Positions 1 to 64,000 of a DNA stretch of 64,000 nucleotides are shown in pieces; position 1 is the stretch's first letter, and every line of letters starts with the position of its first letter. The stretch comes from Actinomyces massiliensis 4401292. GTDB taxonomy: Bacteria > Actinomycetota > Actinomycetes > Actinomycetales > Actinomycetaceae. The stretch covers positions 497,779-561,778 of the forward strand of contig NZ_JH711481.1 in NCBI RefSeq assembly GCF_000269805.1. Reading direction: 5' to 3'. Position numbers and translations under genes: made by a program. The notes below the pieces were generated by a model. That model did not search any database. It worked only from the letters and a program-made list of their open reading frames with translations, and was not told the origin of the DNA.

Positions 1-1186
1 GCATTTTATGCAGTAGCCCCTTGGCCCCATCTGCGATCGCCTTCCCAGCCGCCGATCCCACGGCTCCGCCGATAATGCCGCCGGCAATGCCGCCGACCGC
101 GGCGCCCACCGGACCACCGAGGCACGCACCCATGCCCGCGCCGACCTTGGCTCCGAGCGCACCGCCGGCCCAAGCACCTCCAGCGGTGCCCAGACCGGTC
201 GCCGCCGCACGGGTGACTTTCTCCCCGTCGCCCAGCGACGGGTCATGCGAGTCCTTCTTCCACTGGTCGTACGCTTCCACCCCGCCACTGGCCACGTCCC
301 CGACGACACCGGCCACCTTGAGGACCTTGCCGACCCTGCCGGCCCCGGAGGCGACCTTCGCAGCAGTGGAGTCCTCCGCTCCGGCACCCGGTTTCCAGTT
401 GCCCAGATCGCCATCGTGGATGGCGCTCCGCGTCCTGCCGACGGTTCTTCCATCAACGGCCTTATGGCTGGTCCTGACCTTCCCATTGCCGAGTTCTGTC
501 GTCACGCGCGCATTCGTTTTCCGCAGAGCAAGGGCCCGCGTCAAGCTAGCAGCATTCGATGCGCGGCCGATCGCCCATTTCGCAACATTCACCGCCGCCC
601 TCGCGCCGCCGCCCTTCGTATTGGGCACGACGACCCCCACGACGGTCTTCGCCACCGGATTGGTGATATCCGTTATCGCATTGCAGGCGTCCGCGAACGC
701 CTGGCGGGCCTCGGTCTCCCGGAGGCGGATATCGCTGGCCTGGGTCTCCAGGTTCTTGTACAGGGCGGTCTTCGCCGCCGCATCACTGTCACTCCCCCCA
801 CCGGCGCCGCCACCGCCGTCTGCGGGCGCCGCCATGACGGTCGCCGGGTCGTACACGGTCTCCCCATTGAGAAGCAGGCCGCCCGCGGTCGCCTGGTCTC
901 GGATCCCCTGCAAATCCGTCTTGACGCTGCTCAGAGCGCTCGCCAGGTTGTCAAGAGCCGTCTTGTAGCTCCCCAGGTTCGATACCAGACTCTCGCAGTC
1001 AGCGACCGACGTGGAGATCGACCCCGAGGCGGCCATGGCCGACGATCCCTCCAGCTCGCACACGCTCTTGCGCGCGCTGATCAGATCATCCTCAGTACTA
1101 TCAACATGCGACTTGATGTTACCGATCGCCGTCGCCGATGCCGTGATATCCGATGGCGTCGCATCCAGATGAGTATCAATCGGCAT
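1..1186 (-). CDS. Putative type VII-type secreted protein, 3' end beyond window
   Basis: I read an open frame of 395 codons from ATG at 1186 to the window edge without a stop. GGAGGG sits 8 nt upstream of the ATG and decides the start. The first ~120 residues are Ser/Ala/Asp-rich and look helical, like the WXG100/LXG-type targeting domains of ESX-secreted proteins, although no clear WXG motif is visible. A Gly-rich linker (about residues 120-135) follows, then a middle region of unknown fold. Residues ~325-385 form a long glycine-zipper stretch rich in GG, GA and AG pairs, as in membrane-inserting or polymorphic-toxin proteins. The C-terminal effector part, if any, lies outside the window. 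Family and secretion route are inferred; coding status is well supported by the frame and the RBS. Confidence 0.6.
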   Translation of the reverse strand, partial: MPIDTHLDATPSDITASATAIGNIKSHVDSTEDDLISARKSVCELEGSSAMAASGSISTSVADCESLVSNLGSYKTALDNLASALSSVKTDLQGIRDQATAGGLLLNGETVYDPATVMAAPADGGGGAGGGSDSDAAAKTALYKNLETQASDIRLRETEARQAFADACNAITDITNPVAKTVVGVVVPNTKGGGARAAVNVAKWAIGRASNAASLTRALALRKTNARVTTELGNGKVRTSHKAVDGRTVGRTRSAIHDGDLGNWKPGAGAEDSTAAKVASGAGRVGKVLKVAGVVGDVASGGVEAYDQWKKDSHDPSLGDGEKVTRAAATGLGTAGGAWAGGALGAKVGAGMGACLGGPVGAAVGGIAGGIIGGAVGSAAGKAIADGAKGLLHKM

Positions 1187-1630
1187 AACCACTGCCCTCC
1201 GAAAAATAAGCGCCTTGCCCGCCACTCCCAAAAGGATTCGATTCCGCCCGCGGATATGGTGAGTACCACGGAAACCCCGAACTCGATATGACCACCAGCA
1301 CCTGACTACGATCCCACTTCGACTGGCCCGACATCTGACAACCTCTCACACGTGTCGTATCGTTATTCGTTCATCGTGGACGGGGACGGCTCCATACCCT
1401 AGCACCGGGACTCGGACCGGTCACGGGAACGCGCCCCCTCGACTCGCACGGCCCGACCGCTCCGGACCCCGGAGTCCCGCGCCATGCACCCGAACGGGTC
1501 GCGGCGATCGACACCACGCCCCGGAGGCGGGAGGGGCGGAACCCGTGCCGCGGCACAGCGCCGCCACCGGCGTACGGCGAACGCCTCGGAACCCGAGATG
1601 CTTCATCGGTCTCATCACCCTGCCGGCGAA
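1187..1630. other. Intergenic stretch without recognisable gene
   Basis: This 444-bp stretch lies between the start of the secreted-protein gene and the first recognisable ROK remnant. The open frames in it show no family resemblance. It probably holds the promoter of the leftward gene and the lost 5' part of the ROK gene. Confidence 0.4.
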
Positions 1631-2154
1631 GACGTCGGCGGCACGACGATCGCGACGGGGTGGTCGATGGGAAGGGCGCGGTCCTGGCCACCGTGCGCCG
1701 CGACTCGCCCACCATCGATCGCGAGGCCGTCGTCGAGACCATCGCCGCGGTCGCCAACGAGCTCGTCGCCCAGTACGACGCCCCCCACCGTCGGCATCGG
1801 CGCGGCCGGCTTCACCTCCTCGGACCGCAACACCATGGTCCACGGCACCAACCTCGACTGGACCGGCGCGCGCCTCGCCGATGAGGTCGGCGGATGCACC
1901 GGCACGCGCGTCGTCGAGAACGACGCCAATGCCGCGGGTTGGGCCGCGGCCGGCAGCATTCTGCCGACCCCCGTGCGGGAGGGCCTCGACAGCGGAAGGG
2001 CCCGCCACCAACCGGTACGGGTGCCGACCTGCGGGAGGGCCTCGAGGCGCACCTGACGGCGCGCGTGCACCGCCCCGCCAACCCCGTGGTCGTCTCCAGT
2101 GCCGGTCAGGAGGCGGGCATCATCGGCACCGCGGATCTCGCCCGGCAGGACTGA
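1631..2154 (+). pseudogene. Decayed ROK-family sugar kinase/regulator
   Basis: Three reading frames together give a ROK protein. DVGGTTIATG (nucleotide-binding start) begins at 1631. The frame then jumps near 1660 to VDGKGAVLATVRRDSP, and near 1786, in a C run, to VGIGAAGF and the substrate-side motif ENDANAAGW. A later frame gives the C-terminal end with SSAGQEAGIIGTADLA and a stop at 2154. ROK kinases are about 300-320 residues; roughly 120 residues between the ENDAN region and the C-terminus are missing, as is the start codon region. A 16-bp direct repeat (1974-1989, 2030-2045) marks the damaged area. It would once have phosphorylated a hexose such as glucose, or acted as a sugar-responsive repressor; it is certainly inactive now. 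Confidence 0.75.
1974..2045. repeat. 16-bp direct repeat pair inside ROK pseudogene
   Basis: TGCGGGAGGGCCTCGA occurs at 1974-1989 and again at 2030-2045, 56 bp apart, at the place where the ROK reading frame loses its C-terminal third. It may mark slippage or recombination that produced the deletion. Confidence 0.7.
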
Positions 2155-2250
2155 CGACGGCGGGGCCGCGCGCCGACACCGACCGCCTCCGCCAAGGCGG
2201 TAGTGTGCCCGGAGCGCGGCTCCACTCCGGGGGCCGGGAGAGGGGAGGGT

Positions 2251-3225
2251 GTGCCCGCATCACCGATCAGTCGCAGGGCCGTCGTCGGAGCGCTGGGGGT
2301 GGCCGGGGCGTGGACGCTTCTGAGCGCCTGCGGGCACGGCTCCCCCGACGGCGCGCCGTCCGACGCCGTGACCAGCACGGCGACTGACTCGGCGACGGGA
2401 GCGGCGACCCCGACCTCCGGCGCACCCGACGTCGTCGATCCGGCGAGTCTGCCCTCCTACGACTACGAAGAACGGGAGCTGGCCGTCGTCAGCCAGGGGG
2501 AGACCATGGCGGGCCGCCTCTACGCGCCCGCCGTCGCTGGCCCCGTTCCACTGGTGGTCTGCTCCCACGGGCTCGTCGGCTCCATCGACGATCTCGACCC
2601 CGTGGCCCGGACCCTCGCCGGGCTGGGGCTGGCCTCCTACCGCTTCGCCTTCCGCAATGGCGGACCGGAGGCAGGGGACACCACCCGCATGTCCGTCATG
2701 ACCGAGGTCGCCGACCTCGAAGCCGTTCTGACCGCCGCCCGATCCGCCGCCGACGGCTGGGACGTCGTCGATCCTCAGCGGATCGTCCTGCAGGGCGTCA
2801 GCCAGGGCGGAGCGGTCAGCACCATCACCGCCGCCCGCCACCCGGAGGAGGTCGCGGGACTGGCGCTGTGGTACCCGGCCTTCTCCATCACCGATGATCT
2901 CCATAGCATCTTCGGCTCCCTTGACAACGTCCCCGAGACCCTCACTCTCGGGGGGTACCGCCTGGGCCGCATCTACGCCGAGGACATGTGGGACTACGAC
3001 GTGTACGCCGATATGCCCCGCTACTCCTCACCGGTTCTCATCGTCCACGGCACCGCCGATGCCACCGCGCCCATCAGCTACTCCGAGCGGGCCGAGAAAA
3101 CCTTCCCCGACGCCGGTCTCCTGCCCATCGACGGCGCGGGCCACGGCTTCTCCGGGCAGGCCTGGGACCGGGCCATGGGGGGCACGGCCGCCTACCTGCA
3201 GCGCATCGGCGTGCTCGGCGGCTGA
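2251..3225 (+). CDS. Lipoprotein alpha/beta hydrolase (dienelactone hydrolase-like)
   Basis: Secreted, membrane-anchored serine hydrolase of 324 residues. I place the start at GTG 2251, preceded by GGGAGAGGGGAGGG, rather than at an upstream ATG at 2203. The N-terminus carries a twin-arginine-like pair (SRRAVVGALG) and a lipobox (LLSAC), so it is probably exported and lipidated at the Cys. After a Thr/Ser/Ala-rich linker comes the hydrolase fold: oxyanion-side CSHG, nucleophile elbow GVSQGG, acid in HGTADAT and the catalytic His in GAGHGF near the end. The substrate is unknown; esters or short peptides are typical of the family. It is a single-gene unit. Confidence 0.8.
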   Translation: MPASPISRRAVVGALGVAGAWTLLSACGHGSPDGAPSDAVTSTATDSATGAATPTSGAPDVVDPASLPSYDYEERELAVVSQGETMAGRLYAPAVAGPVPLVVCSHGLVGSIDDLDPVARTLAGLGLASYRFAFRNGGPEAGDTTRMSVMTEVADLEAVLTAARSAADGWDVVDPQRIVLQGVSQGGAVSTITAARHPEEVAGLALWYPAFSITDDLHSIFGSLDNVPETLTLGGYRLGRIYAEDMWDYDVYADMPRYSSPVLIVHGTADATAPISYSERAEKTFPDAGLLPIDGAGHGFSGQAWDRAMGGTAAYLQRIGVLGG

Positions 3226-3280
3226 GTTGCAGCTTGTCCACCGCGGCGGTTCAGAGCCGGAGGGGCGGGGCCGGTCTCCG

Positions 3281-3316
3281 TCAGCGAACTCAGCGAACTC
3301 AGAAAGCTCAGAAAAT
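3281..3316. repeat. 9-bp tandem repeat (TCAG-type nonamer)
   Basis: Four 9-bp units, TCAGCGAAC twice, then TCAGAAAGC and TCAGAAAAT, run without interruption in the gap after the hydrolase gene. Almost identical units recur inside the ECF ATPase gene at 61917. Confidence 0.7.
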
Positions 3317-3432
3317 ACTGCAATCGCAAGAATCTCTGATCGACTCCCGGCATCAGCGGCGGCTCTCAACCGCCGCTATGGACACGTGACGTCGTCGAGG
3401 GACGAACGCCGGCGCAACCCCGGCGCCGGCGC

Positions 3433-4632
3433 CTATTCGCCGGCCTCCACGGCGGGCCGGCCGTACTGCGGATCCTCCTCGCCGACGCCGTCGCCATCCA
3501 GGTCGAGCTCCTCGACAACGCGGGGATCGAGCTCATCGGGCTGCAGCACAGGGTTGTCGCCGGCGGACAGGAAAACGCCCACCCAGCGCGAGCGGCGGTC
3601 GGAGTCGATGAGCACGCACTTGACGAAGAGCGTGAGCGGCACGGCGAGGATCGTGCCGAGCGCTCCGATTACCTGGCTCCAGAACAACAGGGACAGGAAG
3701 GTCGTGGTCGTGTTGAGGCCGACGGCGTCACCGGTGAACTTCGGCTGGATGAGACTCTGGATGACGAAATTGAGCACCGCGTAGGCGACGACCACCCACA
3801 GCGCCGTCCACGGCCCGGAGTCCACCAGTGCCAGGAGGGCCGGCGGAATGACGCCGAGGAAGAAGCCGATGTTGGGGATGTAGTTGGTGATGAAGGACAG
3901 CACGCCCCAGGTCACCGCCATCGGCACCCCGAGGAATCCCAGGGCGGCGACGTCGAGCACCGCCACGATCAGGCCGAAGATGGTCGACACCAGCCAGTAG
4001 GAGCGCACCGCCCCGGCGAAGTCCGCGAGCGCACGGGCGATCCCGGGCTTGAGGACGGTCAGCGCCTGGGCCCGCACCTCGATGCGGGACATGTCGAACA
4101 TCAGGAAGATGACCGTCAGCGCCATGACGCTCAGGATGGAGCCGAAGTTCGTGACCTGCTCGAGGAGCCCCTGGGCCACCATGACGATCTTGTTGGTGTC
4201 CATGGCCTGGGAGACCTGGCCGAACAGAGCGGACTGGTCCACGCCGAAATGCGTCAGCAGCTCCTGAATGCTCTTCCAGATGGCCTGGAACTTGACCGTG
4301 TAGGTGGGCAGGGTATCGACCAGCTGCACGATGGCCACCCCCAGTGCCGCGAACATCGCCAGCACGAAGGTGTAGATGAGGATGATCGCCCCCACGGCGG
4401 ACACGGACCGGGGCACGTGGTGGCGACTCGCCCAGCTCACCAAGGGCCGCACGGTGATGACCAGCGTGAGGGCGAAGAAGGCGGGACCGACGAGGGCGCG
4501 CGCCAAGTAGATCCCGACGCAGCCCACGGCCAGGGCGGCAATGGTGATCGCGATGGCCTCGCCCTGAGGCCGCTCGACGGACTCGACGGACACAGCCCGG
4601 TGTTCAGGTGTCGGCGCAGGGGTCTTACTCAT
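3433..4632 (-). CDS. AI-2E family transporter (PerM/TqsA-like)
   Basis: Integral membrane protein of 399 residues, translated from ATG 4632, which has GGGAGG nine bases upstream. It shows the AI-2E family layout: paired hydrophobic segments near the N-terminus (IAITIAALAVGCVGIYLA, then ALVGPAFFALTLVITV), a soluble amphipathic middle (LTHFGVDQSALFGQVS) and then several more membrane helices with the conserved WGVLSFITNYIPNIG region. The C-terminal tail is acidic (Asp/Glu-rich). Family members are predicted exporters or exchangers; TqsA exports autoinducer-2, but many homologues have other or unknown substrates. luxS is about 3 kb away, not in the same operon, so an AI-2 role is only a possibility. 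Confidence 0.85.
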   Translation of the reverse strand: MSKTPAPTPEHRAVSVESVERPQGEAIAITIAALAVGCVGIYLARALVGPAFFALTLVITVRPLVSWASRHHVPRSVSAVGAIILIYTFVLAMFAALGVAIVQLVDTLPTYTVKFQAIWKSIQELLTHFGVDQSALFGQVSQAMDTNKIVMVAQGLLEQVTNFGSILSVMALTVIFLMFDMSRIEVRAQALTVLKPGIARALADFAGAVRSYWLVSTIFGLIVAVLDVAALGFLGVPMAVTWGVLSFITNYIPNIGFFLGVIPPALLALVDSGPWTALWVVVAYAVLNFVIQSLIQPKFTGDAVGLNTTTTFLSLLFWSQVIGALGTILAVPLTLFVKCVLIDSDRRSRWVGVFLSAGDNPVLQPDELDPRVVEELDLDGDGVGEEDPQYGRPAVEAGE

Positions 4633-5014
4633 GGACGGTATCCTCCCACGGCCGTATGACGCACTGCCGCAGGACGCACGCAAACCGCTCACACGGCGAT
4701 CAGACAGCAAGACAGCGAAACAGCAAATGAAGTAGGCAGCCCGGCGCCTTTGCCGAGCCGTCTTCAGCCTACAGGACCCCGTCTCGACGGCGGCTGGGAC
4801 CTCCGACCGCCCCGCGGCCCCTGCAGCACGGGCGCATCATTGTCAGCTTCCAGGACGGTTCCTTCATCGCGCTCATCGCCGGCATCCTGCTGCGCAGGCG
4901 GGCCAAGCGCATCGTCGCCGGCTGGCGGGCAGTGCGGCCCGCCTGAGCGGTGTCGGCTCCCGGGCCGGCTCCTGTGGAGTCTGGGAGCCCTCGCACCCGG
5001 GAGCCCTGTCACCA
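4633..5014. other. Intergenic stretch, possible small remnant
   Basis: No convincing gene. A frame from about 4821 to 4946 on the + strand would give a basic peptide containing FIALIAGILLRRRAKRIV. It has no proper start or RBS and may be the tail of a lost gene. Confidence 0.3.
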
Positions 5015-5860
5015 CTACTGCTCGTCGAGCCCGGCCAGCCAGGGGTCGACGGCGTCGTAGAAGCCCGCGGGACGGGTGCGCCGCACGTCATGGGCGCCAC
5101 CCGGCACGAGCGCCGTCGTCACGAGCGGGTTTGCGAGCCGCCCGACGACCTCCAGCCCCTCGTGCCCCACGCGCGCCGCACCGGGACGATCGCCGGTGAC
5201 CAGGAGCGCGGGGACGGCGAGCTCCGCCATCGCCTCAGTCCACTCGACCTCCGGGGCGACGACGCCGGTGCGCAGCAGTGCGGGATCCGTGCGCTGACTG
5301 GCCCACACGCCCGCCACGGCCTCGGAGTCGGGCACCTCGGGGTCGGCCAGGGCGCGTGCCACCGCGGCCGCGGGGTCGGCGACCTCGGCGCGGCGGGCTC
5401 GCTCGCGCCCGGCACCGCGGGCGAGCAGTTCGGCCGGACTGCGCGAGCCGTAACGGGCCGGGTCGTGCAGAACGACGCCGCGGACCAGCTCGGGGCGGCG
5501 ACCGGCCACCACCATGGCGGTGGCGGCGCCCATGGAGTGGCCGATGACGACGGGCGCGGGCGCGTCGGGCAGACCGAGAGCGCGCCGACCGCGAGCCTGG
5601 ATCTCCAGGTCCTCCAGGACGGCCACGGCGTCGTCGACGAGGACCTCGCCAGCGCGCTCGAGCTCGTCGGACTCCCAACGCGGGGACAGGCCGTGACCGC
5701 GGGCATCCACGGCGATCACCCGATAGCCCAGGGCTGACCAGTGGTCGATGGCGTCGGCCTGGGAGACCGCCGAGGAGGTGATGCCGTGAAGTAGCACGAG
5801 GGTCGGAGCGTCATCGGGGCCGACGACGATGCGGGCGAGGCTGCGGCTGCTATAGGTCAT
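5015..5860 (-). CDS. Alpha/beta hydrolase
   Basis: Cytoplasmic hydrolase of 281 residues; I choose ATG 5860, with an AGGATGAGGG stretch upstream, over a longer frame. Fold landmarks are LLHGITSS (oxyanion side), VDARGHG, the nucleophile elbow GHSMGA with its Ser, an Asp in VTGDRPGA and the catalytic His in GGAHDVRR. There is no signal peptide. It is of the size and pattern of the esterase / epoxide-hydrolase / haloperoxidase group; the substrate cannot be read from sequence. It stands alone between the AI-2E gene and the SMR exporter. Confidence 0.85.
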   Translation of the reverse strand: MTYSSRSLARIVVGPDDAPTLVLLHGITSSAVSQADAIDHWSALGYRVIAVDARGHGLSPRWESDELERAGEVLVDDAVAVLEDLEIQARGRRALGLPDAPAPVVIGHSMGAATAMVVAGRRPELVRGVVLHDPARYGSRSPAELLARGAGRERARRAEVADPAAAVARALADPEVPDSEAVAGVWASQRTDPALLRTGVVAPEVEWTEAMAELAVPALLVTGDRPGAARVGHEGLEVVGRLANPLVTTALVPGGAHDVRRTRPAGFYDAVDPWLAGLDEQ

Positions 5861-5939
5861 GCCCTCATCCTGCCTCCGCACTCGACGTGTGGCCACGGGT
5901 TCTCCGACCGACAGCGCCGTGCACCTGCGAATCAGGGAA

Positions 5940-6275
5940 TCAGAATTGGCTTCCGCGCCCGTACATTTCGATAAGGCTCACACCCATAATGACCAAGATT
6001 ATGCCCGCCACCACAGCCGAAGACATTCTTTCCGAGAACACGAGCCAGCCGACAACCGCAGTAGCGGCCACCCCCAATCCCGCCCATACGGCATAAGACT
6101 CCGCCAGGGGCGCACCGCGGACAAGAGCGGCGAAGAAAAGGGCGAATGAAATCCCGTATCCGGCGACGGCGAGCGCCCACCAGATCCACATAGCATCCGC
6201 ATCGGTCGCGGCGCGCAACGAGCTCGTCGCGAAGACTTCGGCGGCGATTGCGCCCAATAAGAGCCACACGTACAT
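5940..6275 (-). CDS. Small multidrug resistance (SMR) family exporter, YvaE-like
   Basis: A 111-residue, four-helix membrane protein starting at ATG 6275 (MYVWLLLGAIAAEVFATSSL). The conserved membrane Glu of the SMR family is present in the first helix (AIAAEVF). Later helices show GYGISFALFFAAL, LAESYAVWAGLGVAAT and VVAGIILVIMGV. SMR proteins are antiparallel dimers that exchange protons for cationic drugs or guanidinium-type compounds. A perfect 18-bp palindrome (6291-6308) overlaps a TATAGT -10 box (6288-6293, minus strand) directly before the start, so the leader is very short or absent. The divergent TetR gene at 6387 is the likely repressor. Confidence 0.9.
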   Translation of the reverse strand: MYVWLLLGAIAAEVFATSSLRAATDADAMWIWWALAVAGYGISFALFFAALVRGAPLAESYAVWAGLGVAATAVVGWLVFSERMSSAVVAGIILVIMGVSLIEMYGRGSQF

Positions 6276-6287
6276 GCCGCAGAAGGT

Positions 6288-6308
6288 ACTATACCGGACG
6301 TCCGGTAT
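6288..6308 (-). promoter_or_regulatory. TetR-type palindromic operator over SMR promoter
   Basis: ATACCGGACGTCCGGTAT (6291-6308) is a perfect palindrome that overlaps the minus-strand -10 hexamer TATAGT (6288-6293). Its 14-bp core ACCGGACGTCCGGT recurs at 7675-7688. Binding there would block RNA polymerase on the SMR gene. Confidence 0.8.
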
Positions 6309-6386
6309 CAAGAAGGTGCGGCCTGTAGACTGCCCGGAGCAGGGCCCGACAGCAGCGCTCACGGCAGTAGATAAGAAGACGAGAAG

Positions 6387-6977
6387 ATGCAGAAGAAGCA
6401 GAAAACGCAGAAGAAGGTCGCGATGCCGGATTCCCAGCCGCCCCTCACGCGTGACAGAATTCTTGATGCGGCACAGACGATTCTCCTCAGGGACGGGGGC
6501 GACCGCCTGACAATAGCCTCGGTGGCCAAAGAGGCGAGAATCAGCAAAGGCGGACTCTTCTACCACTTCGCATCGAAGCAGGAGCTGGTGGAAGGACTCA
6601 TCGAGAGGTACACCAGGGAGTTCGATCTGCTTCTAGAATCGGCCGGCGATTCACCCGGATCAGCTATCGACACCTACATCCGGTCCGCCGGCAGATCGGA
6701 TGGTCCGGCATCCCGGGGGGTGATCGCCATGCTGGCGGCCGTCATCGTGGATTCGGAAGCCCTGGGATTATTGCGCCAGAAGTACGATCACTGGAATGAG
6801 CGCCTGCACGCCGATGGAATTCCTCCCCATATCGTATCCACGGTGCGCTACGCCGTAGATGGGCTCTGGCTCGCCGATACCCTGCAGCTCGCCGCTCCCA
6901 GCCGGAGCTCTCGCGACAGGACGATCGAATTCCTCCAGCAGATGGTGGAGCCCTTCAAAGCGGGACAGAACACATGA
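6387..6977 (+). CDS. TetR/AcrR family repressor, YvaF-like
   Basis: 196 residues from ATG 6387; an internal ATG at 6423 with AAGAAGG upstream is an equally possible start. The helix-turn-helix is at about residues 16-62: TRDRILDAAQTILLRDGG, then SVAKEARISKGGLFYHFASK, which is typical TetR. The rest is the ligand-binding helical domain. It is divergent from the SMR exporter, and the shared 14-bp palindrome in front of both the SMR and the YvaD-like gene makes it the probable repressor of both. The first nine residues come from a 9-bp repeat (GCAGAAGAA, GCAGAAAAC, GCAGAAGAA), which supports use of the second start. Confidence 0.85.
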   Translation: MQKKQKTQKKVAMPDSQPPLTRDRILDAAQTILLRDGGDRLTIASVAKEARISKGGLFYHFASKQELVEGLIERYTREFDLLLESAGDSPGSAIDTYIRSAGRSDGPASRGVIAMLAAVIVDSEALGLLRQKYDHWNERLHADGIPPHIVSTVRYAVDGLWLADTLQLAAPSRSSRDRTIEFLQQMVEPFKAGQNT

Positions 6978-7045
6978 ACGCATAGCCGGATATGGCCTGA
7001 CGAGCCCGCGCCGGCGCGCTCCGAAGCGCATTCACTATTCACGGC

Positions 7046-7432
7046 TCATGCCTTCCCGCAGACGAGGCGCTTGCAGAGGTAGCACGGAACAAGCATCAGC
7101 ACGATATTCGGCACCCACCAACCGAGAGTGAAGTCCCCGTAGTACGCCCAGAAGGATATGGCCATGAAGCCCGCGCAGAAGGTGAGCGTCAGGCCGACCA
7201 TCAGAACCGCCTCTCCGAGCCGCCACCCCTTCCCGGTCAGGTACACACCCCAGCAACCAGCCGCCACGGCCAGAAGATCCAAGGGGAAGAACGACCAGTT
7301 CCACGCTTGAACAACCTCGTTTCCGTAGTCCTTGAAAGCACTCTCGGGAGGAATCAGGTGCATGGCGGTCGCAACCCAGTAGACGATCAAACAAATGTCC
7401 ACGATCACAAGCATGAATTTGGCGCGACGCAT
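7046..7432 (-). CDS. YvaD-like (DUF5360) four-helix membrane protein
   Basis: 128 residues from ATG 7432, behind a strong GAGGAGGAGA site. Four membrane helices: MLVIVDICLIVYWVATAMH, then segments around AWNWSFFPLDLLAVAAG, AVLMVGLTLTFCAGFMAI and PNIVLMLVPCYL. The motif LIPPESAFKDY...VQAWNWSF...PLDL matches what I remember of Bacillus subtilis YvaD, whose gene lies next to yvaE (SMR) and yvaF (TetR), the same trio as here. The function is unknown; co-regulation with an SMR pump suggests a transport accessory role. Its promoter, about 240 bp upstream, carries the shared operator. Confidence 0.75.
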   Translation of the reverse strand: MRRAKFMLVIVDICLIVYWVATAMHLIPPESAFKDYGNEVVQAWNWSFFPLDLLAVAAGCWGVYLTGKGWRLGEAVLMVGLTLTFCAGFMAISFWAYYGDFTLGWWVPNIVLMLVPCYLCKRLVCGKA

Positions 7433-7669
7433 ATTCTCCTCCTCAATTCCCTTCCACTCCTCTCCTCGATCCGCTTCAGCGGGCCGCGTGCAGGCCTTGT
7501 GCCCACCGCACGCAGATCCCGACCCTTCCCGACCCATGCAGACCGACGCGGACCTCGCACCTGCGAATCTCGCAACGGAGTCCCGTTTCCGACTATGCAC
7601 CGCACGCCTCCGACGCGAGTTTCCGGCGATTACCCGCGATGCACATCCGGAGGCCTCCATCGGATATGT

Positions 7670-7698
7670 ACTGTACCGGACGTCCGGTCGCTCATCAA
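7670..7698 (-). promoter_or_regulatory. Promoter with second copy of the TetR operator
   Basis: On the minus strand TTGATG (7693-7698) and TACAGT (7670-7675) are spaced by 17 bp, a good sigma-70-type promoter. The palindrome ACCGGACGTCCGGT (7675-7688) fills the spacer and touches the -10 box. It drives the YvaD-like gene, whose start is about 240 bp downstream, leaving a long leader. Confidence 0.7.
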
Positions 7699-7837
7699 GC
7701 ATACCCCGCGCCGGTAGCCACCCGCCGCTCCCCGCATTGACGGCCGCGCACCGCTTCCGCGCGCCCGGCTCCGCGCACCCGGCTCCGCGCACCCGGCGAC
7801 CGCCTGAGCCGAGACGGCCCAGCACTATGCTGCCTCC

Positions 7838-8383
7838 ATGAGCGAGCAGAGCACGCCCCGGATGAATGTCGAGTCCTTCAACCTGGACCACACGCGAGTG
7901 GCCGCGCCCTTCGTGCGGATCGCGGACCGCAAGCGCCTGCCGGGCGGAGACGAGCTGATCAAGTACGACGTGCGCTTCTGCCAGCCCAACCGCGAGCATC
8001 TGGAGATGAGGGCGGTGCACTCCATCGAGCACCTGACCGCGGAGCTCATGCGCAACCACACCGATCGGCTCATCGACTGGAGCCCGATGGGCTGTCAGAC
8101 CGGCTTCTACGCTCTGACCCTGGGGCTGGAGCCGGCCGAGTTCCTGCCACTGCTGGAGGCGACCTTCCGCGACGTCCTGGAAGCCACCGCCGTGCCCGCC
8201 GCCAACGAGGTGCAGTGCGGCTGGGGCGCGAACCACTCCCTGGAGGCGGCGCAGGAGGCGGTGCGAGCCTTCCTGGCGGCCCGCTCGGAATGGGAGATCG
8301 TCATCCCCGAGGCCTCGGCGGATTCTGAGGCGCAGGGGACTCCCGCGGCTCCCGTCGCCCGCGAGCAGGGCCAAGAAGCGTGA
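7838..8383 (+). CDS. luxS: S-ribosylhomocysteine lyase
   Basis: 181 residues. LuxS cleaves S-ribosylhomocysteine to homocysteine and DPD, the precursor of autoinducer-2, in the activated methyl cycle. The metal site HSIEH (His61, Glu64, His65) and the Cys of QCGWG (about 127) are present, as is the catalytic Cys86 in MGCQTGFY. The substrate-contact N-terminal part with FNLDHT is also present. The last ~20 residues are an Ala/Pro/Glu-rich extension not typical of the family. The start codon lacks an obvious RBS. The upstream enzyme MTA/SAH nucleosidase is encoded at 10680. The next gene overlaps its stop codon, so the two are probably co-translated. Confidence 0.97.
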
Positions 8384-9336
8384 TGCCCCTGGCCCTGGAA
8401 TCGGCCGCCGAGGACGCCATCATCATCCCGCAGAGCCCGATCCTCCTGTTCACCGTCCTCCTGCAGCCGGGGATGATGCTGCTGGCCTACCTCGTGGGCC
8501 GGCTCACCCGCCGCATCCTGCAGCGCTGGGGGACGAGCCTGTCCTCCTCCGCGGCGACGCTGACGGCGCTGCTGGGCCTATGGGGCGGCCTGGCGCTGGG
8601 GGCCTGGCTCTTCGACGAGGACTACCTGTGGGCGACACGCCTGCTCATCTGCGCCGTCGCCACCGCCGTCGGGGTCATCGTCCTGACCTCCGCCGTCGCC
8701 GCCTGGTTGCAGCACGAGCCCGAGCTCGAGCCGATCGCCGAGGCCGCCCGCCGCGGGGAGTCCGAGCGCCTGGAGTTCAAGTCCTCCGCGCGCGTGAATC
8801 TGCGCACCGGCAAGCGCGACGACGCCATGGAGACCATCGCCGCCAAGACGGTGGCCGCCTTCCTCAACTCCCGCGGCGGCACCCTGCTGCTCGGGGTCGA
8901 CGACGCCGGCCGCCTGATCGGCCTGGGCCCGGACTACACGACCCTGCGCCATGAGGATGCCGACCGCTACGAGCTCTTCCTGCGCGACCTGTGGCGCACC
9001 CGCCTGGGAGCGAACGCCGCAGTGCTGCCGCGCCTGGATTTCGCCCCGGCCGACGACGGCGAGGGCGACGTCTGCCGAGTCACCGTGCCGCCCTCGCCGG
9101 TGCCCGTCTACCTGTCCGGTCCCAAGGGCAAGGGCGGGCGCGAGCTGTGGGTGCGGGCCGGCAACTCCACCCAGCGCCTCGAGGTCGATGACGCCATCGC
9201 CTACGTGACTCAGCGCTGGCCTCACACGGTGCGCCCCTCGCTGCGCAGCCGGATAGGCACCTACCTGCTCTACCACCGCCGCCCGGCCGGAGCATCGGCC
9301 GATGGTGACCGAACTTCGGGTCGGCTCCTCGGCTAG
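8380..9336 (+). CDS. Membrane protein with AlbA_2 (Schlafen-type) domain
   Basis: 318 residues; start at GTG 8380 or ATG 8383, both touching the luxS stop. The first ~115 residues hold three probable membrane helices (around [37 protein letters not shown] and [15 protein letters not shown]). From about residue 122 comes an AlbA_2/Schlafen-AAA_4 domain: [11 protein letters not shown], then [19 protein letters not shown] and [11 protein letters not shown]. This domain is usually part of putative transcriptional regulators or nucleic-acid enzymes with ATPase or nuclease activity; here it is tethered to the membrane and has no C-terminal winged helix. The translational overlap with luxS is noteworthy but gives no function by itself. 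Confidence 0.75.
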
Positions 9337-9392
9337 CGGCGCCGACCAGCGCGTCCTGTCGGCCAGCGCGTCCAACGTCGACTGCGGTCTGC

Positions 9393-9484
9393 AACGTGAA
9401 CGTACCTTTCTCCCGTCCTTCTGACTTCTATCCCCAGAAGGATGGGAGAAAGGTACGTTGATACTGCAAAGGTACGTTCATGTT
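9393..9484. repeat. Three-arm hairpin element, copy 1
   Basis: Left arm 9399-9423 pairs with right arm 9435-9459 over 25 bp with one G-U wobble and an 11-nt loop. After 8 bases, a third arm at 9468-9484 can pair with 9393-9409 instead (17 bp, one wobble). The same design, with different outer sequence, recurs at 47122-47203. It lies in a convergent gap and could act as a terminator or switch. Confidence 0.75.
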
Positions 9485-9627
9485 CCGTCGTGTCCTGAGC
9501 GGGCGCCCGGACGCTGCGCCCGCTCAGGCGGGATCCGCCTCTGCCGTGCGCGACGGCTCTTCTACAAGCTCTCATGCCCGCACCCCACCAACGACGCACC
9601 CCACCACCCCACCTACCGGCACAACCT

Positions 9628-9698
9628 CTTGCTACGCTCTTTTGCCCCTTACCACGCTCCTTCTCCTCGTACAGTAAGGAGCGAAGGGGCGTAGTAAG
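9628..9698. repeat. Imperfect inverted repeat
   Basis: CTTGCTACGC (9628-9637) mirrors GCGTAGTAAG (9689-9698) with one mismatch, and inner blocks CCCCTT and CGCTCCTT also match their counterparts, interrupted by two bulges. It may be the terminator of the leftward remnants or a decayed repeat copy. Confidence 0.4.
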
Positions 9699-9782
9699 CG
9701 CCAAGGGTCCTCAGTAAGTCGCCGCTCTCGCTTCTTGCGATAGAACTTCTCGCGCAGGGACTCGACGCGGTCCTCCTAACTT

Positions 9783-10085
9783 CTACTTGCACTCCTGGCG
9801 GCGCTCCTCGTGCAGCACCCGGGCGGCCCCAAGCTCGGTGAGGACCCGGGCGGCCTCGAGCCGCAGGACCTGACCGCCCAGCGGGGCGACGTCGTCGTCG
9901 AGCACTTCGGCGGCGTACTCCTCGACCTCGGCGAGGATGGCGGTGCCCGCGGGCAGCCGCCTGCTGAGCTCGCCAATGGCGGACTCGGAGCGATCGACGC
10001 GGTTGGCCGAAGCCGCCGATCAGGGAGCCCGCGCCCCATCCCAGCAGCACGCCCAGCGTGCCTCCCAGAATGCGGAACGGCCCAC
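9783..10085 (-). pseudogene. Remnant of DUF1269-like small membrane protein
   Basis: Two frames give the C-terminal half of a protein: ILGGTLGVLLGWGAGSLIGG (glycine-rich membrane segment), then, after a frameshift near 10010, NRVDRSESAIGELSRRL and LPAGTAILAEVEEYAAEV up to a TAG at 9783-9785. This layout, a glycine-rich helix followed by an amphipathic 'LPAGTxxLxxxVEE' block, resembles DUF1269-type stress proteins. The 5' end is missing, replaced by the next remnant. It is not functional. Confidence 0.5.
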
Positions 10086-10091
10086 CGCCCC

Positions 10092-10475
10092 TCACGCGGC
10101 CGCCGGTTCGCGCCGCAGCACGGCCAATGACGTGGCCCGGCCGCTGGAGTCCGCGGTTCCCAGCATGACGCCGCTGAGGGCGGAGTCGAGCACCGTGGCC
10201 GGCAGGACCCCGGCAATGCCGCTGGGAACGCTGGGAACGCTGGGTCCGCCGGAAGCACCGACCGCCAGAACCCACACGGCCTGGGCCGCCAGGGCCAGGA
10301 GCGAGATCGCGCTCGCCCCGCGCGCACCGAGAGCGGCCATGAGGGCGGCATGGAGCACCGTCATCGCCAACGCCCCTACCAGGAGCAGCCCACCCACGAC
10401 CCACACGTTGCCGAACCGCACGCCCGCCAGCGCCACCGCCCCGGCCAGCGCCACCGCCTGGACCACGGCCAGCAC
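10092..10475 (-). pseudogene. C-terminal fragment of YhgE/Pip-like membrane protein
   Basis: An open frame of 127 codons with three or four hydrophobic helices (AVVQAVALAGAVALAG, VVGGLLLVGALAMTVLHAAL, ASAISLLALAAQAVWVLAV) and the pattern LPATVLDSALSGVMLG. This is like the last membrane segments of YhgE/Pip (phage infection protein) exporters, which are over 600 residues. No large periplasmic domain or proper N-terminus is present and the frame runs out of phase into another remnant, so I call it a fragment. The VPSVPS stretch comes from a 9-bp repeat. Confidence 0.5.
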
Positions 10476-10481
10476 CTAGAA

Positions 10482-10605
10482 GTGTCCAAAACGGAGGGGA
10501 TTAGAGCCGGGCGCTGACGCACCTTCCGGGCGAAACCGCGGATTCAAGCGCCAGAAGGACACCACCCCGATGCCCAACGCTCCTGATCTCCTCCGTTTTG
10601 GACAC
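10482..10605. repeat. Inverted-repeat element, 124 bp, copy 1
   Basis: The ends are GTGTCCAAAACGGAGG... and its inverse, 20 of 21 positions matching. A second element with the same ends lies at 16563-16684, but the ~80-bp interiors are unrelated in sequence. Both copies sit between divergent gene starts. It is MITE-like; no target duplication is visible. Confidence 0.8.
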
Positions 10606-10679
10606 CAATCCACCCTCCAAGCACCCTCCAGGCCGCTTCAAGGGCTGCGCGAGCCGCCGTTGAGCGTAGGCTCTTCGTC

Positions 10680-11447
10680 ATGAACCCGGTCATGAGCGCT
10701 GCAGACCTCGCCCGCCCGGTCGTCACCCTTGTCTCCTGCGCCATGGACGAGGAGGTCCGACCCTTCCTGGATGCTCTGCCCGAGCGCGAAGGCGCCGACC
10801 CCATCGCACTGCTCGGCCGTGCCAAGGCCTGGCGGCTGCAACTTCCCGGCGAGGAGGACCGCGAGCTGGTCCTGGTGCGCAGCGGCATCGGTCTGGTGGC
10901 GGCGACGAGCGCCTTGACGGCCGCCCTCGCTCAGGTGCGGCCCGATGCCATCATCTCGGCCGGAACCACGGGCGGCCTGGGGCGCGAGATCGAGGTCGGG
11001 GATGTGTGCGCCTCGACCGCCCTGGCCTACACCGATGCCGATGCGACCGCCTTCGGCTATGCGCCCGGTCAGACGCCCGGGCAGCCGGAGTCCTTCAGCG
11101 GCGATGCCGTCCTGCTGGAGCGACTGGGGCACGTGGGGCCGCAGGCGCTGCGGGGGGCCACGGCGTCATCAGGCGCAGCCGCCTTCCACGCGGGCCGGAT
11201 GCTGGCTGGAAACTCCTTCGTGACGGCGGCGAATGTGGGCGCCACGAGGGAGACGTTCCCCGACGCGCTCAGCACGGACATGGAGTCGACAGCTCTGGCG
11301 CAGGTGGCCGTGGGCGCCGGCATCCCCTTCGTCTCGGTCCGGGGCGTGTCCGACCTGTGCGGGCCCGAGGCCGGCCAAGACTTCCACATCGCCGCCGAGG
11401 AGGCGGCCGCCCGCAGCGCTGCCGTCGTACTGGCGCTCTTGAGCTGA
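10680..11447 (+). CDS. mtnN: 5'-methylthioadenosine/S-adenosylhomocysteine nucleosidase
   Basis: 255 residues; a second ATG at 10692 is also possible and neither has a clear RBS. The enzyme removes adenine from MTA and SAH, giving S-ribosylhomocysteine for LuxS. Family signatures are visible: an acidic residue in SCAMDEEV near the N-terminus, RSGIGLVAATSAL, GTTGGLGREIEVGDV, the substrate-binding MES in STDMESTALAQVA and, at the end, VRGVSDL with the catalytic Asp. A short insertion around residues 130-155 is more variable. With luxS at 7838 it forms the two-step AI-2/SAH recycling route, although the genes are separated by remnants and repeats. Futalosine hydrolase is a related alternative but less likely. 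Confidence 0.85.
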   Translation: MNPVMSAADLARPVVTLVSCAMDEEVRPFLDALPEREGADPIALLGRAKAWRLQLPGEEDRELVLVRSGIGLVAATSALTAALAQVRPDAIISAGTTGGLGREIEVGDVCASTALAYTDADATAFGYAPGQTPGQPESFSGDAVLLERLGHVGPQALRGATASSGAAAFHAGRMLAGNSFVTAANVGATRETFPDALSTDMESTALAQVAVGAGIPFVSVRGVSDLCGPEAGQDFHIAAEEAAARSAAVVLALLS

Positions 11448-11670
11448 GACGATCCGCGCCTAGCCACGGCCCGGCCTCCCGCTCCCGCTCTCGCCACCGG
11501 ATGGCCGCAGGTACAAGATCCCGGAGAACAAGTCGGCTCGGTCCAGCTCCGCTCCACCGGACGGCCGCGCCGAGGCGGAATGAGCCGGGAAGGCCCAGAA
11601 GCAGAATCAGCCGTGGCCCCACTACGGTTCGCTAGGCTTGCGGCATGAGCGCTGAGCTTGGACGCCTGCT

Positions 11671-12795
11671 GTGGAGGGTTTCAGGTCGATTCGTCGTGTC
11701 GATCTGGACCTGACCACCGATGTCACAGTGCTCATCGGCGCCAACGGCTCGGGCAAGTCGAATTTGGTCAGCGCCCTGGAGTTGGTCTCGCGCATCTGGG
11801 ACGACTCCTTCCAGGAGTACCTGCGCAGGCGCGGCGGGGTGGACAACCTCCTCTTCGAGGACGATGAGGGGACTGCTGAGCGCATCCTCATCGAAATGAT
11901 GTCGGAGTTCGATGAGGGGAATTGTCGCAATGGCTACCGGGTGACGCTCCGGGAGGACGACTGGGATGAGTCGGGACAATCCCAGCTCCACGAGTGGCTT
12001 CTCTTCCAGGCCGGTCGGAATCGGGACAAGCCTTATGACGAGAATCTCGGTTCCGGAACGCGCAGCCGCGTTCCCAGATTCGCACAGCCCGAGGCCTCTG
12101 GCAGGCTTCACAACTTCGCCGCCTACGTGCGCCCCATCCTGGAGGGCTGCCGTGTCTTCCACTTCGACGACGTCTCGAGCAATGCCCCGGTCAAGGGGCG
12201 CTCGACCGTGGGCGACGACATCACCCTGCGATCGGACGCCGAGAATATCGCCGCCTACCTGTTGCGCGTGCGCGACGAGCACCCTCAGCATTACCGGCGC
12301 ATTGTCTCGGCCATCCGCCGCGTCACCCCTTTCTTCGATGATTTCGTACTGGTGCCCAATGCTGCGGAGCGGATTCGACTGCGCTGGAAGCAGCGCGGGC
12401 TGGACCGAACCTTCATGGCCCATGAGGCCAGCGATGGAACCCTGCGCTTTATCTGCCTGGCCACGCTGCTGCTGGGGCCCGATCTTCCGGCGACCGTGGT
12501 CCTGGACGAACCGGGGCTCGGGCTCCACCCGGCGGCCATCGGCCTGCTGGCGGAGATGGCCCATGTCGCCGGCCGAAACGGGCACAGGGTGATCCTGGCG
12601 ACCCAATCGGTGCCGTTGCTGTCTCATTTCGACTTGGACGCGATCGTGATGCTGGACCGGGACAATGGCGCCACGGTGGCGAGCCGCTCCGATCAGGAGG
12701 AGCTTGAGGCCTTCTTGGACGACTACTCGACCGGCACTCTGTGGGAGATGAATCTGCTGGGCGGTCGTCCGGCGCGCGAGAGCGTCCAGTCATGA
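11671..12795 (+). CDS. AAA family ATPase (RecF/OLD-like, AAA_21)
   Basis: 374 residues from GTG 11671. It has an SMC/RecF-type ATPase head: FRSIRRVDLDL, Walker A GANGSGKS (near residue 30), a long helical/insert middle, a signature-like region around ASDGTLRFICLATLLL, Walker B TVVLDEPGLGLHP and the H-loop ILATQSVPLLSHF. No TOPRIM nuclease domain follows, so it is a stand-alone ATPase. An ATG at 11645, one frame off, would give MSAELGRLL before VEGFRSI, as expected for the family; one base is probably missing near 11669, so the natural N-terminus is disturbed. Such orphan ATPases are often defence or DNA-repair related. Confidence 0.75.
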   Translation: MEGFRSIRRVDLDLTTDVTVLIGANGSGKSNLVSALELVSRIWDDSFQEYLRRRGGVDNLLFEDDEGTAERILIEMMSEFDEGNCRNGYRVTLREDDWDESGQSQLHEWLLFQAGRNRDKPYDENLGSGTRSRVPRFAQPEASGRLHNFAAYVRPILEGCRVFHFDDVSSNAPVKGRSTVGDDITLRSDAENIAAYLLRVRDEHPQHYRRIVSAIRRVTPFFDDFVLVPNAAERIRLRWKQRGLDRTFMAHEASDGTLRFICLATLLLGPDLPATVVLDEPGLGLHPAAIGLLAEMAHVAGRNGHRVILATQSVPLLSHFDLDAIVMLDRDNGATVASRSDQEELEAFLDDYSTGTLWEMNLLGGRPARESVQS

Positions 12796-12861
12796 TGCGA
12801 TTAATCCTCTAATACCAAAGACGAATTCACACATCCCGCCCCTTCATTTCTTTGGATTTAA

Positions 12862-13545
12862 CTACCCGTCTGCACGCTCATTTACCCATTGTTGTATATA
12901 CGAATGCACAATAAGGTAACTCATCAATGCAACAACGCCTTCAAATAACACTAGAATCAAAACCCCAGATTTTACATTCTCCGCCCCCACGAACGATGCC
13001 GCAGCAGAAACAATTAGCACAAATACAGATATAGTCAATCCGAGCAGAAAATTCTGTGAAAAATTGCCTTCGAGACAAAAACGAACATCAATATTCGTGG
13101 ACCCTATGCGAATTCCTCCTAATTCGAACTGGCGCATTATAAGTTTCTTCTCCCGATACAGCCGTACGGAGAAAAACATACACAACGTCGTCACCAAGAA
13201 CCCGATAATAAAATTTGAAATCGGTAACGTCGGGGAACGACGACAGGCCTCATAAAATATTACAATAGGAAAAACTGACGCAAGGACCATCAGGGCCACA
13301 AAATACCCGACGGGTACACGATCGTCAGCCACTAAATATCCTTGATTCTGCAATTTCATTCGAACAAGCGCATCGCGCCGAGAAGTATCCCTTTCAGAAT
13401 CGAGCATAGAAGATAACCACTCAACTTTGCGACGAGCTCGTGATCCTGCGGTTAAACTGCGTACTATCCCAACAATCACGCCAGTAGAAGTAATCGTCGA
13501 AGTCGACACTAACAAAACATTCGCATCCGCCGGCAACCAATTCAC
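12862..13545 (-). CDS. Hypothetical membrane protein of low-GC island
   Basis: 227 residues from GTG 13545. Hydropathy by eye: an N-terminal segment (VSTSTITSTGVIVGIV), two helices near the middle (VGYFVALMVLASVFPIVIFY and FIIGFLVTTLCMFFSV) and two near the end (FLLGLTISVFVLIVSAAA and GVLILVLFEGVVALMSYLIV). Between them are cytoplasmic basic stretches. I do not recognise the family. Base composition is clearly lower in GC than both neighbours and codon use includes many A/T-ending codons, so it is probably transferred DNA. The start has no convincing RBS. Confidence 0.6.
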   Translation of the reverse strand: MNWLPADANVLLVSTSTITSTGVIVGIVRSLTAGSRARRKVEWLSSMLDSERDTSRRDALVRMKLQNQGYLVADDRVPVGYFVALMVLASVFPIVIFYEACRRSPTLPISNFIIGFLVTTLCMFFSVRLYREKKLIMRQFELGGIRIGSTNIDVRFCLEGNFSQNFLLGLTISVFVLIVSAAASFVGAENVKSGVLILVLFEGVVALMSYLIVHSYIQQWVNERADG

Positions 13546-13823
13546 ACAACTACGATATCAAACCTGGCAAGCAAGCTACGCGCAAACCACACACCACTCC
13601 CAATCTTTCATACATCCTCTCCCCATTCGCAATTCGCACCAACAGCGAAGCCGCCATAGAACAGGCCATCAGCCCGCAGCCCCGCCTCGATATTCGACCG
13701 CTGCCCCGTCTTCGCGGCTTGGTGGGAGGACCTTCTGGCCTGACGGAACCAACCGGTGTCAATCGGCTCCTTCTCGCGGCCCCGCCCGCCGGACCGCCCA
13801 GGCCCCCGCCGGACCGCCCAGGA

Positions 13824-14126
13824 TCAGTCGTCGAACTCGGAGACAACGGTGTAGATGCCGGTGCCGGGCGTCGCAATGGCGGCGGTGCGTCTGGCGTACT
13901 CCGCGGCGGCGGGGTCCGCCTGTGTCGCTCTCACGTCATCGGCGCTCCTCCAGCGAGCGATGTTGACGATACGACTCTTGTCATCGCTGGCGAGGAGCGT
14001 GACCGAGATGAATCCGGGCCGCTTGGAGATGACCCGCTCGGTGCCCTCATTCAGGATGCTGATCACCTCCTGCTGCTTGGACGGGTCGACGTCGATGACA
14101 TTGATGAACGTGACGGGACTGGTCAT
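13824..14126 (-). CDS. Antibiotic biosynthesis monooxygenase (ABM) domain protein
   Basis: 100 residues from ATG 14126, behind GAAAGGAAAACGGGAG. It is a single ABM ferredoxin-like domain: FINVIDVDPSKQQEVISIL, then RVISKRPGFISVTLLASDD and IVNIARWRSADDVRATQ. ABM proteins are small dimeric oxygenases or heme-degrading/ligand-binding proteins; no heme-ligand residue can be assigned. The frame stays open upstream to 14357 but that part looks non-coding. It faces a decayed sigma-factor gene, with which ABM or CMD genes are often paired. Confidence 0.85.
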   Translation of the reverse strand: MTSPVTFINVIDVDPSKQQEVISILNEGTERVISKRPGFISVTLLASDDKSRIVNIARWRSADDVRATQADPAAAEYARRTAAIATPGTGIYTVVSEFDD

Positions 14127-14208
14127 CTCCCGTTTTCCTTTCTCATGGTGCTTCTCATGGTTCGCGTTTTTCCTCCGTGATCGGCGCCCGGAATACGCAT
14201 CCGACCCC

Positions 14209-14519
14209 ATGAGCGGGCCATCGCCCGGCTCCGCGAAGAAGACAACGCAGCCCGGCGAACTGTCAGCCGGATCGATCACCGACGGGGGCGGCCTCGTCTC
14301 CACAGTCCTCGATCCCGTATCCGCTGCCGACGCCGTAGCGCGCTTTTTCGTGGGCATCTGGGCATCTCTGCGCGCCAGCCCGACCTCGCGATACGGGACG
14401 AGCGGGTCAACAGCCGGCCGGGCCTTGTCGCCACCGGCTCAGGGAGTGTTCTGGCCATCATCAGCCTGACTCTTGAGGGCGGCAGGATCTATCGCATCCA
14501 GGACGGCCAGAAACCCTAA
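14209..14519 (+). pseudogene. C-terminal remnant of SigJ-like ECF sigma factor
   Basis: Two frames join to give the SnoaL-like C-terminal domain of a SigJ/ECF41-type sigma factor: SITDGGGLVSTVLDPVSAAD, AVARFFVGIWAS, a frameshift near 14370, PDLAIRDERVNSRPGLV and VLAIISLTLEGGRIYRIQDG, then a stop at 14519. The DNA-binding sigma2 and sigma4 regions are absent. In intact genes this domain senses small molecules and controls an adjacent oxidoreductase, which may explain the neighbouring ABM gene. Confidence 0.65.
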
Positions 14520-14626
14520 GAAACTCTCGGCATGGAAATCAGGGGCAGCTTCATGAACACCGAACGCCGCAACCGGGCACGAGACCAGGCACTACCCGCC
14601 TCAGCCGAACATGAGGCCGGCGTTCA

Positions 14627-14986
14627 TCAACTCCTGGCGGCCTTAGGCTCCTGAGGCACGAAGGCCGAGACCGGGGCTTTCTCGCCCCACGCGCACATGG
14701 CGTCAAGAACCGGCTGCAGCTGCCGCCCGAGGTCAGTCAGCTCGTAGACGACCCGGGGCGGCACCTCGGCATAGGCGCGGCGGATCACGATGCCGCGGGA
14801 CTCGAAGAGCCGGAGCCGGTTGGTCAGGGTGTGGGCGCTGATCCCCGGCAGGGCCTCGCGCAGCTCCCCGAAGCGCCGGGGTCCGTGGAGGAGCTCGCGC
14901 ACGATCAGCGTCGCCCACGGCCCGTCGAACAGCAGCAGGAATCGGGCGACCCCGCACTCCGGAAGATCCACCTCATTCACGGGCAT
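14627..14986 (-). CDS. HxlR-type winged-helix regulator
   Basis: 119 residues. It shows the HxlR pattern: CGVARFLLLFDGPWATLIVR, ELLHGPRRFGELREALPGIS, AHTLTNRLRLFESRGIV and the basic wing RRAYAEVPPRVVYELT, followed by a dimer helix LGRQLQPVLDAMCAWG. A Cys near position 11 and one near the end may be redox or quinone sensors, as in QorR/YodB relatives. It is divergent from an NmrA-like reductase, and the 59-bp gap holds an inverted repeat TGGTGC-N7-GCACCA, so autoregulation and control of the reductase are likely. Confidence 0.9.
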   Translation of the reverse strand: MPVNEVDLPECGVARFLLLFDGPWATLIVRELLHGPRRFGELREALPGISAHTLTNRLRLFESRGIVIRRAYAEVPPRVVYELTDLGRQLQPVLDAMCAWGEKAPVSAFVPQEPKAARS

Positions 14987-15008
14987 GCACTCTATCCCAT
15001 TAGTGCAG

Positions 15009-15037
15009 TTGACGTAACTGGTGCTGTATATGCACCA
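15009..15037 (+). promoter_or_regulatory. Operator/promoter between HxlR and NmrA genes
   Basis: TTGACG (15009-15014) could be a -35 box. TGGTGC (15019-15024) and GCACCA (15032-15037) form an inverted repeat with a 7-bp spacer containing TGTATAT. Its position just before the reductase start suits repression by the HxlR protein. Confidence 0.55.
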
Positions 15038-15045
15038 ATAGAGCC

Positions 15046-15936
15046 ATGAGTTACATCATCCATGGCGCAACAGGCGCCCAAGGCTCACCCGTCCTGTCCG
15101 CCCTGACCGCTGCGAGCGCGCCCGCTGTGGCGGCAGTCCGCAACCCCGACACCGTTCCCGACGGCGTCCAGGCGCTGGCGGTCGACCTCTCGTCCGCCGC
15201 TTCCCTCATCCCCGCCTATGAGGGTGCCGAAGGCGTATTCGTCCACCTGCCCATGGGGCCTCCCGAGGCCGCGGGCGCTCAGGCACGGGCCGTCGTCGAG
15301 GCGGTTGAGCAGGCTCGCCCCGATCGCGTGGTGATCTCCGCCAGCGGGCAGATCGTCGACCAGCCGGACTCACCGCTGCAGGTGCCCGACGACAGCCCCA
15401 TCATGACGCTCATCCATGGAGTGATGCGCAGCGGCATCCCCACCGCTGTCGTTGCCCCGCGCCTGTACCTGGAGAATCTGCTCCTGCCTGTCGTCATCGG
15501 CCCTGCGCGCGAGGAGGGCGTCCTGCGCTATCCGCTGCCCGCCTCGTTCCCGGTCTCGTGGAGCTCGCACCTGGATGTCGCCGACGTCGTCGTCCGCCTA
15601 CTCACCGATGCCCGCCCCATCGGCGTCACGGGCTCGGCCGGCACGGCCGGCACAGTTTCGATCGGGCACCTGCCGGGACTGACGGGTCCCGACCTCGCCG
15701 CCGCCCTCTCCGCTCATCTGGACCGCGACGTCCACTTCGAGGCCATCTCACCCGAGGAGTTCGGCGAGCTCATCACACCGCTCTTCGGCGCTGCCGCGAT
15801 GCCGGTAGTGGAGTTATATAGAGCCCTCAACGCACAGACCGGAAGCGTCATCGACCGGAGCACCAGCGCCCAGCGACTTCTGGAGATCAGTCCGCGCCCG
15901 GTCGGGCAGTGGCTCCTCGCAGAGCTATCGGTGTAA
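15046..15936 (+). CDS. NmrA-like NAD(P)-binding reductase
   Basis: 296 residues, atypical short-chain dehydrogenase fold. The Rossmann glycine motif is GATGAQGSPV (residues 7-16), followed by AAVRNP and a second strand AVDLSSAAS. The central region has VVISASG, and the substrate side has HGVMRSGIPTAVVAPRLYLEN, a typical NmrA/QOR2 feature. QOR2-type members reduce quinones with NADPH; NmrA members only bind the cofactor as sensors. Pairing with a divergent HxlR regulator is the classic arrangement for quinone or electrophile detoxification. Confidence 0.85.
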   Translation: MSYIIHGATGAQGSPVLSALTAASAPAVAAVRNPDTVPDGVQALAVDLSSAASLIPAYEGAEGVFVHLPMGPPEAAGAQARAVVEAVEQARPDRVVISASGQIVDQPDSPLQVPDDSPIMTLIHGVMRSGIPTAVVAPRLYLENLLLPVVIGPAREEGVLRYPLPASFPVSWSSHLDVADVVVRLLTDARPIGVTGSAGTAGTVSIGHLPGLTGPDLAAALSAHLDRDVHFEAISPEEFGELITPLFGAAAMPVVELYRALNAQTGSVIDRSTSAQRLLEISPRPVGQWLLAELSV

Positions 15937-16108
15937 TGCCGCCAGACCGCCAGAGGACCGCCTCGCTAAACGACTGATGCGCGGGGTGTTCGGCCAGTTC
16001 GTGCGACCGGGGCACGGGTGGAACGCAGACGGAACTGCGAGGTCCGAGCCTTCGAGTCCGCCCGCCCTACTGACGTGCATCTGGAGACTACCGGCGCAGA
16101 ATTCAGCC

Positions 16109-16438
16109 TCAGCAGGCACCGCCGTCGGCGCCTTCGCCCCGCCGCAGGCGGGTCTCGACGCGCTCGACCTTGGCGGTCATCTGGCCGGTCCAACCAGGGC
16201 GGATATCCGCCTTGAGAACGAGCGCTACGCGCGGGCTCACCTCCGCCACCGCCTCACAGGCGGCCTTGACCACTGCCATGCACTCATCCCACTCGCCCTC
16301 GATGGTGGTGAACATGGAGGTCGTTTCGCACGGCAGGCCGGAGTCGCGCACAACGCGCACGGCACGCGCCACGGCCTCGGAGACCGAGCCGTCGGGCGCG
16401 TCGGAAGTGGTCGGGGAGACGGAGAAGGCCACGAGCAT
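16109..16438 (-). CDS. Thiamine-binding protein (MTH1187/YkoF, DUF77)
   Basis: 109 residues of ferredoxin-like fold: MLVAFSVSPTTSDAPDGSVS, a helix AVARAVRVVRDSGLPCE, TTSMFTTIEGEWDECMAVV and a final strand VSPRVALVLKADIRPG. The N-terminal FSVSPT and the MFTTIEGEWDE region are the signature of this family, whose members bind thiamine or its precursors and form tetramers; the physiological role is unclear. It is a single gene, and no THI-box riboswitch was seen before it. Confidence 0.85.
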   Translation of the reverse strand: MLVAFSVSPTTSDAPDGSVSEAVARAVRVVRDSGLPCETTSMFTTIEGEWDECMAVVKAACEAVAEVSPRVALVLKADIRPGWTGQMTAKVERVETRLRRGEGADGGAC

Positions 16439-16562
16439 GCCGACAGGCTAGCGCGGGCCGAGCCCGATCGGCCGCGTGGGGCGCCCAACACGAGTGGGCG
16501 CCAACGACGCGGCAGTACCGGCCGCGCTCCTACCTGTCAGGCGCCCCGATTCGGGCCGTTGC

Positions 16563-16684
16563 TGTCCAAAACGGAGGAGATTAACCCTCCGCCAAGCTCG
16601 GCATTTTCAAGAAACCAAGCGCTGGCCTACTGTGTGTCGGTGCGATACATCGATCTCGCGCCCTAATCTCCTCCGTTTTGGACA
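16563..16684. repeat. Inverted-repeat element, 122 bp, copy 2
   Basis: Perfect 21-bp ends beginning TGTCCAAAACGGAGGAG. The same ends are found at 10482-10605. The interior (16584-16663) does not resemble that of copy 1. It again lies between divergent gene starts (thiamine-binding protein and MerR). Confidence 0.85.
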
Positions 16685-16797
16685 CGCTGGACCTTCCCAC
16701 CACCCTGACGGCAGCCCAGACCCGCGTTGGCTGGCCGAGAGGGCGTCCGAACCGCCCGCTTGCCTTCGAGTGCGCTCACGCTTCTACGGTCGTGGCC

Positions 16798-17469
16798 ATG
16801 AACGACACGAGCGGCCCGGCCGAGCCCAACGACGCGCGCCTGCGTGCAGCGCTCCGGCTCACCGCCCCGTCAGGTGACGCGACAGCCGGTCCGAACGGCT
16901 CAGCTCACTCAACCGGCTCAACCGACTCAGCCAGTGCCACCAGTACGACCAGCGCTGCGAAGACAGGTTCCGGCGCCTTCCCGCCTCCCCCACGCTCAAC
17001 CGCCGTGGACGAGGAGCTGCCCGCGGACAACACCGCCTGGGACATCGCCACCACCGCCCACCATCTCGGGGTCAGCGCACACACCCTTCGCTACTACGAG
17101 CGCATCGGTCTGGTCCGAGTGGGGCGCTCCGGCTCCGGGCACCGCCGCTACGACGCCGCAGCCGTGCGACGCCTGGTGTTCCTCACTCGAATGCGCACCT
17201 CGGGCATGCCGATCCGCGATCTGCGTCGCTATGTCGATCTGGTCGAGGAGGGCGAGGGCACCGTGCCCGCGCGCCTGGCCATCCTCACCGAGCACCGGAC
17301 GCGACTGCACTCCCGGATCGACGACCTCCAACTCGCGCTGGCAGCCACCGACTACAAGATCGCGCTCTACAGCCAGGACATGGACGGCACTGACGGTGGA
17401 GCCACCAACCCTGCCAAGGGCCCGGCTGACGCGGACGCCGCCAGCCGGCGGCTGAGACGCGGGTCGTGA
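16798..17469 (+). CDS. MerR family transcriptional regulator
   Basis: 223 residues from ATG 16798; the open frame extends back to 16678, but that would run into the repeat element. The first ~75 residues are a low-complexity Ser/Thr/Ala linker, partly from 9-bp repeats. Then comes a complete MerR domain: WDIATTAHHLGVSAHTLRYY, ERIGLVRVGRSGSGHRRYD, VRRLVFLTRMRTSGMPIRDL and a coiled coil HRTRLHSRIDDLQLALAA. It is of the AdhR/TipA-like non-metal type (no Cys cluster). It is followed by a carboxymuconolactone decarboxylase gene, a frequent partner and the probable target. Confidence 0.85.
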   Translation: MNDTSGPAEPNDARLRAALRLTAPSGDATAGPNGSAHSTGSTDSASATSTTSAAKTGSGAFPPPPRSTAVDEELPADNTAWDIATTAHHLGVSAHTLRYYERIGLVRVGRSGSGHRRYDAAAVRRLVFLTRMRTSGMPIRDLRRYVDLVEEGEGTVPARLAILTEHRTRLHSRIDDLQLALAATDYKIALYSQDMDGTDGGATNPAKGPADADAASRRLRRGS

Positions 17470-17675
17470 CCATGACCCATGGGACCACCCGGCACACGTG
17501 CAGGAAGCTCCCGCATGGCGGGACATCGCCGCGGGACCGACCGACAGCAGGACCGACCGACACGGCGCGCCCTCAGCCGCGACACCGCACTGAACCACAC
17601 AGACCAATCCCAACTCATCAGCACGATCAAGACACGCAACCAGCACAACCTGCATGGCAGAGGAGACACCCCGAT

Positions 17676-18221
17676 ATGACAATCAACTCTTCGAGCAACC
17701 TCTCGAGCACCGCACGCACTGACGAGAACCGCAGCACCACTACGCCCGGCACCGGCACCAACACCAGCGGCTCCGCAGGCGCCGCCCAAGCCGACAGCAG
17801 CGCCCATCCCCAGCACGACATCGACAGTCCGGAGAACCGTGCTCGGCGCAAGCACGGCCTGGAGGTGCTGGCCTCGATCGACGGCGATGCGGGCAGGGCC
17901 GTCATGGATTCGCTGGCCGACATCAGCCCGGCCCTGGCCCACCACATCGCGGCCTTCGGGTTCGGCGACGTCTACGCCCGCCCCGGCTTGGATGCGCGCA
18001 GCCGCCAGCTCGTGACGATCGGCGTACTCACGGCGCTCGGCGGCTGCGAGCCGCAGCTGAGGGTCCACCTCAACGCCGCCCTGAACGTGGGGCTCAGCCG
18101 CGAGGAGATCGTCGAGGCGATCCTCCACGCCTCCGTGTACGCGGGTTTCCCCCGAGCGCTCAACGCCACCTTGACCGCCAAGAGAGTCTTCGCGGAGCAC
18201 GACGCCGTTGAGGTCTCGTGA
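17676..18221 (+). CDS. Carboxymuconolactone decarboxylase (AhpD-like) family protein
   Basis: 181 residues from ATG 17676, behind AGAGGAGA. After a Ser/Thr/Gly-rich start of about 45 residues comes the CMD domain: RRKHGLEVLASIDGDAG, ALAHHIAAFGFGDVYARPGL, SRQLVTIGVLTALGGCEPQL and HLNAALNVGLSREEIVEAIL. The AhpD CxxC pair is not present (a single Cys in GGCEP), so peroxidase activity of the AhpD type is unlikely. It resembles 4-carboxymuconolactone decarboxylase-type enzymes of unknown substrate. The MerR gene upstream is its probable regulator. Confidence 0.85.
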   Translation: MTINSSSNLSSTARTDENRSTTTPGTGTNTSGSAGAAQADSSAHPQHDIDSPENRARRKHGLEVLASIDGDAGRAVMDSLADISPALAHHIAAFGFGDVYARPGLDARSRQLVTIGVLTALGGCEPQLRVHLNAALNVGLSREEIVEAILHASVYAGFPRALNATLTAKRVFAEHDAVEVS

Positions 18222-18588
18222 GTGTCCCGGCGCTCCCGGTGGGTTGGAACCACCGGTCGCGCCTCCCATGCAGCCGGCCCGTCGCTCACCGGCATCGCCG
18301 CCGTAGCGGCCCAGGGCACGCCTCCGCGCGCAGCCTGGGCCTGAACGCGCATTCGCGCGCAGCCGGCCCGCCCGGCGCCCGACGCCCGGCGCCCGGCGCC
18401 CGGCGCCCGCGCGAACAATGAATCTCACTTTGTTGACGATTCGTTACAGATATAAGATCTTATGCGCCAGCCACTGCAGAGCCTCCAGCACGGCTCCTAG
18501 CGAGCGGCCCGCCCCTGCAGCGGTGGCACTCCCTCACCCGACCCCACCGGCGAGGGGGCCTGGAGAACATGAGCGGAAGGAGACCGGC
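18222..18588 (+). promoter_or_regulatory. Gap with AT-rich promoter-like region and palindrome
   Basis: This 367-bp gap holds short CGCCCGG repeats (about 18375-18410), then an AT-rich stretch with TTGACG (18433-18438) and TATAAG (18451-18456). The 12-bp palindrome ATAAGATCTTAT (18452-18463) overlaps the latter. It is a likely regulated promoter for the methyltransferase gene, with a leader of about 130 nt; the spacing between the hexamers is short, so the exact boxes are uncertain. Confidence 0.4.
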
Positions 18589-19329
18589 GTGACCACGCGC
18601 ATCCCCAGCAAACCAGCAGGAAGCTACGGCGTGGATGCGATTCTCGTGCCCGTCCTGCTCAGCCTGAGTACCCTGCCGCTGCTGTTGGGCACCATCGCCA
18701 ACATCGCACAGTCCGCACCCGCCTGGACCTGGCTGCTGATGGGAGCCGGGGCCCTCAGCCTGGGATATTCGGCGCTCGCCTTCTGGTACACCACCCTGCG
18801 CGGGAAGTTCCTCGTCTGGGCAAGGCTCCTGGACTCCCTGCACCTGAGGGGCGACGAGAACTCCCTGGATCTGGGCTGCGGCCGCGGCGCCGTCATCATC
18901 GCCACCGCACTGCGACTGCCCCATGGTCACGCCACGGGGATCGACCTGTGGCGCAACCAGGACCAGACGGGCAATTCGGCCGAGGCGACCCGCAAGAACA
19001 CCGAGCTCAACGGCGTAGCCGATCGGATCACGCTGGATACCGGCGATATGACCCGGCTCCCCTATGAGGACGCCTCATTCGACCTGGTCACCGCCAGCGT
19101 CTCCATCCACAACATCCCCGACGCCGCAGGGCGCAAGCGCGCGGTGTCCGAAGCGCTGCGCGTCCTGCGCCCGGGCGGCCGACTCGTCATCGCGGACATG
19201 GCCAAGACCAAGGAGTACGCCGACGTACTCACAGACGCCGACGTTCCCTTCACCTCCACGGCCGCGGGCCTGCACATGCAGTGGGGAATGATGCCCACCA
19301 CCATTATCAAGGCGCAGAAGAACCTCTGA
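18589..19329 (+). CDS. Membrane-anchored class I SAM methyltransferase
   Basis: 246 residues from GTG 18589, directly after GGAAGGAGACCGGC. Two N-terminal membrane helices (DAILVPVLLSLSTLPLLLG and WTWLLMGAGALSLGYSALAF) precede a Rossmann methyltransferase domain: motif I LDLGCGRGAVII (about residue 88), acidic motif II TGIDLWR, motif post-II DTGDMTRLPYEDASFDLV and VLRPGGRLVIADM. It is UbiE/MenG-like in sequence, and the substrate (lipid, quinone or arsenite-like) is not evident. It is a single gene behind an AT-rich regulated-looking promoter. Confidence 0.85.
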   Translation: MTTRIPSKPAGSYGVDAILVPVLLSLSTLPLLLGTIANIAQSAPAWTWLLMGAGALSLGYSALAFWYTTLRGKFLVWARLLDSLHLRGDENSLDLGCGRGAVIIATALRLPHGHATGIDLWRNQDQTGNSAEATRKNTELNGVADRITLDTGDMTRLPYEDASFDLVTASVSIHNIPDAAGRKRAVSEALRVLRPGGRLVIADMAKTKEYADVLTDADVPFTSTAAGLHMQWGMMPTTIIKAQKNL

Positions 19330-19750
19330 CTCTGACGCAGAACAAGGATCGGAGCCGCAGGACGGCCTCCCGCGGCTCATCGCCGCGCCGAAGTTCCGGC
19401 CCTCGACACCCTCGGCACCCCTCGGCACCCTCGACATGCCGCCTCGGCGCCCCCTCGATACCCTCTCAACCGACCCCGCCATTGCGCACCACCGCTCACC
19501 CATCTCCGGGAACGGTCTCGGTCGAGTCCGACAGGCCTCGTCGCAGAGCCGGAGAAAAGCACCAACGAGAGACCTATCCCACTCTCCCCGAGTTGCCCAG
19601 CCCCCTGAGGAGCACTAACCATTAAACCGACCAGCGGTCGGTTTGTGTAGCAGAGCTCTGCTCCACATCGTCCATGGGCAGGCCTCTCACGTGAATCAGC
19701 GGGGCCCCAGGGATCGGCGGCTGTGACCGACTTCGACGGAAAGAGAATCG
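19330..19750. other. Gap with TetR-like palindrome
   Basis: No gene seen. AAACCGACC-AGC-GGTCGGTTT (19624-19644) is a perfect 9-bp inverted repeat with a 3-bp centre. It reads like operators of AcrR/TetR-type repressors but could also be a short terminator ending in TTT. It lies about 107 bp before the peptidase gene. Confidence 0.5.
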
Positions 19751-21418
19751 ATGATGGCGACTATGACGGGCTGGGGCTCCCCAGGCAGACGGATGCGCAC
19801 AGGCGCACGGCGGAAGCAATTCGCGGCTGTGCTGGCACTGGGATGCGCGCTCCTATCAGTGGGCACGGGGGCTACCGCCGTCCCGGCCGCCGGCAACTCC
19901 AACGAGTCCTCCCAAGGCTCCACCTCCAACGAAGGGTCACCCTCCAACGACTCCGGGAGTGGATCCGTGATCCCGGAGGGCCTGGACGACTTCTACGGAC
20001 AGACGGTGTCCTGGTATCCGTGCGGTGCCACCGGCGGCATGGAGAGGACAGAGGCGGAGGAGTCCAACAGCTTCTCCTGCGCCATGGTGACGGTCCCCCT
20101 GGATTACGAGGATCCAGACGGCCAGACGATCCAGATCGCCCTGAAGAAGCGTGCCGCCGACGGCGAATCCCATGGGTCCTTGTTCATCAACCCCGGAGGC
20201 CCTGGCAGTTCTGGCGTCCAGTTGGTCGAGACCGCGTCTCAGGGGATCTTCTCACAGGACTTGCTGGCGGGATACGACGTCATCGGTTTCGACCCGCGCG
20301 GCGTGGGCTCCTCAACTGCGATCGACTGCGGGCAAGCCGGGCCGGCCGGGGGCGCCGGTGCGGGGCAGCCCCAGCCCGGCCAGTCGTTCGAGGACTGGGC
20401 TCAGGGCTACTCCGCGGGCGTGACTGCGCTGGAGCAGCAGTGCGCGGAGCACGCCGAACCGGGCCTGTTGGACCATGTGGGAACGCTCTCGTCGGCGCGC
20501 GACCTGGATGTGCTCAGAGCGGTGATGGGCGAGGAGTCCTTGAACTACCTGGGATACTCCTACGGCACCGGACTGGGCTACACCTATGCCGAGCTCTTCC
20601 CTGACAACACCGGGAGAATGGTTCTCGACGGTGCCCTGGACCCCTCCTTGTCCGCCGAGGAGATCGACCTGGGCATGGCCGAGGGCAATGAGATCGCGCT
20701 GGAGAGCTATGTGGAGGCCTGCCAGGCGGGCCAGACGGGTGCCGACTGCCCGCTGAGCGGGGAGGTCGAGAACGGTGTGCAGCAGGTGCGCGATCTGATC
20801 GCCTCGGCGAACACCTCGCCAATGGGCACGTCCGAGCCCGACCAGAAGGTCACCGGCGACCAGATGAGCCAGGTCATCCGAGGGGCTCTGAGTACTGCGC
20901 GCTGGCAGGAGCTGACCGCGGCCTTCACTCCCGCCATCACGCAGGGCGACGCCTCGGTCTTCGCCCTTGCCGCCAACCAGATGACGCAGTCCGCTCCGGC
21001 GGCGAGCATGGCTACAATGATCGCCATCATGTGCCAGGATCGGCCCTCGCAAGGCGACATGAACTCCTGGGAGAACCAGTACGAGGAGGCCCAAGAGGTC
21101 TCACCGACCTTCGGCGCCGCATGGACAAACTCCGACATGACCTGCGCAGCCTGGGGGCACGGCAACGAGCCGCTTCCTGCAGACATCACAGCCGAAGGGG
21201 CCTCCCCCATCCTGGTCGTCAGCACCACTGGGGACCCGGCTACGCGGTATGAGTGGGCCGAGGCTCTGGCCGAGCAGCTCGACTCGGGGCACCTGCTGAC
21301 CTGGGAGGGCGAGGGCCATTGCGCTTACGGGCGCGGCAGCTCCTGCATCAGCGGGGCGGTCGATGACTTCCTCCTGAACGGCAAGCTCCCCAAGGACGAC
21401 TTGGTCTGCAGCAGCTGA
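19751..21418 (+). CDS. Secreted TAP-like tripeptidyl aminopeptidase (alpha/beta hydrolase)
   Basis: 555 residues; GGAAAGAGA precedes the start. The signal peptide has basic RRMRTGARRK, a hydrophobic core FAAVLALGCALLSVGTGATA and cleavage near AVPAAG, followed by a Ser/Asn-rich linker. The catalytic domain matches Streptomyces tripeptidyl aminopeptidases: LFINPGGPGSSG, VIGFDPRGVGSST, nucleophile elbow GYSYGTGLG and LDGALDPS. The C-terminal TAP domain gives PILVVSTTGDPATRYEWA (acid) and EGHCAYGRGSSC (His). It removes N-terminal tripeptides or proline-type residues from extracellular peptides. A strong terminator follows. Confidence 0.92.
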   Translation: MMATMTGWGSPGRRMRTGARRKQFAAVLALGCALLSVGTGATAVPAAGNSNESSQGSTSNEGSPSNDSGSGSVIPEGLDDFYGQTVSWYPCGATGGMERTEAEESNSFSCAMVTVPLDYEDPDGQTIQIALKKRAADGESHGSLFINPGGPGSSGVQLVETASQGIFSQDLLAGYDVIGFDPRGVGSSTAIDCGQAGPAGGAGAGQPQPGQSFEDWAQGYSAGVTALEQQCAEHAEPGLLDHVGTLSSARDLDVLRAVMGEESLNYLGYSYGTGLGYTYAELFPDNTGRMVLDGALDPSLSAEEIDLGMAEGNEIALESYVEACQAGQTGADCPLSGEVENGVQQVRDLIASANTSPMGTSEPDQKVTGDQMSQVIRGALSTARWQELTAAFTPAITQGDASVFALAANQMTQSAPAASMATMIAIMCQDRPSQGDMNSWENQYEEAQEVSPTFGAAWTNSDMTCAAWGHGNEPLPADITAEGASPILVVSTTGDPATRYEWAEALAEQLDSGHLLTWEGEGHCAYGRGSSCISGAVDDFLLNGKLPKDDLVCSS

Positions 21419-21450
21419 GGCTCGCTCTCCACTCCCCGTCGAGTCGCCTT

Positions 21451-21493
21451 ATCCTGTGCAGCCCCGCCGAGTATCGGCGGGGCTGCACAGGAT
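21451..21493. terminator. Strong bidirectional hairpin terminator
   Basis: A perfect 20-bp stem (21451-21470 with 21474-21493), GC-rich with ATCCTGTGCAGCC at its foot and a GTA loop, in the convergent gap between the peptidase and surface-protein genes. Confidence 0.85.
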
Positions 21494-21537
21494 GAAGCAC
21501 CGGATGGCGGCGACGTCGTGAACGCTGTCGATCTTCT

Positions 21538-22614
21538 TTACTTCACGACCGCACCCCCACCGACCGGGCGGTTGTCCTCGTAGGAACCCTCAAAGGTCTG
21601 ACCGCCGGCGGTCACACTCGCGCCCAGAGTATTGACCCCTTCGATCCCGGTCACGTCCACCTGGCAGGTGACCTCCTGATCGCCGGGCACCGACGCCCCG
21701 CCGCTGGACACGCTCAGGCTCTCGGCCGGGCCCTCGGCGGTGACGACTTCGCCGCCGAAGGCGGTCAAATCGCAGCTGAGCCTGGTGAACGACGCCGAGC
21801 CCCGTTTCCGGGAGGTGGCGATCGTGAAGTCGGTCAGTGCGCTGTTTGAGTCGTTGGTCACCGTGACGGTGTAGCGTCCCGCGTCCTTCGGAGCATCCGT
21901 CAGAGTCTCAGGACTGGCGGTCACGGTCGCGTAAGTGGCGTTGATGTCCGGCTTCTTCGCGGTGGCCGTGAGATTCCTCGGTACGCCGTCCTTCGAGGAG
22001 GTGATCGTCGGGTTGAAGGTGTAGTCGCGCTCGCCGGTGCCGGGGGCCACGGCCGTCGCTCCCACATTCAGGTCGATATAGGCGGCCGCGTTGGGGAAAG
22101 TGGTCTGGTAGGTCATGCTCAGATGCTCCGGAGTGCATGTGATGCCGGTGACCGACCCTACGCTGCGTCCCTGCACGTCACGCACCTGGTCGTTCAGGCC
22201 CAGTGTGGAACTCTCCAGATGTACGAGGGACCCGTTCTTCTCGGGGTCGCGGTAGGAGTACGTGGCGCTGCCCGCAACACGATCCGCTGAGGGGCAGGCC
22301 CAGGTCCACAGGCCGGGCTGAGAATCGGCCTCAATACTGAGAGTGCTGCTCTCGCCCATGGCGATGCCGGATCCTGCCTTGATATTCCAGCTCAGGCAGT
22401 CATTGATGTTGTCTGTGCCGTGACAGCCCGTGCGGCCCGGAATGTAGTTCCCCGTGACATCAATGGCGCCCACGGGCTCAGCAGGAGGATCGGCGGCATA
22501 TGCCGGGGAATACGCCGGAGAGAAGAGGAAGGTCGCCAGAATCAGCGGGAGGGTCAGGACGGCACCGAGAAGACGGCGGTGCAATTGAGGCGGTCGGGGT
22601 CGTAAGAGGCGCAT
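21538..22614 (-). CDS. Secreted protein with Ig-like C-terminal repeats
   Basis: 358 residues from ATG 22614, with AAAGG upstream. Signal peptide: basic start, hydrophobic LLGAVLTLPLILATFLF, cleavage after AYA. The mature part is Thr/Ser-rich beta-type sequence with paired Cys residues (GCHGTDNINDC, ACPSAD, GITCTP). From about residue 230 there is a DUF11-like or Ig-like segment: GRYTVTVTNDSNSALTDFTI and VTCQVDVTGIEGVN. There is no LPXTG sortase motif or C-terminal anchor, so it is released or bound non-covalently. I do not know its function; a surface or matrix protein is the best guess. Confidence 0.75.
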   Translation of the reverse strand: MRLLRPRPPQLHRRLLGAVLTLPLILATFLFSPAYSPAYAADPPAEPVGAIDVTGNYIPGRTGCHGTDNINDCLSWNIKAGSGIAMGESSTLSIEADSQPGLWTWACPSADRVAGSATYSYRDPEKNGSLVHLESSTLGLNDQVRDVQGRSVGSVTGITCTPEHLSMTYQTTFPNAAAYIDLNVGATAVAPGTGERDYTFNPTITSSKDGVPRNLTATAKKPDINATYATVTASPETLTDAPKDAGRYTVTVTNDSNSALTDFTIATSRKRGSASFTRLSCDLTAFGGEVVTAEGPAESLSVSSGGASVPGDQEVTCQVDVTGIEGVNTLGASVTAGGQTFEGSYEDNRPVGGGAVVK

Positions 22615-23029
22615 GGCAGCCTTTCTGCAGGGATATACCAGGCGAGAAGCACTGGCACAGGAATAAGTGCATCATTACCGTATCGTTATATACGTCACCC
22701 GTAAAGCGCTGCTTCCCCTCCTCTCCATTCCTCCTTCCCCCTGCGATCGCCCCGCCTCCAGAGTCCGCATCGTGCGCGCCCGGGAAGTCGCGCACCGGTC
22801 AGGGATGACCCAGGGAAGGGCCGGGGAAGAGTCAGGGAAGGACCAGGGCGGAACCAGGGGCACCCCCGATATCCGGCGGCGAGCCCCCGCCCTAACCTCA
22901 TGACTACTCCGACAGAGCAGACCGGGGCGGACAGGGCGGGGCCGAACCGCCCCACTACTCAGCTGTTCAGCTAACTCAGCCACCCGGCTGCTCGGTGCTG
23001 ACCATTCCTCCTTCGCGAAGGCGGCCCTC
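22615..23029. other. Intergenic stretch
   Basis: No gene recognised. It contains the promoters of the two divergent genes and, near 22963-22990, a loose 9-bp TCAG-type repeat (TCAGCTAAC, TCAGCCACC). Confidence 0.4.
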
Positions 23030-23884
23030 ATGACAGCGCACTTTCCTCCGAACACCTCCCCCACGGGATATCCCGCCGCCCCCGGGACCCCATCACGGTT
23101 CCCGCAGACCCCGGCCCCACCTGCGCACAGGCCCGCAGCTCCAGCTCCCGCCATCGCCCTGCACGGCCTGACGCGGAGCTACGCCGTGCCCGGTCGGAGC
23201 GACGCCGTCGTCCACGCCCTGGCGGGGGTCGATCTGGAACTCGCCGAGGGCTCCTTCACCGCCGTAGTCGGAGCCTCCGGATCGGGCAAGTCCACCCTGC
23301 TCCAGTGCGTGGCCGGACTCGACCGGCCGAGCAGCGGCACCGTGCACCTGCTGGGCACGCAGACCACCTCGCTGCGCCCGGGCGCCCTGGCGACCTTCCG
23401 AGCCAAGCACATGGGCGTCATCTTCCAGGAGGACAACCTCGTCACCTGCCTGAACGCCCGGGACAACGTCGCCCTGCCCGGCCGCCTGCGTCAACGGGCC
23501 CTGCCCCACCGGGAGGTGGACAACGCCCTGGCTCGCGTGGGTCTGGCCGACCACGCGAGCCACCTGCCCGCCCAGCTCAGCGGCGGAGAGCGCCAACGGG
23601 TCGCCATCGCCCGGGTCCTGGCCTCGCGCCCGCAGATCGTATTCGCCGACGAACCCACTGCCTCCCTGGACCTGGCCTCCGCCGACACCGTGCTGAACTG
23701 GTTCGCCCAGATCGCCGCGGAGGGCGCCACCCTCCTCATGGTCACCCACGACCCGCAGGCCGCCGCCCGGGCCGGTTCAGTACTGGTCATGGACTCCGGG
23801 CGGATCGCGGCGCATGTGCCGGGCGGCAGCGCCGAGGCCGTCTCCCGGGCGATCCTCGAGATTCGGGGAAGGGCCGCCGCATGA
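23030..23884 (+). CDS. ABC transporter ATP-binding protein (MacB/LolD type)
   Basis: 284 residues. After a Pro-rich N-terminus of about 40 residues comes an ABC domain with Walker A GASGSGKST, Q-loop FQEDNLV, signature LSGGERQRVAIARVL, Walker B IVFADEPTASLD and H-loop VTHD. The sequence type (LHGLTRSY, then GLDRPSSGTVHLLG) is that of ATPases which pair with FtsX-like permeases to drive mechanotransmission or lipoprotein/peptide export. Its stop codon overlaps the next start in ATGA, so the two subunits are translationally coupled. Confidence 0.92.
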   Translation: MTAHFPPNTSPTGYPAAPGTPSRFPQTPAPPAHRPAAPAPAIALHGLTRSYAVPGRSDAVVHALAGVDLELAEGSFTAVVGASGSGKSTLLQCVAGLDRPSSGTVHLLGTQTTSLRPGALATFRAKHMGVIFQEDNLVTCLNARDNVALPGRLRQRALPHREVDNALARVGLADHASHLPAQLSGGERQRVAIARVLASRPQIVFADEPTASLDLASADTVLNWFAQIAAEGATLLMVTHDPQAAARAGSVLVMDSGRIAAHVPGGSAEAVSRAILEIRGRAAA

Positions 23885-25227
23885 TCCGCCTTCTGCTCGC
23901 CGATCTGCGCCAGAACCTGCGCTCGTGGACATGGACGGTGGTGGTCGCCGTCGTGGCCGCCACGAGCATCGCCGCCCAGCTCATGGTGGGGCGCGGGGGA
24001 AGGATCGCCGCGGAGGCCACGGGAGACACGGATATGGCGGGGCAGGCCGAAGCCCTCACGTACATGCCACTCACCTTCGTGGGTCTGTCCGTCGTCGTCG
24101 CCCTCTCCACAGTAGCCGCCCTAGTGGTGGCGAGCCGGGCACGGGACCACGGCCTGTGGCGGGCCCAGGGCATGCGGCCCGGGCTGCTGCGAATGATCCT
24201 CCTGGGCCAGCTCGCACTCGTCGGCGCGGGCTCCGCCATAGTGGCCATCCCCCTGGCCTACCCGCTCTCCTTCCCGCTGAGCGCCTTCGAGGGCGCCGTG
24301 GGCATCATCCTCCCGACGGCCCGGCCCCAGCCCCACCCCGTCGACCTGTTGATCCTCCTGATCCTGTGCACAAGCCTAACCGTCCTGGGCGGAAGGGGCG
24401 CCGCACGCCGCTCCAGCGGCGCCCAGATCATCGCCCTGCTCCGCGAGCACGACGACGTCCAGGGTCGCTCACGGCGGGTCCGCCGCAGACTGCTGCGCGG
24501 AATCCTGATCGCCGTGTGTCTCGCGGGACTGATCGCCCTGCCCATCATCGCGCAGATCACCGAATCGGACCACGAGTCCATCTTCACCCTCGTCATCGGA
24601 GCCGGTCTCGCCGCCCTGGTTCTCATGGTGGTGCTCACGCCTCGGGTGACGCCGGCCCTGGAGCGCACGTGGACCGCTCTGATTCCCTCGCGCTCCGTGG
24701 CCTGGCACATGGCCAGGCACTCCGCCGCCTACGAGGCGGGGCGGTCCTCGGCAACCGTCATGCCCTTCAGCCTGGCGATCGGCCTGGTCGGCTTCGCCTT
24801 CGGTATACGCGCCCTCGGGGGCAATGCCGACGTCGGCGGATTCATAGCCCTGTTCGGCACGGCGTTCCTCGTGGCCTGGACCGGAGGCGTGGCGGTCATC
24901 GCCATGAGTGCAGGACGCCGCCGCCGTGATGGCGCCCTCCTGATGGCCGCCGGGGGCGTGCAGGCGCAGGTGCGGTGGGCCCAGGTGCTGGAGGGCGTCA
25001 TCCACGCGGTGACTGCGGCAATTCTGGGGGTGGCATCGACGGTGGTGGGCCTGTGCTCGGAGTCGCTGATCCTCGGGTTCAATCCCGTGCCGGTCATCTT
25101 CCTCCACGGTCCGTGGGTGGAGATCCTTGCCATCACGGGCGCCTCACTGCTGACGGTGTGCGGGGCCACGGTCCTGTCCAGCGCTTCCACGACGCCCGTG
25201 ACCCAGCTGCTGCGCGCCCGAGACTGA
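23881..25227 (+). CDS. FtsX-like ABC permease
   Basis: 448 residues from ATG 23881, inside the stop of the ATPase gene. Membrane segments include WTVVVAVVAATSIAAQLM, FVGLSVVVALSTVAALVVAS and MILLGQLALVGAGSAIVAI, and more in the second half, giving the FtsX duplicate-unit layout with LWRAQGMRPGLLRMILL as the coupling region to the ATPase. The large extracellular domain of MacB is absent, so it resembles BceB/YknZ-type short permeases. The likely task is peptide or antimicrobial handling at the membrane; no sensor kinase is adjacent, so the substrate is open. Confidence 0.85.
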   Translation: MIRLLLADLRQNLRSWTWTVVVAVVAATSIAAQLMVGRGGRIAAEATGDTDMAGQAEALTYMPLTFVGLSVVVALSTVAALVVASRARDHGLWRAQGMRPGLLRMILLGQLALVGAGSAIVAIPLAYPLSFPLSAFEGAVGIILPTARPQPHPVDLLILLILCTSLTVLGGRGAARRSSGAQIIALLREHDDVQGRSRRVRRRLLRGILIAVCLAGLIALPIIAQITESDHESIFTLVIGAGLAALVLMVVLTPRVTPALERTWTALIPSRSVAWHMARHSAAYEAGRSSATVMPFSLAIGLVGFAFGIRALGGNADVGGFIALFGTAFLVAWTGGVAVIAMSAGRRRRDGALLMAAGGVQAQVRWAQVLEGVIHAVTAAILGVASTVVGLCSESLILGFNPVPVIFLHGPWVEILAITGASLLTVCGATVLSSASTTPVTQLLRARD

Positions 25228-25308
25228 CCGGCTCTCGCGCGACTTCCCGCACGATGCCGCCGGCGCGCTTCACCGATTTCTTCACCTGCTCCGCCCGCCC
25301 CACCCTGT

Positions 25309-25375
25309 CGAGGTCGACTTTTTCGGATGAGATCGACGGTGTCACCGTCGATCTCATCCGAAAATGTCTATCTCG
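25309..25375. repeat. 67-bp hairpin element, copy 1
   Basis: The core CGACGGTG-T-CACCGTCG is flanked by perfectly paired TTCGGATGAGAT / ATCTCATCCGAA and by looser outer arms starting CGAGGTCGACTT. Related copies are at 26399 and 35798. The stop codon of the VOC gene (25368-25370) lies within it. Confidence 0.85.
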
Positions 25376-26252
25376 ATGGCGCGGCTACCTCGAGGAGCAT
25401 GAACCGGGCGCCGTCGGGGTCCGTCACCTGGATCATCTTGCCGAAGGGGATGTCCTGCGGCCCGGAGACGACCCTCCCGCCGAGAGCGGGTACACGCGCC
25501 GCAGCGTCATCGAGATTCTCCACACCGAAGTAGACCCTCCAGGCCGGAGTCGCACCTTCGCTGGCGTAAGTACCGTAGTAGACCCTCCAGGCCGGAGTCG
25601 CATCCTCGCTGGCGAAAGCGCCGAGCTCCCCGATGCCGCACAGCGACTCCGTCCCGGAGTAGTTGACGCGGTAGGGCAAGTCCTCGCCGCCATAGGGAAC
25701 AACGCGCGTGCGCCACCCGAAGACCCTCTTGTAGAAGTCGATACCGGCGTCCAGCCCGTCGGTCAGGACCTCGTGCCATACGGGCATGCCCGGTCCCATC
25801 GGTGGCACGGGCCCCGGCTCGGTGGAGATCATGCCCACGCGGGCGCCGCCCGGGTCGGTCACGACGGCGAAAGCTGTGGCAGCGCCCGTCTCGTCGACCT
25901 CGTCGCCCGGAACCTCGGTGCACGGGACGACGACGCCTCCGCCCGCCGCCTCCACCTCGGCCACAGCCGCCGCGACGTCGTCGACGAGCAGGGTGACGAG
26001 CCAGCCGGCATAGTCCTCCTGCGGCTCGAAGGAGGCGATGAGGTGGTCGCGGTGCGTCACCGTAGTGGAGATGCCGGCATCAGGGTCGGCAGGGGCGACC
26101 CGCCACCCCAGGAGGCCGGAGTAGAAGGCGGCAGCAGCCTCGGTGTCGGGCGTGTACAGCTCGAGCCAGCAGGGGCGGCCCTGCGCGATTGCCGTGGTGT
26201 CAGCGGTGACAGCAGTGCCGGCGGTATCAGCGATATCGGTCGAAGGGGTCAT
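25368..26252 (-). CDS. Two-domain VOC (glyoxalase-like) protein
   Basis: 294 residues from ATG 26252, with GGAGG six bases upstream. Two VOC domains: the first from WLELYTPDTEAAAAFYSGLL to about residue 145, the second from PVWHEVLTDGLDAGIDFYKR to FMLLEVAAP. Such paired VOC proteins include hydroxylase-like and bleomycin-resistance-like enzymes; the metal ligands (His/Glu) are only partly identifiable. The second domain carries a 16-residue tandem duplication, ASEDATPAWRVYYG / ASEGATPAWRVYFG, produced by a 48-bp DNA repeat. The first ~25 residues come from a 9-bp repeat. The final codons lie within hairpin element copy 1. Confidence 0.8.
   Translation of the reverse strand: MTPSTDIADTAGTAVTADTTAIAQGRPCWLELYTPDTEAAAAFYSGLLGWRVAPADPDAGISTTVTHRDHLIASFEPQEDYAGWLVTLLVDDVAAAVAEVEAAGGGVVVPCTEVPGDEVDETGAATAFAVVTDPGGARVGMISTEPGPVPPMGPGMPVWHEVLTDGLDAGIDFYKRVFGWRTRVVPYGGEDLPYRVNYSGTESLCGIGELGAFASEDATPAWRVYYGTYASEGATPAWRVYFGVENLDDAAARVPALGGRVVSGPQDIPFGKMIQVTDPDGARFMLLEVAAPSR
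25519..25614. repeat. 48-bp tandem duplication within VOC gene
   Basis: AGTAGACCCTCCAGGCCGG... begins at 25529 and again at 25577, exactly 48 bp apart, with few differences over about 38 bp, giving a 16-residue in-frame repeat in the second VOC domain. Confidence 0.85.
26196..26235. repeat. 9-bp repeat in VOC gene 5' end
   Basis: Units TCAGCGGTG, ACAGCAGTG, CCGGCGGTA, TCAGCGATA (from 26200, + strand reading) encode the Ala/Thr-rich N-terminus of the VOC protein on the other strand. Confidence 0.6.
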
Positions 26253-26398
26253 CGGTCCTCCAGGTGTGGGGCTCATTTCTTTGCGGAGGCGCCGGCAGCC
26301 GAGCACGAGGCGCCTCCGGTGGCTCATTGCCAGCCATCCGCACGGTAGGTGGCGCGCAGCCGCGGCGACGACTCCGATCCTGCTGTCCGGAGCCGACG

Positions 26399-26467
26399 TC
26401 GAGATCGACATTCTCGAACGAAGGCGACGGTGGCACCGTCGATCTCGTTCGAGAATGTCGATCTCGA
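26399..26467. repeat. 69-bp hairpin element, copy 2
   Basis: Arms TCGAGATCGACATTCTCGAA and its inverse pair almost completely around the core CGACGGTG-G-CACCGTCG. It lies in the gap downstream of the AraC gene and upstream of the VOC gene (both on the minus strand). Confidence 0.9.
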
Positions 26468-26527
26468 TAGGGCGAGCTATCGCGATAGGCGGGTTGGCAC
26501 TAGCAGGGCGAGCGCTCAAGCGCCCCC

Positions 26528-27331
26528 TCAGCCCGGCCACAGCGCAGGGAGGGCCACCAGCATCGGATGGTCCCACGGAAGGGCCGGACCGACCTCCACG
26601 GTGACCACTTCTTCCCGTTCCTCCTCCCCCCGCCCAACATCCGCACGCAGGCGGTGCGGCCGGGCGACCAGAGGCGCCTGCGGTGCGAGCTGCTCGGCGG
26701 CATCGGCCCCACCGGGAGTCAGCGTGGCCAGCAGCCACGGCGCACCGGCAGGCACCGGCAGGCACACCTCCACCACGCCCCGGCGCAGGGCGCCCGTATG
26801 CGGAGGGCCGCAGGGCACCGGCGTCGGGAAGGTACCGACCCACTGGTAGGGCACCTCACCGAGCCGCGCCCGCAGAGCCGGAGGCACGGCGACGCGCACC
26901 AGTACCCGGCGCGCGGCCGGCGTCAGCAGGCTCGCCGGAGGGAGACTGACCTCGGCCAGCCGGTGCGCCGACCGCCTCAGGGCCGCTGGCGGCAGCCCGA
27001 CGTCCCGGACGAAACGGCGCGAGAAGGTGCCCACCGAGGTATAGCCGACCTCGTAACAGGCCTCCGCCACATCCAGCCCCTCGCTGATGAGCAGGTGCTT
27101 GGCCTCGTGCAGGCGCCAGGAGGACAGGTAGCGGATCGGTGAGACGCCCACCGCCGCGGTGAAGGAGCGCGTCAGATGAGAGGGGCTGTAGGAGAGGTGG
27201 TCGGCCAGGTCGCGGATCGTGATCAGCTCGCGGTGGTGCTCGCGCAGGAAGGCCGTGGCACTCAGGGCCAGGGGCTGCTGAGCGGCGAGCGCCCGCAACG
27301 GCTCCGGGAGGTCAGCACTGCGGATGCTCAT
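26528..27331 (-). CDS. AraC/XylS family transcriptional regulator
   Basis: 267 residues; ATG 27331 (MSIRSADLPEPL), with GGGGGTG upstream, is preferred over a start 15 bases earlier. The DNA-binding domain is N-terminal, not C-terminal: TAFLREHHRELITIRDLADH, SYSPSHLTRSFTAAVGVSPI, RYLSSWRLHEAKHLLIS and GYTSVGTFSRRFVRDVGLPP, two helix-turn-helix units. The C-terminal ~150 residues are a Pro/Val-rich domain without clear family, as in GyrI-like ligand domains. The target is probably a nearby gene such as the VOC gene, which lies downstream in the same direction. Confidence 0.85.
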   Translation of the reverse strand: MSIRSADLPEPLRALAAQQPLALSATAFLREHHRELITIRDLADHLSYSPSHLTRSFTAAVGVSPIRYLSSWRLHEAKHLLISEGLDVAEACYEVGYTSVGTFSRRFVRDVGLPPAALRRSAHRLAEVSLPPASLLTPAARRVLVRVAVPPALRARLGEVPYQWVGTFPTPVPCGPPHTGALRRGVVEVCLPVPAGAPWLLATLTPGGADAAEQLAPQAPLVARPHRLRADVGRGEEEREEVVTVEVGPALPWDHPMLVALPALWPG

Positions 27332-27872
27332 GGGCACCCCCGGCAATCACGGCGCCGCCGTACTTGCGGAGACCAGCACGTACGGATGTCGTCGCGACCG
27401 ACACGCATGGGCCCCCTCCTTCCCGGTTCGTGCGATGGATGAAGAGGATAAGCGCTTCTTGCCACTCGGTCCGGCCGCTGACCCCCTGACTGCCGACATG
27501 CCGCATGGGTGGTCCACGGGCCGCTCGAATGCCGCTCGAATACGGCATGTGACAGAACGCGATAGCCCGGGTGCGGTCCGGCCATCCGCTCGGAAATGCG
27601 AATCCGAAGCCGTAGTGATGCGCACCGCCGGCTTTCTCCCGACTCCTCAGCGATGGTGTTCAGGATTGTTCATTCTAGGAATTGGAGATCCTGCTCTGAG
27701 GCCGGGGAAAACGTAGGCCGCGCATCACCCCGGGTGGGGTTATCCCCACTTTGTTGTCCGGTTAGCGGGATCGAGACAGGACGCCCGGGTGCGACACGGT
27801 GGAGAGACAAGCAGCAGTCGGGCGGCCGGGGAAGAGGGCCGTACAGAACGTACAGAAGAGGAAGTGATAAGG
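27332..27872. other. Intergenic stretch before IS element
   Basis: 541 bp with no recognisable gene. The open frames show no family features. It presumably contains the AraC gene promoter; the right part adjoins the IS end. Confidence 0.4.
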
Positions 27873-29410
27873 GGCTCTTCGTGTTTGAGGGTGTTGTAGG
27901 TGGGGCTTATTGCCTGGTTTAGGTGGTTGTTGTCAGGTGGTCTTTGAGGCGTCCGGTGTGGATGAGGCTGTGGATGGTGTAGCTGGTGAGGTTGCGGAAT
28001 CCCAGGGCGATGCCGCGTAGGTGCTCCGGGCGTCCGTTGATGGCTTGGCGTGGGGCCGTTGGAGGTACGGGGGCGGTCGAAGTAGGCCAGGACGTCCTGG
28101 CTGCGGCTGATCAGGGTTCTGGCCAGGGTCTGGATCTCCTCCAGCCCGTCGGGGACGGCCTGCCTCAGGGAGTCGATGAGCCGTTGCATCAGGTACTTTC
28201 CCAGGCCCGCCTCCTCGGTGCGGTAGGCCTGGATCGGGCGCTGGTAGACGCCCCAGGCGGCCTGGACCGCAGCGTGGCGCTCATCAGCGAACAGGGCCTG
28301 GAGACGCCTGGCCTGGGTGTCGGTGAGCAGGCCGGCCCCGGTCAGCAGGGTGCACCGGGCCCGGTAGAGCGGGTCACCCGCTCGGCCCCGCCGGCCCGCG
28401 ATCACTCGTTGGATGCGGCGGCGGCACTCATCGAGCTTGCTGGCAGCCAGGGACACGACATGGAAGGGGTCCATCACCGCCCGGGCTTGTGGGAGCTCCT
28501 CGCCGGCGGCGCTCTCGGGACCCGGTGAAACCGCCCCGTGGCTACCACCTCGACCCGCCCACGCCAGGACTCGCCCCGAGCGGCGAGCCAGGTCTTGTAG
28601 GGCCTTCTTGGACCGGCTCGGGACCACGTCCAGAAGCCGGGCCGGACCACTGCGGTCGCGCACGGGGGTCAGGTCGATCATGACGGTGACGTACCGGTCG
28701 CCCCGCCTGGTGTGGCGCCACACAGAGGGGGCACCTCCCGCACGGGAGCGAAGCGCGCGGGGGAATCGTCGACCCCGAGAGCCTCCACCCCCTTGAATCG
28801 GTCGGGCGCCTCGTTGAGGATCTGCTCGGCTCGGGTCAGGATTGCGTTGTTGGCGGTGTGCCAGGAGATCCCCAGAGCGGCTGCTACCCGACAGACCGAC
28901 ACGCACTCCAGGGCAAGGGCACGCAGCCCCACTCCACCGCCGAGCGCGTCAGCCGCGCCCTGGGCTCAGCCAAGGTGGAGGTGTCCTGTCTCCACACTCG
29001 ACGGCAGTGGGTGCAGGCGAAGCGCCGCACGCGCACCACCAACTGCGTGGGCCTCCACCCCACCGGCACGTGGGCCAAGCGCCGGGCCACCGTCCCACGG
29101 GATACTCCCTGAACGCCGCAGGCCTTGCAGAAGGGGTCCTCAAACCCGATCGGCATGCGGCACTCGATCACCGCGCGCTTGGCTGTGAGGTGCTGGCCCA
29201 CCGCGGTCAGTCCCAGGGCATCCAGCCCAGGAAGGTCGTCAGATCAGGGCAGGCGAAGGTAGTCTCAAGCACGTCGAGGTCTCTCGTGACGGTTGTGTAG
29301 CAGCTCCCATCATCAGGAGACCTCGACCCCTACCCGCCGCAACGACGCACCCACCCCGACCTACGCACCTCAATAGACCCCGCCTACAACACCCTCAAAC
29401 GCGAAGAGCC
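27873..29410 (-). mobile_element. ISL3-family insertion sequence, decayed
   Basis: A 1538-bp element bounded by imperfect 40-bp terminal inverted repeats (27873-27912 and 29371-29410; both begin GGCTCTTCG when read inward, about five mismatches). The transposase on the minus strand is broken by several frameshifts. Length and transposase type fit ISL3. No 8-bp target duplication can be recognised, so a flank may have rearranged. Confidence 0.85.
27919..29272 (-). pseudogene. ISL3-family transposase, multiply frameshifted
   Basis: Reading across frames: start GTG 29272 (LETTFACPDLTTFLG), a frameshift near 29227, zinc-finger part CRMPIGFEDPFCKACGV with CTHCRRVW, a frame change near 28900, helix-turn-helix ALGISWHTANNAIL and GVEALGVDDS, another change near 28730, the DDE catalytic core YVTVMIDLTPVRDRSGPARL and MDPFHVVSLA...LDECRRR, and a last shift near 28060 before the end GRLKDHLTTTT and a stop at 27919-27921. 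Each segment matches ISL3 transposases, which are about 400-430 residues. With at least four frameshifts no active protein can be made. Confidence 0.85.
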
Positions 29411-29438
29411 ATCAAACCCTGACCGACCAGCAGAACCG

Positions 29439-29513
29439 CGCGCGGACGCACCTTGAGTCTCGTTGACTGCCCCTCAGACGCGAGGGGGGTGAGGTTCTAG
29501 GTGCGTCCGCGCG
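29439..29513. repeat. Nested inverted repeat
   Basis: Outer arms CGCGCGGACGCACCT (29439-29453) and its exact inverse (29499-29513) enclose a smaller hairpin CCCCTC / GAGGGG. It lies between the IS end and the SdpI gene; it may act as terminator or regulatory hairpin. Confidence 0.65.
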
Positions 29514-29585
29514 GGCGTATCATGCAGGAAGAACTCACCGGAACGAGAACCTCTGCCATACCAACAGGAATAATGAGGGACGTCG

Positions 29586-29972
29586 ATGGTTGAGACAGCA
29601 TTCTCCGTACTCATGAGCATGGTCCTGGGCGTAGCCGGCGTCGGACTCGTAGTGCTGGGACGCCGGATGTCGCAGCGCAGACTGCCACCGAACTCCTGGG
29701 CGGGAGTGCGTTACGAGATCGCGCTTCGGTCCGAGGAGAACTGGTATGAGACGCAGGCCCGGTGCGCGACGGCCACCGCGGGACTGGGCGTGGTCTTCAT
29801 CGACTCGGCTCTCCTGTTCGTCATCCAGGCGGTCCTGCATGAGACGGTCTCGATCCTGATCCCCATGGCCATCACGCTGATTCAGACGGCTGCCGGCATG
29901 GCGATACTTCACGTTCAGGCCCGCAGGTGCAGAGCACTCCTTCTGAAGAACACAATCAAGTCACCTAGATGA
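29586..29972 (+). CDS. SdpI family membrane protein
   Basis: 128 residues with GAGGGAC before ATG 29586. First helix FSVLMSMVLGVAGVGLVVLG, then the SdpI signature LPPNSWAGVRYEIALRSEEN-WYE, and two further helices (TATAGLGVVFIDSALLFVIQ, ILIPMAITLIQTAAGMAIL). SdpI is the immunity protein against the SDP toxin in Bacillus; homologues without a toxin are widespread and of unknown role. No SdpC-like toxin gene is adjacent here. It stands alone between an IS and an AT-rich stretch. Confidence 0.85.
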   Translation: MVETAFSVLMSMVLGVAGVGLVVLGRRMSQRRLPPNSWAGVRYEIALRSEENWYETQARCATATAGLGVVFIDSALLFVIQAVLHETVSILIPMAITLIQTAAGMAILHVQARRCRALLLKNTIKSPR

Positions 29973-30340
29973 CCGACGTCAGACAAATTAGCGAAGGGTG
30001 CATCCATCCTACAGGCCCTCAACGCCCCCACTCCCAGAAAAGAACTGAACCCAGGGGTGCAAAACATTTTTTCTCACCCTTGGACCACAATTCCCCTGCA
30101 CGCAAAAGCATACTCGAACACACCATCCCCGCTCACGAAGCACAATCAACCCAAAGAAAAATATTCAGTATTCTTAACAAGACGAGCACTCCGAAACTTT
30201 TCCCCATCCCACTACAGCATCATTCTTGGTCATCCCATATTTCGAGATTATCCTGGCTGCGACCACAGAAGCGAGATACCGTTTAACCTCCTACTTCGTC
30301 GATTCATATCGACCCCCTTCAGCCACATTAGGAACCGCTA
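29973..30340. other. AT-rich stretch, probably foreign remnant
   Basis: Clearly lower GC than the surroundings, with several A and T runs. No coding features. It ends abruptly at the 5'-truncated reductase at 30341, so it may be the edge of an insertion. Confidence 0.5.
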
Positions 30341-30808
30341 AAGGTCCGCGCGATCGGCGTGTCCAATTTCTTCCCCGACCGCTTCGTGGACCTGGCCGAG
30401 AACGTCGAGGTTCCCCCGGCCGTCAACCAGATGGAGACCCACGTCTTCAATCAGCAGGCGGACAACCGCACCTGGTACGCCAAGTACGGCACGGCCCTGG
30501 AGTCCTGGGGGCCGCTGGCTCAGGGCAAGAACAACCTCTTCGCCCACCCGGTTCTGTCCGGGATCGGGGAGGAGTACGGCAAGACCGCCGCCCAGGTGGC
30601 GCTGCGCTACCTGCTGCAGCGCGACGTCATCATCATTCCCAAGTCGGTGCACCGCGAGCGCATGGCCTCCAATCTGGACATCCTCGACTTCCAGCTCGAC
30701 GACGCCGATATGGCGGCCATCACGGCCCTGGATGAGGGCAAGAGCCTGTTCATCGAGCACACGGATCCTAGGGCCGTGGAGTTCCTCCTAGGCTATGGAT
30801 CGCGCTGA
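30341..30808 (+). pseudogene. 5'-truncated aldo/keto reductase
   Basis: The frame starts in the middle of the barrel with VRAIGVSNFFPDRFVDL, followed by AVNQMETHVFNQQ, YGTALESWGPLAQG, KTAAQVALRYLLQRDVIIIP and KSVHRERMASNLDI, then a normal C-terminus and a stop at 30808. About 130 N-terminal residues with the catalytic Asp, Tyr and Lys are missing, so it cannot be active. GTG 30359 could at most give a 149-residue fragment. The break coincides with the AT-rich DNA to the left. An intact homologue is at 48899. Confidence 0.85.
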
Positions 30809-31032
30809 CCCCCACCAACCCCTCACCCGCTGACCGGCCCGACATGTCACGAATCGGGACAAACAGCGCGACACCTCCGAGCGGTGCATCGCAGATCGTT
30901 GGAATGGCGCGTTTCTGCTGAACGGTTCAGCGCACGGTTACGGCGTTTGTCCCGGATCTGGACACACACGCCCCGTAAGGAGGGCTTCGCGCGAGCAAGG
31001 AGCGAGCCCTGGCCGCCGTGCCCGACCCCGGC

Positions 31033-32619
31033 TCATACCGCCACGAGCACCTGCACCATGACGATCTTGACGACGATCGCCAGCGCGAAGAGCGTGGCGT
31101 ACCCGGCCTCGACGCGCTCGTCGTCGCGCTTGGACAGGGCGAAGGCGAGGATGGCCGGCTGGCCCACGAGGCCCGCGAGACCGCCGGCGGCCCGCGGCGC
31201 GCTCACTCCGGCCCACCGCGCTCCCGCCAGGAGCACGACGGCGTTGACCACCACGATGAGCGCCGACAGCCCGCCCACCGCCAGGCCGGTGCGGGAGAAG
31301 GCGGCGGCCGCGAAGTCCGGGCCGCTGGCCAGCCCGATGGCGGCCAGGAAGAACAGCAGGCCGAGCTGGCGGATGGTTGCGTTGGCGGCGTGCGGCAGTC
31401 CCCAGATGAAGGGGCCGGTGCGCCCGAGGCGCCCGAGCACCATGCCCACCACGAGCGGACCGGCGGCCACACCGAGCTTGAGGGTGACACCGCCGGGAAG
31501 CGGCACGGCGACGAGGCCGACCAGCACGCCCAGCGCCATGCCCAGCCCTACGCTGAAGGCGTCGATCTGGGCGATGGAGCGCTCGGAGTCCCCGAAGTAG
31601 TCGGCAGCGCGCTCCAGCTCGTCGCCGGGCACGACCGCCAGCACCCGGTCGCCCAATTCCAGGACGAGGTCCTCGCGGGCGAGCAGGTCCAAGTCACCGC
31701 GCTTGACACGGGTGACGACGCCTCGGAAGCGGCCCGGCATGTCGAGCTCGGCGATGGTGCGCCCGGCCACGCGCGTGCTGGAGACGGTCAGGCGGCGGTA
31801 ATCGACGGCGGTGCGGTCCTTGGCCAGGCACTTGTCGAGGCCGGTGCCCAAGTCCTCCACGGCGGCCTCGACGGCGGACGGCGCCCCGACGATGACGACC
31901 TTGTCCCCGGGCAGCAGCTCCTCACGGGGGTGGACGACGCGGGTGACCCCGTCGCGCTCCAGGTAGGAGATACGGATCCGCCCCTGCCTGAAGGCGTCCA
32001 TCTCGCCCAGGGCCACGCGCCGCAGGAGGTAGACGCTGGTGGCGGTGATGCCGTCGGCCGACGCGGGTCGCGGGTCGCGTCGACCGGGCCAGGGGCGGTT
32101 GATGACGGCGGCCACGATCACGATCGCCACGGCGACGCCGACCGGGTAGGCCAGGGCGTAACCGACGGCGGGCTCCTGAGTGCCGGCCGCCTCGATGGCG
32201 GCGTCGAGCACGGGCGAGGTCAGCGCTCCGGCATAGGCGCCGGAATCCATGGCGGGGGACACGCTCATCAGGCGGGAGTAGAGGATGCCGGCGCCTCCGG
32301 CGACTATGAGCGCGACCACGCACAGACTCATGAGCGGCAGTTGGCGGCGCAGGTCGCGGAAGAAGGTGTTGCCCGCGCCGATGCCGACCGTGTAGCAGAA
32401 CAGTCCGAGGCCGAGGCTGCGCAGCAGGGTCAGGTCGGCTCCCAGCCGGGGGTCGACGGCGCCCAGGGCGAGCCCGACGAAGAGCGCGCCGGCGGCCCCG
32501 AAGCGAATGGGGCCGAAAGGTATCTGGCCGACAGCGGTCCCCAGTCCGATGACGAGGAAGACGGTGAGCAGCGGGGCGGCGGCGAGGACATCGACGACGG
32601 AGTGCAGGAGGTCGGGCAC
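31033..32619 (-). CDS. AspT/YidE/YbjL-type antiporter with TrkA-C domains
   Basis: 528 residues from GTG 32619. Layout: membrane half 1 (about 1-170; LLTVFLVIGLGTAVGQIPFG, GLGLFCYTVGIGAGNTFF), then two RCK_C (TrkA-C) domains at ~200-345 (GRIRISYLERDGVTRVVHPR ... LLPGDKVVIVGAP; VAGRTIAELDMP ... LELGDRVLAVVPGD), then membrane half 2 (about 350-528; LGLLFFLAAIGLASGPDF). This is the duplicated aspartate:alanine exchanger fold. Substrates in the family are dicarboxylates or amino acids; here unknown. It is divergent from cstA, with 22-bp repeats between them. Confidence 0.88.
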   Translation of the reverse strand: MPDLLHSVVDVLAAAPLLTVFLVIGLGTAVGQIPFGPIRFGAAGALFVGLALGAVDPRLGADLTLLRSLGLGLFCYTVGIGAGNTFFRDLRRQLPLMSLCVVALIVAGGAGILYSRLMSVSPAMDSGAYAGALTSPVLDAAIEAAGTQEPAVGYALAYPVGVAVAIVIVAAVINRPWPGRRDPRPASADGITATSVYLLRRVALGEMDAFRQGRIRISYLERDGVTRVVHPREELLPGDKVVIVGAPSAVEAAVEDLGTGLDKCLAKDRTAVDYRRLTVSSTRVAGRTIAELDMPGRFRGVVTRVKRGDLDLLAREDLVLELGDRVLAVVPGDELERAADYFGDSERSIAQIDAFSVGLGMALGVLVGLVAVPLPGGVTLKLGVAAGPLVVGMVLGRLGRTGPFIWGLPHAANATIRQLGLLFFLAAIGLASGPDFAAAAFSRTGLAVGGLSALIVVVNAVVLLAGARWAGVSAPRAAGGLAGLVGQPAILAFALSKRDDERVEAGYATLFALAIVVKIVMVQVLVAV

Positions 32620-32652
32620 GCCCCCAGGCTAGCCTCGACCAGCCTCTTCGCC

Positions 32653-32740
32653 GAGATCGGTCCGCTTCCGCACCGAGATCGGTCCGCTTCCGGCTCGAGA
32701 TCGGTCGCACTCCGCCGCGAGATCGGTCCCCGGACCCTCG
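32653..32740. repeat. Tandem array of four 22-bp units
   Basis: GAGATCGGTC starts at 32653, 32675, 32697 and 32719, exactly 22 bp apart, with tails CGCTTCCGCACC, CGCTTCCGGCTC, GCACTCCGCCGC and CCCGGACCCTCG. The same units occur at 52435. It lies in the divergent gap between the antiporter and cstA genes. Confidence 0.9.
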
Positions 32741-32868
32741 GCGGCGCCTCCGCCAGAGCCTCGCCCCAGACTGACCCTGGCTCTGCACCGCACCGGAGCT
32801 CTACCCTGGACGACAGCACGACTTCTCCCGTCGTGCGTCCCCACAACTCAGCGTTGAGAAGTGACCCC

Positions 32869-35319
32869 ATGGACACCCAAGAACAAACCGAGCTCCCCTC
32901 GTACACCCCAGAGGAGGAGCGCCTCATCATTCGCAACAAGGACGGCGTCCCCGTGGGCATCAAGCCCCACCACACCTGGACGCCGAAGAGCATCGCGATC
33001 TGGGTCGCCGTGACGGCCCTGGGCGTGCTCGGCTGGTGGATGCTGGCCGTCGCCCGCGGCGAGCACGTCAACACCATCTGGTTCGTCGTCACCGCGATCT
33101 GCACCTACGCCATCGGCTACCGCTTCTACGGGCTCTACATCCAGCGCACGATCATGCGGCCCGACGACTCCAACGCCACCCCGGCCGAGCGCATCAACAA
33201 CGGACGCGACTTCGACCCCACCCACCGCGTGGTCCTCTACGGCCACCACTTCGCGGCCATCGCCGGCGCGGGCCCGCTCGTGGGCCCCGTGCTCGCCGCC
33301 CAGATGGGCTACCTGCCCGGCACCCTGTGGATCATCCTGGGCGTGGTCGTGGCCGGGGCCGTCCAGGACATGCTCGTCCTGTTCTTCTCCATGCGCCGCG
33401 GCGGCCGCTCGCTCGGCCAGATGGCCACCGACGAGATCGGCAGGATCGGCGGCATCGTCGCCACGATCGTCGTCTTCGTCATGCTCATGATCGTCCTGGC
33501 GGTCCTGGCCATGGTCTGCGTCAATGCGCTGGCCTCCTCCCCCTGGGGCGTCTTCTCCGTGGGCTGCACCATCCCGATCGCCGTATGCATGGGCCTGTGG
33601 CTGCGCTTCGTCCAGCCCGGACGGATCACCCAGGTCTCCATCGTCGGCTTCGCCGTCCTGATCGGCGTCATCATCGGCGGCCGCTGGGTGGCCGAGTCCT
33701 CCTTCGGCCACTACCTGCACCTGTCGCCCACCGCCCTGGTGTGGGCCATGATCATCTACGGATTCCTGGCCGCCGTCCTGCCCGTGTGGGTGCTGCTGAC
33801 CCCGCGCGACTACCTGTCCACCTTCATGAAGGTCGGCACCATCGTCGTCCTGGCCGCCGGCATCCTGATCGTGCGACCCGTCGTCGAGATGGCCGCCGTC
33901 TCCGAGTTCGCCACCAACACGGACGGCCCGGTCTTCGCCGGCAAGCTCTTCCCCTTCCTGTTCATCACCATCGCCTGCGGCGCCCTGTCCGGCATGCACG
34001 CCATGGTCTCCTCGGGCACGAGCCCCAAGATGATCCAGAAGGAGTCCCAGGCCCGCATGATCGGCTACGCGGGCATGCTCATGGAGTCCTTCGTGGCGAT
34101 CATGGCCCTGGCCGCCGCCGTCTCCCTGAGCCCGGGGATCTACTTCTCCATGAACACCTCGACGGACACGCTGGGCAAGCTCGCCGGTCCCGACGTCGTG
34201 GCCGCCACGCCCTGCGATACCGCGAACGACCCCGACCACCACTGCGAGGAGCTGGCCGAAACGGCCGTCGCCAACCTGGGCGTGACCGATGCCCACGGCA
34301 ACCCGATGAGCCCCGAGTGGGACTCCTGGGACGAGGCCGGCAACCCGACCACCTACACCGGCGCTGCCGCCTTGGAGCGCCTGGCCGGCGACGTCGGCGA
34401 GCCCAACGTGGTCGCGCGCACCGGCGGCGCCCCCACCCTGTCGGTGGGCATGGCCCACATCCTCCATCAGATCGGCGGCGGCCGGACCATGATGGGCTTC
34501 TGGTACCACTTCGCCATCATGTTCGAGGCGCTGTTCATCCTCTCGGCGGTCGACGCCGTCACCCGCGTGGCCCGCTTCCAGCTCTCCGACGCCCTGGGCA
34601 ATGTGTTCCCCAAGTTCAAGGACCCGTCCTGGCACGTCGGCGCCTGGGCGACCACCGGCGTGGTCGTGGCCGCCTGGGGCTCACTGCTGCTCATGGGCGT
34701 GACCGACCCGCGCGGCGGCATCAAGACCCTCTATCCGCTGTTCGGCATCGCCAACCAGCTCATCGCCGCCGTGGCCCTGCTGGTGGTCACCGTCATGGTC
34801 GTGCGCAAGGGGTATACGAAGTGGGTGTGGATCCCCCTGATCCCCCTGGCCTTCGACACGGCCGTCACCTTCGTGGCGTCCTGGCAGAAGATCTTCTCCA
34901 CCGATCCGCTGGTCGGCTACTTCCAGCAGCACCGCGACGCCCAGGCCAAGCTGGACACGCTCACCGACCCGGCGGCCATCGACGTCCAGCGGGCGATCGT
35001 CCGCAACACCATGATCCAGGGGACGCTGTCGGTCGTCTTCCTCGTCATGGTCGCCTTCGTCATACTGTGCGCCCTGGTGCGCGTGATCCGGACGATCCGC
35101 AGCGGCGACACCACGACCTCCGAGGACCCCTACCAGGAGTCGAACTTCTACGCCCCGGAGACCATGATCGCCGACAAGCTGCAGAAGAAACTCGTGGAGG
35201 AGTACGAGAGGGTCGGCGATCCCGATCTCATTCCGGGCCATTCGCACGCCCATGCGGGCAGTGCCGGCAGCACCGACAACGCCGACAGCACAGACAGCAC
35301 AGTCAGTGCGGGCAGCTGA
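32869..35319 (+). CDS. cstA: Carbon starvation protein A, pyruvate/peptide transporter
   Basis: 816 residues from ATG 32869 (GAGAAGTGA upstream). Typical CstA sequence: cytoplasmic start, helix WVAVTALGVLGWWMLAVARG, the motif GRDFDPTHRVVLYGHHFAAI then AGAGPLVGPVLAAQMG, and many further helices. A hydrophilic loop of about 100 residues (residues ~430-520, with TPCDTANDPDHHCEEL) lies before GGRTMMGFWYHFAIMFEALF. CstA proteins import pyruvate and possibly peptides when carbon is short. The C-terminal tail is a 9-bp-repeat-encoded Ser/Asp/Thr stretch. The next gene, ybdD-like, overlaps the end, as is usual for this pair. Confidence 0.95.
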   Translation: MDTQEQTELPSYTPEEERLIIRNKDGVPVGIKPHHTWTPKSIAIWVAVTALGVLGWWMLAVARGEHVNTIWFVVTAICTYAIGYRFYGLYIQRTIMRPDDSNATPAERINNGRDFDPTHRVVLYGHHFAAIAGAGPLVGPVLAAQMGYLPGTLWIILGVVVAGAVQDMLVLFFSMRRGGRSLGQMATDEIGRIGGIVATIVVFVMLMIVLAVLAMVCVNALASSPWGVFSVGCTIPIAVCMGLWLRFVQPGRITQVSIVGFAVLIGVIIGGRWVAESSFGHYLHLSPTALVWAMIIYGFLAAVLPVWVLLTPRDYLSTFMKVGTIVVLAAGILIVRPVVEMAAVSEFATNTDGPVFAGKLFPFLFITIACGALSGMHAMVSSGTSPKMIQKESQARMIGYAGMLMESFVAIMALAAAVSLSPGIYFSMNTSTDTLGKLAGPDVVAATPCDTANDPDHHCEELAETAVANLGVTDAHGNPMSPEWDSWDEAGNPTTYTGAAALERLAGDVGEPNVVARTGGAPTLSVGMAHILHQIGGGRTMMGFWYHFAIMFEALFILSAVDAVTRVARFQLSDALGNVFPKFKDPSWHVGAWATTGVVVAAWGSLLLMGVTDPRGGIKTLYPLFGIANQLIAAVALLVVTVMVVRKGYTKWVWIPLIPLAFDTAVTFVASWQKIFSTDPLVGYFQQHRDAQAKLDTLTDPAAIDVQRAIVRNTMIQGTLSVVFLVMVAFVILCALVRVIRTIRSGDTTTSEDPYQESNFYAPETMIADKLQKKLVEEYERVGDPDLIPGHSHAHAGSAGSTDNADSTDSTVSAGS
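35228..35316. repeat. 9-bp repeats at cstA 3' end
   Basis: Units GCAGTGCCG, GCAGCACCG, ACAACGCCG, ACAGCACAG, ACAGCACAG and TCAGTGCGG follow each other from about 35258, encoding the low-complexity Ser/Asp/Thr tail of CstA. Confidence 0.65.
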
Positions 35320-35761
35320 GGGCGGCGCGTTGACAGGGCAGTCACGTCGTCGCCCCACGACGGCGGGCGCAGCACCAGGCGGGGAGCGGTCCGGCACGAC
35401 GCCGGGTGCCGGCTCCACCGCCGGTGCGCGCACCCCGCCCGCCGCGCAGGCGGGGGCGGCTGAGAGCGCCTCGAGCGGCAGAGCTCTCAGTGTCGTCAGC
35501 GGCCTCAGCGGTTCCAGCGGCTCCAGTGGCCTCCGCACCTGCAGGGTTCTCAGCGGCCTGGCCGCCGGTCTCGCGCGCCTGCGCGCCGGCCTGGCCGGCG
35601 CCCGCCGTCTGTGGCGCGATTTCACCGGCGAGTCGGCGTACGACCGCTATGTCGAACGGCATCGGCGCGAGCACCCCGACCATGAGCCGCTGAGCGAGCG
35701 CCAGTGGTGGCGGGCCCGAGCGGAGTTCGACGAGCGCAACGTCTCCACCGGATGCTGCTGA
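35306..35761 (+). CDS. YbdD/YjiX (DUF466) family protein, CstA partner
   Basis: About 151 residues if started at GTG 35306, within the cstA end; TTG 35330 is also possible. Only the last ~65 residues are the conserved domain: RRLWRDFTGESAYDRYVERH, REHPDHEPLSERQWWRAR and AEFDERNVSTGCC. Family members are usually 60-70 residues, so the Gly/Ala/Ser-rich first half, partly made of 9-bp repeats (TCAGCGGCC, TCAGCGGTT, CCAGCGGCT near 35500), is an unusual extension or the true start is further inside. The small partner is needed for CstA-type pyruvate uptake in enterobacteria. Confidence 0.8.
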   Translation: MRAAEGGALTGQSRRRPTTAGAAPGGERSGTTPGAGSTAGARTPPAAQAGAAESASSGRALSVVSGLSGSSGSSGLRTCRVLSGLAAGLARLRAGLAGARRLWRDFTGESAYDRYVERHRREHPDHEPLSERQWWRARAEFDERNVSTGCC

Positions 35762-35797
35762 GCCCGTCTATCCGCTCGATCGACTCCATCACACGCA

Positions 35798-35866
35798 TCG
35801 AGGTCGACTTCTTCGAACGAAATAGACGGTGCCACCGTCGTCCTCGTTCGAAGAAGTCGACCTCGA
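35798..35866. repeat. 69-bp hairpin element, copy 3
   Basis: TCGAGGTCGACTTCTTCGAA pairs exactly with its inverse at the right end. The inner part is GACGGTG-C-CACCGTC. It lies in the convergent gap between the ybdD-like and esterase genes. Confidence 0.9.
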
Positions 35867-35926
35867 CATCGCGCAACATCGCCTGACATCGCCCAGCGAT
35901 GCGCAGAGGCCCTAAGGCGGGCGCCA

Positions 35927-36991
35927 TCAGGCGCCGTCGGTCAACAGCATCTCGAGCGCCCCGTCCACATGGTCGGAGACCATCTGCCAATCATGATCCG
36001 CCGCCTCGTCCGGCTCGTAGATGACGGTGACTCCCCGCTCCGCCGCCATATCGGCGAGCAGAGGCGTGTCATCGACGTCCACGTCCAGTGACTGCCCGCC
36101 GACTGTGAGATAGAGACTCAGCCCGTCCCTCAGCTCGAAGTCCGGGTCGCTCAGGTAGACGGCGGGCGACTGACGCTCGTACTCGACGTCATCGGCGAGC
36201 AGAGGCGCGGCGTCCGCCCCGGGCTCGCCGTAGTCGGCCATGGCCGCGGCGGAGGAGAACATGTCCTGATGCTGGAAGAGCAGATTGGTCGCGCAGAAGG
36301 CGCCCATCGAGAAGCCCATGAGAACGCGATGGTCGGCATCGGCGTACGTGGAGTACGTCTCGTCCACCCAGGGAACGACGCCCTGTGTGAGATAGGTGTC
36401 GATGAGGGGGCCGTCGGTGGTCGAATCCAGGCAGCGGGTGTCGGAGACCTCAGGAGTCGAGATCTCCGGGGAGACGGCGATGACGGGAGGAATCGCGCCG
36501 TCATCGATGAGGCGGTCGAGCCGACTGGCCAGAGCAGTCCCGGAGAACCAGTCCGACGACCAGCCGGGAGTGCCGTGGAACAGGTAGACCACGGAATAGC
36601 GGGTGGACGACCCGGCGTCATAGCCGGGAGGCGTGTAGACGTAGGTCGTCGAGTCCGCCGTCCCCAGCTCGGCATCGCCGTCGACGTCGACAGCGCTGAC
36701 CGAGCCGGTGCTCACGCCGTCCCCGGTCACCAGCAGCTCCTGAGCTCCCACATCCTGAGATCGCATCGTGTCGATCACGGGGGAGTCGTCCCCGAGCAGT
36801 ACGGACGACGATCCCGACGACTGCACGGTCTCGAAGTACCCGGCGCCCTTGGCGTGCTCGGCGTCTTCAGTGTCTTTGGCGCCTCCGGCGGCCCCGTGCT
36901 GGGAGCCCAGGCCCCATGCGCACAGCGCCACCACCACGAGGCCCACGACGCCATAGGCGCGGGGCCGACTCACGAATCGCTTCTGACTCAC
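35927..36991 (-). CDS. Secreted esterase (Fes/antigen 85-like, PF00756 type)
   Basis: 354 residues from GTG 36991. The N-terminal segment AYGVVGLVVVALCAWGLGS is a signal anchor, followed by a linker of Asp/Glu/Ala from 9-bp repeats (around 36840). Catalytic domain: TTYVYTPPGYDAG, SVVYLFHGTPGWSSDWF, then the nucleophile elbow MGFSMGAFCA. Asp and His candidates near the C-terminus are EPDEAADH. The family includes siderophore esterases, feruloyl esterases and mycolyltransferases; no specific choice is possible. It is probably active outside the membrane. Confidence 0.82.
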   Translation of the reverse strand: MSQKRFVSRPRAYGVVGLVVVALCAWGLGSQHGAAGGAKDTEDAEHAKGAGYFETVQSSGSSSVLLGDDSPVIDTMRSQDVGAQELLVTGDGVSTGSVSAVDVDGDAELGTADSTTYVYTPPGYDAGSSTRYSVVYLFHGTPGWSSDWFSGTALASRLDRLIDDGAIPPVIAVSPEISTPEVSDTRCLDSTTDGPLIDTYLTQGVVPWVDETYSTYADADHRVLMGFSMGAFCATNLLFQHQDMFSSAAAMADYGEPGADAAPLLADDVEYERQSPAVYLSDPDFELRDGLSLYLTVGGQSLDVDVDDTPLLADMAAERGVTVIYEPDEAADHDWQMVSDHVDGALEMLLTDGA

Positions 36992-37076
36992 ACGACGATT
37001 GTCCGTCCACTCGGAGCCGCTGGTGCTGTGTGTCGCACCACGTCCACTTTCCGGTCAACGCCGATAGCCTCCGCCC

Positions 37077-37481
37077 ATGAGCTGTTTCCGCATCGCCTGC
37101 CGTGTCGCCGCGGGGATCTACTTCGTGGTCGTCCTGCTCGCCGTGCTCTGGGACTCGGGCTCCGAGATCGCCGAGCTCAAGGAATCGGTCGGTCCCTGGT
37201 TCCTCAACGCCGAGGGGAAGGACATCATCCTCAACCTGGTCATGCTCGCCCCCCTGACCCTTCTGGCCCATCTGGGCTGGCCGCGCACCGCCTGGTGGCA
37301 CTGGGCCCTGGCCGGCTGCGCCCTCGGGGCGGGCGCCGAGCTCGCCCAATGGGCACTGCCCTTCCTGCTCAGGCGCGCGACCTGGATCAATATCGCCGAG
37401 AACGCCGTCGGCGCCTGGGCCGGCGCCCTCGCGGCGCACGTCCTGTGGCATATCCGACGCCGCATGCAGCCGCAGCCCTGA
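37077..37481 (+). CDS. VanZ-like family membrane protein
   Basis: 134 residues with three or four helices: ACRVAAGIYFVVVLLAVLW, NLVMLAPLTLLAHLGWP and WWHWALAGCALGAGAELAQW, and a C-terminal helix. The conserved VanZ pattern D-x-x-x-N (GKDIILNLVMLAPL) and the second block TWINIAENAVGAWAG are visible. VanZ confers low-level teicoplanin resistance in enterococci; most homologues have no known role. It is a single gene ended by a hairpin. Confidence 0.85.
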   Translation: MSCFRIACRVAAGIYFVVVLLAVLWDSGSEIAELKESVGPWFLNAEGKDIILNLVMLAPLTLLAHLGWPRTAWWHWALAGCALGAGAELAQWALPFLLRRATWINIAENAVGAWAGALAAHVLWHIRRRMQPQP

Positions 37482-37532
37482 ACGCTCCGGCGCAACACCG
37501 GCACCCCGGCACGCCGGCACGACAGCACGACA

Positions 37533-37568
37533 AAGGCCCGGGCCGCCGATCCACGGGCTCCGGGCCTT
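37533..37568. terminator. Terminator hairpin after VanZ gene
   Basis: AAGGCCCGG (37533-37541) pairs with CCGGGCCTT (37560-37568); it can serve both the VanZ gene and the opposite tRNA-Leu gene. 9-bp TCAG-type units (TCAGTTCAC, TCAGTGCAT) follow at about 37576. Confidence 0.65.
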
Positions 37569-37626
37569 ATTGCACTCAGTTCACTCAGTGCATTCATTGC
37601 GCTCAACGTGCGCTGATACTCAACCG

Positions 37627-37710
37627 TGCGCGAGGGGGGACTCGAACCCCCATGATCGCGAGATCACACGGACCTGAACCGTGCGCGTCTACCAATTCCG
37701 CCACTCGCGC
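37627..37710 (-). tRNA. tRNA-Leu (CAG)
   Basis: Reverse strand: acceptor GCGCGAG paired with CTCGCGC, D-arm GGCGGAATTGGTAGAC, anticodon stem-loop ACGG-TTCAGGT-CCGT giving CAG, a class II long variable arm and T-arm GGGGGTTCGAGTCCCCC. 84 nt, with no encoded CCA. Confidence 0.95.
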
Positions 37711-38041
37711 GAGAAGCGAGGATGACAATAGCCGCCTGACAGTCCCGACGTCCACTTCGCGATGCGGACCATCAGGTGAGACCGCTCACCCTCACGTCGC
37801 CCCCGCCCCTCGCCGACGCTTCAACAGCACCTCACCGACACCTCACCAACACTGATCTTCCGCTTGTCATGCGACATTTCCCATGGATTTCCCATGGGCG
37901 CAACACAGCGATGGTCTGCACTACCCGTCCTACGGGTCACAGCCGTTACGATGGGCACGGCTCGCCGGACGCCGCCGTACCGCCCGGCATCACGGCCACC
38001 GCGGTCATCTCGGCCGCGCCGAGCACACGGGGAGGTAGTCC
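37711..38041 (+). promoter_or_regulatory. Upstream region of the FHA-kinase operon
   Basis: 331 bp without a gene. It contains the inverted repeat ACCCGT-N3-ACGGGT (37923-37937) followed by TACGAT (37947-37952), a possible -10 box. The operon's first start is about 90 bp further on. Confidence 0.35.
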
Positions 38042-38749
38042 ATGGGCATCCTGGACAAGTTCGAGAAGGGCGTCGAGAACGTCACCAGTCGCGCCATGTC
38101 TCATTTCTCGGATGATGTCGAGCCCATCGAGATCGCCTCGAAAGTGCGCGAGACGATGGACAAGCGCGCCGCGTCGTTCGCCCGCGATCGATCCGTCGTC
38201 CCCAACGTCTTCCGCATTCATCTGGCGCCCAGTGACGTCTCCCGCATCGAGAGCTGGGGGCTGGATGAGATGATCCGCCAGATGGAAGAAGTCGCCACCA
38301 CTCACGCCTCCGAGCAGGGCTACTCCTTCGTCGGCCCGGTCAAGGTCTCCTTCGTCCCCGATGCCGACCTGACGGCGCCCGCCATCGAGATCGAGTCCTC
38401 GACGCGGCGCGGGGGCGCGGCACCGGCGGCCTCCGCCAGCGCGACGCCGAGCCACCCGATCCTCGACATCGACGGCCAGCGGTACCTGCTGACGGGCCCG
38501 GTCACCGTCATCGGACGCGGCTCGGAGGCCGACATCATCGTCGACGACTCCGGCGTCTCCCGCCGGCATCTCGAGATCCGCCTCACGCAGGGTCACGCGA
38601 TCGCCACCGACCTGGGCTCGACCAACGGCACCTTCGTCGAGGGGCATCGTGTGGACGCCGCCACGCTCCTGGACGGCAACACACTCACAGTCGGTCGCAC
38701 CCGGATCATGTTCTGGGACGGCTCTCAGGGTACCGAGGCAGGCGTGTGA
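38042..38749 (+). CDS. fhaA: FHA-domain protein FhaA
   Basis: 235 residues from ATG 38042, preceded by GGGGAGG. The N-terminal DUF3662 domain (about 1-125: MGILDKFEKGVENVTSRAMS ... VEPIEIASKVRETMD) and a C-terminal FHA domain (about 145-228) are joined by a short Ala-rich linker. FHA landmarks: VIGRGSEADIIV, SGVSRRHLEIRL, DLGSTNGTFVEG. The FHA domain binds phosphothreonine made by PknA/PknB. In mycobacteria FhaA binds the pseudokinase MviN (MurJ) complex and controls peptidoglycan synthesis. It is shorter than the mycobacterial protein (over 400 residues). First gene of a seven-gene operon. Confidence 0.92.
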   Translation: MGILDKFEKGVENVTSRAMSHFSDDVEPIEIASKVRETMDKRAASFARDRSVVPNVFRIHLAPSDVSRIESWGLDEMIRQMEEVATTHASEQGYSFVGPVKVSFVPDADLTAPAIEIESSTRRGGAAPAASASATPSHPILDIDGQRYLLTGPVTVIGRGSEADIIVDDSGVSRRHLEIRLTQGHAIATDLGSTNGTFVEGHRVDAATLLDGNTLTVGRTRIMFWDGSQGTEAGV

Positions 38750-39219
38750 GCGAGCTCGCCTTCACCATTGCGCGGCTCGGCTTCCTCGCCCTGCTGTGGT
38801 TCTTCGTCTTCCTCATCATCCGCACCCTGCGCCGCGACACCGCCGAAGCCTCCTCGCCCACTCCTCGACGCCGTTTCAGCCGCGAGAAGAACACCCCCGC
38901 CGCCGCGCCCAGCAACGGGCGCCGCCGAGGCGCCACCCGCCTCATCATCACCGAGGGCCCGCTGGCAGGCTCCATGGTCCCGCTGACGCCGACCTCGATC
39001 ACGATCGGCCGCGACCAGAACTGCACGCTCGTTCTCAACGACTCCTACGCCTCCTCCCACCACGCGCGCGTCTTCCCCAAGGACGGCAGCTGGTGGCTCG
39101 AGGACCTCAACTCCACCAACGGGACGACGCTGGCCGGACGTCCGGTCCACGGCGCCGTCGAGCTCCCGGTCGGCGTCCCCGTCCGGATCGGTCAGACCAC
39201 TTTGGAGCTGCGCCCATGA
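38746..39219 (+). CDS. fhaB: FHA-domain protein FhaB/FipA
   Basis: 157 residues from GTG 38746, overlapping the fhaA stop. N-terminal membrane helix (IARLGFLALLWFFVFLIIRT), a basic linker with Thr-rich spots such as SSPTPRRRF that are possible kinase sites, then an FHA domain: TSITIGRDQNCTLVL, YASSHHARVFPKDG and DLNSTNGTTLAGRPV. The mycobacterial counterpart FipA/FhaB links FtsZ and FtsQ to kinase signalling. Its position between FhaA and the PP2C phosphatase is the conserved actinobacterial order. Confidence 0.92.
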   Translation: MSELAFTIARLGFLALLWFFVFLIIRTLRRDTAEASSPTPRRRFSREKNTPAAAPSNGRRRGATRLIITEGPLAGSMVPLTPTSITIGRDQNCTLVLNDSYASSHHARVFPKDGSWWLEDLNSTNGTTLAGRPVHGAVELPVGVPVRIGQTTLELRP

Positions 39220-40586
39220 CAATCTCACTGCGCTATGCGGCACGTAGCGACATCGGCCTGGTGCGGTCCTCCAACCAGGACTCCGGCTACGCCGGCCCCC
39301 ACCTCGTCATCCTGTGCGACGGCATGGGCGGGCCGGCCGGGGGGGATATCGCCTCCGCGGTCGCCATCGAGCATCTCGTCCCGCTGGACGCCGACTCCCA
39401 TCAGGCCGGCGAGCTCCTCGGGCTGCTGCGCGAGGCCGTGCAGGAGGCGCACACCGAACTGGTCACGCTCTCGGCGAGCAACCCCGATCTCTCGGGCCTG
39501 GGCACCACCTGCATCGCCATCATGCGCAGCGGCAACAAGCTCGCCATGATCCACGTGGGCGATTCGCGCGCCTACCTCCTGCGCGACGGCGAACTCACCC
39601 AGGTGACCACCGATCACACCTTCGTGGAGTACCTGGTCGAGACGGGGCGGCTGACCCGTGAGCAGGCCCGTCGCCACCCCCAGCGCTCCGTCCTGCTGCG
39701 CGTGCTCGGCGATGCCGAGGGCGATGTCCAGCTCGACGAGTCCATTCGCGAGGCGGTGCCCGGAGACCGGTGGCTGCTGTGCTCGGACGGCCTGAGCGGC
39801 CCGGTCACCGGCGAGACCATCGCCGAGGTCCTCTCCGGCGTGGAGGATCCGGGCCAGGCCGCCGATCAGCTCATCGACCTGGCACTGCGAGCAGGCGGGC
39901 CCGACAACGTCACCGCGGTCATCGTCGACGTCGTCGAGGACGAGCAGCAGCCGCAGACCGACCCGCAGATGGTGGGTTCGGCCGCCAATCGTCGCGCGCG
40001 CCTGGAGCAGGCAGCCTCCGGCGACTCCCCGGCCTCGACCGAATCCGACGGGGATGCCGCGGTCGCCTCGACGCCGGCGGCCAAGGCCGCGGCCCTGGTG
40101 GCCAGTCTCGAGGAGTCCGAGGAGGACCCGGAGCCCGAGCAGGCGAGCGCCATCGCCGAGGAGGTGCGGTCCCAGAAGATCAAGCACAAGCGGCGACGGC
40201 GCCAATCGCTCATCGCCTCCATCATCCTCGTGCTGGCGCTGGCGGGGTCGGCATTCCTGGGATACCGGTGGACGCAGACGCAGTACTACGTCGCCGTGGC
40301 CGACGGCAAGGTCGCCATCTACCAGGGCATACCGCAGCAGCTCGGGCCGCTCACCTTCAGCCACCTCGTGGAGACGTACGACACCCCTGCGCTCGATGAT
40401 CTCGACGATCTCATGCGCGAGCGTCTGACCGCGGCAGTCACACAGCCCTCTCTGGAGGCCGCCCGCGAGTACGTGGACGTGACCGTGAGCACGCACATCG
40501 CCACCACACCGACACCGACCGCCACGCCGTCGGCATCCGCCTCTGCCGCGGTGGAGGAACCACCACCGGTCGCTCCGGACAACTGA
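39216..40586 (+). CDS. pstP: PP2C-type Ser/Thr phosphatase PstP
   Basis: 456 residues from ATG 39216, overlapping the fhaB stop. The catalytic domain (1-240) has the metal-binding motifs: ARSDIGLVRSSNQDSG, VILCDGMGGPAGG, GLGTTCIAI, IHVGDSRAYLLRDG, WLLCSDGLSG and GGPDNVTAVIV. After a ~85-residue acidic linker a membrane helix follows (about 327-349: SLIASIILVLALAGSAFLG), then an outside domain of ~105 residues with a Thr/Ala/Pro tail. It reverses the PknA/PknB phosphorylations of envelope and division proteins. Topology and neighbours match mycobacterial PstP. Confidence 0.95.
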   Translation: MTISLRYAARSDIGLVRSSNQDSGYAGPHLVILCDGMGGPAGGDIASAVAIEHLVPLDADSHQAGELLGLLREAVQEAHTELVTLSASNPDLSGLGTTCIAIMRSGNKLAMIHVGDSRAYLLRDGELTQVTTDHTFVEYLVETGRLTREQARRHPQRSVLLRVLGDAEGDVQLDESIREAVPGDRWLLCSDGLSGPVTGETIAEVLSGVEDPGQAADQLIDLALRAGGPDNVTAVIVDVVEDEQQPQTDPQMVGSAANRRARLEQAASGDSPASTESDGDAAVASTPAAKAAALVASLEESEEDPEPEQASAIAEEVRSQKIKHKRRRRQSLIASIILVLALAGSAFLGYRWTQTQYYVAVADGKVAIYQGIPQQLGPLTFSHLVETYDTPALDDLDDLMRERLTAAVTQPSLEAAREYVDVTVSTHIATTPTPTATPSASASAAVEEPPPVAPDN

Positions 40587-40597
40587 AGGGCCGAGCG

Positions 40598-42409
40598 ATG
40601 AGCAGCACACGCCCGGCAACGCATCCGGCTCAGGCATCCTCGATCGCACCCGGTACTGCACGCAGTACCGGTCGCTGGGCCGAGGTGGGTCTTCTCATCG
40701 TCGCCCTGGTCCTGGGCCTGGGCGGCTTCGTCCTGACCGCGCTGAACCGCACCGGCTCCTCCCCGGCGCAGATCCTTCAGCTCGGCGGGTCGCTCGTGGC
40801 CGTGGCCGTCGTCGTCCACCTGTGGGTGCGGCGCACCGCGCCGTGGGCCGACCCGGTGCTCCTGCCCGCGGCCGTGGCCCTCAACGGGCTCGGGCTGGCC
40901 ATGATCCAGCGACTGGACCTGTCCTACGAGCGCTTGGAGCAAACCCACGACTACGCCCCCAAGCAGGCCATGTGGACCGGCATCGGCGTCGTGCTGTTCT
41001 GCGCCGTACTCGTCGTGCGCGACTACCGCCTGCTGCGCCGTTGGGACCGCTGGGCCATGTGGGGGGGCCTCGCCTTCCTCGTGCTCCCCTTCATCCCTGG
41101 TCTGGGGCAGAGCATCAACGGCGCCCGGATCTGGATCCATCTGGGCCCCATGTCCTTCCAGCCCGCCGAACTGACCAAGGTGCTCCTGGCGGTCTTCTTC
41201 GCCTCCTACCTGATCTCGAACCGCGACAACCTGGCCCTGGCCGGGCGGCGCATCCTGTGGATGAACCTACCGCGCGCACGCCACCTCGGCCCCCTCATGG
41301 TCGTGTGGGGCGTGAGCATCCTGGTCCTGGTCATGCAGAAGGACCTGGGATCTTCGGTCCTGCTGTTCGGCCTGTTCGTCGTCACGCTCTACGTCGCCAC
41401 CGATCGACCGAGCTGGCTGGTCCTCGGCGCCCTCCTGTTCGTGCCGGCGGCCTGGTTCGCCGCCACCCACTTGCATCACGTGCAGCAACGCATCACGGCG
41501 TGGCTGGACGCCATGGACCCTGCGGTCTACGACGCGCAGGGCGGCTCGTGGCAGTTGGTGATGGGCCTGTTCGGCATGGCCTCGGGGGGCGTGCTCGGCT
41601 CGGGCTGGGGCGCGGGCTACCCGAACCTCGTCACCTTCGCGAACTCCGACTTCATCATCGCCTCCATCGGCGAGGAGCTGGGACTGACGGGAACCCTCGC
41701 CATTCTCATGCTCTACCTGCTGCTCATCGAGCGCGGATTGCGCACCGCGATGAGCCTGCGCGACGGCTTCGGCAAGCTGCTCGCCGTCGGACTGTCCTTC
41801 ACGATCGCGATACAGGTCTTCGTCGTCGTCGGGGGAGTCACGCGCCTCATCCCGCTCACGGGTCTGACAATGCCCTTCATCGCCTACGGCGGCTCGTCCC
41901 TGGTGGCGAACTGGATGATCCTGGCCCTGCTGATACGGCTGTCGGACGCCGCCAGGCGCCCGCCGACGACGGCGCCGCGCTTCGTGGACACCGCCGAGCT
42001 GCCGACCGGCATCCGCAGGCATGTGCTCGACGCCGGAGCTGAGTCGGACCCGGAGGGCCCCGCACCGGAGGCGGACCCCATCATCGATCCGGAAGCCTAT
42101 GGCGGCGGGGAGCCCTCGCCCGCGAATGATCCGGCTGTGCCCTCAACGCCGTCAGCGTCCTCGGCGTCCTCAGGGCCCTCAGCACCTTCAGGGCCTCCCG
42201 CACCCGCGCCCTGGCCCGGCGCCCCCGCGCCGCAGCCGGGCGCGGCACCCGACGGCTCCGCGCACCTCGGCCCCCCGGCCCCCTATCCTTACGAGGCCCA
42301 GGCCCCCGAGCCCCCCTATGGAGTTCAGGCCCCCGAGCCCCCCAGGCCTTCGCCCGGGGACCCGTTCGCCACCACCGTTATCAATGCCGAGGAGGAGGAG
42401 CAGGCGTGA
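40598..42409 (+). CDS. rodA: SEDS glycosyltransferase RodA/FtsW
   Basis: 603 residues. The SEDS core (residues ~25-460) has about ten helices and the signature QSINGARIWIHLGPMSFQPA, AELTKVLLAVFFASYL and, late, LTGLTMPFIAYGGSSLVANW. It polymerises lipid II glycan strands together with the PBP encoded next. The C-terminal ~140 residues are a Pro/Ala-rich cytoplasmic tail, with a section of 9-bp repeats (TCAGCGTCC, TCGGCGTCC, TCAGGGCCC near 42145) and PPxPYP-like repeats. In this operon position it is RodA (elongation) rather than FtsW. The stop overlaps the pbpA start in GTGA. Confidence 0.93.
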   Translation: MSSTRPATHPAQASSIAPGTARSTGRWAEVGLLIVALVLGLGGFVLTALNRTGSSPAQILQLGGSLVAVAVVVHLWVRRTAPWADPVLLPAAVALNGLGLAMIQRLDLSYERLEQTHDYAPKQAMWTGIGVVLFCAVLVVRDYRLLRRWDRWAMWGGLAFLVLPFIPGLGQSINGARIWIHLGPMSFQPAELTKVLLAVFFASYLISNRDNLALAGRRILWMNLPRARHLGPLMVVWGVSILVLVMQKDLGSSVLLFGLFVVTLYVATDRPSWLVLGALLFVPAAWFAATHLHHVQQRITAWLDAMDPAVYDAQGGSWQLVMGLFGMASGGVLGSGWGAGYPNLVTFANSDFIIASIGEELGLTGTLAILMLYLLLIERGLRTAMSLRDGFGKLLAVGLSFTIAIQVFVVVGGVTRLIPLTGLTMPFIAYGGSSLVANWMILALLIRLSDAARRPPTTAPRFVDTAELPTGIRRHVLDAGAESDPEGPAPEADPIIDPEAYGGGEPSPANDPAVPSTPSASSASSGPSAPSGPPAPAPWPGAPAPQPGAAPDGSAHLGPPAPYPYEAQAPEPPYGVQAPEPPRPSPGDPFATTVINAEEEEQA

Positions 42410-43899
42410 ACCGGCAGATCCACCAGATCACGATCCTGGTCGTCGTGATGTTCCTGGCGCTGTCCGCCTCGCTGACCAGCGTCCAGGGTCTGGCGCGCCC
42501 GGCCCTGTGGCAGGGTTCCAGCTCCCAGGGCACATTGACCACCGACTCGCGCAACTCCCGCACGGTCTACGCGGAGTTCGGCACCGATCGCGGTCAGATC
42601 ATGGTCGGGGACACCGCCGTGGCCGACTCGGTGAAGTCCGACGACGCCTACTCCTACCAGCGCACCTATCCCGGCGGTGAGCTGTACGCCCCCGTGACCG
42701 GCTACTTCTCCACCGTCTTCGCCTCGATGACCGGGCTCGAGCGCGCTGAGAACACGGTGCTCAACGGCCAGGATCCCTCCCTGTTCTCCAGCCGCATCAA
42801 GTCGCTCATCACCGGGGACACCCAGAAGGGGGGCGCCATCGAGCTGACCATCAATCCCCAGGTGCAGCAGGCCGCCTGGGACGCCCTGTCCGGCCGCCGG
42901 GGGAGCGTCGTCGCCCTCGATCCGAGCAGCGGCGCCATCCTGGCCATGGTCTCCTCACCCTCCTACGATCCCACGCAGATCGCCTCCCACGACGGGGGCA
43001 CGGCTCAGTCCGCATGGAACTCGCTGAATGAGGATGAGGGGAACCCGATGGCCAACCGCGCCATCGGCGGAGACCTCTACCCTCCGGGCTCGACCTTCAA
43101 GATCCTGACCGTCGCCGCCGCCCTGCGCAATGGGAAGGCGGACCCGAACACCGAGGTGGACGCCCCCGAGACCATCACCCTGCCGGACACGAACCACTCC
43201 CTGTCGAACTACGCCGGAGAGTCGTGCGGGAATGGGAAGGTGACTCTTGCTTACGCCTTCGCGGAATCCTGCAACACGCCCTTCGCCCAGCTGGCCATGG
43301 ACGTGGGCGACAAGGACCTGTCTTCGGAGGCGGAGACCTGGGGCTTCGGGGAGGCCGAGTCCATCCCCCTGGACGTGACGCCCTCGACCTATCCGGACAA
43401 CGAGAGCCAGGCGGACACCGCCATGGCCGGAATCGGCCAGGCCTCCGTGCGCGCCACGCCGCTCATGATGGCCCAGGTCGCGGAGACCATCGCCAACAAT
43501 GGCAAGCAGATGAAGCCCTATCTCGTGTCGCGGACGCTCGACTCGGACCTCAAGGTGGTCAGTAAGACCTCGCCCAAGGAGGCTCGCAACCCGATCTCCT
43601 CGGAGACCGCGGACACGCTGTCCTCCCTCATGCAGCAGGCGGTCAGCGAGGGCACGGGCACCAGCGCCCAGGTGGCCGGCGTGTCCGTCGCCGGGAAGAC
43701 CGGCACGGCCGAGACCGGCTCGGACGAGGGCGGCCCCGTGACCTGGTTCGTCGGCTTCGCCGGAACGGACCTGAAGAAGCCGTCGATCGCCCTGGCCGTC
43801 GTCCTCGACGGCGGGGAGCAGACGGCGGACAACGGCACCGGCGGGTCCGTCGCCGGGCCGATCGCGGCCAGTGTCATCGACGCGGCGGTGAACCAATGA
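42406..43899 (+). CDS. pbpA: Penicillin-binding protein PbpA, transpeptidase
   Basis: 497 residues from GTG 42406. One membrane anchor (ITILVVVMFLALSASLTSV), a short dimerisation part with the conserved SRTVYAEFGTDRGQI, and the transpeptidase domain. Active-site motifs: SxxK as PGSTFK (Ser230), SxN as SCN (Ser288) and KTG as KTGTAE (Lys431). As a class B PBP it cross-links peptidoglycan and is the partner of the SEDS protein encoded upstream. Its stop overlaps the pknA start by four bases. Confidence 0.95.
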   Translation: MNRQIHQITILVVVMFLALSASLTSVQGLARPALWQGSSSQGTLTTDSRNSRTVYAEFGTDRGQIMVGDTAVADSVKSDDAYSYQRTYPGGELYAPVTGYFSTVFASMTGLERAENTVLNGQDPSLFSSRIKSLITGDTQKGGAIELTINPQVQQAAWDALSGRRGSVVALDPSSGAILAMVSSPSYDPTQIASHDGGTAQSAWNSLNEDEGNPMANRAIGGDLYPPGSTFKILTVAAALRNGKADPNTEVDAPETITLPDTNHSLSNYAGESCGNGKVTLAYAFAESCNTPFAQLAMDVGDKDLSSEAETWGFGEAESIPLDVTPSTYPDNESQADTAMAGIGQASVRATPLMMAQVAETIANNGKQMKPYLVSRTLDSDLKVVSKTSPKEARNPISSETADTLSSLMQQAVSEGTGTSAQVAGVSVAGKTGTAETGSDEGGPVTWFVGFAGTDLKKPSIALAVVLDGGEQTADNGTGGSVAGPIAASVIDAAVNQ

Positions 43900-45209
43900 A
43901 GCCCGCCGTCGGTCTGGAGCTGCAGGGCCGCTACCAGCTGATCGAGCGGATCGCCCTGGGAGGCATGGGGGAGGTCTGGCGCGCCACCGACCTGCGCAGC
44001 GGGCGGATGGTCGCGGCCAAGATCCTGCGCCCGGAGCTCGCGGGCGACGAGATCTTCCTGTCGCGCCTGCGCGCCGAGGCGACGAACTCCCGCGGGCTGC
44101 GTCACCCCAATCTGGCCATCGTCCTGGACGCCGGCGAGCGCGACGGCTCGGGTTGGATCATCATGGAGCTCGTCCAGGGGCGGGCGCTGTCCGACATCAT
44201 CACCGACAAGGGCACCATGGCGCCCGCGGAGATCCTGCCGATCCTCGCCCAGGTCGCGCGAGCGCTCCAGGTGGTGCACGACTCCGGCGTCATCCACCGC
44301 GACGTCAAGCCCTCCAACATCCTGATCAACCGGGAGGGTCTGGCCAAGCTCACGGACTTCGGCATCTCCACCGGAGTCAACCAGCGCCCGATGACGGCCA
44401 CGGGCATGGTCATGGGCACGGCCCAGTACCTCGCGCCCGAGCAGGCCATGGGCAACATGGCCACGGCCGCCGGCGACCTATACGCGCTGGGGATCATCGC
44501 CTATGAGGCTCTGGCCGGTCGCCGCCCCTTCACGGGGACGACCCAGGTGGATATCGCCTTCGCCCACGTCAACGAGCCGGTCCCGCCCCTGCCCAACTCG
44601 GTCCCCGCCGAGGTCAACGCCGTCGTCATGGAGCTGCTCGCCAAGAAGCCCGCGGACCGCCCGCCGTCGGCTCGCGAGGTTGCGCGGCGCCTGGACCGCA
44701 TCGTCGTCAATCTGCCGGCGGACTCGTGGGACCCGCGGCAGACGCCGACCTGGACGTCCACAGGGCGCCGAGTCGACCGCTCCCGCACTGAGGCGCCGGG
44801 CGAGGCGGCGTCTCGATCCGCGTCGGCAGAGCCCGCCCCCAGGCGCCGCCGGCGCCGTGCCCGCGACAAGCAGGATGAGCGCAATGGCAACGAGCCCGAT
44901 CGCCGTGCCGGCAGGCGGAGCGCATCGGACGGCGGATCAGGATCCACCCGTGCATTCCCCATCGCCGAGCGCACGCGGGCCGCAGCGGCCGGATTGCTCG
45001 AGGCAGGTCCCAGTCCGACACGTCACGCCTCTGGGCGCGGCCTATTCGGGCTGCCCTTGGCCCAGACCCGTCTGGTCGCTCTGGTCGCAGTCGCTGTGCT
45101 GACTCTTCTCGCCATTGTTGTCGCTGCAGGTACCCTTACGTCAGCACAGCCAGGCGTCCCGCGCGGGCAGGCCGTTGTGTCCACCATCCCACTACAGGAG
45201 GCACTGTGA
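43896..45209 (+). CDS. pknA: Ser/Thr protein kinase PknA
   Basis: 437 residues. Kinase domain 1-275: Gly-rich loop IALGGMGEVWRA, Lys in MVAAKIL, catalytic loop HRDVKPSNIL, DFGIS and activation segment MGTAQYLAPEQA. A ~110-residue basic, Arg-rich juxtamembrane linker follows, then one helix (about 389-413: LVALVAVAVLTLLAIVVAAG) and only ~25 residues outside, without PASTA domains, as expected for PknA. It phosphorylates cell-shape and division proteins. The stop overlaps the pknB start. Confidence 0.95.
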   Translation: MKPAVGLELQGRYQLIERIALGGMGEVWRATDLRSGRMVAAKILRPELAGDEIFLSRLRAEATNSRGLRHPNLAIVLDAGERDGSGWIIMELVQGRALSDIITDKGTMAPAEILPILAQVARALQVVHDSGVIHRDVKPSNILINREGLAKLTDFGISTGVNQRPMTATGMVMGTAQYLAPEQAMGNMATAAGDLYALGIIAYEALAGRRPFTGTTQVDIAFAHVNEPVPPLPNSVPAEVNAVVMELLAKKPADRPPSAREVARRLDRIVVNLPADSWDPRQTPTWTSTGRRVDRSRTEAPGEAASRSASAEPAPRRRRRRARDKQDERNGNEPDRRAGRRSASDGGSGSTRAFPIAERTRAAAAGLLEAGPSPTRHASGRGLFGLPLAQTRLVALVAVAVLTLLAIVVAAGTLTSAQPGVPRGQAVVSTIPLQEAL

Positions 45210-47083
45210 CCGAGTTCCCCCAGGTCCTCGCAGGCCGCTACGAGATCCGAGACCTCATCGGACGCGGCGGCATGGCCGAAGTGCACCTCGGTTACGACAA
45301 GCGCCTGTCACGCATCATCGCGATCAAGCTGCTGCGCTCGGATATCGCCGGCGATCCCACCTTCCAGGCGCGCTTCCGCCGCGAAGCGCAGTCGGCCGCA
45401 GCTCTGAACCACCCGACCATCGTCGCCGTCTACGACTCCGGCGAGGAAGAGATCACGACGCCCAACGGCTCAACGCGGTCGGTGCCCTACATCGTGATGG
45501 AGTACGTCGAGGGGCACACGGTCCGCGAACTCCTCGGCGATGGCGAGGCCGTCCCGATCCCGGAGGCGGTTGAGATCACCACGGGTGTGCTGGATGCTCT
45601 CGAGTACTCCCACCGTGCGGGCATCGTGCACCGCGACATCAAGCCCGGGAACATCATGCTGACCTCCACCGGCGCGGTGAAGGTCATGGATTTCGGCATT
45701 GCGCGGGCCATGGAGGACTCCTCCGCGACGGTCACCCAGACGCACGCCGTGGTCGGCACCGCCCAGTACCTCTCCCCGGAGCAGGCGCGCGGCGAGATCG
45801 TCGATGCCCGTTCCGACCTCTACTCCACCGGGTGCCTGCTCTACGAGCTGCTCACCGGCCAGCCCCCCTTCACCGGGGACTCCGCGGTCGCCATCGCCTA
45901 CCAGCATGTGCGCGAGATCCCCAAGCCGCCGTCGTCCCTGGCGGCGGATGTGCCCGAGTCTCTCGACCGAGTCGTCCTGAAGGCCCTGGCCAAGACCCGG
46001 GACGACCGCTACCAGGACGCCGCTCATATGCGCACCGAGCTTCTGGCGGCGGAACGGGGCATGGCCGTCTCAGCACCGGCGACCGACACCTGGCAGAGCA
46101 CGACCGCCATGCCCTCGGCGACGGCGCCCTCACCCGCCGTCCCGGCCCCACCGCCGTCGGCGGCCCCGCCGCAGGCCGGTCCTGAGAAGGCGGCTGAGGA
46201 CAAGCGCCCCCGGCGTCGTTGGTGGGTGTGGCTGCTCTTGATCATCCTCCTGATCCTGGCGGGCACCCTTATCGGCATGCTCGCTTCGGGCAGGTTCCTG
46301 GGAGGCAAGCCGAGCCCGACGCCCTCGCCGACGGCGACCGCCGCCACTGTGCCGGACGTGTCCGGCATGTCGGAGGATGACGCCAAGACCGCCATCGAGG
46401 ACCTCGGGCTGACCTTCGTCAAGGGGGATGACGTCTCGTCGGACACGGTCGATGAGGGCCTGGCGGTGTCCTCCGACCCGGGAGCCGGCACGTCCGCCGT
46501 TCTGGGCGCTGATGTCACTGTGAGTTTCTCGTCGGGATCCGCCACGGTCAAGGTTCCCGACGTCACCGGCATGACGCAGTCCGAGGCGCGCAAGGAGATC
46601 GAGAATGCGAACCTCGCCTGGGGCGATGTCACCGCTGAGGATTCTCCGGGCACCCAGGCGGGCCGTGTCATCCGTTCCAGCCCCGCCGCAGACACGTCAG
46701 TGTCACGGGGGGAAACCGTGTCCGTGGTCGTCTCCTCGGGGCGCACGACCGTGCCCTCCGTCGTCGGCAAGACTCAGGATGAGGCCCAGGAGGCGATCAA
46801 GGCCGCGGGCTTGAACTACAACACGACGACGAATGACTCGAAGACCAACGACCAGTCGAAGAGCAATCGCTACGAGGTCACCGCAGTCGACCCCGCGGAG
46901 GGGCAGAGCATCGATCTGGGCGACTCCGTGACGCTCACGGTGACGCACTACGTCTACGAGGCGGCCCCGACGGCGAGCCCGACCCCCGGCAGCTCCTTGG
47001 TCCCGTCTCCAAGCAAGCCGCCACAGCAGAATGGTGGCGACGACAACGACGACAACGACAAGGATAAGGACAAGAAGCACTAA
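45206..47083 (+). CDS. pknB: Ser/Thr protein kinase PknB with three PASTA domains
   Basis: 625 residues from GTG 45206. Kinase domain 1-280: LIGRGGMAEVHLG, IIAIKLLRSD, HRDIKPGNIML, DFGIARAME and VGTAQYLSPEQARGE. A Pro/Ala linker, a membrane helix at about 337-358 (VWLLLIILLILAGTLIGML), then three PASTA units at roughly 380-446, 447-514 and 515-590 (VPDVSGMSEDDAKTAIEDLG; VPDVTGMTQSEARKEIENAN; VPSVVGKTQDEAQEAIKAAG), ending in an Asn/Asp/Lys-rich tail. PASTA domains bind muropeptides or lipid II and activate the kinase. Mycobacterial PknB has four. It is the last gene of the operon and is followed by hairpins. Confidence 0.96.
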   Translation: MTEFPQVLAGRYEIRDLIGRGGMAEVHLGYDKRLSRIIAIKLLRSDIAGDPTFQARFRREAQSAAALNHPTIVAVYDSGEEEITTPNGSTRSVPYIVMEYVEGHTVRELLGDGEAVPIPEAVEITTGVLDALEYSHRAGIVHRDIKPGNIMLTSTGAVKVMDFGIARAMEDSSATVTQTHAVVGTAQYLSPEQARGEIVDARSDLYSTGCLLYELLTGQPPFTGDSAVAIAYQHVREIPKPPSSLAADVPESLDRVVLKALAKTRDDRYQDAAHMRTELLAAERGMAVSAPATDTWQSTTAMPSATAPSPAVPAPPPSAAPPQAGPEKAAEDKRPRRRWWVWLLLIILLILAGTLIGMLASGRFLGGKPSPTPSPTATAATVPDVSGMSEDDAKTAIEDLGLTFVKGDDVSSDTVDEGLAVSSDPGAGTSAVLGADVTVSFSSGSATVKVPDVTGMTQSEARKEIENANLAWGDVTAEDSPGTQAGRVIRSSPAADTSVSRGETVSVVVSSGRTTVPSVVGKTQDEAQEAIKAAGLNYNTTTNDSKTNDQSKSNRYEVTAVDPAEGQSIDLGDSVTLTVTHYVYEAAPTASPTPGSSLVPSPSKPPQQNGGDDNDDNDKDKDKKH

Positions 47084-47121
47084 GAGGTAGACGCTACTCC
47101 GATCCCCGGGGATCTCAGCAT

Positions 47122-47203
47122 CAACGGCGGTTTCCCTCATCCTTCTGGCATTTGTCCTTAGAAGGATGAGGGAAATTGCCGTTGACACGGCAAACCGCCG
47201 TTG
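47122..47203. repeat. Three-arm hairpin element, copy 2
   Basis: Left arm 47122-47146 pairs with 47160-47184 over 25 bp (two adjacent G-U wobbles). Seven bases further, 47192-47203 (AAACCGCCGTTG) is a perfect partner for 47122-47133. The inner part around CATCCTTCT / AGAAGGATG is shared with copy 1 at 9393. It lies after pknB in a convergent gap. Confidence 0.8.
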
Positions 47204-47348
47204 TCGCCGTCGGGCCTGAAGCCAGGACCCAGCCCGGCCGAGCCGGTCCGACGCCTCCTTGGAACCAACCAATCATCGGGAAGAGCCCGAGGATCTCCCC
47301 GTCGGGCCTGTCGGGTCGGCATGCTCTTCCTTCGTTCGTTGCCGTAGG

Positions 47349-47395
47349 CAGGTGGGGTGAGGTCGGCGTGATCAACGCCGGCCTCACCCCACCTG
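47349..47395. terminator. Bidirectional terminator hairpin
   Basis: CAGGTGGGGTGAGG-(T)-CGGCGT pairs with AACGCCG-GCCTCACCCCACCTG around a short loop. It separates the kinase operon from the convergent sortase pair. Confidence 0.85.
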
Positions 47396-47461
47396 TCTAG
47401 GGCTCACCGCTTAGACGCGTGTCGCCCGCCTGTCGCCCTTCCTCCCATCCCCGTCAAGCTA

Positions 47462-47617
47462 TTAGACCGTGGCCTCTCCGGAGATGTTCCACGTGGTGTT
47501 GGCCCAGGGGAAGACAACCTCGAAGAGGAAGAGCACCGTCAGCACTATCAGGGCCAGGGCCTCAATGGCCTTGAACCAGGTCGGGCCGGGCAGATGCCGC
47601 CAGATCCATCCGTACAT
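47462..47617 (-). CDS. Small membrane protein downstream of sortase E
   Basis: 51 residues from ATG 47617, whose ATGA overlaps the sortase stop. Sequence starts MYGWIWRHLPGPTWFKAIEA, then one helix (LALIVLTVLFLFEVVFPW) and a short polar end. Small proteins of this MYGWIWRxLPGP type follow class E sortases or sit near pknB in many actinobacteria; the function is unknown. Translational coupling suggests a partner or regulator of the sortase. Confidence 0.85.
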   Translation of the reverse strand: MYGWIWRHLPGPTWFKAIEALALIVLTVLFLFEVVFPWANTTWNISGEATV

Positions 47618-48372
47618 CAGTTGACCTCCGGGTCGTTGAGGACCGAGGCGGGGCGTCCCTCGGTACGGGGCATCCAGTAGGAGAATTTTCCGTGGACGAT
47701 CCAGCGGTGGTCATTGCCCCACTCTCCGGTGGTCAGCGAATGACAGGTCGTCAGCGTGATGTAGCGATCCACGGGCTGGGCCTCCTGATCACCCGGAACC
47801 GGGGCAATGACATCGACCTGCGTCGGGTCGACGATCTCGTGCGATGAGACCGTGTAGACGTACCAGGTGTCCTTGGTGGCGACGACGATCTCATCGCCCT
47901 CCTCAAGCGTGTCAATGCGCAGGAAGGAGTTTCCGTTGGTGCGCCGGTGGCCGGCTAGTGCGAAGTTGCCGATTTCACCGACCTGTTGCGTGTCCGGGTA
48001 GTGGCCGGCCGCAGCCTGATCCAGCACATCACTGCCCGTGCCCTCGACGATCGGCATGTTGTTGTTCGTCACGCCGTACCACTTGGGGACGATGAGCATA
48101 CCGATGGTCTCGCCGTAGGCGGCCTCATCGGGCACCGGCGGGTCTTCGGTGTGCTTGGTTCCCTCCGTCTTGGGGGAGTCCACCTGCGTCTCATGGAAGG
48201 CGACGGTATGGGCCTCGGCCTTCTTATTCGCGTCGAAACCGGTCCACCACAGCTGCCACACCAGGAAGAGCGCCACGACGACCCCGACGGTGATGAGAAG
48301 CTCCCCGAATCCCGACAGGACCCGGTCAAGCGCTGAACGGCGACGCGGCTTCGCCCTGTGGTTTGTTGCCAT
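47617..48372 (-). CDS. Class E sortase
   Basis: 251 residues from ATG 48372 with CAGGAGGGCTG directly upstream; an ATG at 48399 is less likely. Basic N-terminus, membrane anchor (ELLITVGVVVALFLVWQLWW), then the sortase barrel: GMLIVPKWYGVTNNNMPIVE, catalytic His in FALAGHRRT, catalytic Cys in LTTCHS and Arg in HRWIVHG. Class E enzymes attach proteins with LAXTG-like signals to peptidoglycan or build housekeeping surface displays in Actinobacteria; no substrate gene was seen in the window. It is coupled to the following small membrane-protein gene. Confidence 0.93.
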   Translation of the reverse strand: MATNHRAKPRRRSALDRVLSGFGELLITVGVVVALFLVWQLWWTGFDANKKAEAHTVAFHETQVDSPKTEGTKHTEDPPVPDEAAYGETIGMLIVPKWYGVTNNNMPIVEGTGSDVLDQAAAGHYPDTQQVGEIGNFALAGHRRTNGNSFLRIDTLEEGDEIVVATKDTWYVYTVSSHEIVDPTQVDVIAPVPGDQEAQPVDRYITLTTCHSLTTGEWGNDHRWIVHGKFSYWMPRTEGRPASVLNDPEVN

Positions 48373-48544
48373 CAGCCCTCCTGGTGGTCTGAGATTCATG
48401 TGCCGCTGACCAGTCTAGGGGTCTGTGCGCCTCGGCCACGACTCAGGACCGACGGATTCTGCTCTACGATGCCCTAGGCTAGGCATCGACAAAGCCCGGC
48501 AACAAGTCCGGATCCCCGATCGCCCCGCCAGTGAGGAGGCCCGC

Positions 48545-48886
48545 GTGGCCCAGTCGAGTAAGTCCGCCCCCAAGCGCTCGGGCAACCCAGCCAAGGCGGC
48601 CGCAGCGAAGAAGGAAGAGCAGGAGTCGCGATCCGCGGCGAACCGCGTCTCGCGCGTTCCGGTCAAGGTCAAGCGCACCGGCAGCCCCAACTGGTACGCG
48701 CCCACCATGGTGACTCTCATGGTGATCGGGCTGTTGTGGGTGGTGGCGACCTACCTCTTCCAGGGCAAGTATCCGTTGCCGTACTTCCGCGCCCACCACG
48801 CCAACGACTGGCTGGCCAACGGCAACCTGTACGTGGGCTTCCTCGTCATGATGCTGGGTTTCCTGGGTCTTCTGCGCTGGAAATGA
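48545..48886 (+). CDS. crgA: Cell division inhibitor/organiser CrgA
   Basis: 113 residues from GTG 48545, with GAGGAGG five bases before. A basic, Lys/Ala/Ser-rich cytoplasmic N-terminus precedes two membrane helices (APTMVTLMVIGLLWVVATYLF and GNLYVGFLVMMLGFLGLLRW). The conserved SPNWYAPTM and YLFQGKYPLPYF pattern is that of CrgA. The protein binds FtsZ, FtsQ and PBPs and tunes septum formation in actinobacteria; it is commonly adjacent to the sortase/kinase cluster as here. Confidence 0.95.
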   Translation: MAQSSKSAPKRSGNPAKAAAAKKEEQESRSAANRVSRVPVKVKRTGSPNWYAPTMVTLMVIGLLWVVATYLFQGKYPLPYFRAHHANDWLANGNLYVGFLVMMLGFLGLLRWK

Positions 48887-48898
48887 GGGCCCTGCGCT

Positions 48899-49765
48899 TC
48901 AAGACCGCTCTTGAACCCGGTCGGGGTGCGATCCCGTGCGCAGTCCCCGGTCGCACGCATCGATCGCCGCCATCTGCTCACGCGACAATCCGAAGGAGAA
49001 CACGTCCGCATTGACGCGCATGCGCTCGCAATGCGTCGTTTTCGGAATGACCACCAGTCCGTGCTGCACATGCCAGCGGATGACGACCTGGGCGGGCGTG
49101 ACGCCAAGCGTTGCGGCTACGTCCCTGACGACCGGTTCCTCCAGCAGCCGACCGCGGCCCAGGGGGGACCAGGACTCGGTGACGATCCCGAGGCTGTCGT
49201 GCAGTGCGCGCAGTTGTTCCTGGCAGAGATACGGGTGGAGCTCGATCTGGTTGACGGCCGGAGTCACGCCGGTGGCCTCGATGATCGTGCGCAGATGCTC
49301 GGCCTGGAAGTTGGACACGCCGATGGCACGCACACGACCGGACTCCAGAATGTCGATCATGGTGCGCCAGGTGTCGACCAGGTCGATACCGGGGGAGTCG
49401 GCCATCGGCCAGTGGACGAGGAAGAGATCGAGCACATCCAAACGCAGGTCGCGCATGGTGGCCTCGAAACTGCGCAGGGCGTCCTCGCGCCGGTGATTGG
49501 GGTTGTCGAGCTTGGAGGTCACCCATAGGTGGTCGCGGGGGACCCGCGAGCTCGCAAGGGCGGCACCGACCCCGGCCTCGTTGCCGTACATCTGAGCGGT
49601 ATCGATGTGCCGGTAGCCGACGTCGAGGGCATCGCGGACAACTCGCTCAACCTGCTCGGCACCGATCTTGTAGGTACCGAGACCGAGTTGCGGCATGTGC
49701 AGGGGAGCGGGCTCGTTGGTGCCTCGAATCAGGGGCACCGTGGACGCGGGAACGATGGCGCTCAT
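48899..49765 (-). CDS. Aldo/keto reductase
   Basis: 288 residues; complete AKR barrel. MPQLGLGTYKI at the start, catalytic Asp/Tyr in YRHIDTAQMYGNE, Lys in WVTSKLDN and His in FLVHWP, then GVSNFQAEHL and the NADPH-binding end IPKTTHCERMRVNADVF. It is of the 2,5-diketo-gluconate reductase type that reduces small carbonyls with NADPH. The gene is convergent with crgA, with only 12 bp between the stops. A truncated homologue lies at 30341. Confidence 0.93.
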   Translation of the reverse strand: MSAIVPASTVPLIRGTNEPAPLHMPQLGLGTYKIGAEQVERVVRDALDVGYRHIDTAQMYGNEAGVGAALASSRVPRDHLWVTSKLDNPNHRREDALRSFEATMRDLRLDVLDLFLVHWPMADSPGIDLVDTWRTMIDILESGRVRAIGVSNFQAEHLRTIIEATGVTPAVNQIELHPYLCQEQLRALHDSLGIVTESWSPLGRGRLLEEPVVRDVAATLGVTPAQVVIRWHVQHGLVVIPKTTHCERMRVNADVFSFGLSREQMAAIDACDRGLRTGSHPDRVQERS

Positions 49766-49829
49766 GCTCTCAGCCTATCCACCCGAGAGCCCGCGCGGAG
49801 CCGTACCGGCCATCCCGGCCGGAACGGCA

Positions 49830-49861
49830 CCCCCGTGCGGCGCGCACGACGCGCACGGGGG
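49830..49861. terminator. GC-rich hairpin
   Basis: CCCCCGTGCG (49830-49839) and its exact inverse CGCACGGGGG (49852-49861). It lies upstream of the aldo/keto reductase start and downstream of the following leftward gene, so it probably ends transcription of the latter. Confidence 0.6.
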
Positions 49862-49957
49862 ACGCCATCAATCGGCGTCGGCCTTGGTCATCGGTCTTGA
49901 TGCGATCGATGCGACTAAGCGATGCCGACTCTCGACTGCCTCAACAGCCTCATCGCC

Positions 49958-50503
49958 TCATTCGGCCGGGACCACGGGAGCGGAGATCCCCTCCCCGACG
50001 GCCTCATCCTCGGCGGCGTCGGCCCAGTACTCCTCGGCCCACGGGTCCTCCACGGGCTGACTGCGCCGCCACACGACGTAGGCGGCGCCCGCTGCGGCAC
50101 CGGCCAGTGCGAGCCAGCCGAGCGTCTTGAGGACGGGGTGCTTCTTCTTCACGGGAACCTCCGGAATCTCGAGCGCCGCGTTCTTCGCGGCGACGGCGAT
50201 GCGCTGAGCACGCTCGGTAAGCGTACCCTCTGTGTCGGCCGCGTTCTGAGCGGCGACGGCGGCCCTGTGAGCGGCTGGAACATAGTCCTCGACCACCCGA
50301 GTACGGGCCTCCTCGACGACGGGCTGTGCGCGCAGCTGGGCCTCCTTGGCGGCCTTGGCGACCTCGGTGCGGGCCTTGCTCACCCGGGGAGCCGCCCATA
50401 CGGCGGCGCGCTCGGCCTGGGCCGCGATGTTCTCGGCGAGGGAGGCCGTCTCCTGACGGATTTGGTCAGTGTCGATCTTCTTCGCGAAGGTCTTGCAAGC
50501 CAT
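49958..50503 (-). CDS. Hypothetical Ala-rich helical protein with one TM
   Basis: 181 residues from ATG 50503 with GGGAG upstream. The first ~115 residues form a long, Ala/Glu/Lys/Arg-rich amphipathic helix (SLAENIAAQAERAAVW, RTEVAKAAKEAQLRAQPVVE), as in many actinobacterial proteins of unknown function near the origin. One membrane helix follows (VLKTLGWLALAGAAAGAAYVV), then an acidic C-terminus. I do not recognise a named family; YtxH-like membrane coiled-coil proteins are similar in layout. Confidence 0.75.
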   Translation of the reverse strand: MACKTFAKKIDTDQIRQETASLAENIAAQAERAAVWAAPRVSKARTEVAKAAKEAQLRAQPVVEEARTRVVEDYVPAAHRAAVAAQNAADTEGTLTERAQRIAVAAKNAALEIPEVPVKKKHPVLKTLGWLALAGAAAGAAYVVWRRSQPVEDPWAEEYWADAAEDEAVGEGISAPVVPAE

Positions 50504-50666
50504 GATGGTCTCCCTGCTCTGAACGATGAGGTCGCTTGACTCCATCGTCCCACCTGCGGGCCTGTGGCACCCGCAATCCGGACAGGCGTTTTGCCTGGGG
50601 TGAACAGGAGAGTCCACCGCCGAGCGTCACACCGCTGTTCGCAGGACGCGTGCAACGATTGCGGTC

Positions 50667-51188
50667 ATGGAAGCGACACTGCACACCAACCTCGGCGACA
50701 TCCGCCTTGAGCTCTTCGCGGAGCAGGCTCCTGAAACCGTCTCGAACTTCGTGGGCCTGGCGACCGGCGAGAAGACCTGGACCGACCCCCGCACGAAGGA
50801 GCAGTCCAACGCGCCCCTGTACTCCGGCGTGATCTTCCACCGCGTCATTCCGGGCTTCATGATCCAGGGCGGCGACCCCCTGGGCACTGGCACCGGCGGC
50901 CCCGGCTACACCTTCGACGACGAGATCGACCCTTCCCTGACCTTCACCCAGCCCTACATCCTGGCCATGGCCAATGCCGGTCGTCGGCTCGGCAAGGGCA
51001 CCAACGGCTCCCAGTTCTTCATCACCACCGCTCCCACCGAGTGGTTGCAGGGCAAGCACACGATCTTCGGCGAGGTCGCCGATGACGCCTCCCGTCAGGT
51101 GGTCGATGCGATTTCGGCGGTGTCCACCGACCCGCGCGACCGCCCTCTCGAGGATGTCGTCATCACCTCGGTGACCGTCACGAAGTGA
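50667..51188 (+). CDS. ppiA: Peptidyl-prolyl cis-trans isomerase (cyclophilin)
   Basis: 173 residues, cytoplasmic (no signal peptide). Cyclophilin motifs: TNLGDIRLELFAEQAPETVS, NFVGLATG, GVIFHRVIPGFMIQGGDP (catalytic Arg in FHR), LAMANAG, NGSQFFIT and KHTIFGEV. It accelerates prolyl isomerisation in protein folding. Cyclophilin-rhomboid order next to crgA is conserved around the origin in actinobacteria. No strong RBS before the ATG. Confidence 0.95.
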   Translation: MEATLHTNLGDIRLELFAEQAPETVSNFVGLATGEKTWTDPRTKEQSNAPLYSGVIFHRVIPGFMIQGGDPLGTGTGGPGYTFDDEIDPSLTFTQPYILAMANAGRRLGKGTNGSQFFITTAPTEWLQGKHTIFGEVADDASRQVVDAISAVSTDPRDRPLEDVVITSVTVTK

Positions 51189-51298
51189 GTCGAGCCCCTA
51201 CTGCCCCGTGCTTCGACGCCGTCGGCTCCTCACGGACCGACGGCGTCAGCGCACGCGATTGATTCCTCTTCGAGCTGCGGAGTCCGACAGGAGCTGCC

Positions 51299-52138
51299 AT
51301 GACCCAGCCCAGCACCAATCCCGACCCGTCCCCGGTATGTCCGCGCCATCCGGACCGCGTCACGTACGTGCGCTGCCAGCGCTGCGATCGCCCCACCTGC
51401 CCTCAATGCCAGGTGCCCAGCGCCGTCGGTGTGCACTGCGTGGACTGCGCCCGCAGGAATGCCTCGTCCCGTCGAGGAGTGAGCTCGCTACTCGGCGGAC
51501 GGGCGATCACCGATGCCCTGGTGACCAAAGGGCTGATCATCGCCTGCGTGACGATCTACTTGGTGCAGATGGCGCTTCCCTCACTGGGAGCCCAGTTCGC
51601 CTTCGTGCCCGCGGTGGCGAGCAGCCAGCCGTGGCGCTTCATGACGACCGCCTTCCTCCATGCGTCGCTGATGCACCTGGCTTTCAACATGTGGGCACTG
51701 TGGGTTCTGGGCAGCGCTCTTGAGCCGATTCTCGGAAGGTGGCGCTTCGCCGCCCTGTGCGCTCTGAGCGCATTGGGCGGATCGACCATGATCTACTGGC
51801 TGGCCTCTCCGACGGCACCGGCCTCATGGCTGACCTCGACGGTGGGCGCCTCCGGCGCGGTCTTCGGCCTGTTCGCAGCGCTTTTCATCATTCAGCGACG
51901 ATTCGGCAGGGACACCAGCGCGATCGTGGGACTGCTCGTGCTCAACCTGGCCATCTCCTTCATCGGAGCGAACATCTCCTGGCAGGGCCATCTGGGAGGA
52001 CTCGTGACCGGCGCGATCGTGGCGGCGCTGTACGCATGGGCCCCGAGGAACAGGCGCACCGTCTACGGAGTGTGCGGCACTGTGGGTATCACCATCGCGC
52101 TCATCGGTGTGATCTGTCTGCGGGCGGCACTTGCATGA
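51299..52138 (+). CDS. Rhomboid intramembrane serine protease
   Basis: 279 residues with AGGAG before ATG 51299. N-terminal zinc-binding segment with Cys/His pairs (CPRHPDRVTYVRC, RCDRPTCPQC, GVHCVDCARR), like a B-box, then six or more helices. Active site: HLAFNMWALWVLG, the Ser in VGASGAVFGLF and the His in SWQGHLGGLVTG. It cleaves membrane proteins within their helices; the substrate is unknown. It forms a likely unit with the cyclophilin gene upstream. Confidence 0.93.
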   Translation: MTQPSTNPDPSPVCPRHPDRVTYVRCQRCDRPTCPQCQVPSAVGVHCVDCARRNASSRRGVSSLLGGRAITDALVTKGLIIACVTIYLVQMALPSLGAQFAFVPAVASSQPWRFMTTAFLHASLMHLAFNMWALWVLGSALEPILGRWRFAALCALSALGGSTMIYWLASPTAPASWLTSTVGASGAVFGLFAALFIIQRRFGRDTSAIVGLLVLNLAISFIGANISWQGHLGGLVTGAIVAALYAWAPRNRRTVYGVCGTVGITIALIGVICLRAALA

Positions 52139-52174
52139 GCGGAATGACAAGCCTATCTGACCGTCATCGAACGG

Positions 52175-52369
52175 TTATCCACAGGTTTGTTCAGGGTTGT
52201 GAATCTGGGGAAGCACAACGGTGTGATTCATCCACAGCTGTGCGCACACATGTGGAAAAACATCGATGTAATTTTCCACAGCTCTGCCCACAGGTGGGGA
52301 AAACCGAGCGCTGAAGCCACATGCTGTTCCACTCCTGTGGACACGGCCCCGTGCGCTGGGTTGTCCACC
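52175..52369. other. Cluster of DnaA-box-like sequences
   Basis: In the 455-bp convergent gap 52139-52593: TTATCCACA (52175-52183, perfect), TCATCCACA (52228-52236), TTTTCCACA on the minus strand (52251-52259) and on the plus strand (52272-52280), plus weaker GTGTCCACA (minus, 52336-52344) and TTGTCCACC (52361-52369). The spacing is irregular. The DNA between 52220 and 52285 is richer in A/T than its surroundings. Possible DnaA-titrating or origin-associated site. Confidence 0.55.
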
Positions 52370-52434
52370 GCTGTGCGTCGACGCTGCCCGGCCTTGTGAC
52401 TTTCCAGACGCCCAGCCCCAACCGCCCCTCCGCC

Positions 52435-52500
52435 GAGATCGGTCCACTTCCGGCTCGAAATCGGTCGTACCCCGCACCGAGATCGGTCCCACTCAATCGA
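52435..52500. repeat. Tandem array of three 22-bp units
   Basis: GAGATCGGTC, GAAATCGGTC and GAGATCGGTC start at 52435, 52457 and 52479, 22 bp apart, with tails CACTTCCGGCTC, GTACCCCGCACC and CCACTCAATCGA. A degenerate fourth unit may follow. The units match those at 32653. Confidence 0.9.
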
Positions 52501-52593
52501 TCGGAGCGACAACACGACATGAGGGTCGCGTGTGGATAAACCGCGCAGTCGTCGGGCGGCTCCGGTGGGGAACTGCTGGGTCAGGACTGCTCC

Positions 52594-53136
52594 TCATGAT
52601 TCATGATCACGCTCACGAGATTCCGGCCGACCGAGGCTGCCCATCGTGTCCATCAAGGTGGTGTAGACGAGACTGGGCTTGCGGTCGTGCCACTCGGTAT
52701 CGCTGTCGCGCTGGTTCTGCGAAACCGGCTGCGTGTCAGGCTCATAGAGCCACCAGAGGTTCTTCCAGGGGTCGAGGATGCGCGCGAGGCGGTAGCCGCC
52801 GTAGAAATCGCACAAGGGCGTTACGACCTGCGCGCCGAGCTGCGCTGCCGTGTTCAGGCAGGTCTCGGCGTCAGAGACGTAGATTTGCAGGAAAGCAGGG
52901 GTGAAAGGCCAGTCGTCCTTGCTGTCGCTCAGCATGATCGTGGAGCCTCCGACGACGACCTCGGCGTGGATGATCTTGCCGTCGCGATCGAGGGTTCTGA
53001 CATGCTCGGCTTCCTTGCCGCCGAAGACCGCTTCGACAAAGCGGATGAAGCCGTTGGCGTCTGAGACGATGACGAACGGGTTGATGGTGTTGTGGTCGGC
53101 GGGGATTGGTACTGTCGAGGAAGGCGTGTTATACAT
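52594..53136 (-). CDS. VOC family protein (PhnB/glyoxalase-like)
   Basis: 180 residues from ATG 53136. NPFVIVSDANGFIRFVEAVF, GKIIHAEVVVGGSTIMLSDS, FLQIYVSDAETCLNTAAQLG and YRLARILDPWKNLWWLYEPD form one VOC domain of the PhnB type, followed by a polar tail of ~45 residues. Likely a small-molecule-binding or resistance protein. The start codon is only 5 bp from that of the divergent MarR gene, so its promoter must lie inside the neighbour or it is leaderless. The MarR protein is the probable regulator. Confidence 0.85.
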   Translation of the reverse strand: MYNTPSSTVPIPADHNTINPFVIVSDANGFIRFVEAVFGGKEAEHVRTLDRDGKIIHAEVVVGGSTIMLSDSKDDWPFTPAFLQIYVSDAETCLNTAAQLGAQVVTPLCDFYGGYRLARILDPWKNLWWLYEPDTQPVSQNQRDSDTEWHDRKPSLVYTTLMDTMGSLGRPESRERDHES

Positions 53137-53141
53137 AAAAC

Positions 53142-53618
53142 ATGACTATATCGGATGGCGTCGAATACCGGCGGAGGGCGAGCTTCCTCCTCGCCACGTT
53201 GGGGCGCCGAGCCGAGAGGGCGTGGCACTCCTATCTCACGGAGCGGGGCGTGACCACCGCGCAGTTCACTGCGATGGCAGCCCTGGCCAGCGGCGAGCGG
53301 ACCCAGGCTGAGGTCGCCGTCGCTATCGCTGTGGACCCGCGCAATATCGGCGCTACGGTCAAACACCTGGTCGCTGTGGGCTGGGTACAGACCAGGCGAC
53401 ACCCCGAGGACGCGCGCGCGAGACTCTTAAGCTTCACTCCCGAGGGGCAGGCCTGGTGGTCGGCTCTACAGCCGACCTTGCGCACCGAACGAGAACGCTT
53501 CTTCCAAGCCCTGACCCCGAAGGAACTCTCTACGCTGGAAGACCTGCTTGGCCGCCTAGAGTCCTTCCACGCTGGCGGCTCAACCAACGCCCGCGATGTC
53601 GAAGAACTCGACATCTAG
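53142..53618 (+). CDS. MarR family transcriptional regulator
   Basis: 158 residues. Winged-helix MarR domain: LLATLGRRAERAWHSYLTER, VTTAQFTAMAALASGERTQA, DPRNIGATVKHLVAVGWVQT, the wing RRHPEDARARLLSFTPEG and a C-terminal dimer helix with FFQALTPKELSTLEDLLGRL. There is no Shine-Dalgarno sequence, and the divergent VOC gene begins 5 bp away; both start codons lie in the A/T-rich ATACATAAAACATG. Probably autoregulated together with the VOC gene. Confidence 0.88.
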   Translation: MTISDGVEYRRRASFLLATLGRRAERAWHSYLTERGVTTAQFTAMAALASGERTQAEVAVAIAVDPRNIGATVKHLVAVGWVQTRRHPEDARARLLSFTPEGQAWWSALQPTLRTERERFFQALTPKELSTLEDLLGRLESFHAGGSTNARDVEELDI

Positions 53619-53714
53619 TCCCCACCAGGGGCTATCAGTTCACCAATAAGCTTGCTGCACCTACCAGAAAATATGGCTGGCGAATGATTGCGTGCTCGGT
53701 CGTCTGCAGTGCGG

Positions 53715-53771
53715 TTAGTTGTTGTGGCGTAGTTCGTCAGCCGCCTCGGGATGTACCCGCTGGGCCAACAT
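53715..53771 (-). pseudogene. Truncated ParE/RelE-type toxin
   Basis: An 18-residue frame starting at ATG 53771, which overlaps the antitoxin stop in TAATG. It reads MLAQRVHPEAADELRHNN and then stops. RVHPEAADELR is the typical start of ParE/RelE toxins (about 90-100 residues), so the rest of the toxin is lost. Confidence 0.6.
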
Positions 53772-54007
53772 TATTCGGCCACAGAAGCACGCATCTCAGC
53801 GAAAAGCTCGTCAGCGTCGATCATTTCAACCGCGCCAGAACGCATCTCTGCAATTCGCCTAGAAACTACGACACGCCACGCATCATCAACTTCACTCGCA
53901 TCGTCTGTATCGTCAATGTTTTCAAGTAGGGCGTTAGCGACCACCGAGCGCTCATCAACGTCGAGCGCCAGTCCGTCTCGAATCAAGGTTGCAGCATTCG
54001 GTGTCAT
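53771..54007 (-). CDS. Putative addiction-module antitoxin (TIGR02574-like)
   Basis: 78 residues from ATG 54007 (MTPNAATLIRDGLALDVDER); the frame reaches 54079. The conserved middle SVVANALLENIDDTDDASEV, DDAWRVVVSRRIAEMRSGAV and EMIDADELFAEMRASVA matches small antitoxins of the 'putative addiction module component' family, which pair with ParE/RelE toxins encoded downstream. The toxin is cut to 18 codons here, so this is an orphan antitoxin that may still bind DNA or a related toxin. Confidence 0.75.
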   Translation of the reverse strand: MTPNAATLIRDGLALDVDERSVVANALLENIDDTDDASEVDDAWRVVVSRRIAEMRSGAVEMIDADELFAEMRASVAE

Positions 54008-54350
54008 GACCCGAGTCCACCCGGCGAACCCGCCGCAGTCCCATGGCAATTTCGCGGCCCAGCCAGGATGCACCTTCAACCCAGGCTGAGAGCGGAACCG
54101 CTAATGGGCACCGCGACCATCACCCTGGCCCTGTGGTCCGCGACCACAGCTGTGGATGAGGGATGGCACAACTCCCTGCCGTGAATCAGCGGACTCGCAG
54201 CCCTGGCCTGCGCCGCAGGCCCGCCACCGACTCCCGCCATCGACTGATGCGAAGAAGAAAAGACGACGATACGAATCACCGATCCGTTCGCCGCCCTCGC
54301 GCCAAAACCCGCATCTTCCGATGTCAGCGGTTCTAGTACGTCCGAAATTG
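54008..54350. other. Intergenic stretch
   Basis: 343 bp between the antitoxin start and tRNA-Ala. No gene or clear signal recognised. Confidence 0.4.
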
Positions 54351-54423
54351 TGGAGCTAACGGGACTCGAACCCGTAACCCCCTGCTTGCAAAGCAGGTGC
54401 GCTACCAATTGCGCCATAGCCCC
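54351..54423 (-). tRNA. tRNA-Ala (TGC)
   Basis: Reverse strand: acceptor GGGGCTA, D-arm GGCGCAATTGGTAGCGC, anticodon arm CCTGC-TTTGCAA-GCAGG (anticodon TGC) and T-arm ACGGGTTCGAGTCCCGT. 73 nt, no encoded CCA. Confidence 0.96.
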
Positions 54424-54428
54424 TTGGT

Positions 54429-54563
54429 TTACTCGACCGGGTCAGTAACCTCGGCCCATGCTGCACGCTCAGCGCGTGCCGCCTCGATCCTCAGCCACGC
54501 CGCATAGGTTACGGCCCCGAGCAACGAGAAAACCGCGGCTGAAACGAGCATTCGGTTCTTCAT
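54429..54563 (-). CDS. DLW-39 family small protein
   Basis: 44 residues between the two tRNA genes; GAGGAGGGTTC precedes ATG 54563. It starts MKNRMLVSAAVFSLLGAVTY (hydrophobic), continues AAWLRIEAARAERAAW and ends AEVTDPVE. The ending 'WAEVTDPV' and the position between gyrA/DUF3566, tRNA-Ile and tRNA-Ala mark the actinobacterial DLW-39 family, although the DLW itself is AAW here. Function unknown. Confidence 0.85.
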   Translation of the reverse strand: MKNRMLVSAAVFSLLGAVTYAAWLRIEAARAERAAWAEVTDPVE

Positions 54564-54594
54564 GAACCCTCCTCAATCGTTCCACCGCGGGCGG

Positions 54595-54668
54595 TGGGCC
54601 TAGCTGGACTCGAACCAGCGACCTCATCCTTATCAGGGATGCGCTCTAACCAACTGAGCTATAGGCCC
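54595..54668 (-). tRNA. tRNA-Ile (GAT)
   Basis: Reverse strand: acceptor GGGCCTA, D-arm AGCTCAGTTGGTTAGAGC, anticodon arm CATCC-CTGATAA-GGATG (anticodon GAT) and T-arm GCTGGTTCGAGTCCAGC. 74 nt. Confidence 0.97.
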
Positions 54669-54718
54669 GGGTGACGCGGATGAGGTTATCCCACCGCATC
54701 GATCGCCTCCAAATCCGA

Positions 54719-55180
54719 TCAGTCATCCGCCAGTGTGAGATGAACCCCACCGACGAGTGTCGCAGTCAGGTTGTAGAGGAAGGCGGTCACCGTGGCCAGG
54801 GCGGTCGTGAGAACCACATTGACCACGCCGATGATGATGGCCATCGAGACTGTCTGCTTCAGGGCCAGGTACTCCACGAGGGTCGAGTAGGCGTTGTTAT
54901 CGGAGTTCATGATCGTGCCCGCCAGCTCCTTGATGGTGGAGAACACGTGCAGGGCATCGAGCATGTACCACACGAAGAGGGCGGCCACCACGAACATGAT
55001 GCCCGCCGCCACGCTGAGCATGAAGGAGACCTTCATGACGGACCACGGGTCGACGCGAGTCAGGGTCAGCCGCACGCGCCGCGGACCGGCAATCGTCTTA
55101 GCGGACTTGCTACCGGAATTCGCGGTATTCGGGGACGCACTGTCTCCCCCCATGGAGGGGAAGGACTCCGACTGACTCAT
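54719..55180 (-). CDS. DUF3566 transmembrane protein
   Basis: 153 residues from ATG 55180, which overlaps the gyrA stop in ATGA. A ~35-residue polar start, then [20 protein letters not shown], the family signature, and two membrane helices ([20 protein letters not shown] and [20 protein letters not shown]), ending with [17 protein letters not shown]. It follows gyrA in nearly all Actinomycetales; function unknown (mycobacterial CwsA-like roles at the cell wall have been discussed for the neighbourhood). Confidence 0.93.
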
Positions 55181-57936
55181 GCCTGGACCTCACTCTCGTC
55201 GTCGCCCGAGCCTACCGCCTCACCACCGCTCGGCGCAGCGCTGTCCGCGACTGTCTCGCCCGGATTCTCGTCATCCGACTGGGCGCCCTCGGAGCCTATC
55301 GTCTCGGACTGGGCCGCCCCGGGCTGCTCGCCGGCCGATCCCGGTTCCTCGCCGGCGGATCCATCGGCGGCCGGATCAGGATCGTCAGCCCTATCAGCCA
55401 TATCAGCACCATCAGCGCTCTCGAGCTCGCGCTCGGTACTGCGCGCCACGGCGATGATCCGATCGCCGTCATCGGGCTTGGCGAAGGTCACGCCCTGAGT
55501 GGCTCGACCGGTGCGGGAGACCTCGGCCACCGCCGAGCGCACCACCTTGCCCGAGGCCATGATGCACAGGACCTCGTCCTTGGGTGCGGTCACCAGCGCG
55601 CCGACCAGATCGCCCCGAGCCTCGACGAGGTTGGCGACCTTGACTCCGAGGCCCCCGCGCCCCTTGGTCGGGTAGTCGGCGATGGCCGTGCGCTTGGCGT
55701 AGCCGCCCTCGGTGACGACGAACAGATCGGCATCGGTCCATTGCGGATCGACTACGCCCATGGCCAGCAGACTGTCGCCGGGTCGGAATCGCATGCCGGT
55801 CACACCGGAGGTCGCCCGGCCAGTGGGACGCAGGGTCTCGTCATCGGCGTGGAACCGCAGTGACTGTCCGTGACGGGAGACGAGAAGGAGGTCCTGACCG
55901 GCGGACAGCAGGGAGGCGGAGACGAGCTCATCACTGATTCCGTCACCGTTCTCGCGCAGGTTGATGGCGATGACGCCGCCGGAGCGATTGGATTCGTACT
56001 CGCCCAAGCGGGTCTTCTTCACCAGGCCGCGGCGGGTGGCCAGAACGAGGTAGTCGGCCTGGTCATAGCCTCCCAGCTCCATGACCTGGGCGATCTCCTC
56101 ACCGGGTTGGAAGGCCAGCAGATTCGCCACATGCTGCCCCTTGGCGTCGCGGCCGCCCTCGGGAAGCTCGTAGGCCTTGGCACGGTAGACCCGCCCCAGG
56201 TTTGTGAAGAAGAGCAGCCAACGATGGGTCGTGGTGACGAAGAAGTGGCTGACGACGTCGTCCTGCCGCAGGGCAGCGCCTCTAATGCCCTTGCCGCCCC
56301 GGTGCTGGGAGCGGTAGGAGTCGGTGCGGGTGCGCTTGGCGTAGCCGGAGCGGGTGATCGTGACGACGACGTCCTCCTCGGGGATGAGGTCCTCCATGCT
56401 CATCTCGCCGTCGAAGGGCACGATGCGGGTGCGGCGCTCATCGCCGTACTTGTTCACGATCTCGGCCAGCTCCTCGGAGACGATGCTCCGCTGACGCTGG
56501 GGGGAGGCGATGATGTCGCGCAGGTCGGCGACCTTGGCTCGCAGCTCCTCGGACTCCTGCTGGATCTTCAAGCGCTCCAGGGCGGCCAGGCGGCGCAGCT
56601 GGAGGGAGAGGATGGCCTCGGCCTGGGCCTCATCGACGTCGAGCAGACCCATGAGGCCGCTGCGGGCCTCCTCGGTCGTGGGCGAACGGCGGATGAGGGC
56701 GATGACGGCGTCGAGCGCATCAATGGCCTTGAGCAGCCCCTCCAGAATGTGGAGGCGCTCCTCGGCCTTGCGCAGACGATAGCGCGAACGGCGCACGATG
56801 ACATCGATCTGATGGCTCACCCAATGGCGCACGAAGCCGTCCAGGCTCAGGGTGCGCGGCACCCCGTCCACGAGGGCGAGCATGTTGGCGGGGAAGTTGT
56901 CCTGCAGCTGGGTGCGCTTGTACAGGTTGTTGAGCACCACCTTGGCCACGGCGTCGCGCTTGAGCACGATCACCAGGCGCTGGCCGGTGCGCCCGGAGGT
57001 CTCATCGCGGATGTCGGCGATGCCGCCCACGTGCCCGTCGCGCACCAGCTGGGCGATCTTGTCCGCAAGGTTGTCGGGGTTGACCTGGTAGGGCAGCTCG
57101 GTGACCACCAGGCACTGGCGGCCCTGGATCTCCTCGACGTTGACCACGGCCCGCTGAGTGATCGAGCCGCGCCCGGTGCGGTAGGCGTCCTCGATGCCGC
57201 GACGCCCCAGAATGGTGGCGCCGGTGGGGAAATCGGGGCCGGGGATGCGCTCGATGAGAGCCTCCAGCAGCTCTTCGCGGCTGGCCTCGGGATGTGCGAG
57301 GAACCACTGGACTCCGGAGGCGATCTCACGCAGGTTGTGCGGCGGGATGCGGGTGGCCATGCCCACCGCGATGCCCTCCGAACCGTTGACCAGGAGATTC
57401 GGGAAGCGGGCCGGCAGGATGACCGGCTCCTGGTTGCGCCCGTCGTAGTTGTCCTGGAAATCGACGCTCTCCTCATCGATGTCGCGGACCATCTCCATGG
57501 CCAGAGGGGCCATCTTGCACTCGGTGTACCGGGGGGCGGCCGGCCCCAGGTTGCCGGGGGTGCCGAAGTTCCCCTGCCCGGCCACGAGCGGGTAGCGCAG
57601 CGACCACCACTGCACCAGTCGGGCCAGGGCGTCGTAGATGGCGCCGTCGCCGTGGGGGTGGTAGGAGCCCATGACGTCACCGACGATGCGCGATGACTTG
57701 GAGAAGGAGGCCGTGGGACGGTAGCCGCCGTCGTACATGGCGTACAGGACGCGGCGATGGACCGGCTTGAGACCGTCACGAACATCCGGCAGGGCGCGCC
57801 CCACGATGACGCTCATGGCGTAGTCGAGGTAGGAGCGCTGCATCTCCATCTGGAGATCGACCGGCTGGATCCGCTCCGGGGCGACCACGTCGGTCAGGCC
57901 CTCGTTGCCGATGATCTCTTCAACTTCGTCGCTCAC
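55177..57936 (-). CDS. gyrA: DNA gyrase subunit A
   Basis: 919 residues from GTG 57936 (AAGGAAAC upstream). Breakage-reunion domain with the active-site Tyr137 in APRYTEC. The quinolone-determining region reads [12 protein letters not shown], with Gly98 at the position of E. coli Ser83. The C-terminal six-bladed wheel has a GyrA-box-like [10 protein letters not shown]. The last ~100 residues are an acidic tail of Asp/Glu/Ala/Gly, part of it from 9-bp repeats (TCAGCCCTA, TCAGCCATA near 55387 on the + strand), longer than usual. With GyrB it introduces negative supercoils. The gene is 57 bp after gyrB and overlaps the DUF3566 start. Confidence 0.97.
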
Positions 57937-57993
57937 AGGTTTCCTTAGATGGTCGTGGGATCGTGTCAGGGTGCTTCAGCAGATCCGGATATC

Positions 57994-60081
<2,088 letters not shown>

Positions 60082-60309
60082 GTGTCAGCTGCTCCTCTTT
60101 CTGTGCGCCGGGCGGGACCCGATCCCTCTGAACGCCTACTGGCGGGCTCGGTCCCGCGGCGTGTAGGTGGGTACCTGCGAACAGCCCGGGGCGCACCATG
60201 GGCATTTCAGAGACGATTCTATCGTGGATCGACATGAAAACCGTTGTCAGACGATACTTGTCGGACGTGTGCAACGTCACCAGAGCGTCCCCTCCCGAGC
60301 GTCCGCATC

Positions 60310-60363
60310 TTGACAGACGACTGGACACGAGATATTGATTCCCTACCATTTAGGTGCACCTAA
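60310..60363 (+). promoter_or_regulatory. Promoter with DtxR/IdeR-like iron box
   Basis: TTGACA (60310-60315) and TATTGA (60333-60338) are spaced by 17 bp. TTAGGTGCACCTAA (60350-60363), a perfect 14-bp palindrome continued by CCT, lies just after the expected transcription start and resembles the DtxR/IdeR consensus TTAGGTTAGCCTAACCTAA. It controls the ECF transporter operon. Confidence 0.75.
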
Positions 60364-60392
60364 CCTCATTGCCGAGGAGGAGGAACGTTCCC

Positions 60393-61082
60393 ATGTCCAC
60401 GAGTTCCGAGAATCCCAATAATTCCGCGCCTTCCGAGACTTCAACGACGTCAGAAGCCCCAAGAACATCAAAGACCTCTGCACCCACAAGACCCACTGCG
60501 GATAGATCTCTCAAGCCGAAGGACCTCATCACGGTGGGCACCTTCACCGCCCTGTACTTCGTCGTCTTTTTCGGCTTCGGCATGCTCGGATTATTCGGGC
60601 CGGTCGTTCACGCCATCGGCATTGTGCTCGGAAGCCTCGCCAACGGCATCGTCTTCGCGCTCTACATCACCCGTATCCGCAAGCCCGGAATGATATTCCT
60701 CACCGCCATGGTCTCGTCCCTGCTCATGGTGCTGACCGGGCACGCCTGGACGTCGTTGCTCGCCGCGGCCGTCTTCTCAGCGCTCGCCGAAGTCGTCCTG
60801 GCCCGCGGCCACTACCGCTCAGCCCGCGCCTCGGTGATCGCCTACGGACTCTTCTCCCTGTGGATCGTCGGCCCGATACTGCCGCTGTACTTCCAGCACG
60901 ACGCCTATATGGCCGATATGCGAACCGAGATGGGCGAGGGCTATGCGCAGGCCTGGGAAGCCCTGTTCTCTCCGGCTTTCCTAGCCGGACTGCTGACCCT
61001 TGTCTTCATAGCCTCCTGCCTGGGCGGACTGCTGGGTCAGAAGATGCTGCGCAAGCATTTCGTGCGCGCCGGCATTGCTTGA
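60393..61082 (+). CDS. ECF transporter S component, MptD/Trep_Strep family
   Basis: 229 residues from ATG 60393, with GAGGAGGAGG nine bases upstream. A ~35-residue Ser/Thr/Pro-rich start is followed by six helices: DLITVGTFTALYFVVFFGFG, GPVVHAIGIVLGSLANGIVF, MIFLTAMVSSLLMVLTGHAW and others, ending in a basic tail. This is the substrate-binding subunit of an energy-coupling-factor importer. Members of this family have been linked to heme or other iron compounds in streptococci. The iron-box-like operator in front fits such a role, but the substrate is inferred only. First gene of a three-gene operon. Confidence 0.85.
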   Translation: MSTSSENPNNSAPSETSTTSEAPRTSKTSAPTRPTADRSLKPKDLITVGTFTALYFVVFFGFGMLGLFGPVVHAIGIVLGSLANGIVFALYITRIRKPGMIFLTAMVSSLLMVLTGHAWTSLLAAAVFSALAEVVLARGHYRSARASVIAYGLFSLWIVGPILPLYFQHDAYMADMRTEMGEGYAQAWEALFSPAFLAGLLTLVFIASCLGGLLGQKMLRKHFVRAGIA

Positions 61083-61815
61083 ATCGCCCGATATGCAGTT
61101 TCTCGCAGCATCCGCGCACGACGGCTGGTTCCGCCTCGACCCTCGTACCAAGCTCCTGCTCGTCATCACGGTCAATGTGGCAGCACTCACGCGAGTGGAG
61201 CAGACAGCCGCTCTCGTGTCCTTCGTCTGCGCCGCTTTCCTGCTCGTCACCATCGGCTCCTGGCGAGCCCTGGGAATTCAGGTCCTGCTCTTCGGAATCT
61301 GTCGGGGAATCCAAGTCCTGGGTACACAGATCCTAGAAGGTCCGGTGTGGCAGACCGTGGGAGCGGTGGGCTTCTTCCTGGGCAACTTCGTCACCGTCCT
61401 CACCATGGGTGTGTACCTGGCGCGGTCCACCACTCCGTCCGAACTCATCGAGGGCCTGCGCCGGTTGCGGACGCCCGACGCCATCATCATCCCTTTGGCC
61501 GTCATGCTGAGGTTCTTCCCAACCCTGGGTGAGGAGCTCACCGCCGTGATCCAGGCGGTGAGTCTGCGCCGTCTTCACCCGGGTCCCTGGGGTTTCCTGC
61601 GCGAGCCGCTGACGACGGTGGAGCACATCATGGTCCCCTTCCTCGTCTCGGCGACCCGGATCGGCGATGAACTGGCGGCCTCAGCCCTCACCCGGGGACT
61701 GGGCGGCACGCGTTCGCGCACCACCATCACCGATCTCCGTTTCCGCATCAGCGACATTGTGGGCCTGATGATGTCGTTCCTCATCATCTTCGTCTTCCTC
61801 AAAGGGGTGCTGTGA
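61075..61815 (+). CDS. ECF transporter T component (EcfT-like permease)
   Basis: About 246 residues if begun at TTG 61075, within the end of the S gene; ATG 61093 is an alternative. LDPRTKLLLVITVNVAALTR is the usual EcfT start, followed by five helices and the coupling-helix motifs ARSTTPSELIEGLRRLRTPD and ELAASALTRGLGGTRSRT, which contact the ATPases. Its stop overlaps the ATPase start in GTGATGG. It transmits ATP-driven movement to the S component. Confidence 0.88.
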   Translation: MLESPDMQFLAASAHDGWFRLDPRTKLLLVITVNVAALTRVEQTAALVSFVCAAFLLVTIGSWRALGIQVLLFGICRGIQVLGTQILEGPVWQTVGAVGFFLGNFVTVLTMGVYLARSTTPSELIEGLRRLRTPDAIIIPLAVMLRFFPTLGEELTAVIQAVSLRRLHPGPWGFLREPLTTVEHIMVPFLVSATRIGDELAASALTRGLGGTRSRTTITDLRFRISDIVGLMMSFLIIFVFLKGVL

Positions 61816-63419
61816 TGGCCGACGCCATGATCGACATCGACCACGTCTCCTTCGCCTACGGCTCCGAGAGCGCCACCGAGACTACCGATGACGCCAATAC
61901 GGCACGTGCAGTAAGGACAGCGAACTCAGAAAGCACAGAAAGTGCAGAAGATTCAGAAAATACAGCCGTTCTCGGACTGAAGGATGTGAGCCTTCGCGTC
62001 CAACCGGGTGAATGCGTTCTGCTGTGCGGCGCCAGCGGTTGCGGGAAATCCACATTGCTGCGCCTGATCAACGGCCTGGTGCCCAACTTCCATCCTGGAA
62101 TCCTCACCGGGAGCGTTGTGGTGGCGAACGTCGATGCCTCCGCTTCACCGCTGGACGTGACCGGCCGCGAAGTCGCCACGGTCTTCCAGAATCCCCGCAC
62201 CCAGTTCTTCACCTCCGACGTGCGCAGTGAGCTCGCATTCGGTCCGGAGAACTTCGGAATGAATCCTGACGTCATCCGCAGCCGCCTGATGGAGGCTGCG
62301 CGGCGAACGGGGATCGAAGACCTTCTCAACGCCAATCTCTTCCGTCTCTCGGGCGGCCAGAAACAACTCGTGGCCTGCGCATCCTCAATGGTCGTCAAAC
62401 CCCAGGTGCACCTGTTCGACGAGCCCACCTCGAATCTGTCGTCGGAATCGGTGGCGCTCTTGCGCAAGGTGCTCTTGGATCTGCACGCATCGGGCGCCAC
62501 CATGGTCATCGCCGAACACCGATTGTCCTATCTGCGCGACATCGTGGATCGTGTGATTCTGCTCGATGGCGGCAGGATCGTGCGCGAGATGCCCGCCGCG
62601 CACTTGTGGGCGATGAGCGAGCGGGAGCGAACCGACCTGGGACTGCGCGCCCTTCGCCCGGTCACCCCCATGCAGCCGTCCCTCGTCCTGCACGCCGAGG
62701 ATGAAGGTTCCGAGAAGAACGACCAGGGGTCCACAGCGCATACGACTGACATCAGCACGCAGAATGCTCAAGACGACGCATCGACCCGGAGCGCACGCGG
62801 CCTGGTGCTGGAGAACCTGCGCTTCTCCTATGGTTCCCACCGGGTCCTCAACATTCCGCGACTCGAGCTGCCACGCGGTCGGGTGACCGCACTCGTCGGT
62901 CCCAACGGAGCGGGAAAATCGACTCTCACGCGCGTGCTCGTCGGCCTCGAGCGGGCCCGCGGCACGATTCGCCTGGACGGGCGGATCATTCGCAGCAAGG
63001 AGAGAACCAAACTCGGCTATGTCGTCATGCAGGACGTTCATCGTCAACTCTTCGGCGCCGAGGTGCGTGAAGAACTCACTCTGGGCATACCCTCCAAAGA
63101 TCTCGACGACAACCGGATTGACCGGATCCTGATCGATCACGGCCTGACCGACGTGGCGGAGCGTCACCCCATGTCATTGTCGGGCGGTCAGAAGCAGCGT
63201 CTGGTCGTCGCTGCGGCGCAGATGGTCGATAAAGAGATCTATGTCTTCGACGAGCCCTCCTCGGGACTGGATTATCGGCATCTGCACTCCACGGCGCACA
63301 CAATCCGCGACCTCGCTGAAGCGGACAAGGTGGTCGTCATCGTCACTCACGACGAGGAACTGCTGGCCGCCTGCGCCGACCACGTCGTGAAGATACAGCC
63401 ATTGACTCGATCACTCTGA
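61812..63419 (+). CDS. Fused ECF ABC ATPase (EcfA-EcfA' type)
   Basis: 535 residues from GTG 61812 or ATG 61815. Two ABC domains in one chain. First: Walker A GASGCGKST, FQNPRTQFFTSDV, signature LSGGQKQLVACAS, LFDEPTSNL. Second (from ~residue 320): GPNGAGKST, VMQDVHRQLFGAEV, signature LSGGQKQRLVVAAA, VFDEPSSGLDYRH and VTHDEEL. Between strands one and two of the first domain there is an unusual ~30-residue insertion of Ser/Glu/Asp/Ala made by 9-bp repeats (61917-61970). It powers the importer with the two preceding genes. Confidence 0.92.
   Translation: MMADAMIDIDHVSFAYGSESATETTDDANTARAVRTANSESTESAEDSENTAVLGLKDVSLRVQPGECVLLCGASGCGKSTLLRLINGLVPNFHPGILTGSVVVANVDASASPLDVTGREVATVFQNPRTQFFTSDVRSELAFGPENFGMNPDVIRSRLMEAARRTGIEDLLNANLFRLSGGQKQLVACASSMVVKPQVHLFDEPTSNLSSESVALLRKVLLDLHASGATMVIAEHRLSYLRDIVDRVILLDGGRIVREMPAAHLWAMSERERTDLGLRALRPVTPMQPSLVLHAEDEGSEKNDQGSTAHTTDISTQNAQDDASTRSARGLVLENLRFSYGSHRVLNIPRLELPRGRVTALVGPNGAGKSTLTRVLVGLERARGTIRLDGRIIRSKERTKLGYVVMQDVHRQLFGAEVREELTLGIPSKDLDDNRIDRILIDHGLTDVAERHPMSLSGGQKQRLVVAAAQMVDKEIYVFDEPSSGLDYRHLHSTAHTIRDLAEADKVVVIVTHDEELLAACADHVVKIQPLTRSL
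61917..61970. repeat. 9-bp repeat inside ECF ATPase gene
   Basis: Six units: ACAGCGAAC, TCAGAAAGC, ACAGAAAGT, GCAGAAGAT, TCAGAAAAT, ACAGCCGTT. They encode a Ser/Glu-rich insertion ahead of Walker A and match the intergenic array at 3281. Confidence 0.85.
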
Positions 63420-63519
63420 CCGGCCGATCTCCACGGAACAGCTCGCACAAGAGGCGCCAGAGGCGGTCGACGGCCGATATGAGCTGATATGAGCCGTCAT
63501 CATTAGGCATCATCAAGCC

Positions 63520-63969
63520 TCACCCATAGGTATCCCGCGGGCCGCGACCGCCTCTGGCGCCGCCGAAACGGCCATTGCGCCAGGTCGGCCCGGCCGGGCC
63601 CAGGATTCGGATCTCGACCGCACCGCCGTGACGTCCCAGGGCCTCGATCACCCGCCGCTCGATCGTGGGCAGGAGCAAGCGCAACTGCTGAGCCCACGCA
63701 CTGGATGAAGCGCGCAGAGTCAATCGCCCGGGCTCGAAGCTCTCAATGACGGCATGCCCGGCGATCTGCGGTCCCACGATCTCGGTCCACCTCACCGACA
63801 CCGACGCGACAGCCAGATGATTCGCCCATCCGTGCGACTCCGCATACCGCCGAAGGTCGTTCTTACCGGTACGCGGATCGAAGCGCGTCGGACCAGGGCG
63901 ATCGCGTCCCGGAGGCAGTCCGGGACCGCGATCGGTCTCGTCGGGTGATCCGGAGGCGTCCGCTTTCAT
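63520..63969 (-). CDS. dciA: DciA-like DUF721 protein
   Basis: 149 residues from ATG 63969. After a Pro/Arg/Gly-rich start (~50 residues) comes the DUF721 domain: NHLAVASVSVRWTEIVGPQI, AGHAVIESFEPGRLTLRASS, SAWAQQLRLLLPTIERRVIE. It ends with a Gly/Arg-rich tail. DciA is the loader or activator of the DnaB helicase in bacteria without DnaC. It is normally between recF and gyrB; here the ECF operon is inserted between it and gyrB. The frame is open to the window edge, but an ATGA overlap with a short upstream frame supports this start. Confidence 0.88.
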   Translation of the reverse strand: MKADASGSPDETDRGPGLPPGRDRPGPTRFDPRTGKNDLRRYAESHGWANHLAVASVSVRWTEIVGPQIAGHAVIESFEPGRLTLRASSSAWAQQLRLLLPTIERRVIEALGRHGGAVEIRILGPAGPTWRNGRFGGARGGRGPRDTYG

Positions 63970-64000
63970 CCGCCGCTCATCCCAAACAGCGACACCGTCC
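63966..64000 (-). CDS. Possible 3' end of recF (partial)
   Basis: Only 11 codons plus the TGA at 63968-63966 are in the window (ending GMSGG). The ATGA overlap with dciA and the usual order dnaA-dnaN-recF-dciA suggest recF; the sequence is too short to prove it. Confidence 0.3.
   Translation of the reverse strand, partial: TVSLFGMSGG

Follow-up and report, generated by a model that had tools for sequence, protein, structure and literature searches.

Two strong hairpins lie in the DNA analysed here, a window of 64,000 nt from the genome of Actinomyces massiliensis 4401292, and the question they raise is whether they act as RNA or as DNA. The first-pass annotation described each as a hairpin whose left arm can pair with either of two partners, and offered a switch, an attenuator or a mobile element with a variable specificity part as explanations. 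Only the last of these options is supported. Both hairpins belong to a miniature palindromic DNA element whose non-coding copies are dispersed through the genome (Table 1). The pairings themselves are real: in copy 1, positions 9399-9423 pair with 9435-9459 over 25 bp including one G-U, and the third arm (9468-9484) pairs with 9393-9409 through 16 Watson-Crick pairs and one G-U. Folded as RNA, copy 1 reaches -55.2 kcal/mol (z -8.4) and copy 2 -59.0 kcal/mol (z -7.5), with 0 of 200 shuffles as good in either case. The outer arms of the two copies do differ, as had been noted, but not freely, since they draw on recurring unit types, AACGTACCTT and AACGGCGGTT.

What had been read as a third arm is the outer unit R2 of a four-unit element, and its symmetric partner is L2. 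The element runs L2, L1, a 14-bp stem, a 13-nt loop, the stem again, R1 and R2, with its units 19-20 bp apart; L2 and L1 are direct units of about 10 bp, while R1 and R2 are inverted. L2 of copy 1 belongs to a third unit type, GACTGCGGTC; copy 2 has a degenerate outermost unit on one of its sides.

Table 1. Repeat elements of the window and their parts. Copies 1 and 2 were both among the rows that built covariance model R1, which gives their scores.
Feature	Position	Strand	Basis or match
Family-1 element, copy 1	9371..9487 = C1:507149-507265	+	117 bp; model R1, 105.4 bits, E 1.8e-33
Copy 1 outer left unit L2, third type GACTGCGGTC	9378..9389	+	alignment position, unit table
Copy 1 inner left unit L1, GAACGTACCTTT type	9396..9408	+	alignment, unit table
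Copy 1 inner stem, left arm	9409..9422	+	covarying helix, fold
Copy 1 loop, 13 nt, GAGCTCTACCCCC-like as in most family copies	9423..9435	+	alignment
Copy 1 inner stem, right arm	9436..9449	+	fold, covarying helix
Copy 1 inner right unit R1	9450..9462	-	alignment, unit table
Copy 1 outer right unit R2 (earlier third arm)	9469..9480	-	alignment, unit table
Family-1 element, copy 2	47095..47211 = C1:544873-544989	-	model R1, 86.3 bits, E 1.6e-26
Copy 2 outer unit L2, AACGGCGGTT type	47193..47204	-	alignment, unit table
Copy 2 inner unit L1, AACGGCAATT	47174..47186	-	alignment, unit table
Copy 2 inner stem, left arm	47160..47173	-	fold
Copy 2 loop, diverged	47147..47159	-	sequence
Copy 2 inner stem, right arm	47133..47146	-	fold
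Copy 2 inner unit R1, AACGGCGGTT type	47120..47132	+	alignment, unit table
Copy 2 outer unit R2, degenerate, reads CCCCGGGGAT	47102..47113	+	unit table
Second-family element	9628..9700	.	89% identity, E 2.4e-21; 84%, E 1.3e-17
Third-window-family element, tandem CGAGATCGGTC-like units, ~20 bp period	32649..32729	+	91% over 78 bp to L265 flank repeat
Third-window-family element, second copy	52429..52494	+	85% over 60 bp

The dispersal of this family, here called family 1, shows in counts from the window, the home genome and the genus. Within the window, a stem-arm pattern with up to 3 mismatches matches nine times; the four matches without a mismatch are the element arms and the other five carry 3 mismatches, as compared with a mean of 2.9 and a maximum of 7 matches in 100 shuffles. 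Across the genome (3.37 Mb in 13 contigs) the core pattern, with at most 2 mismatches, is found 48 times and a reversed control pattern 3 times, and a DNA search with the element returns 43 matches. The covariance model places the family at 24 distinct sites in the home genome at E<=0.01 (21 strong, 3 weak), and 20 of the strong ones, all except C3:357212, align gap-free over 117 columns (alignment A1). The covariance-model search across relatives that the first-pass annotation had proposed recovers many further copies, in 19 of 49 genomes of the genus (19 of the 47 of good quality), with search filters that lose weak matches. Family-1 copies are mostly intergenic. By a simple gene caller of our own, 28 of 84 elements lie between convergent genes, 26 between genes on the same strand and 14 between divergent genes, with 16 unclear, ten of which sit inside a doubtful called ORF.

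Does selection act on the structure, as had been suggested? Across the home-genome copies, pairing stands at 92.8% in the inner helix, with double-sided changes at 16 of 27 pairs, and at 64.6% in the outer helix; all five measures exceed those of 500 shuffles. The inner stem also covaries in a second group, from the A. oris group (alignment A4, 36 of 37 elements of 117 bp, without L096), where pair 43/75 is G-C in 18 elements and C-G in 17 of the 36. The whole structure of this group has 80 cells with double-sided changes against 57.6, above all 500 shuffles, as is its covariation score; the pairs with a double-sided change number 15, fewer than the 19.1 of the shuffles. At unit positions 32-36/82-86, pairing fails in 17, 17, 18, 19 and 11 of these 36 elements because L1 and R1 carry different unit types. 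Units in this group are mostly GTAC-type or TGCG-type, with the types shuffled among the four slots, and a GAG-nTC-nnCCCC-like loop sequence is kept in most copies of both groups. What is conserved is the identity of the units and the inner palindrome, not the alternative pairing of L1, R1 and R2. As regards the refuting conditions named in the first-pass annotation, copies in relatives are many and the inner stem covaries in both sets, but the alternative pairings are not conserved across copies. The pattern fits typed units, putatively bound by protein, together with a palindrome, rather than alternative RNA pairings.

An RNA element with mutually exclusive pairings, whether a switch, an attenuator or an intergenic terminator, would account for the stable hairpins, the covarying inner stem and the elements between convergent genes. 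It is nevertheless a highly improbable explanation, given the elements between divergent genes and the unpaired unit positions. A simple consensus scan (U-tract required, loops of up to 8 nt) shows no U-tract terminator beside copy 1 or 2, and Rfam gives no family at its gathering score at either element; its three matches in the window are tRNAs, and the permissive matches at the elements are mostly to eukaryotic microRNA models, all sub-threshold. The same kind of scan shows no sigma-70-like promoter next to copy 1 or copy 2. Since the outer unit types are swappable and key positions are unpaired in 11-19 of 36 elements, an RNA switch is a poor fit. A switch or attenuator was rejected on the unit mismatches of the second group, gene orientation and the absence of U-tract terminators. 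Once transcribed, the hairpins may also protect 3' ends as a side effect.

Signs of mobility come from comparing copies and sites. Among the pairs listed, non-orthologous copies typically match over some 113-117 bp before diverging; some copy pairs of G000 and G013 stay alike further, with a different repeat adjoining the element. Presence and absence can be followed at one convergent intergenic site (L134) in 12 related genomes: four carry the element (displaced in one), six have a short element-free intergenic region and two have an unrelated palindromic repeat. A clean target-site duplication was not found; the empty sites at L134 have boundaries too diverged.

The candidate for an enzyme behind this dispersal is a nuclease gene between rplL and rpoB, located in this genome at C1:1374622-1375734. 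Two family-1 copies bracket this one gene in seven genomes (G000, G014, G019, G020, G001, G021 and G040), with the gene in the direction of rplL in G000 and opposite to it in the other six. In G020 its frame is disrupted (L140:2168-3288, two separate matches) and both flanking elements are present. Genomes without the nuclease ortholog have fewer element matches (one-sided p = 0.046 on raw counts, 8 vs 7 genomes), a test that ignores kinship and draft assemblies and to which we give little weight. The element-rich drafts G013 and G035 have no ortholog-level match of this nuclease among the matches listed. A tblastn search with the rplL-rpoB nuclease among L061-L142 finds this locus only; the link elsewhere emerged from paralog loci.

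At these paralog loci the bracketing recurs with other repeats. Comparing 700 bp on each side and scoring the repeat in bits, we find a repeat common to the left and right flanks in 51 of 63 Actinomyces genes at >=50 bits and 53 of 63 at >=40; the 63 were picked from among the matches listed, are mostly full-length and are not a random sample. Two of the 12 genes without a flank repeat are at contig edges. Control genes (kinase and Schlafen) show such a repeat in 6 of 60 cases at >=50 bits, cross-locus control pairs in 7 of 200 at >=40, and random window placements in 2 of 300 at >=50 and 3 of 300 at >=40. When the proteins are clustered at >=60% identity, a flanked member occurs in 27 of 30 clusters (12/14 at 50%, 29/35 at 70%). 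A palindrome score of >=0.6 on both flanks is reached by 41 of 61 genes, compared with 10 of 60 control genes and 2 of 300 random placements. On either flank it is reached by 52 of 61, 31 of 60 and 94 of 300, respectively, and with control rates this high only the paired palindrome criterion separates well. A clear internal repeat is found in 41 of 64 flank repeats, 36 of them with a best period of 19 or 20 bp, and in just 2 once the flank repeats are shuffled. Two complete palindromes flank the gene.

The sequence of the element tracks that of the protein, and every gene lineage has a repeat of its own on both sides. Protein and element similarity are correlated (Mantel r 0.58, 0 of 2000 permutations), although the test ignores kinship and is inflated by related genomes. 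Elements match in 28 of 28 protein pairs at >=85% identity and in 19 of 30 at 70-85%, but in none of the 20 pairs of same-genome paralogs. If another agent, such as a DDE or Y1 transposase, mobilised the repeats, the nuclease genes would be passengers or would be attracted to repeat-rich intergenic sites. The existence of one insertion hot spot with more than one palindromic family agrees with this, as does the position of the gene between the conserved neighbours rplL and rpoB. A passenger would not be expected to have its own repeat in each gene lineage over so many protein clusters, with none in common in any of 20 same-genome paralog pairs, and we hold this explanation to be unlikely.

MITEs and bacterial interspersed mosaic elements are small, non-coding, inverted-repeat sequences found between genes. 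The family could likewise be ordinary MITE-like debris, its arms kept complementary by gene conversion and without present activity, as its many diverged copies and concerted sequence within a genome would suggest. This is very doubtful in view of a further family (family 3), queried with a gene-flanking copy of G023: eight gene-flanking copies in G027, G041, G010 and G028 are 92-96% identical to the query, while nearly all other copies among the matches listed, including those of G023 itself, are 73-88% identical, the exceptions being a G010 copy (93% over 75 bp) and a G034 copy (93%). MITEs share the small size, intergenic location and non-coding inverted repeats (available sections of PMC3733652); the present elements differ from them, and from interspersed mosaic elements, in their internal tandem units at 20-bp spacing and the linked nuclease gene.

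The protein is a two-domain one by predicted fold, with an AbiEi-antitoxin-like N-terminus and a nuclease domain of the Vsr/EDxHD homing-endonuclease-like kind. Of 31 members scanned against Pfam, 21 match MTES_1575 and 7 match DUF559, both Vsr-type REase families, and at E<=0.01 none matches a Y1 transposase family; MTES_1575 is a Vsr-family REase according to the accessible portion of PMC3710099. The best fold matches are Vsr-type, and the prediction is a Vsr-like fold with an acidic active site, whose motif is conserved in 62 of 63 proteins. The match to I-Bth0305I is weak (sequence E 0.011, Foldseek E-value 0.011), and the N-terminus matches AbiEi with an rmsd of 6.1 A. With such an N-terminus, the elements might be operators or structural sites of an AbiEi-like regulator, serving autoregulation or chromosome organisation, with the nuclease having no role in mobility. 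The predicted AbiEi-like fold and a regular unit spacing resembling that of protein-binding sites speak for this. However, copies flank the gene left and right and are also present at many other places, some of them between convergent genes, and the retention of the nuclease motif is unexpected for a plain regulator. We regard this possibility as quite unlikely.

The association extends beyond Actinomyces. Searching genomes sampled across the order Actinomycetales with a profile of the protein gives matches in 115 of 149, which represent 53 of 64 genera. Among 26 loci outside Actinomyces, 19 have a repeat common to both flanks at >=50 bits, a count that rises to 22 when the threshold is lowered to >=40; in four a clear flank repeat is missing. 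This set omits L369 (overlapping flanks, an artefact) and L364 (Actinomyces; with it the count is 20/27), and L355 and L354, from the home genus and the home genome, also stand outside the comparison. Controls of the same geometry yield 2 of 150 cross-locus pairs at >=50 bits and 3 of 150 at >=40, and 6 and 9 of 200 random placements, respectively.

Taken with the observed association of gene and element, these results make it probable, in our judgement, that this is a REP/RAYT-like system with an unrelated nuclease; cleavage and mobilisation we infer. The partner of each element would be the nuclease gene that lies between two of its copies. The product of this gene, probably a symmetric dimer, would bind the units via its AbiEi-like N-terminus, and the Vsr/EDxHD-type domain would nick or cut the element as a duplex, an extruded hairpin or a lagging-strand hairpin. 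Repair could then copy the element into new intergenic sites and homogenise the copies, and as a consequence repeat and protein would co-evolve. Several observations count against this reading: the Actinomyces genes and outside loci without a clear flank repeat, the element-rich drafts G013 and G035, the missing target-site duplication, the direct-only array of the third family in the window, the low number of pairs with a double-sided change in the second group, the inflation of the Mantel test, the weak I-Bth0305I match and the high rmsd of the AbiEi match. We also lean, if only slightly, towards a previously unrecognised class of selfish DNA across Actinomycetales, in which a single-gene nuclease lies between two copies of its own four-unit palindrome and spreads this palindrome through the genome by cut-and-repair.

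Parallels exist with several known systems. Like REP/REPIN-RAYT systems, as described in PMC3116915, PMC8266576 and PMC3733652, this one has palindromes dispersed mainly between genes, an enzyme gene with its paired repeat on either side, several families of distinct sequence per genome, and an enzyme and repeat that co-vary. In the same descriptions, the RAYT enzyme is an HUH tyrosine transposase and the repeats are short tagged hairpins; here, the enzyme has AbiEi-like and Vsr/EDxHD-type nuclease domains, the repeats are larger tandem-plus-inverted unit arrays and the hosts are Actinomycetales. EDxHD homing endonucleases (I-Bth0305I, PDB 3r3p; PMC3943268, in part) similarly have a Vsr-like fold with an acidic active site, in contrast to which we see no intron, two whole palindromes bracketing the gene and a non-coding repeat population. 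Unlike in the AbiE type IV toxin-antitoxin, in which AbiEi (PDB 6y8q) has an AbiEii nucleotidyltransferase as its partner next door, the AbiEi-like part is fused to the nuclease, and in three loci read with our own gene caller the nuclease gene alone lies between the two elements. Among the papers listed from literature outside subscription journals and most preprints, we found no report of DUF559/MTES_1575 genes linked to palindromic repeats, of DUF559 with AbiEi or with a transposable element, of palindromic intergenic repeats in Actinomyces, or of RAYT/REP hairpins in Actinobacteria. The available part of the RepRanger paper mentions Actinomycetota once, in a table, and contains neither DUF559, endonuclease nor RAYT.

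If such a class exists, recognition would diversify so fast that every gene lineage has a private repeat. The system would have evolved independently of HUH-based REP/RAYT systems, from a homing-endonuclease-like nuclease, as a second origin of an enzyme with its private palindrome. It would give DUF559/MTES_1575-type genes a function and a reason for their abundance in Actinomycetales, and account for part of the palindromic DNA found between Actinomyces genes. Such a nuclease would, moreover, be a candidate for the missing enzyme of CGTC-type REPs, which are said to be without a dedicated transposase (PMC3733652, sections available). As each protein would have its own natural recognition sequence, the many pairs would form a ready-made data set on protein-DNA recognition.

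The window holds members of two more families and, by tblastn with 63 proteins, no nuclease gene. The second family brackets a paralogous nuclease gene in G013 (C6:75249). Both elements of the third correspond to the repeat that flanks a second nuclease gene of this genome (C1:1112480-1113499); this family forms a direct array and has no clear inverted half.

As to the surroundings of the two hairpins, a Schlafen/AlbA_2-domain gene (8380-9336) lies upstream of copy 1, and the order over 7838-11447 is an ORF that we take to be LuxS-like, this gene, copy 1 and a nucleosidase-type gene (PNP_UDP_1). At the corresponding site in several genomes of the A. oris group (L191-L195, L200), downstream of the Schlafen-domain gene, there are GGGGACATTC-type units, repeated partly at about 20-bp spacing. 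Copy 2 comes after an ORF (45206-47083), presumably a PknB-like kinase, and faces a sortase gene. The gap between kinase and sortase also holds a strong inverted repeat at 47350-47395 (AGGTGGGGTGAGGTCGGCG...CGCCGGCCTCACCCCACCT), likely an ordinary terminator-type hairpin. The copy 2 site carries a four-unit palindrome of GAGCACGTCACTT units in G005 (L147). Downstream of the kinase gene in G034 (L148) lie direct and then inverted GACGGTTCGTACC units of about 20-22 bp; this array (G034:C1:18101-18214) belongs to the family whose copies flank the nuclease genes of L301/L302. A different repeat class of about 200 bp occurs at L061:1290-1500, L106, L115, L119, L120, downstream at L174, and at L235/L238. 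Its variable inverted ends, for example GATCACCCCACGCAC...GTGCGTGGGATGATC, surround a conserved internal stretch with AACCGCGGAAT, and they vary between copies yet remain complementary.
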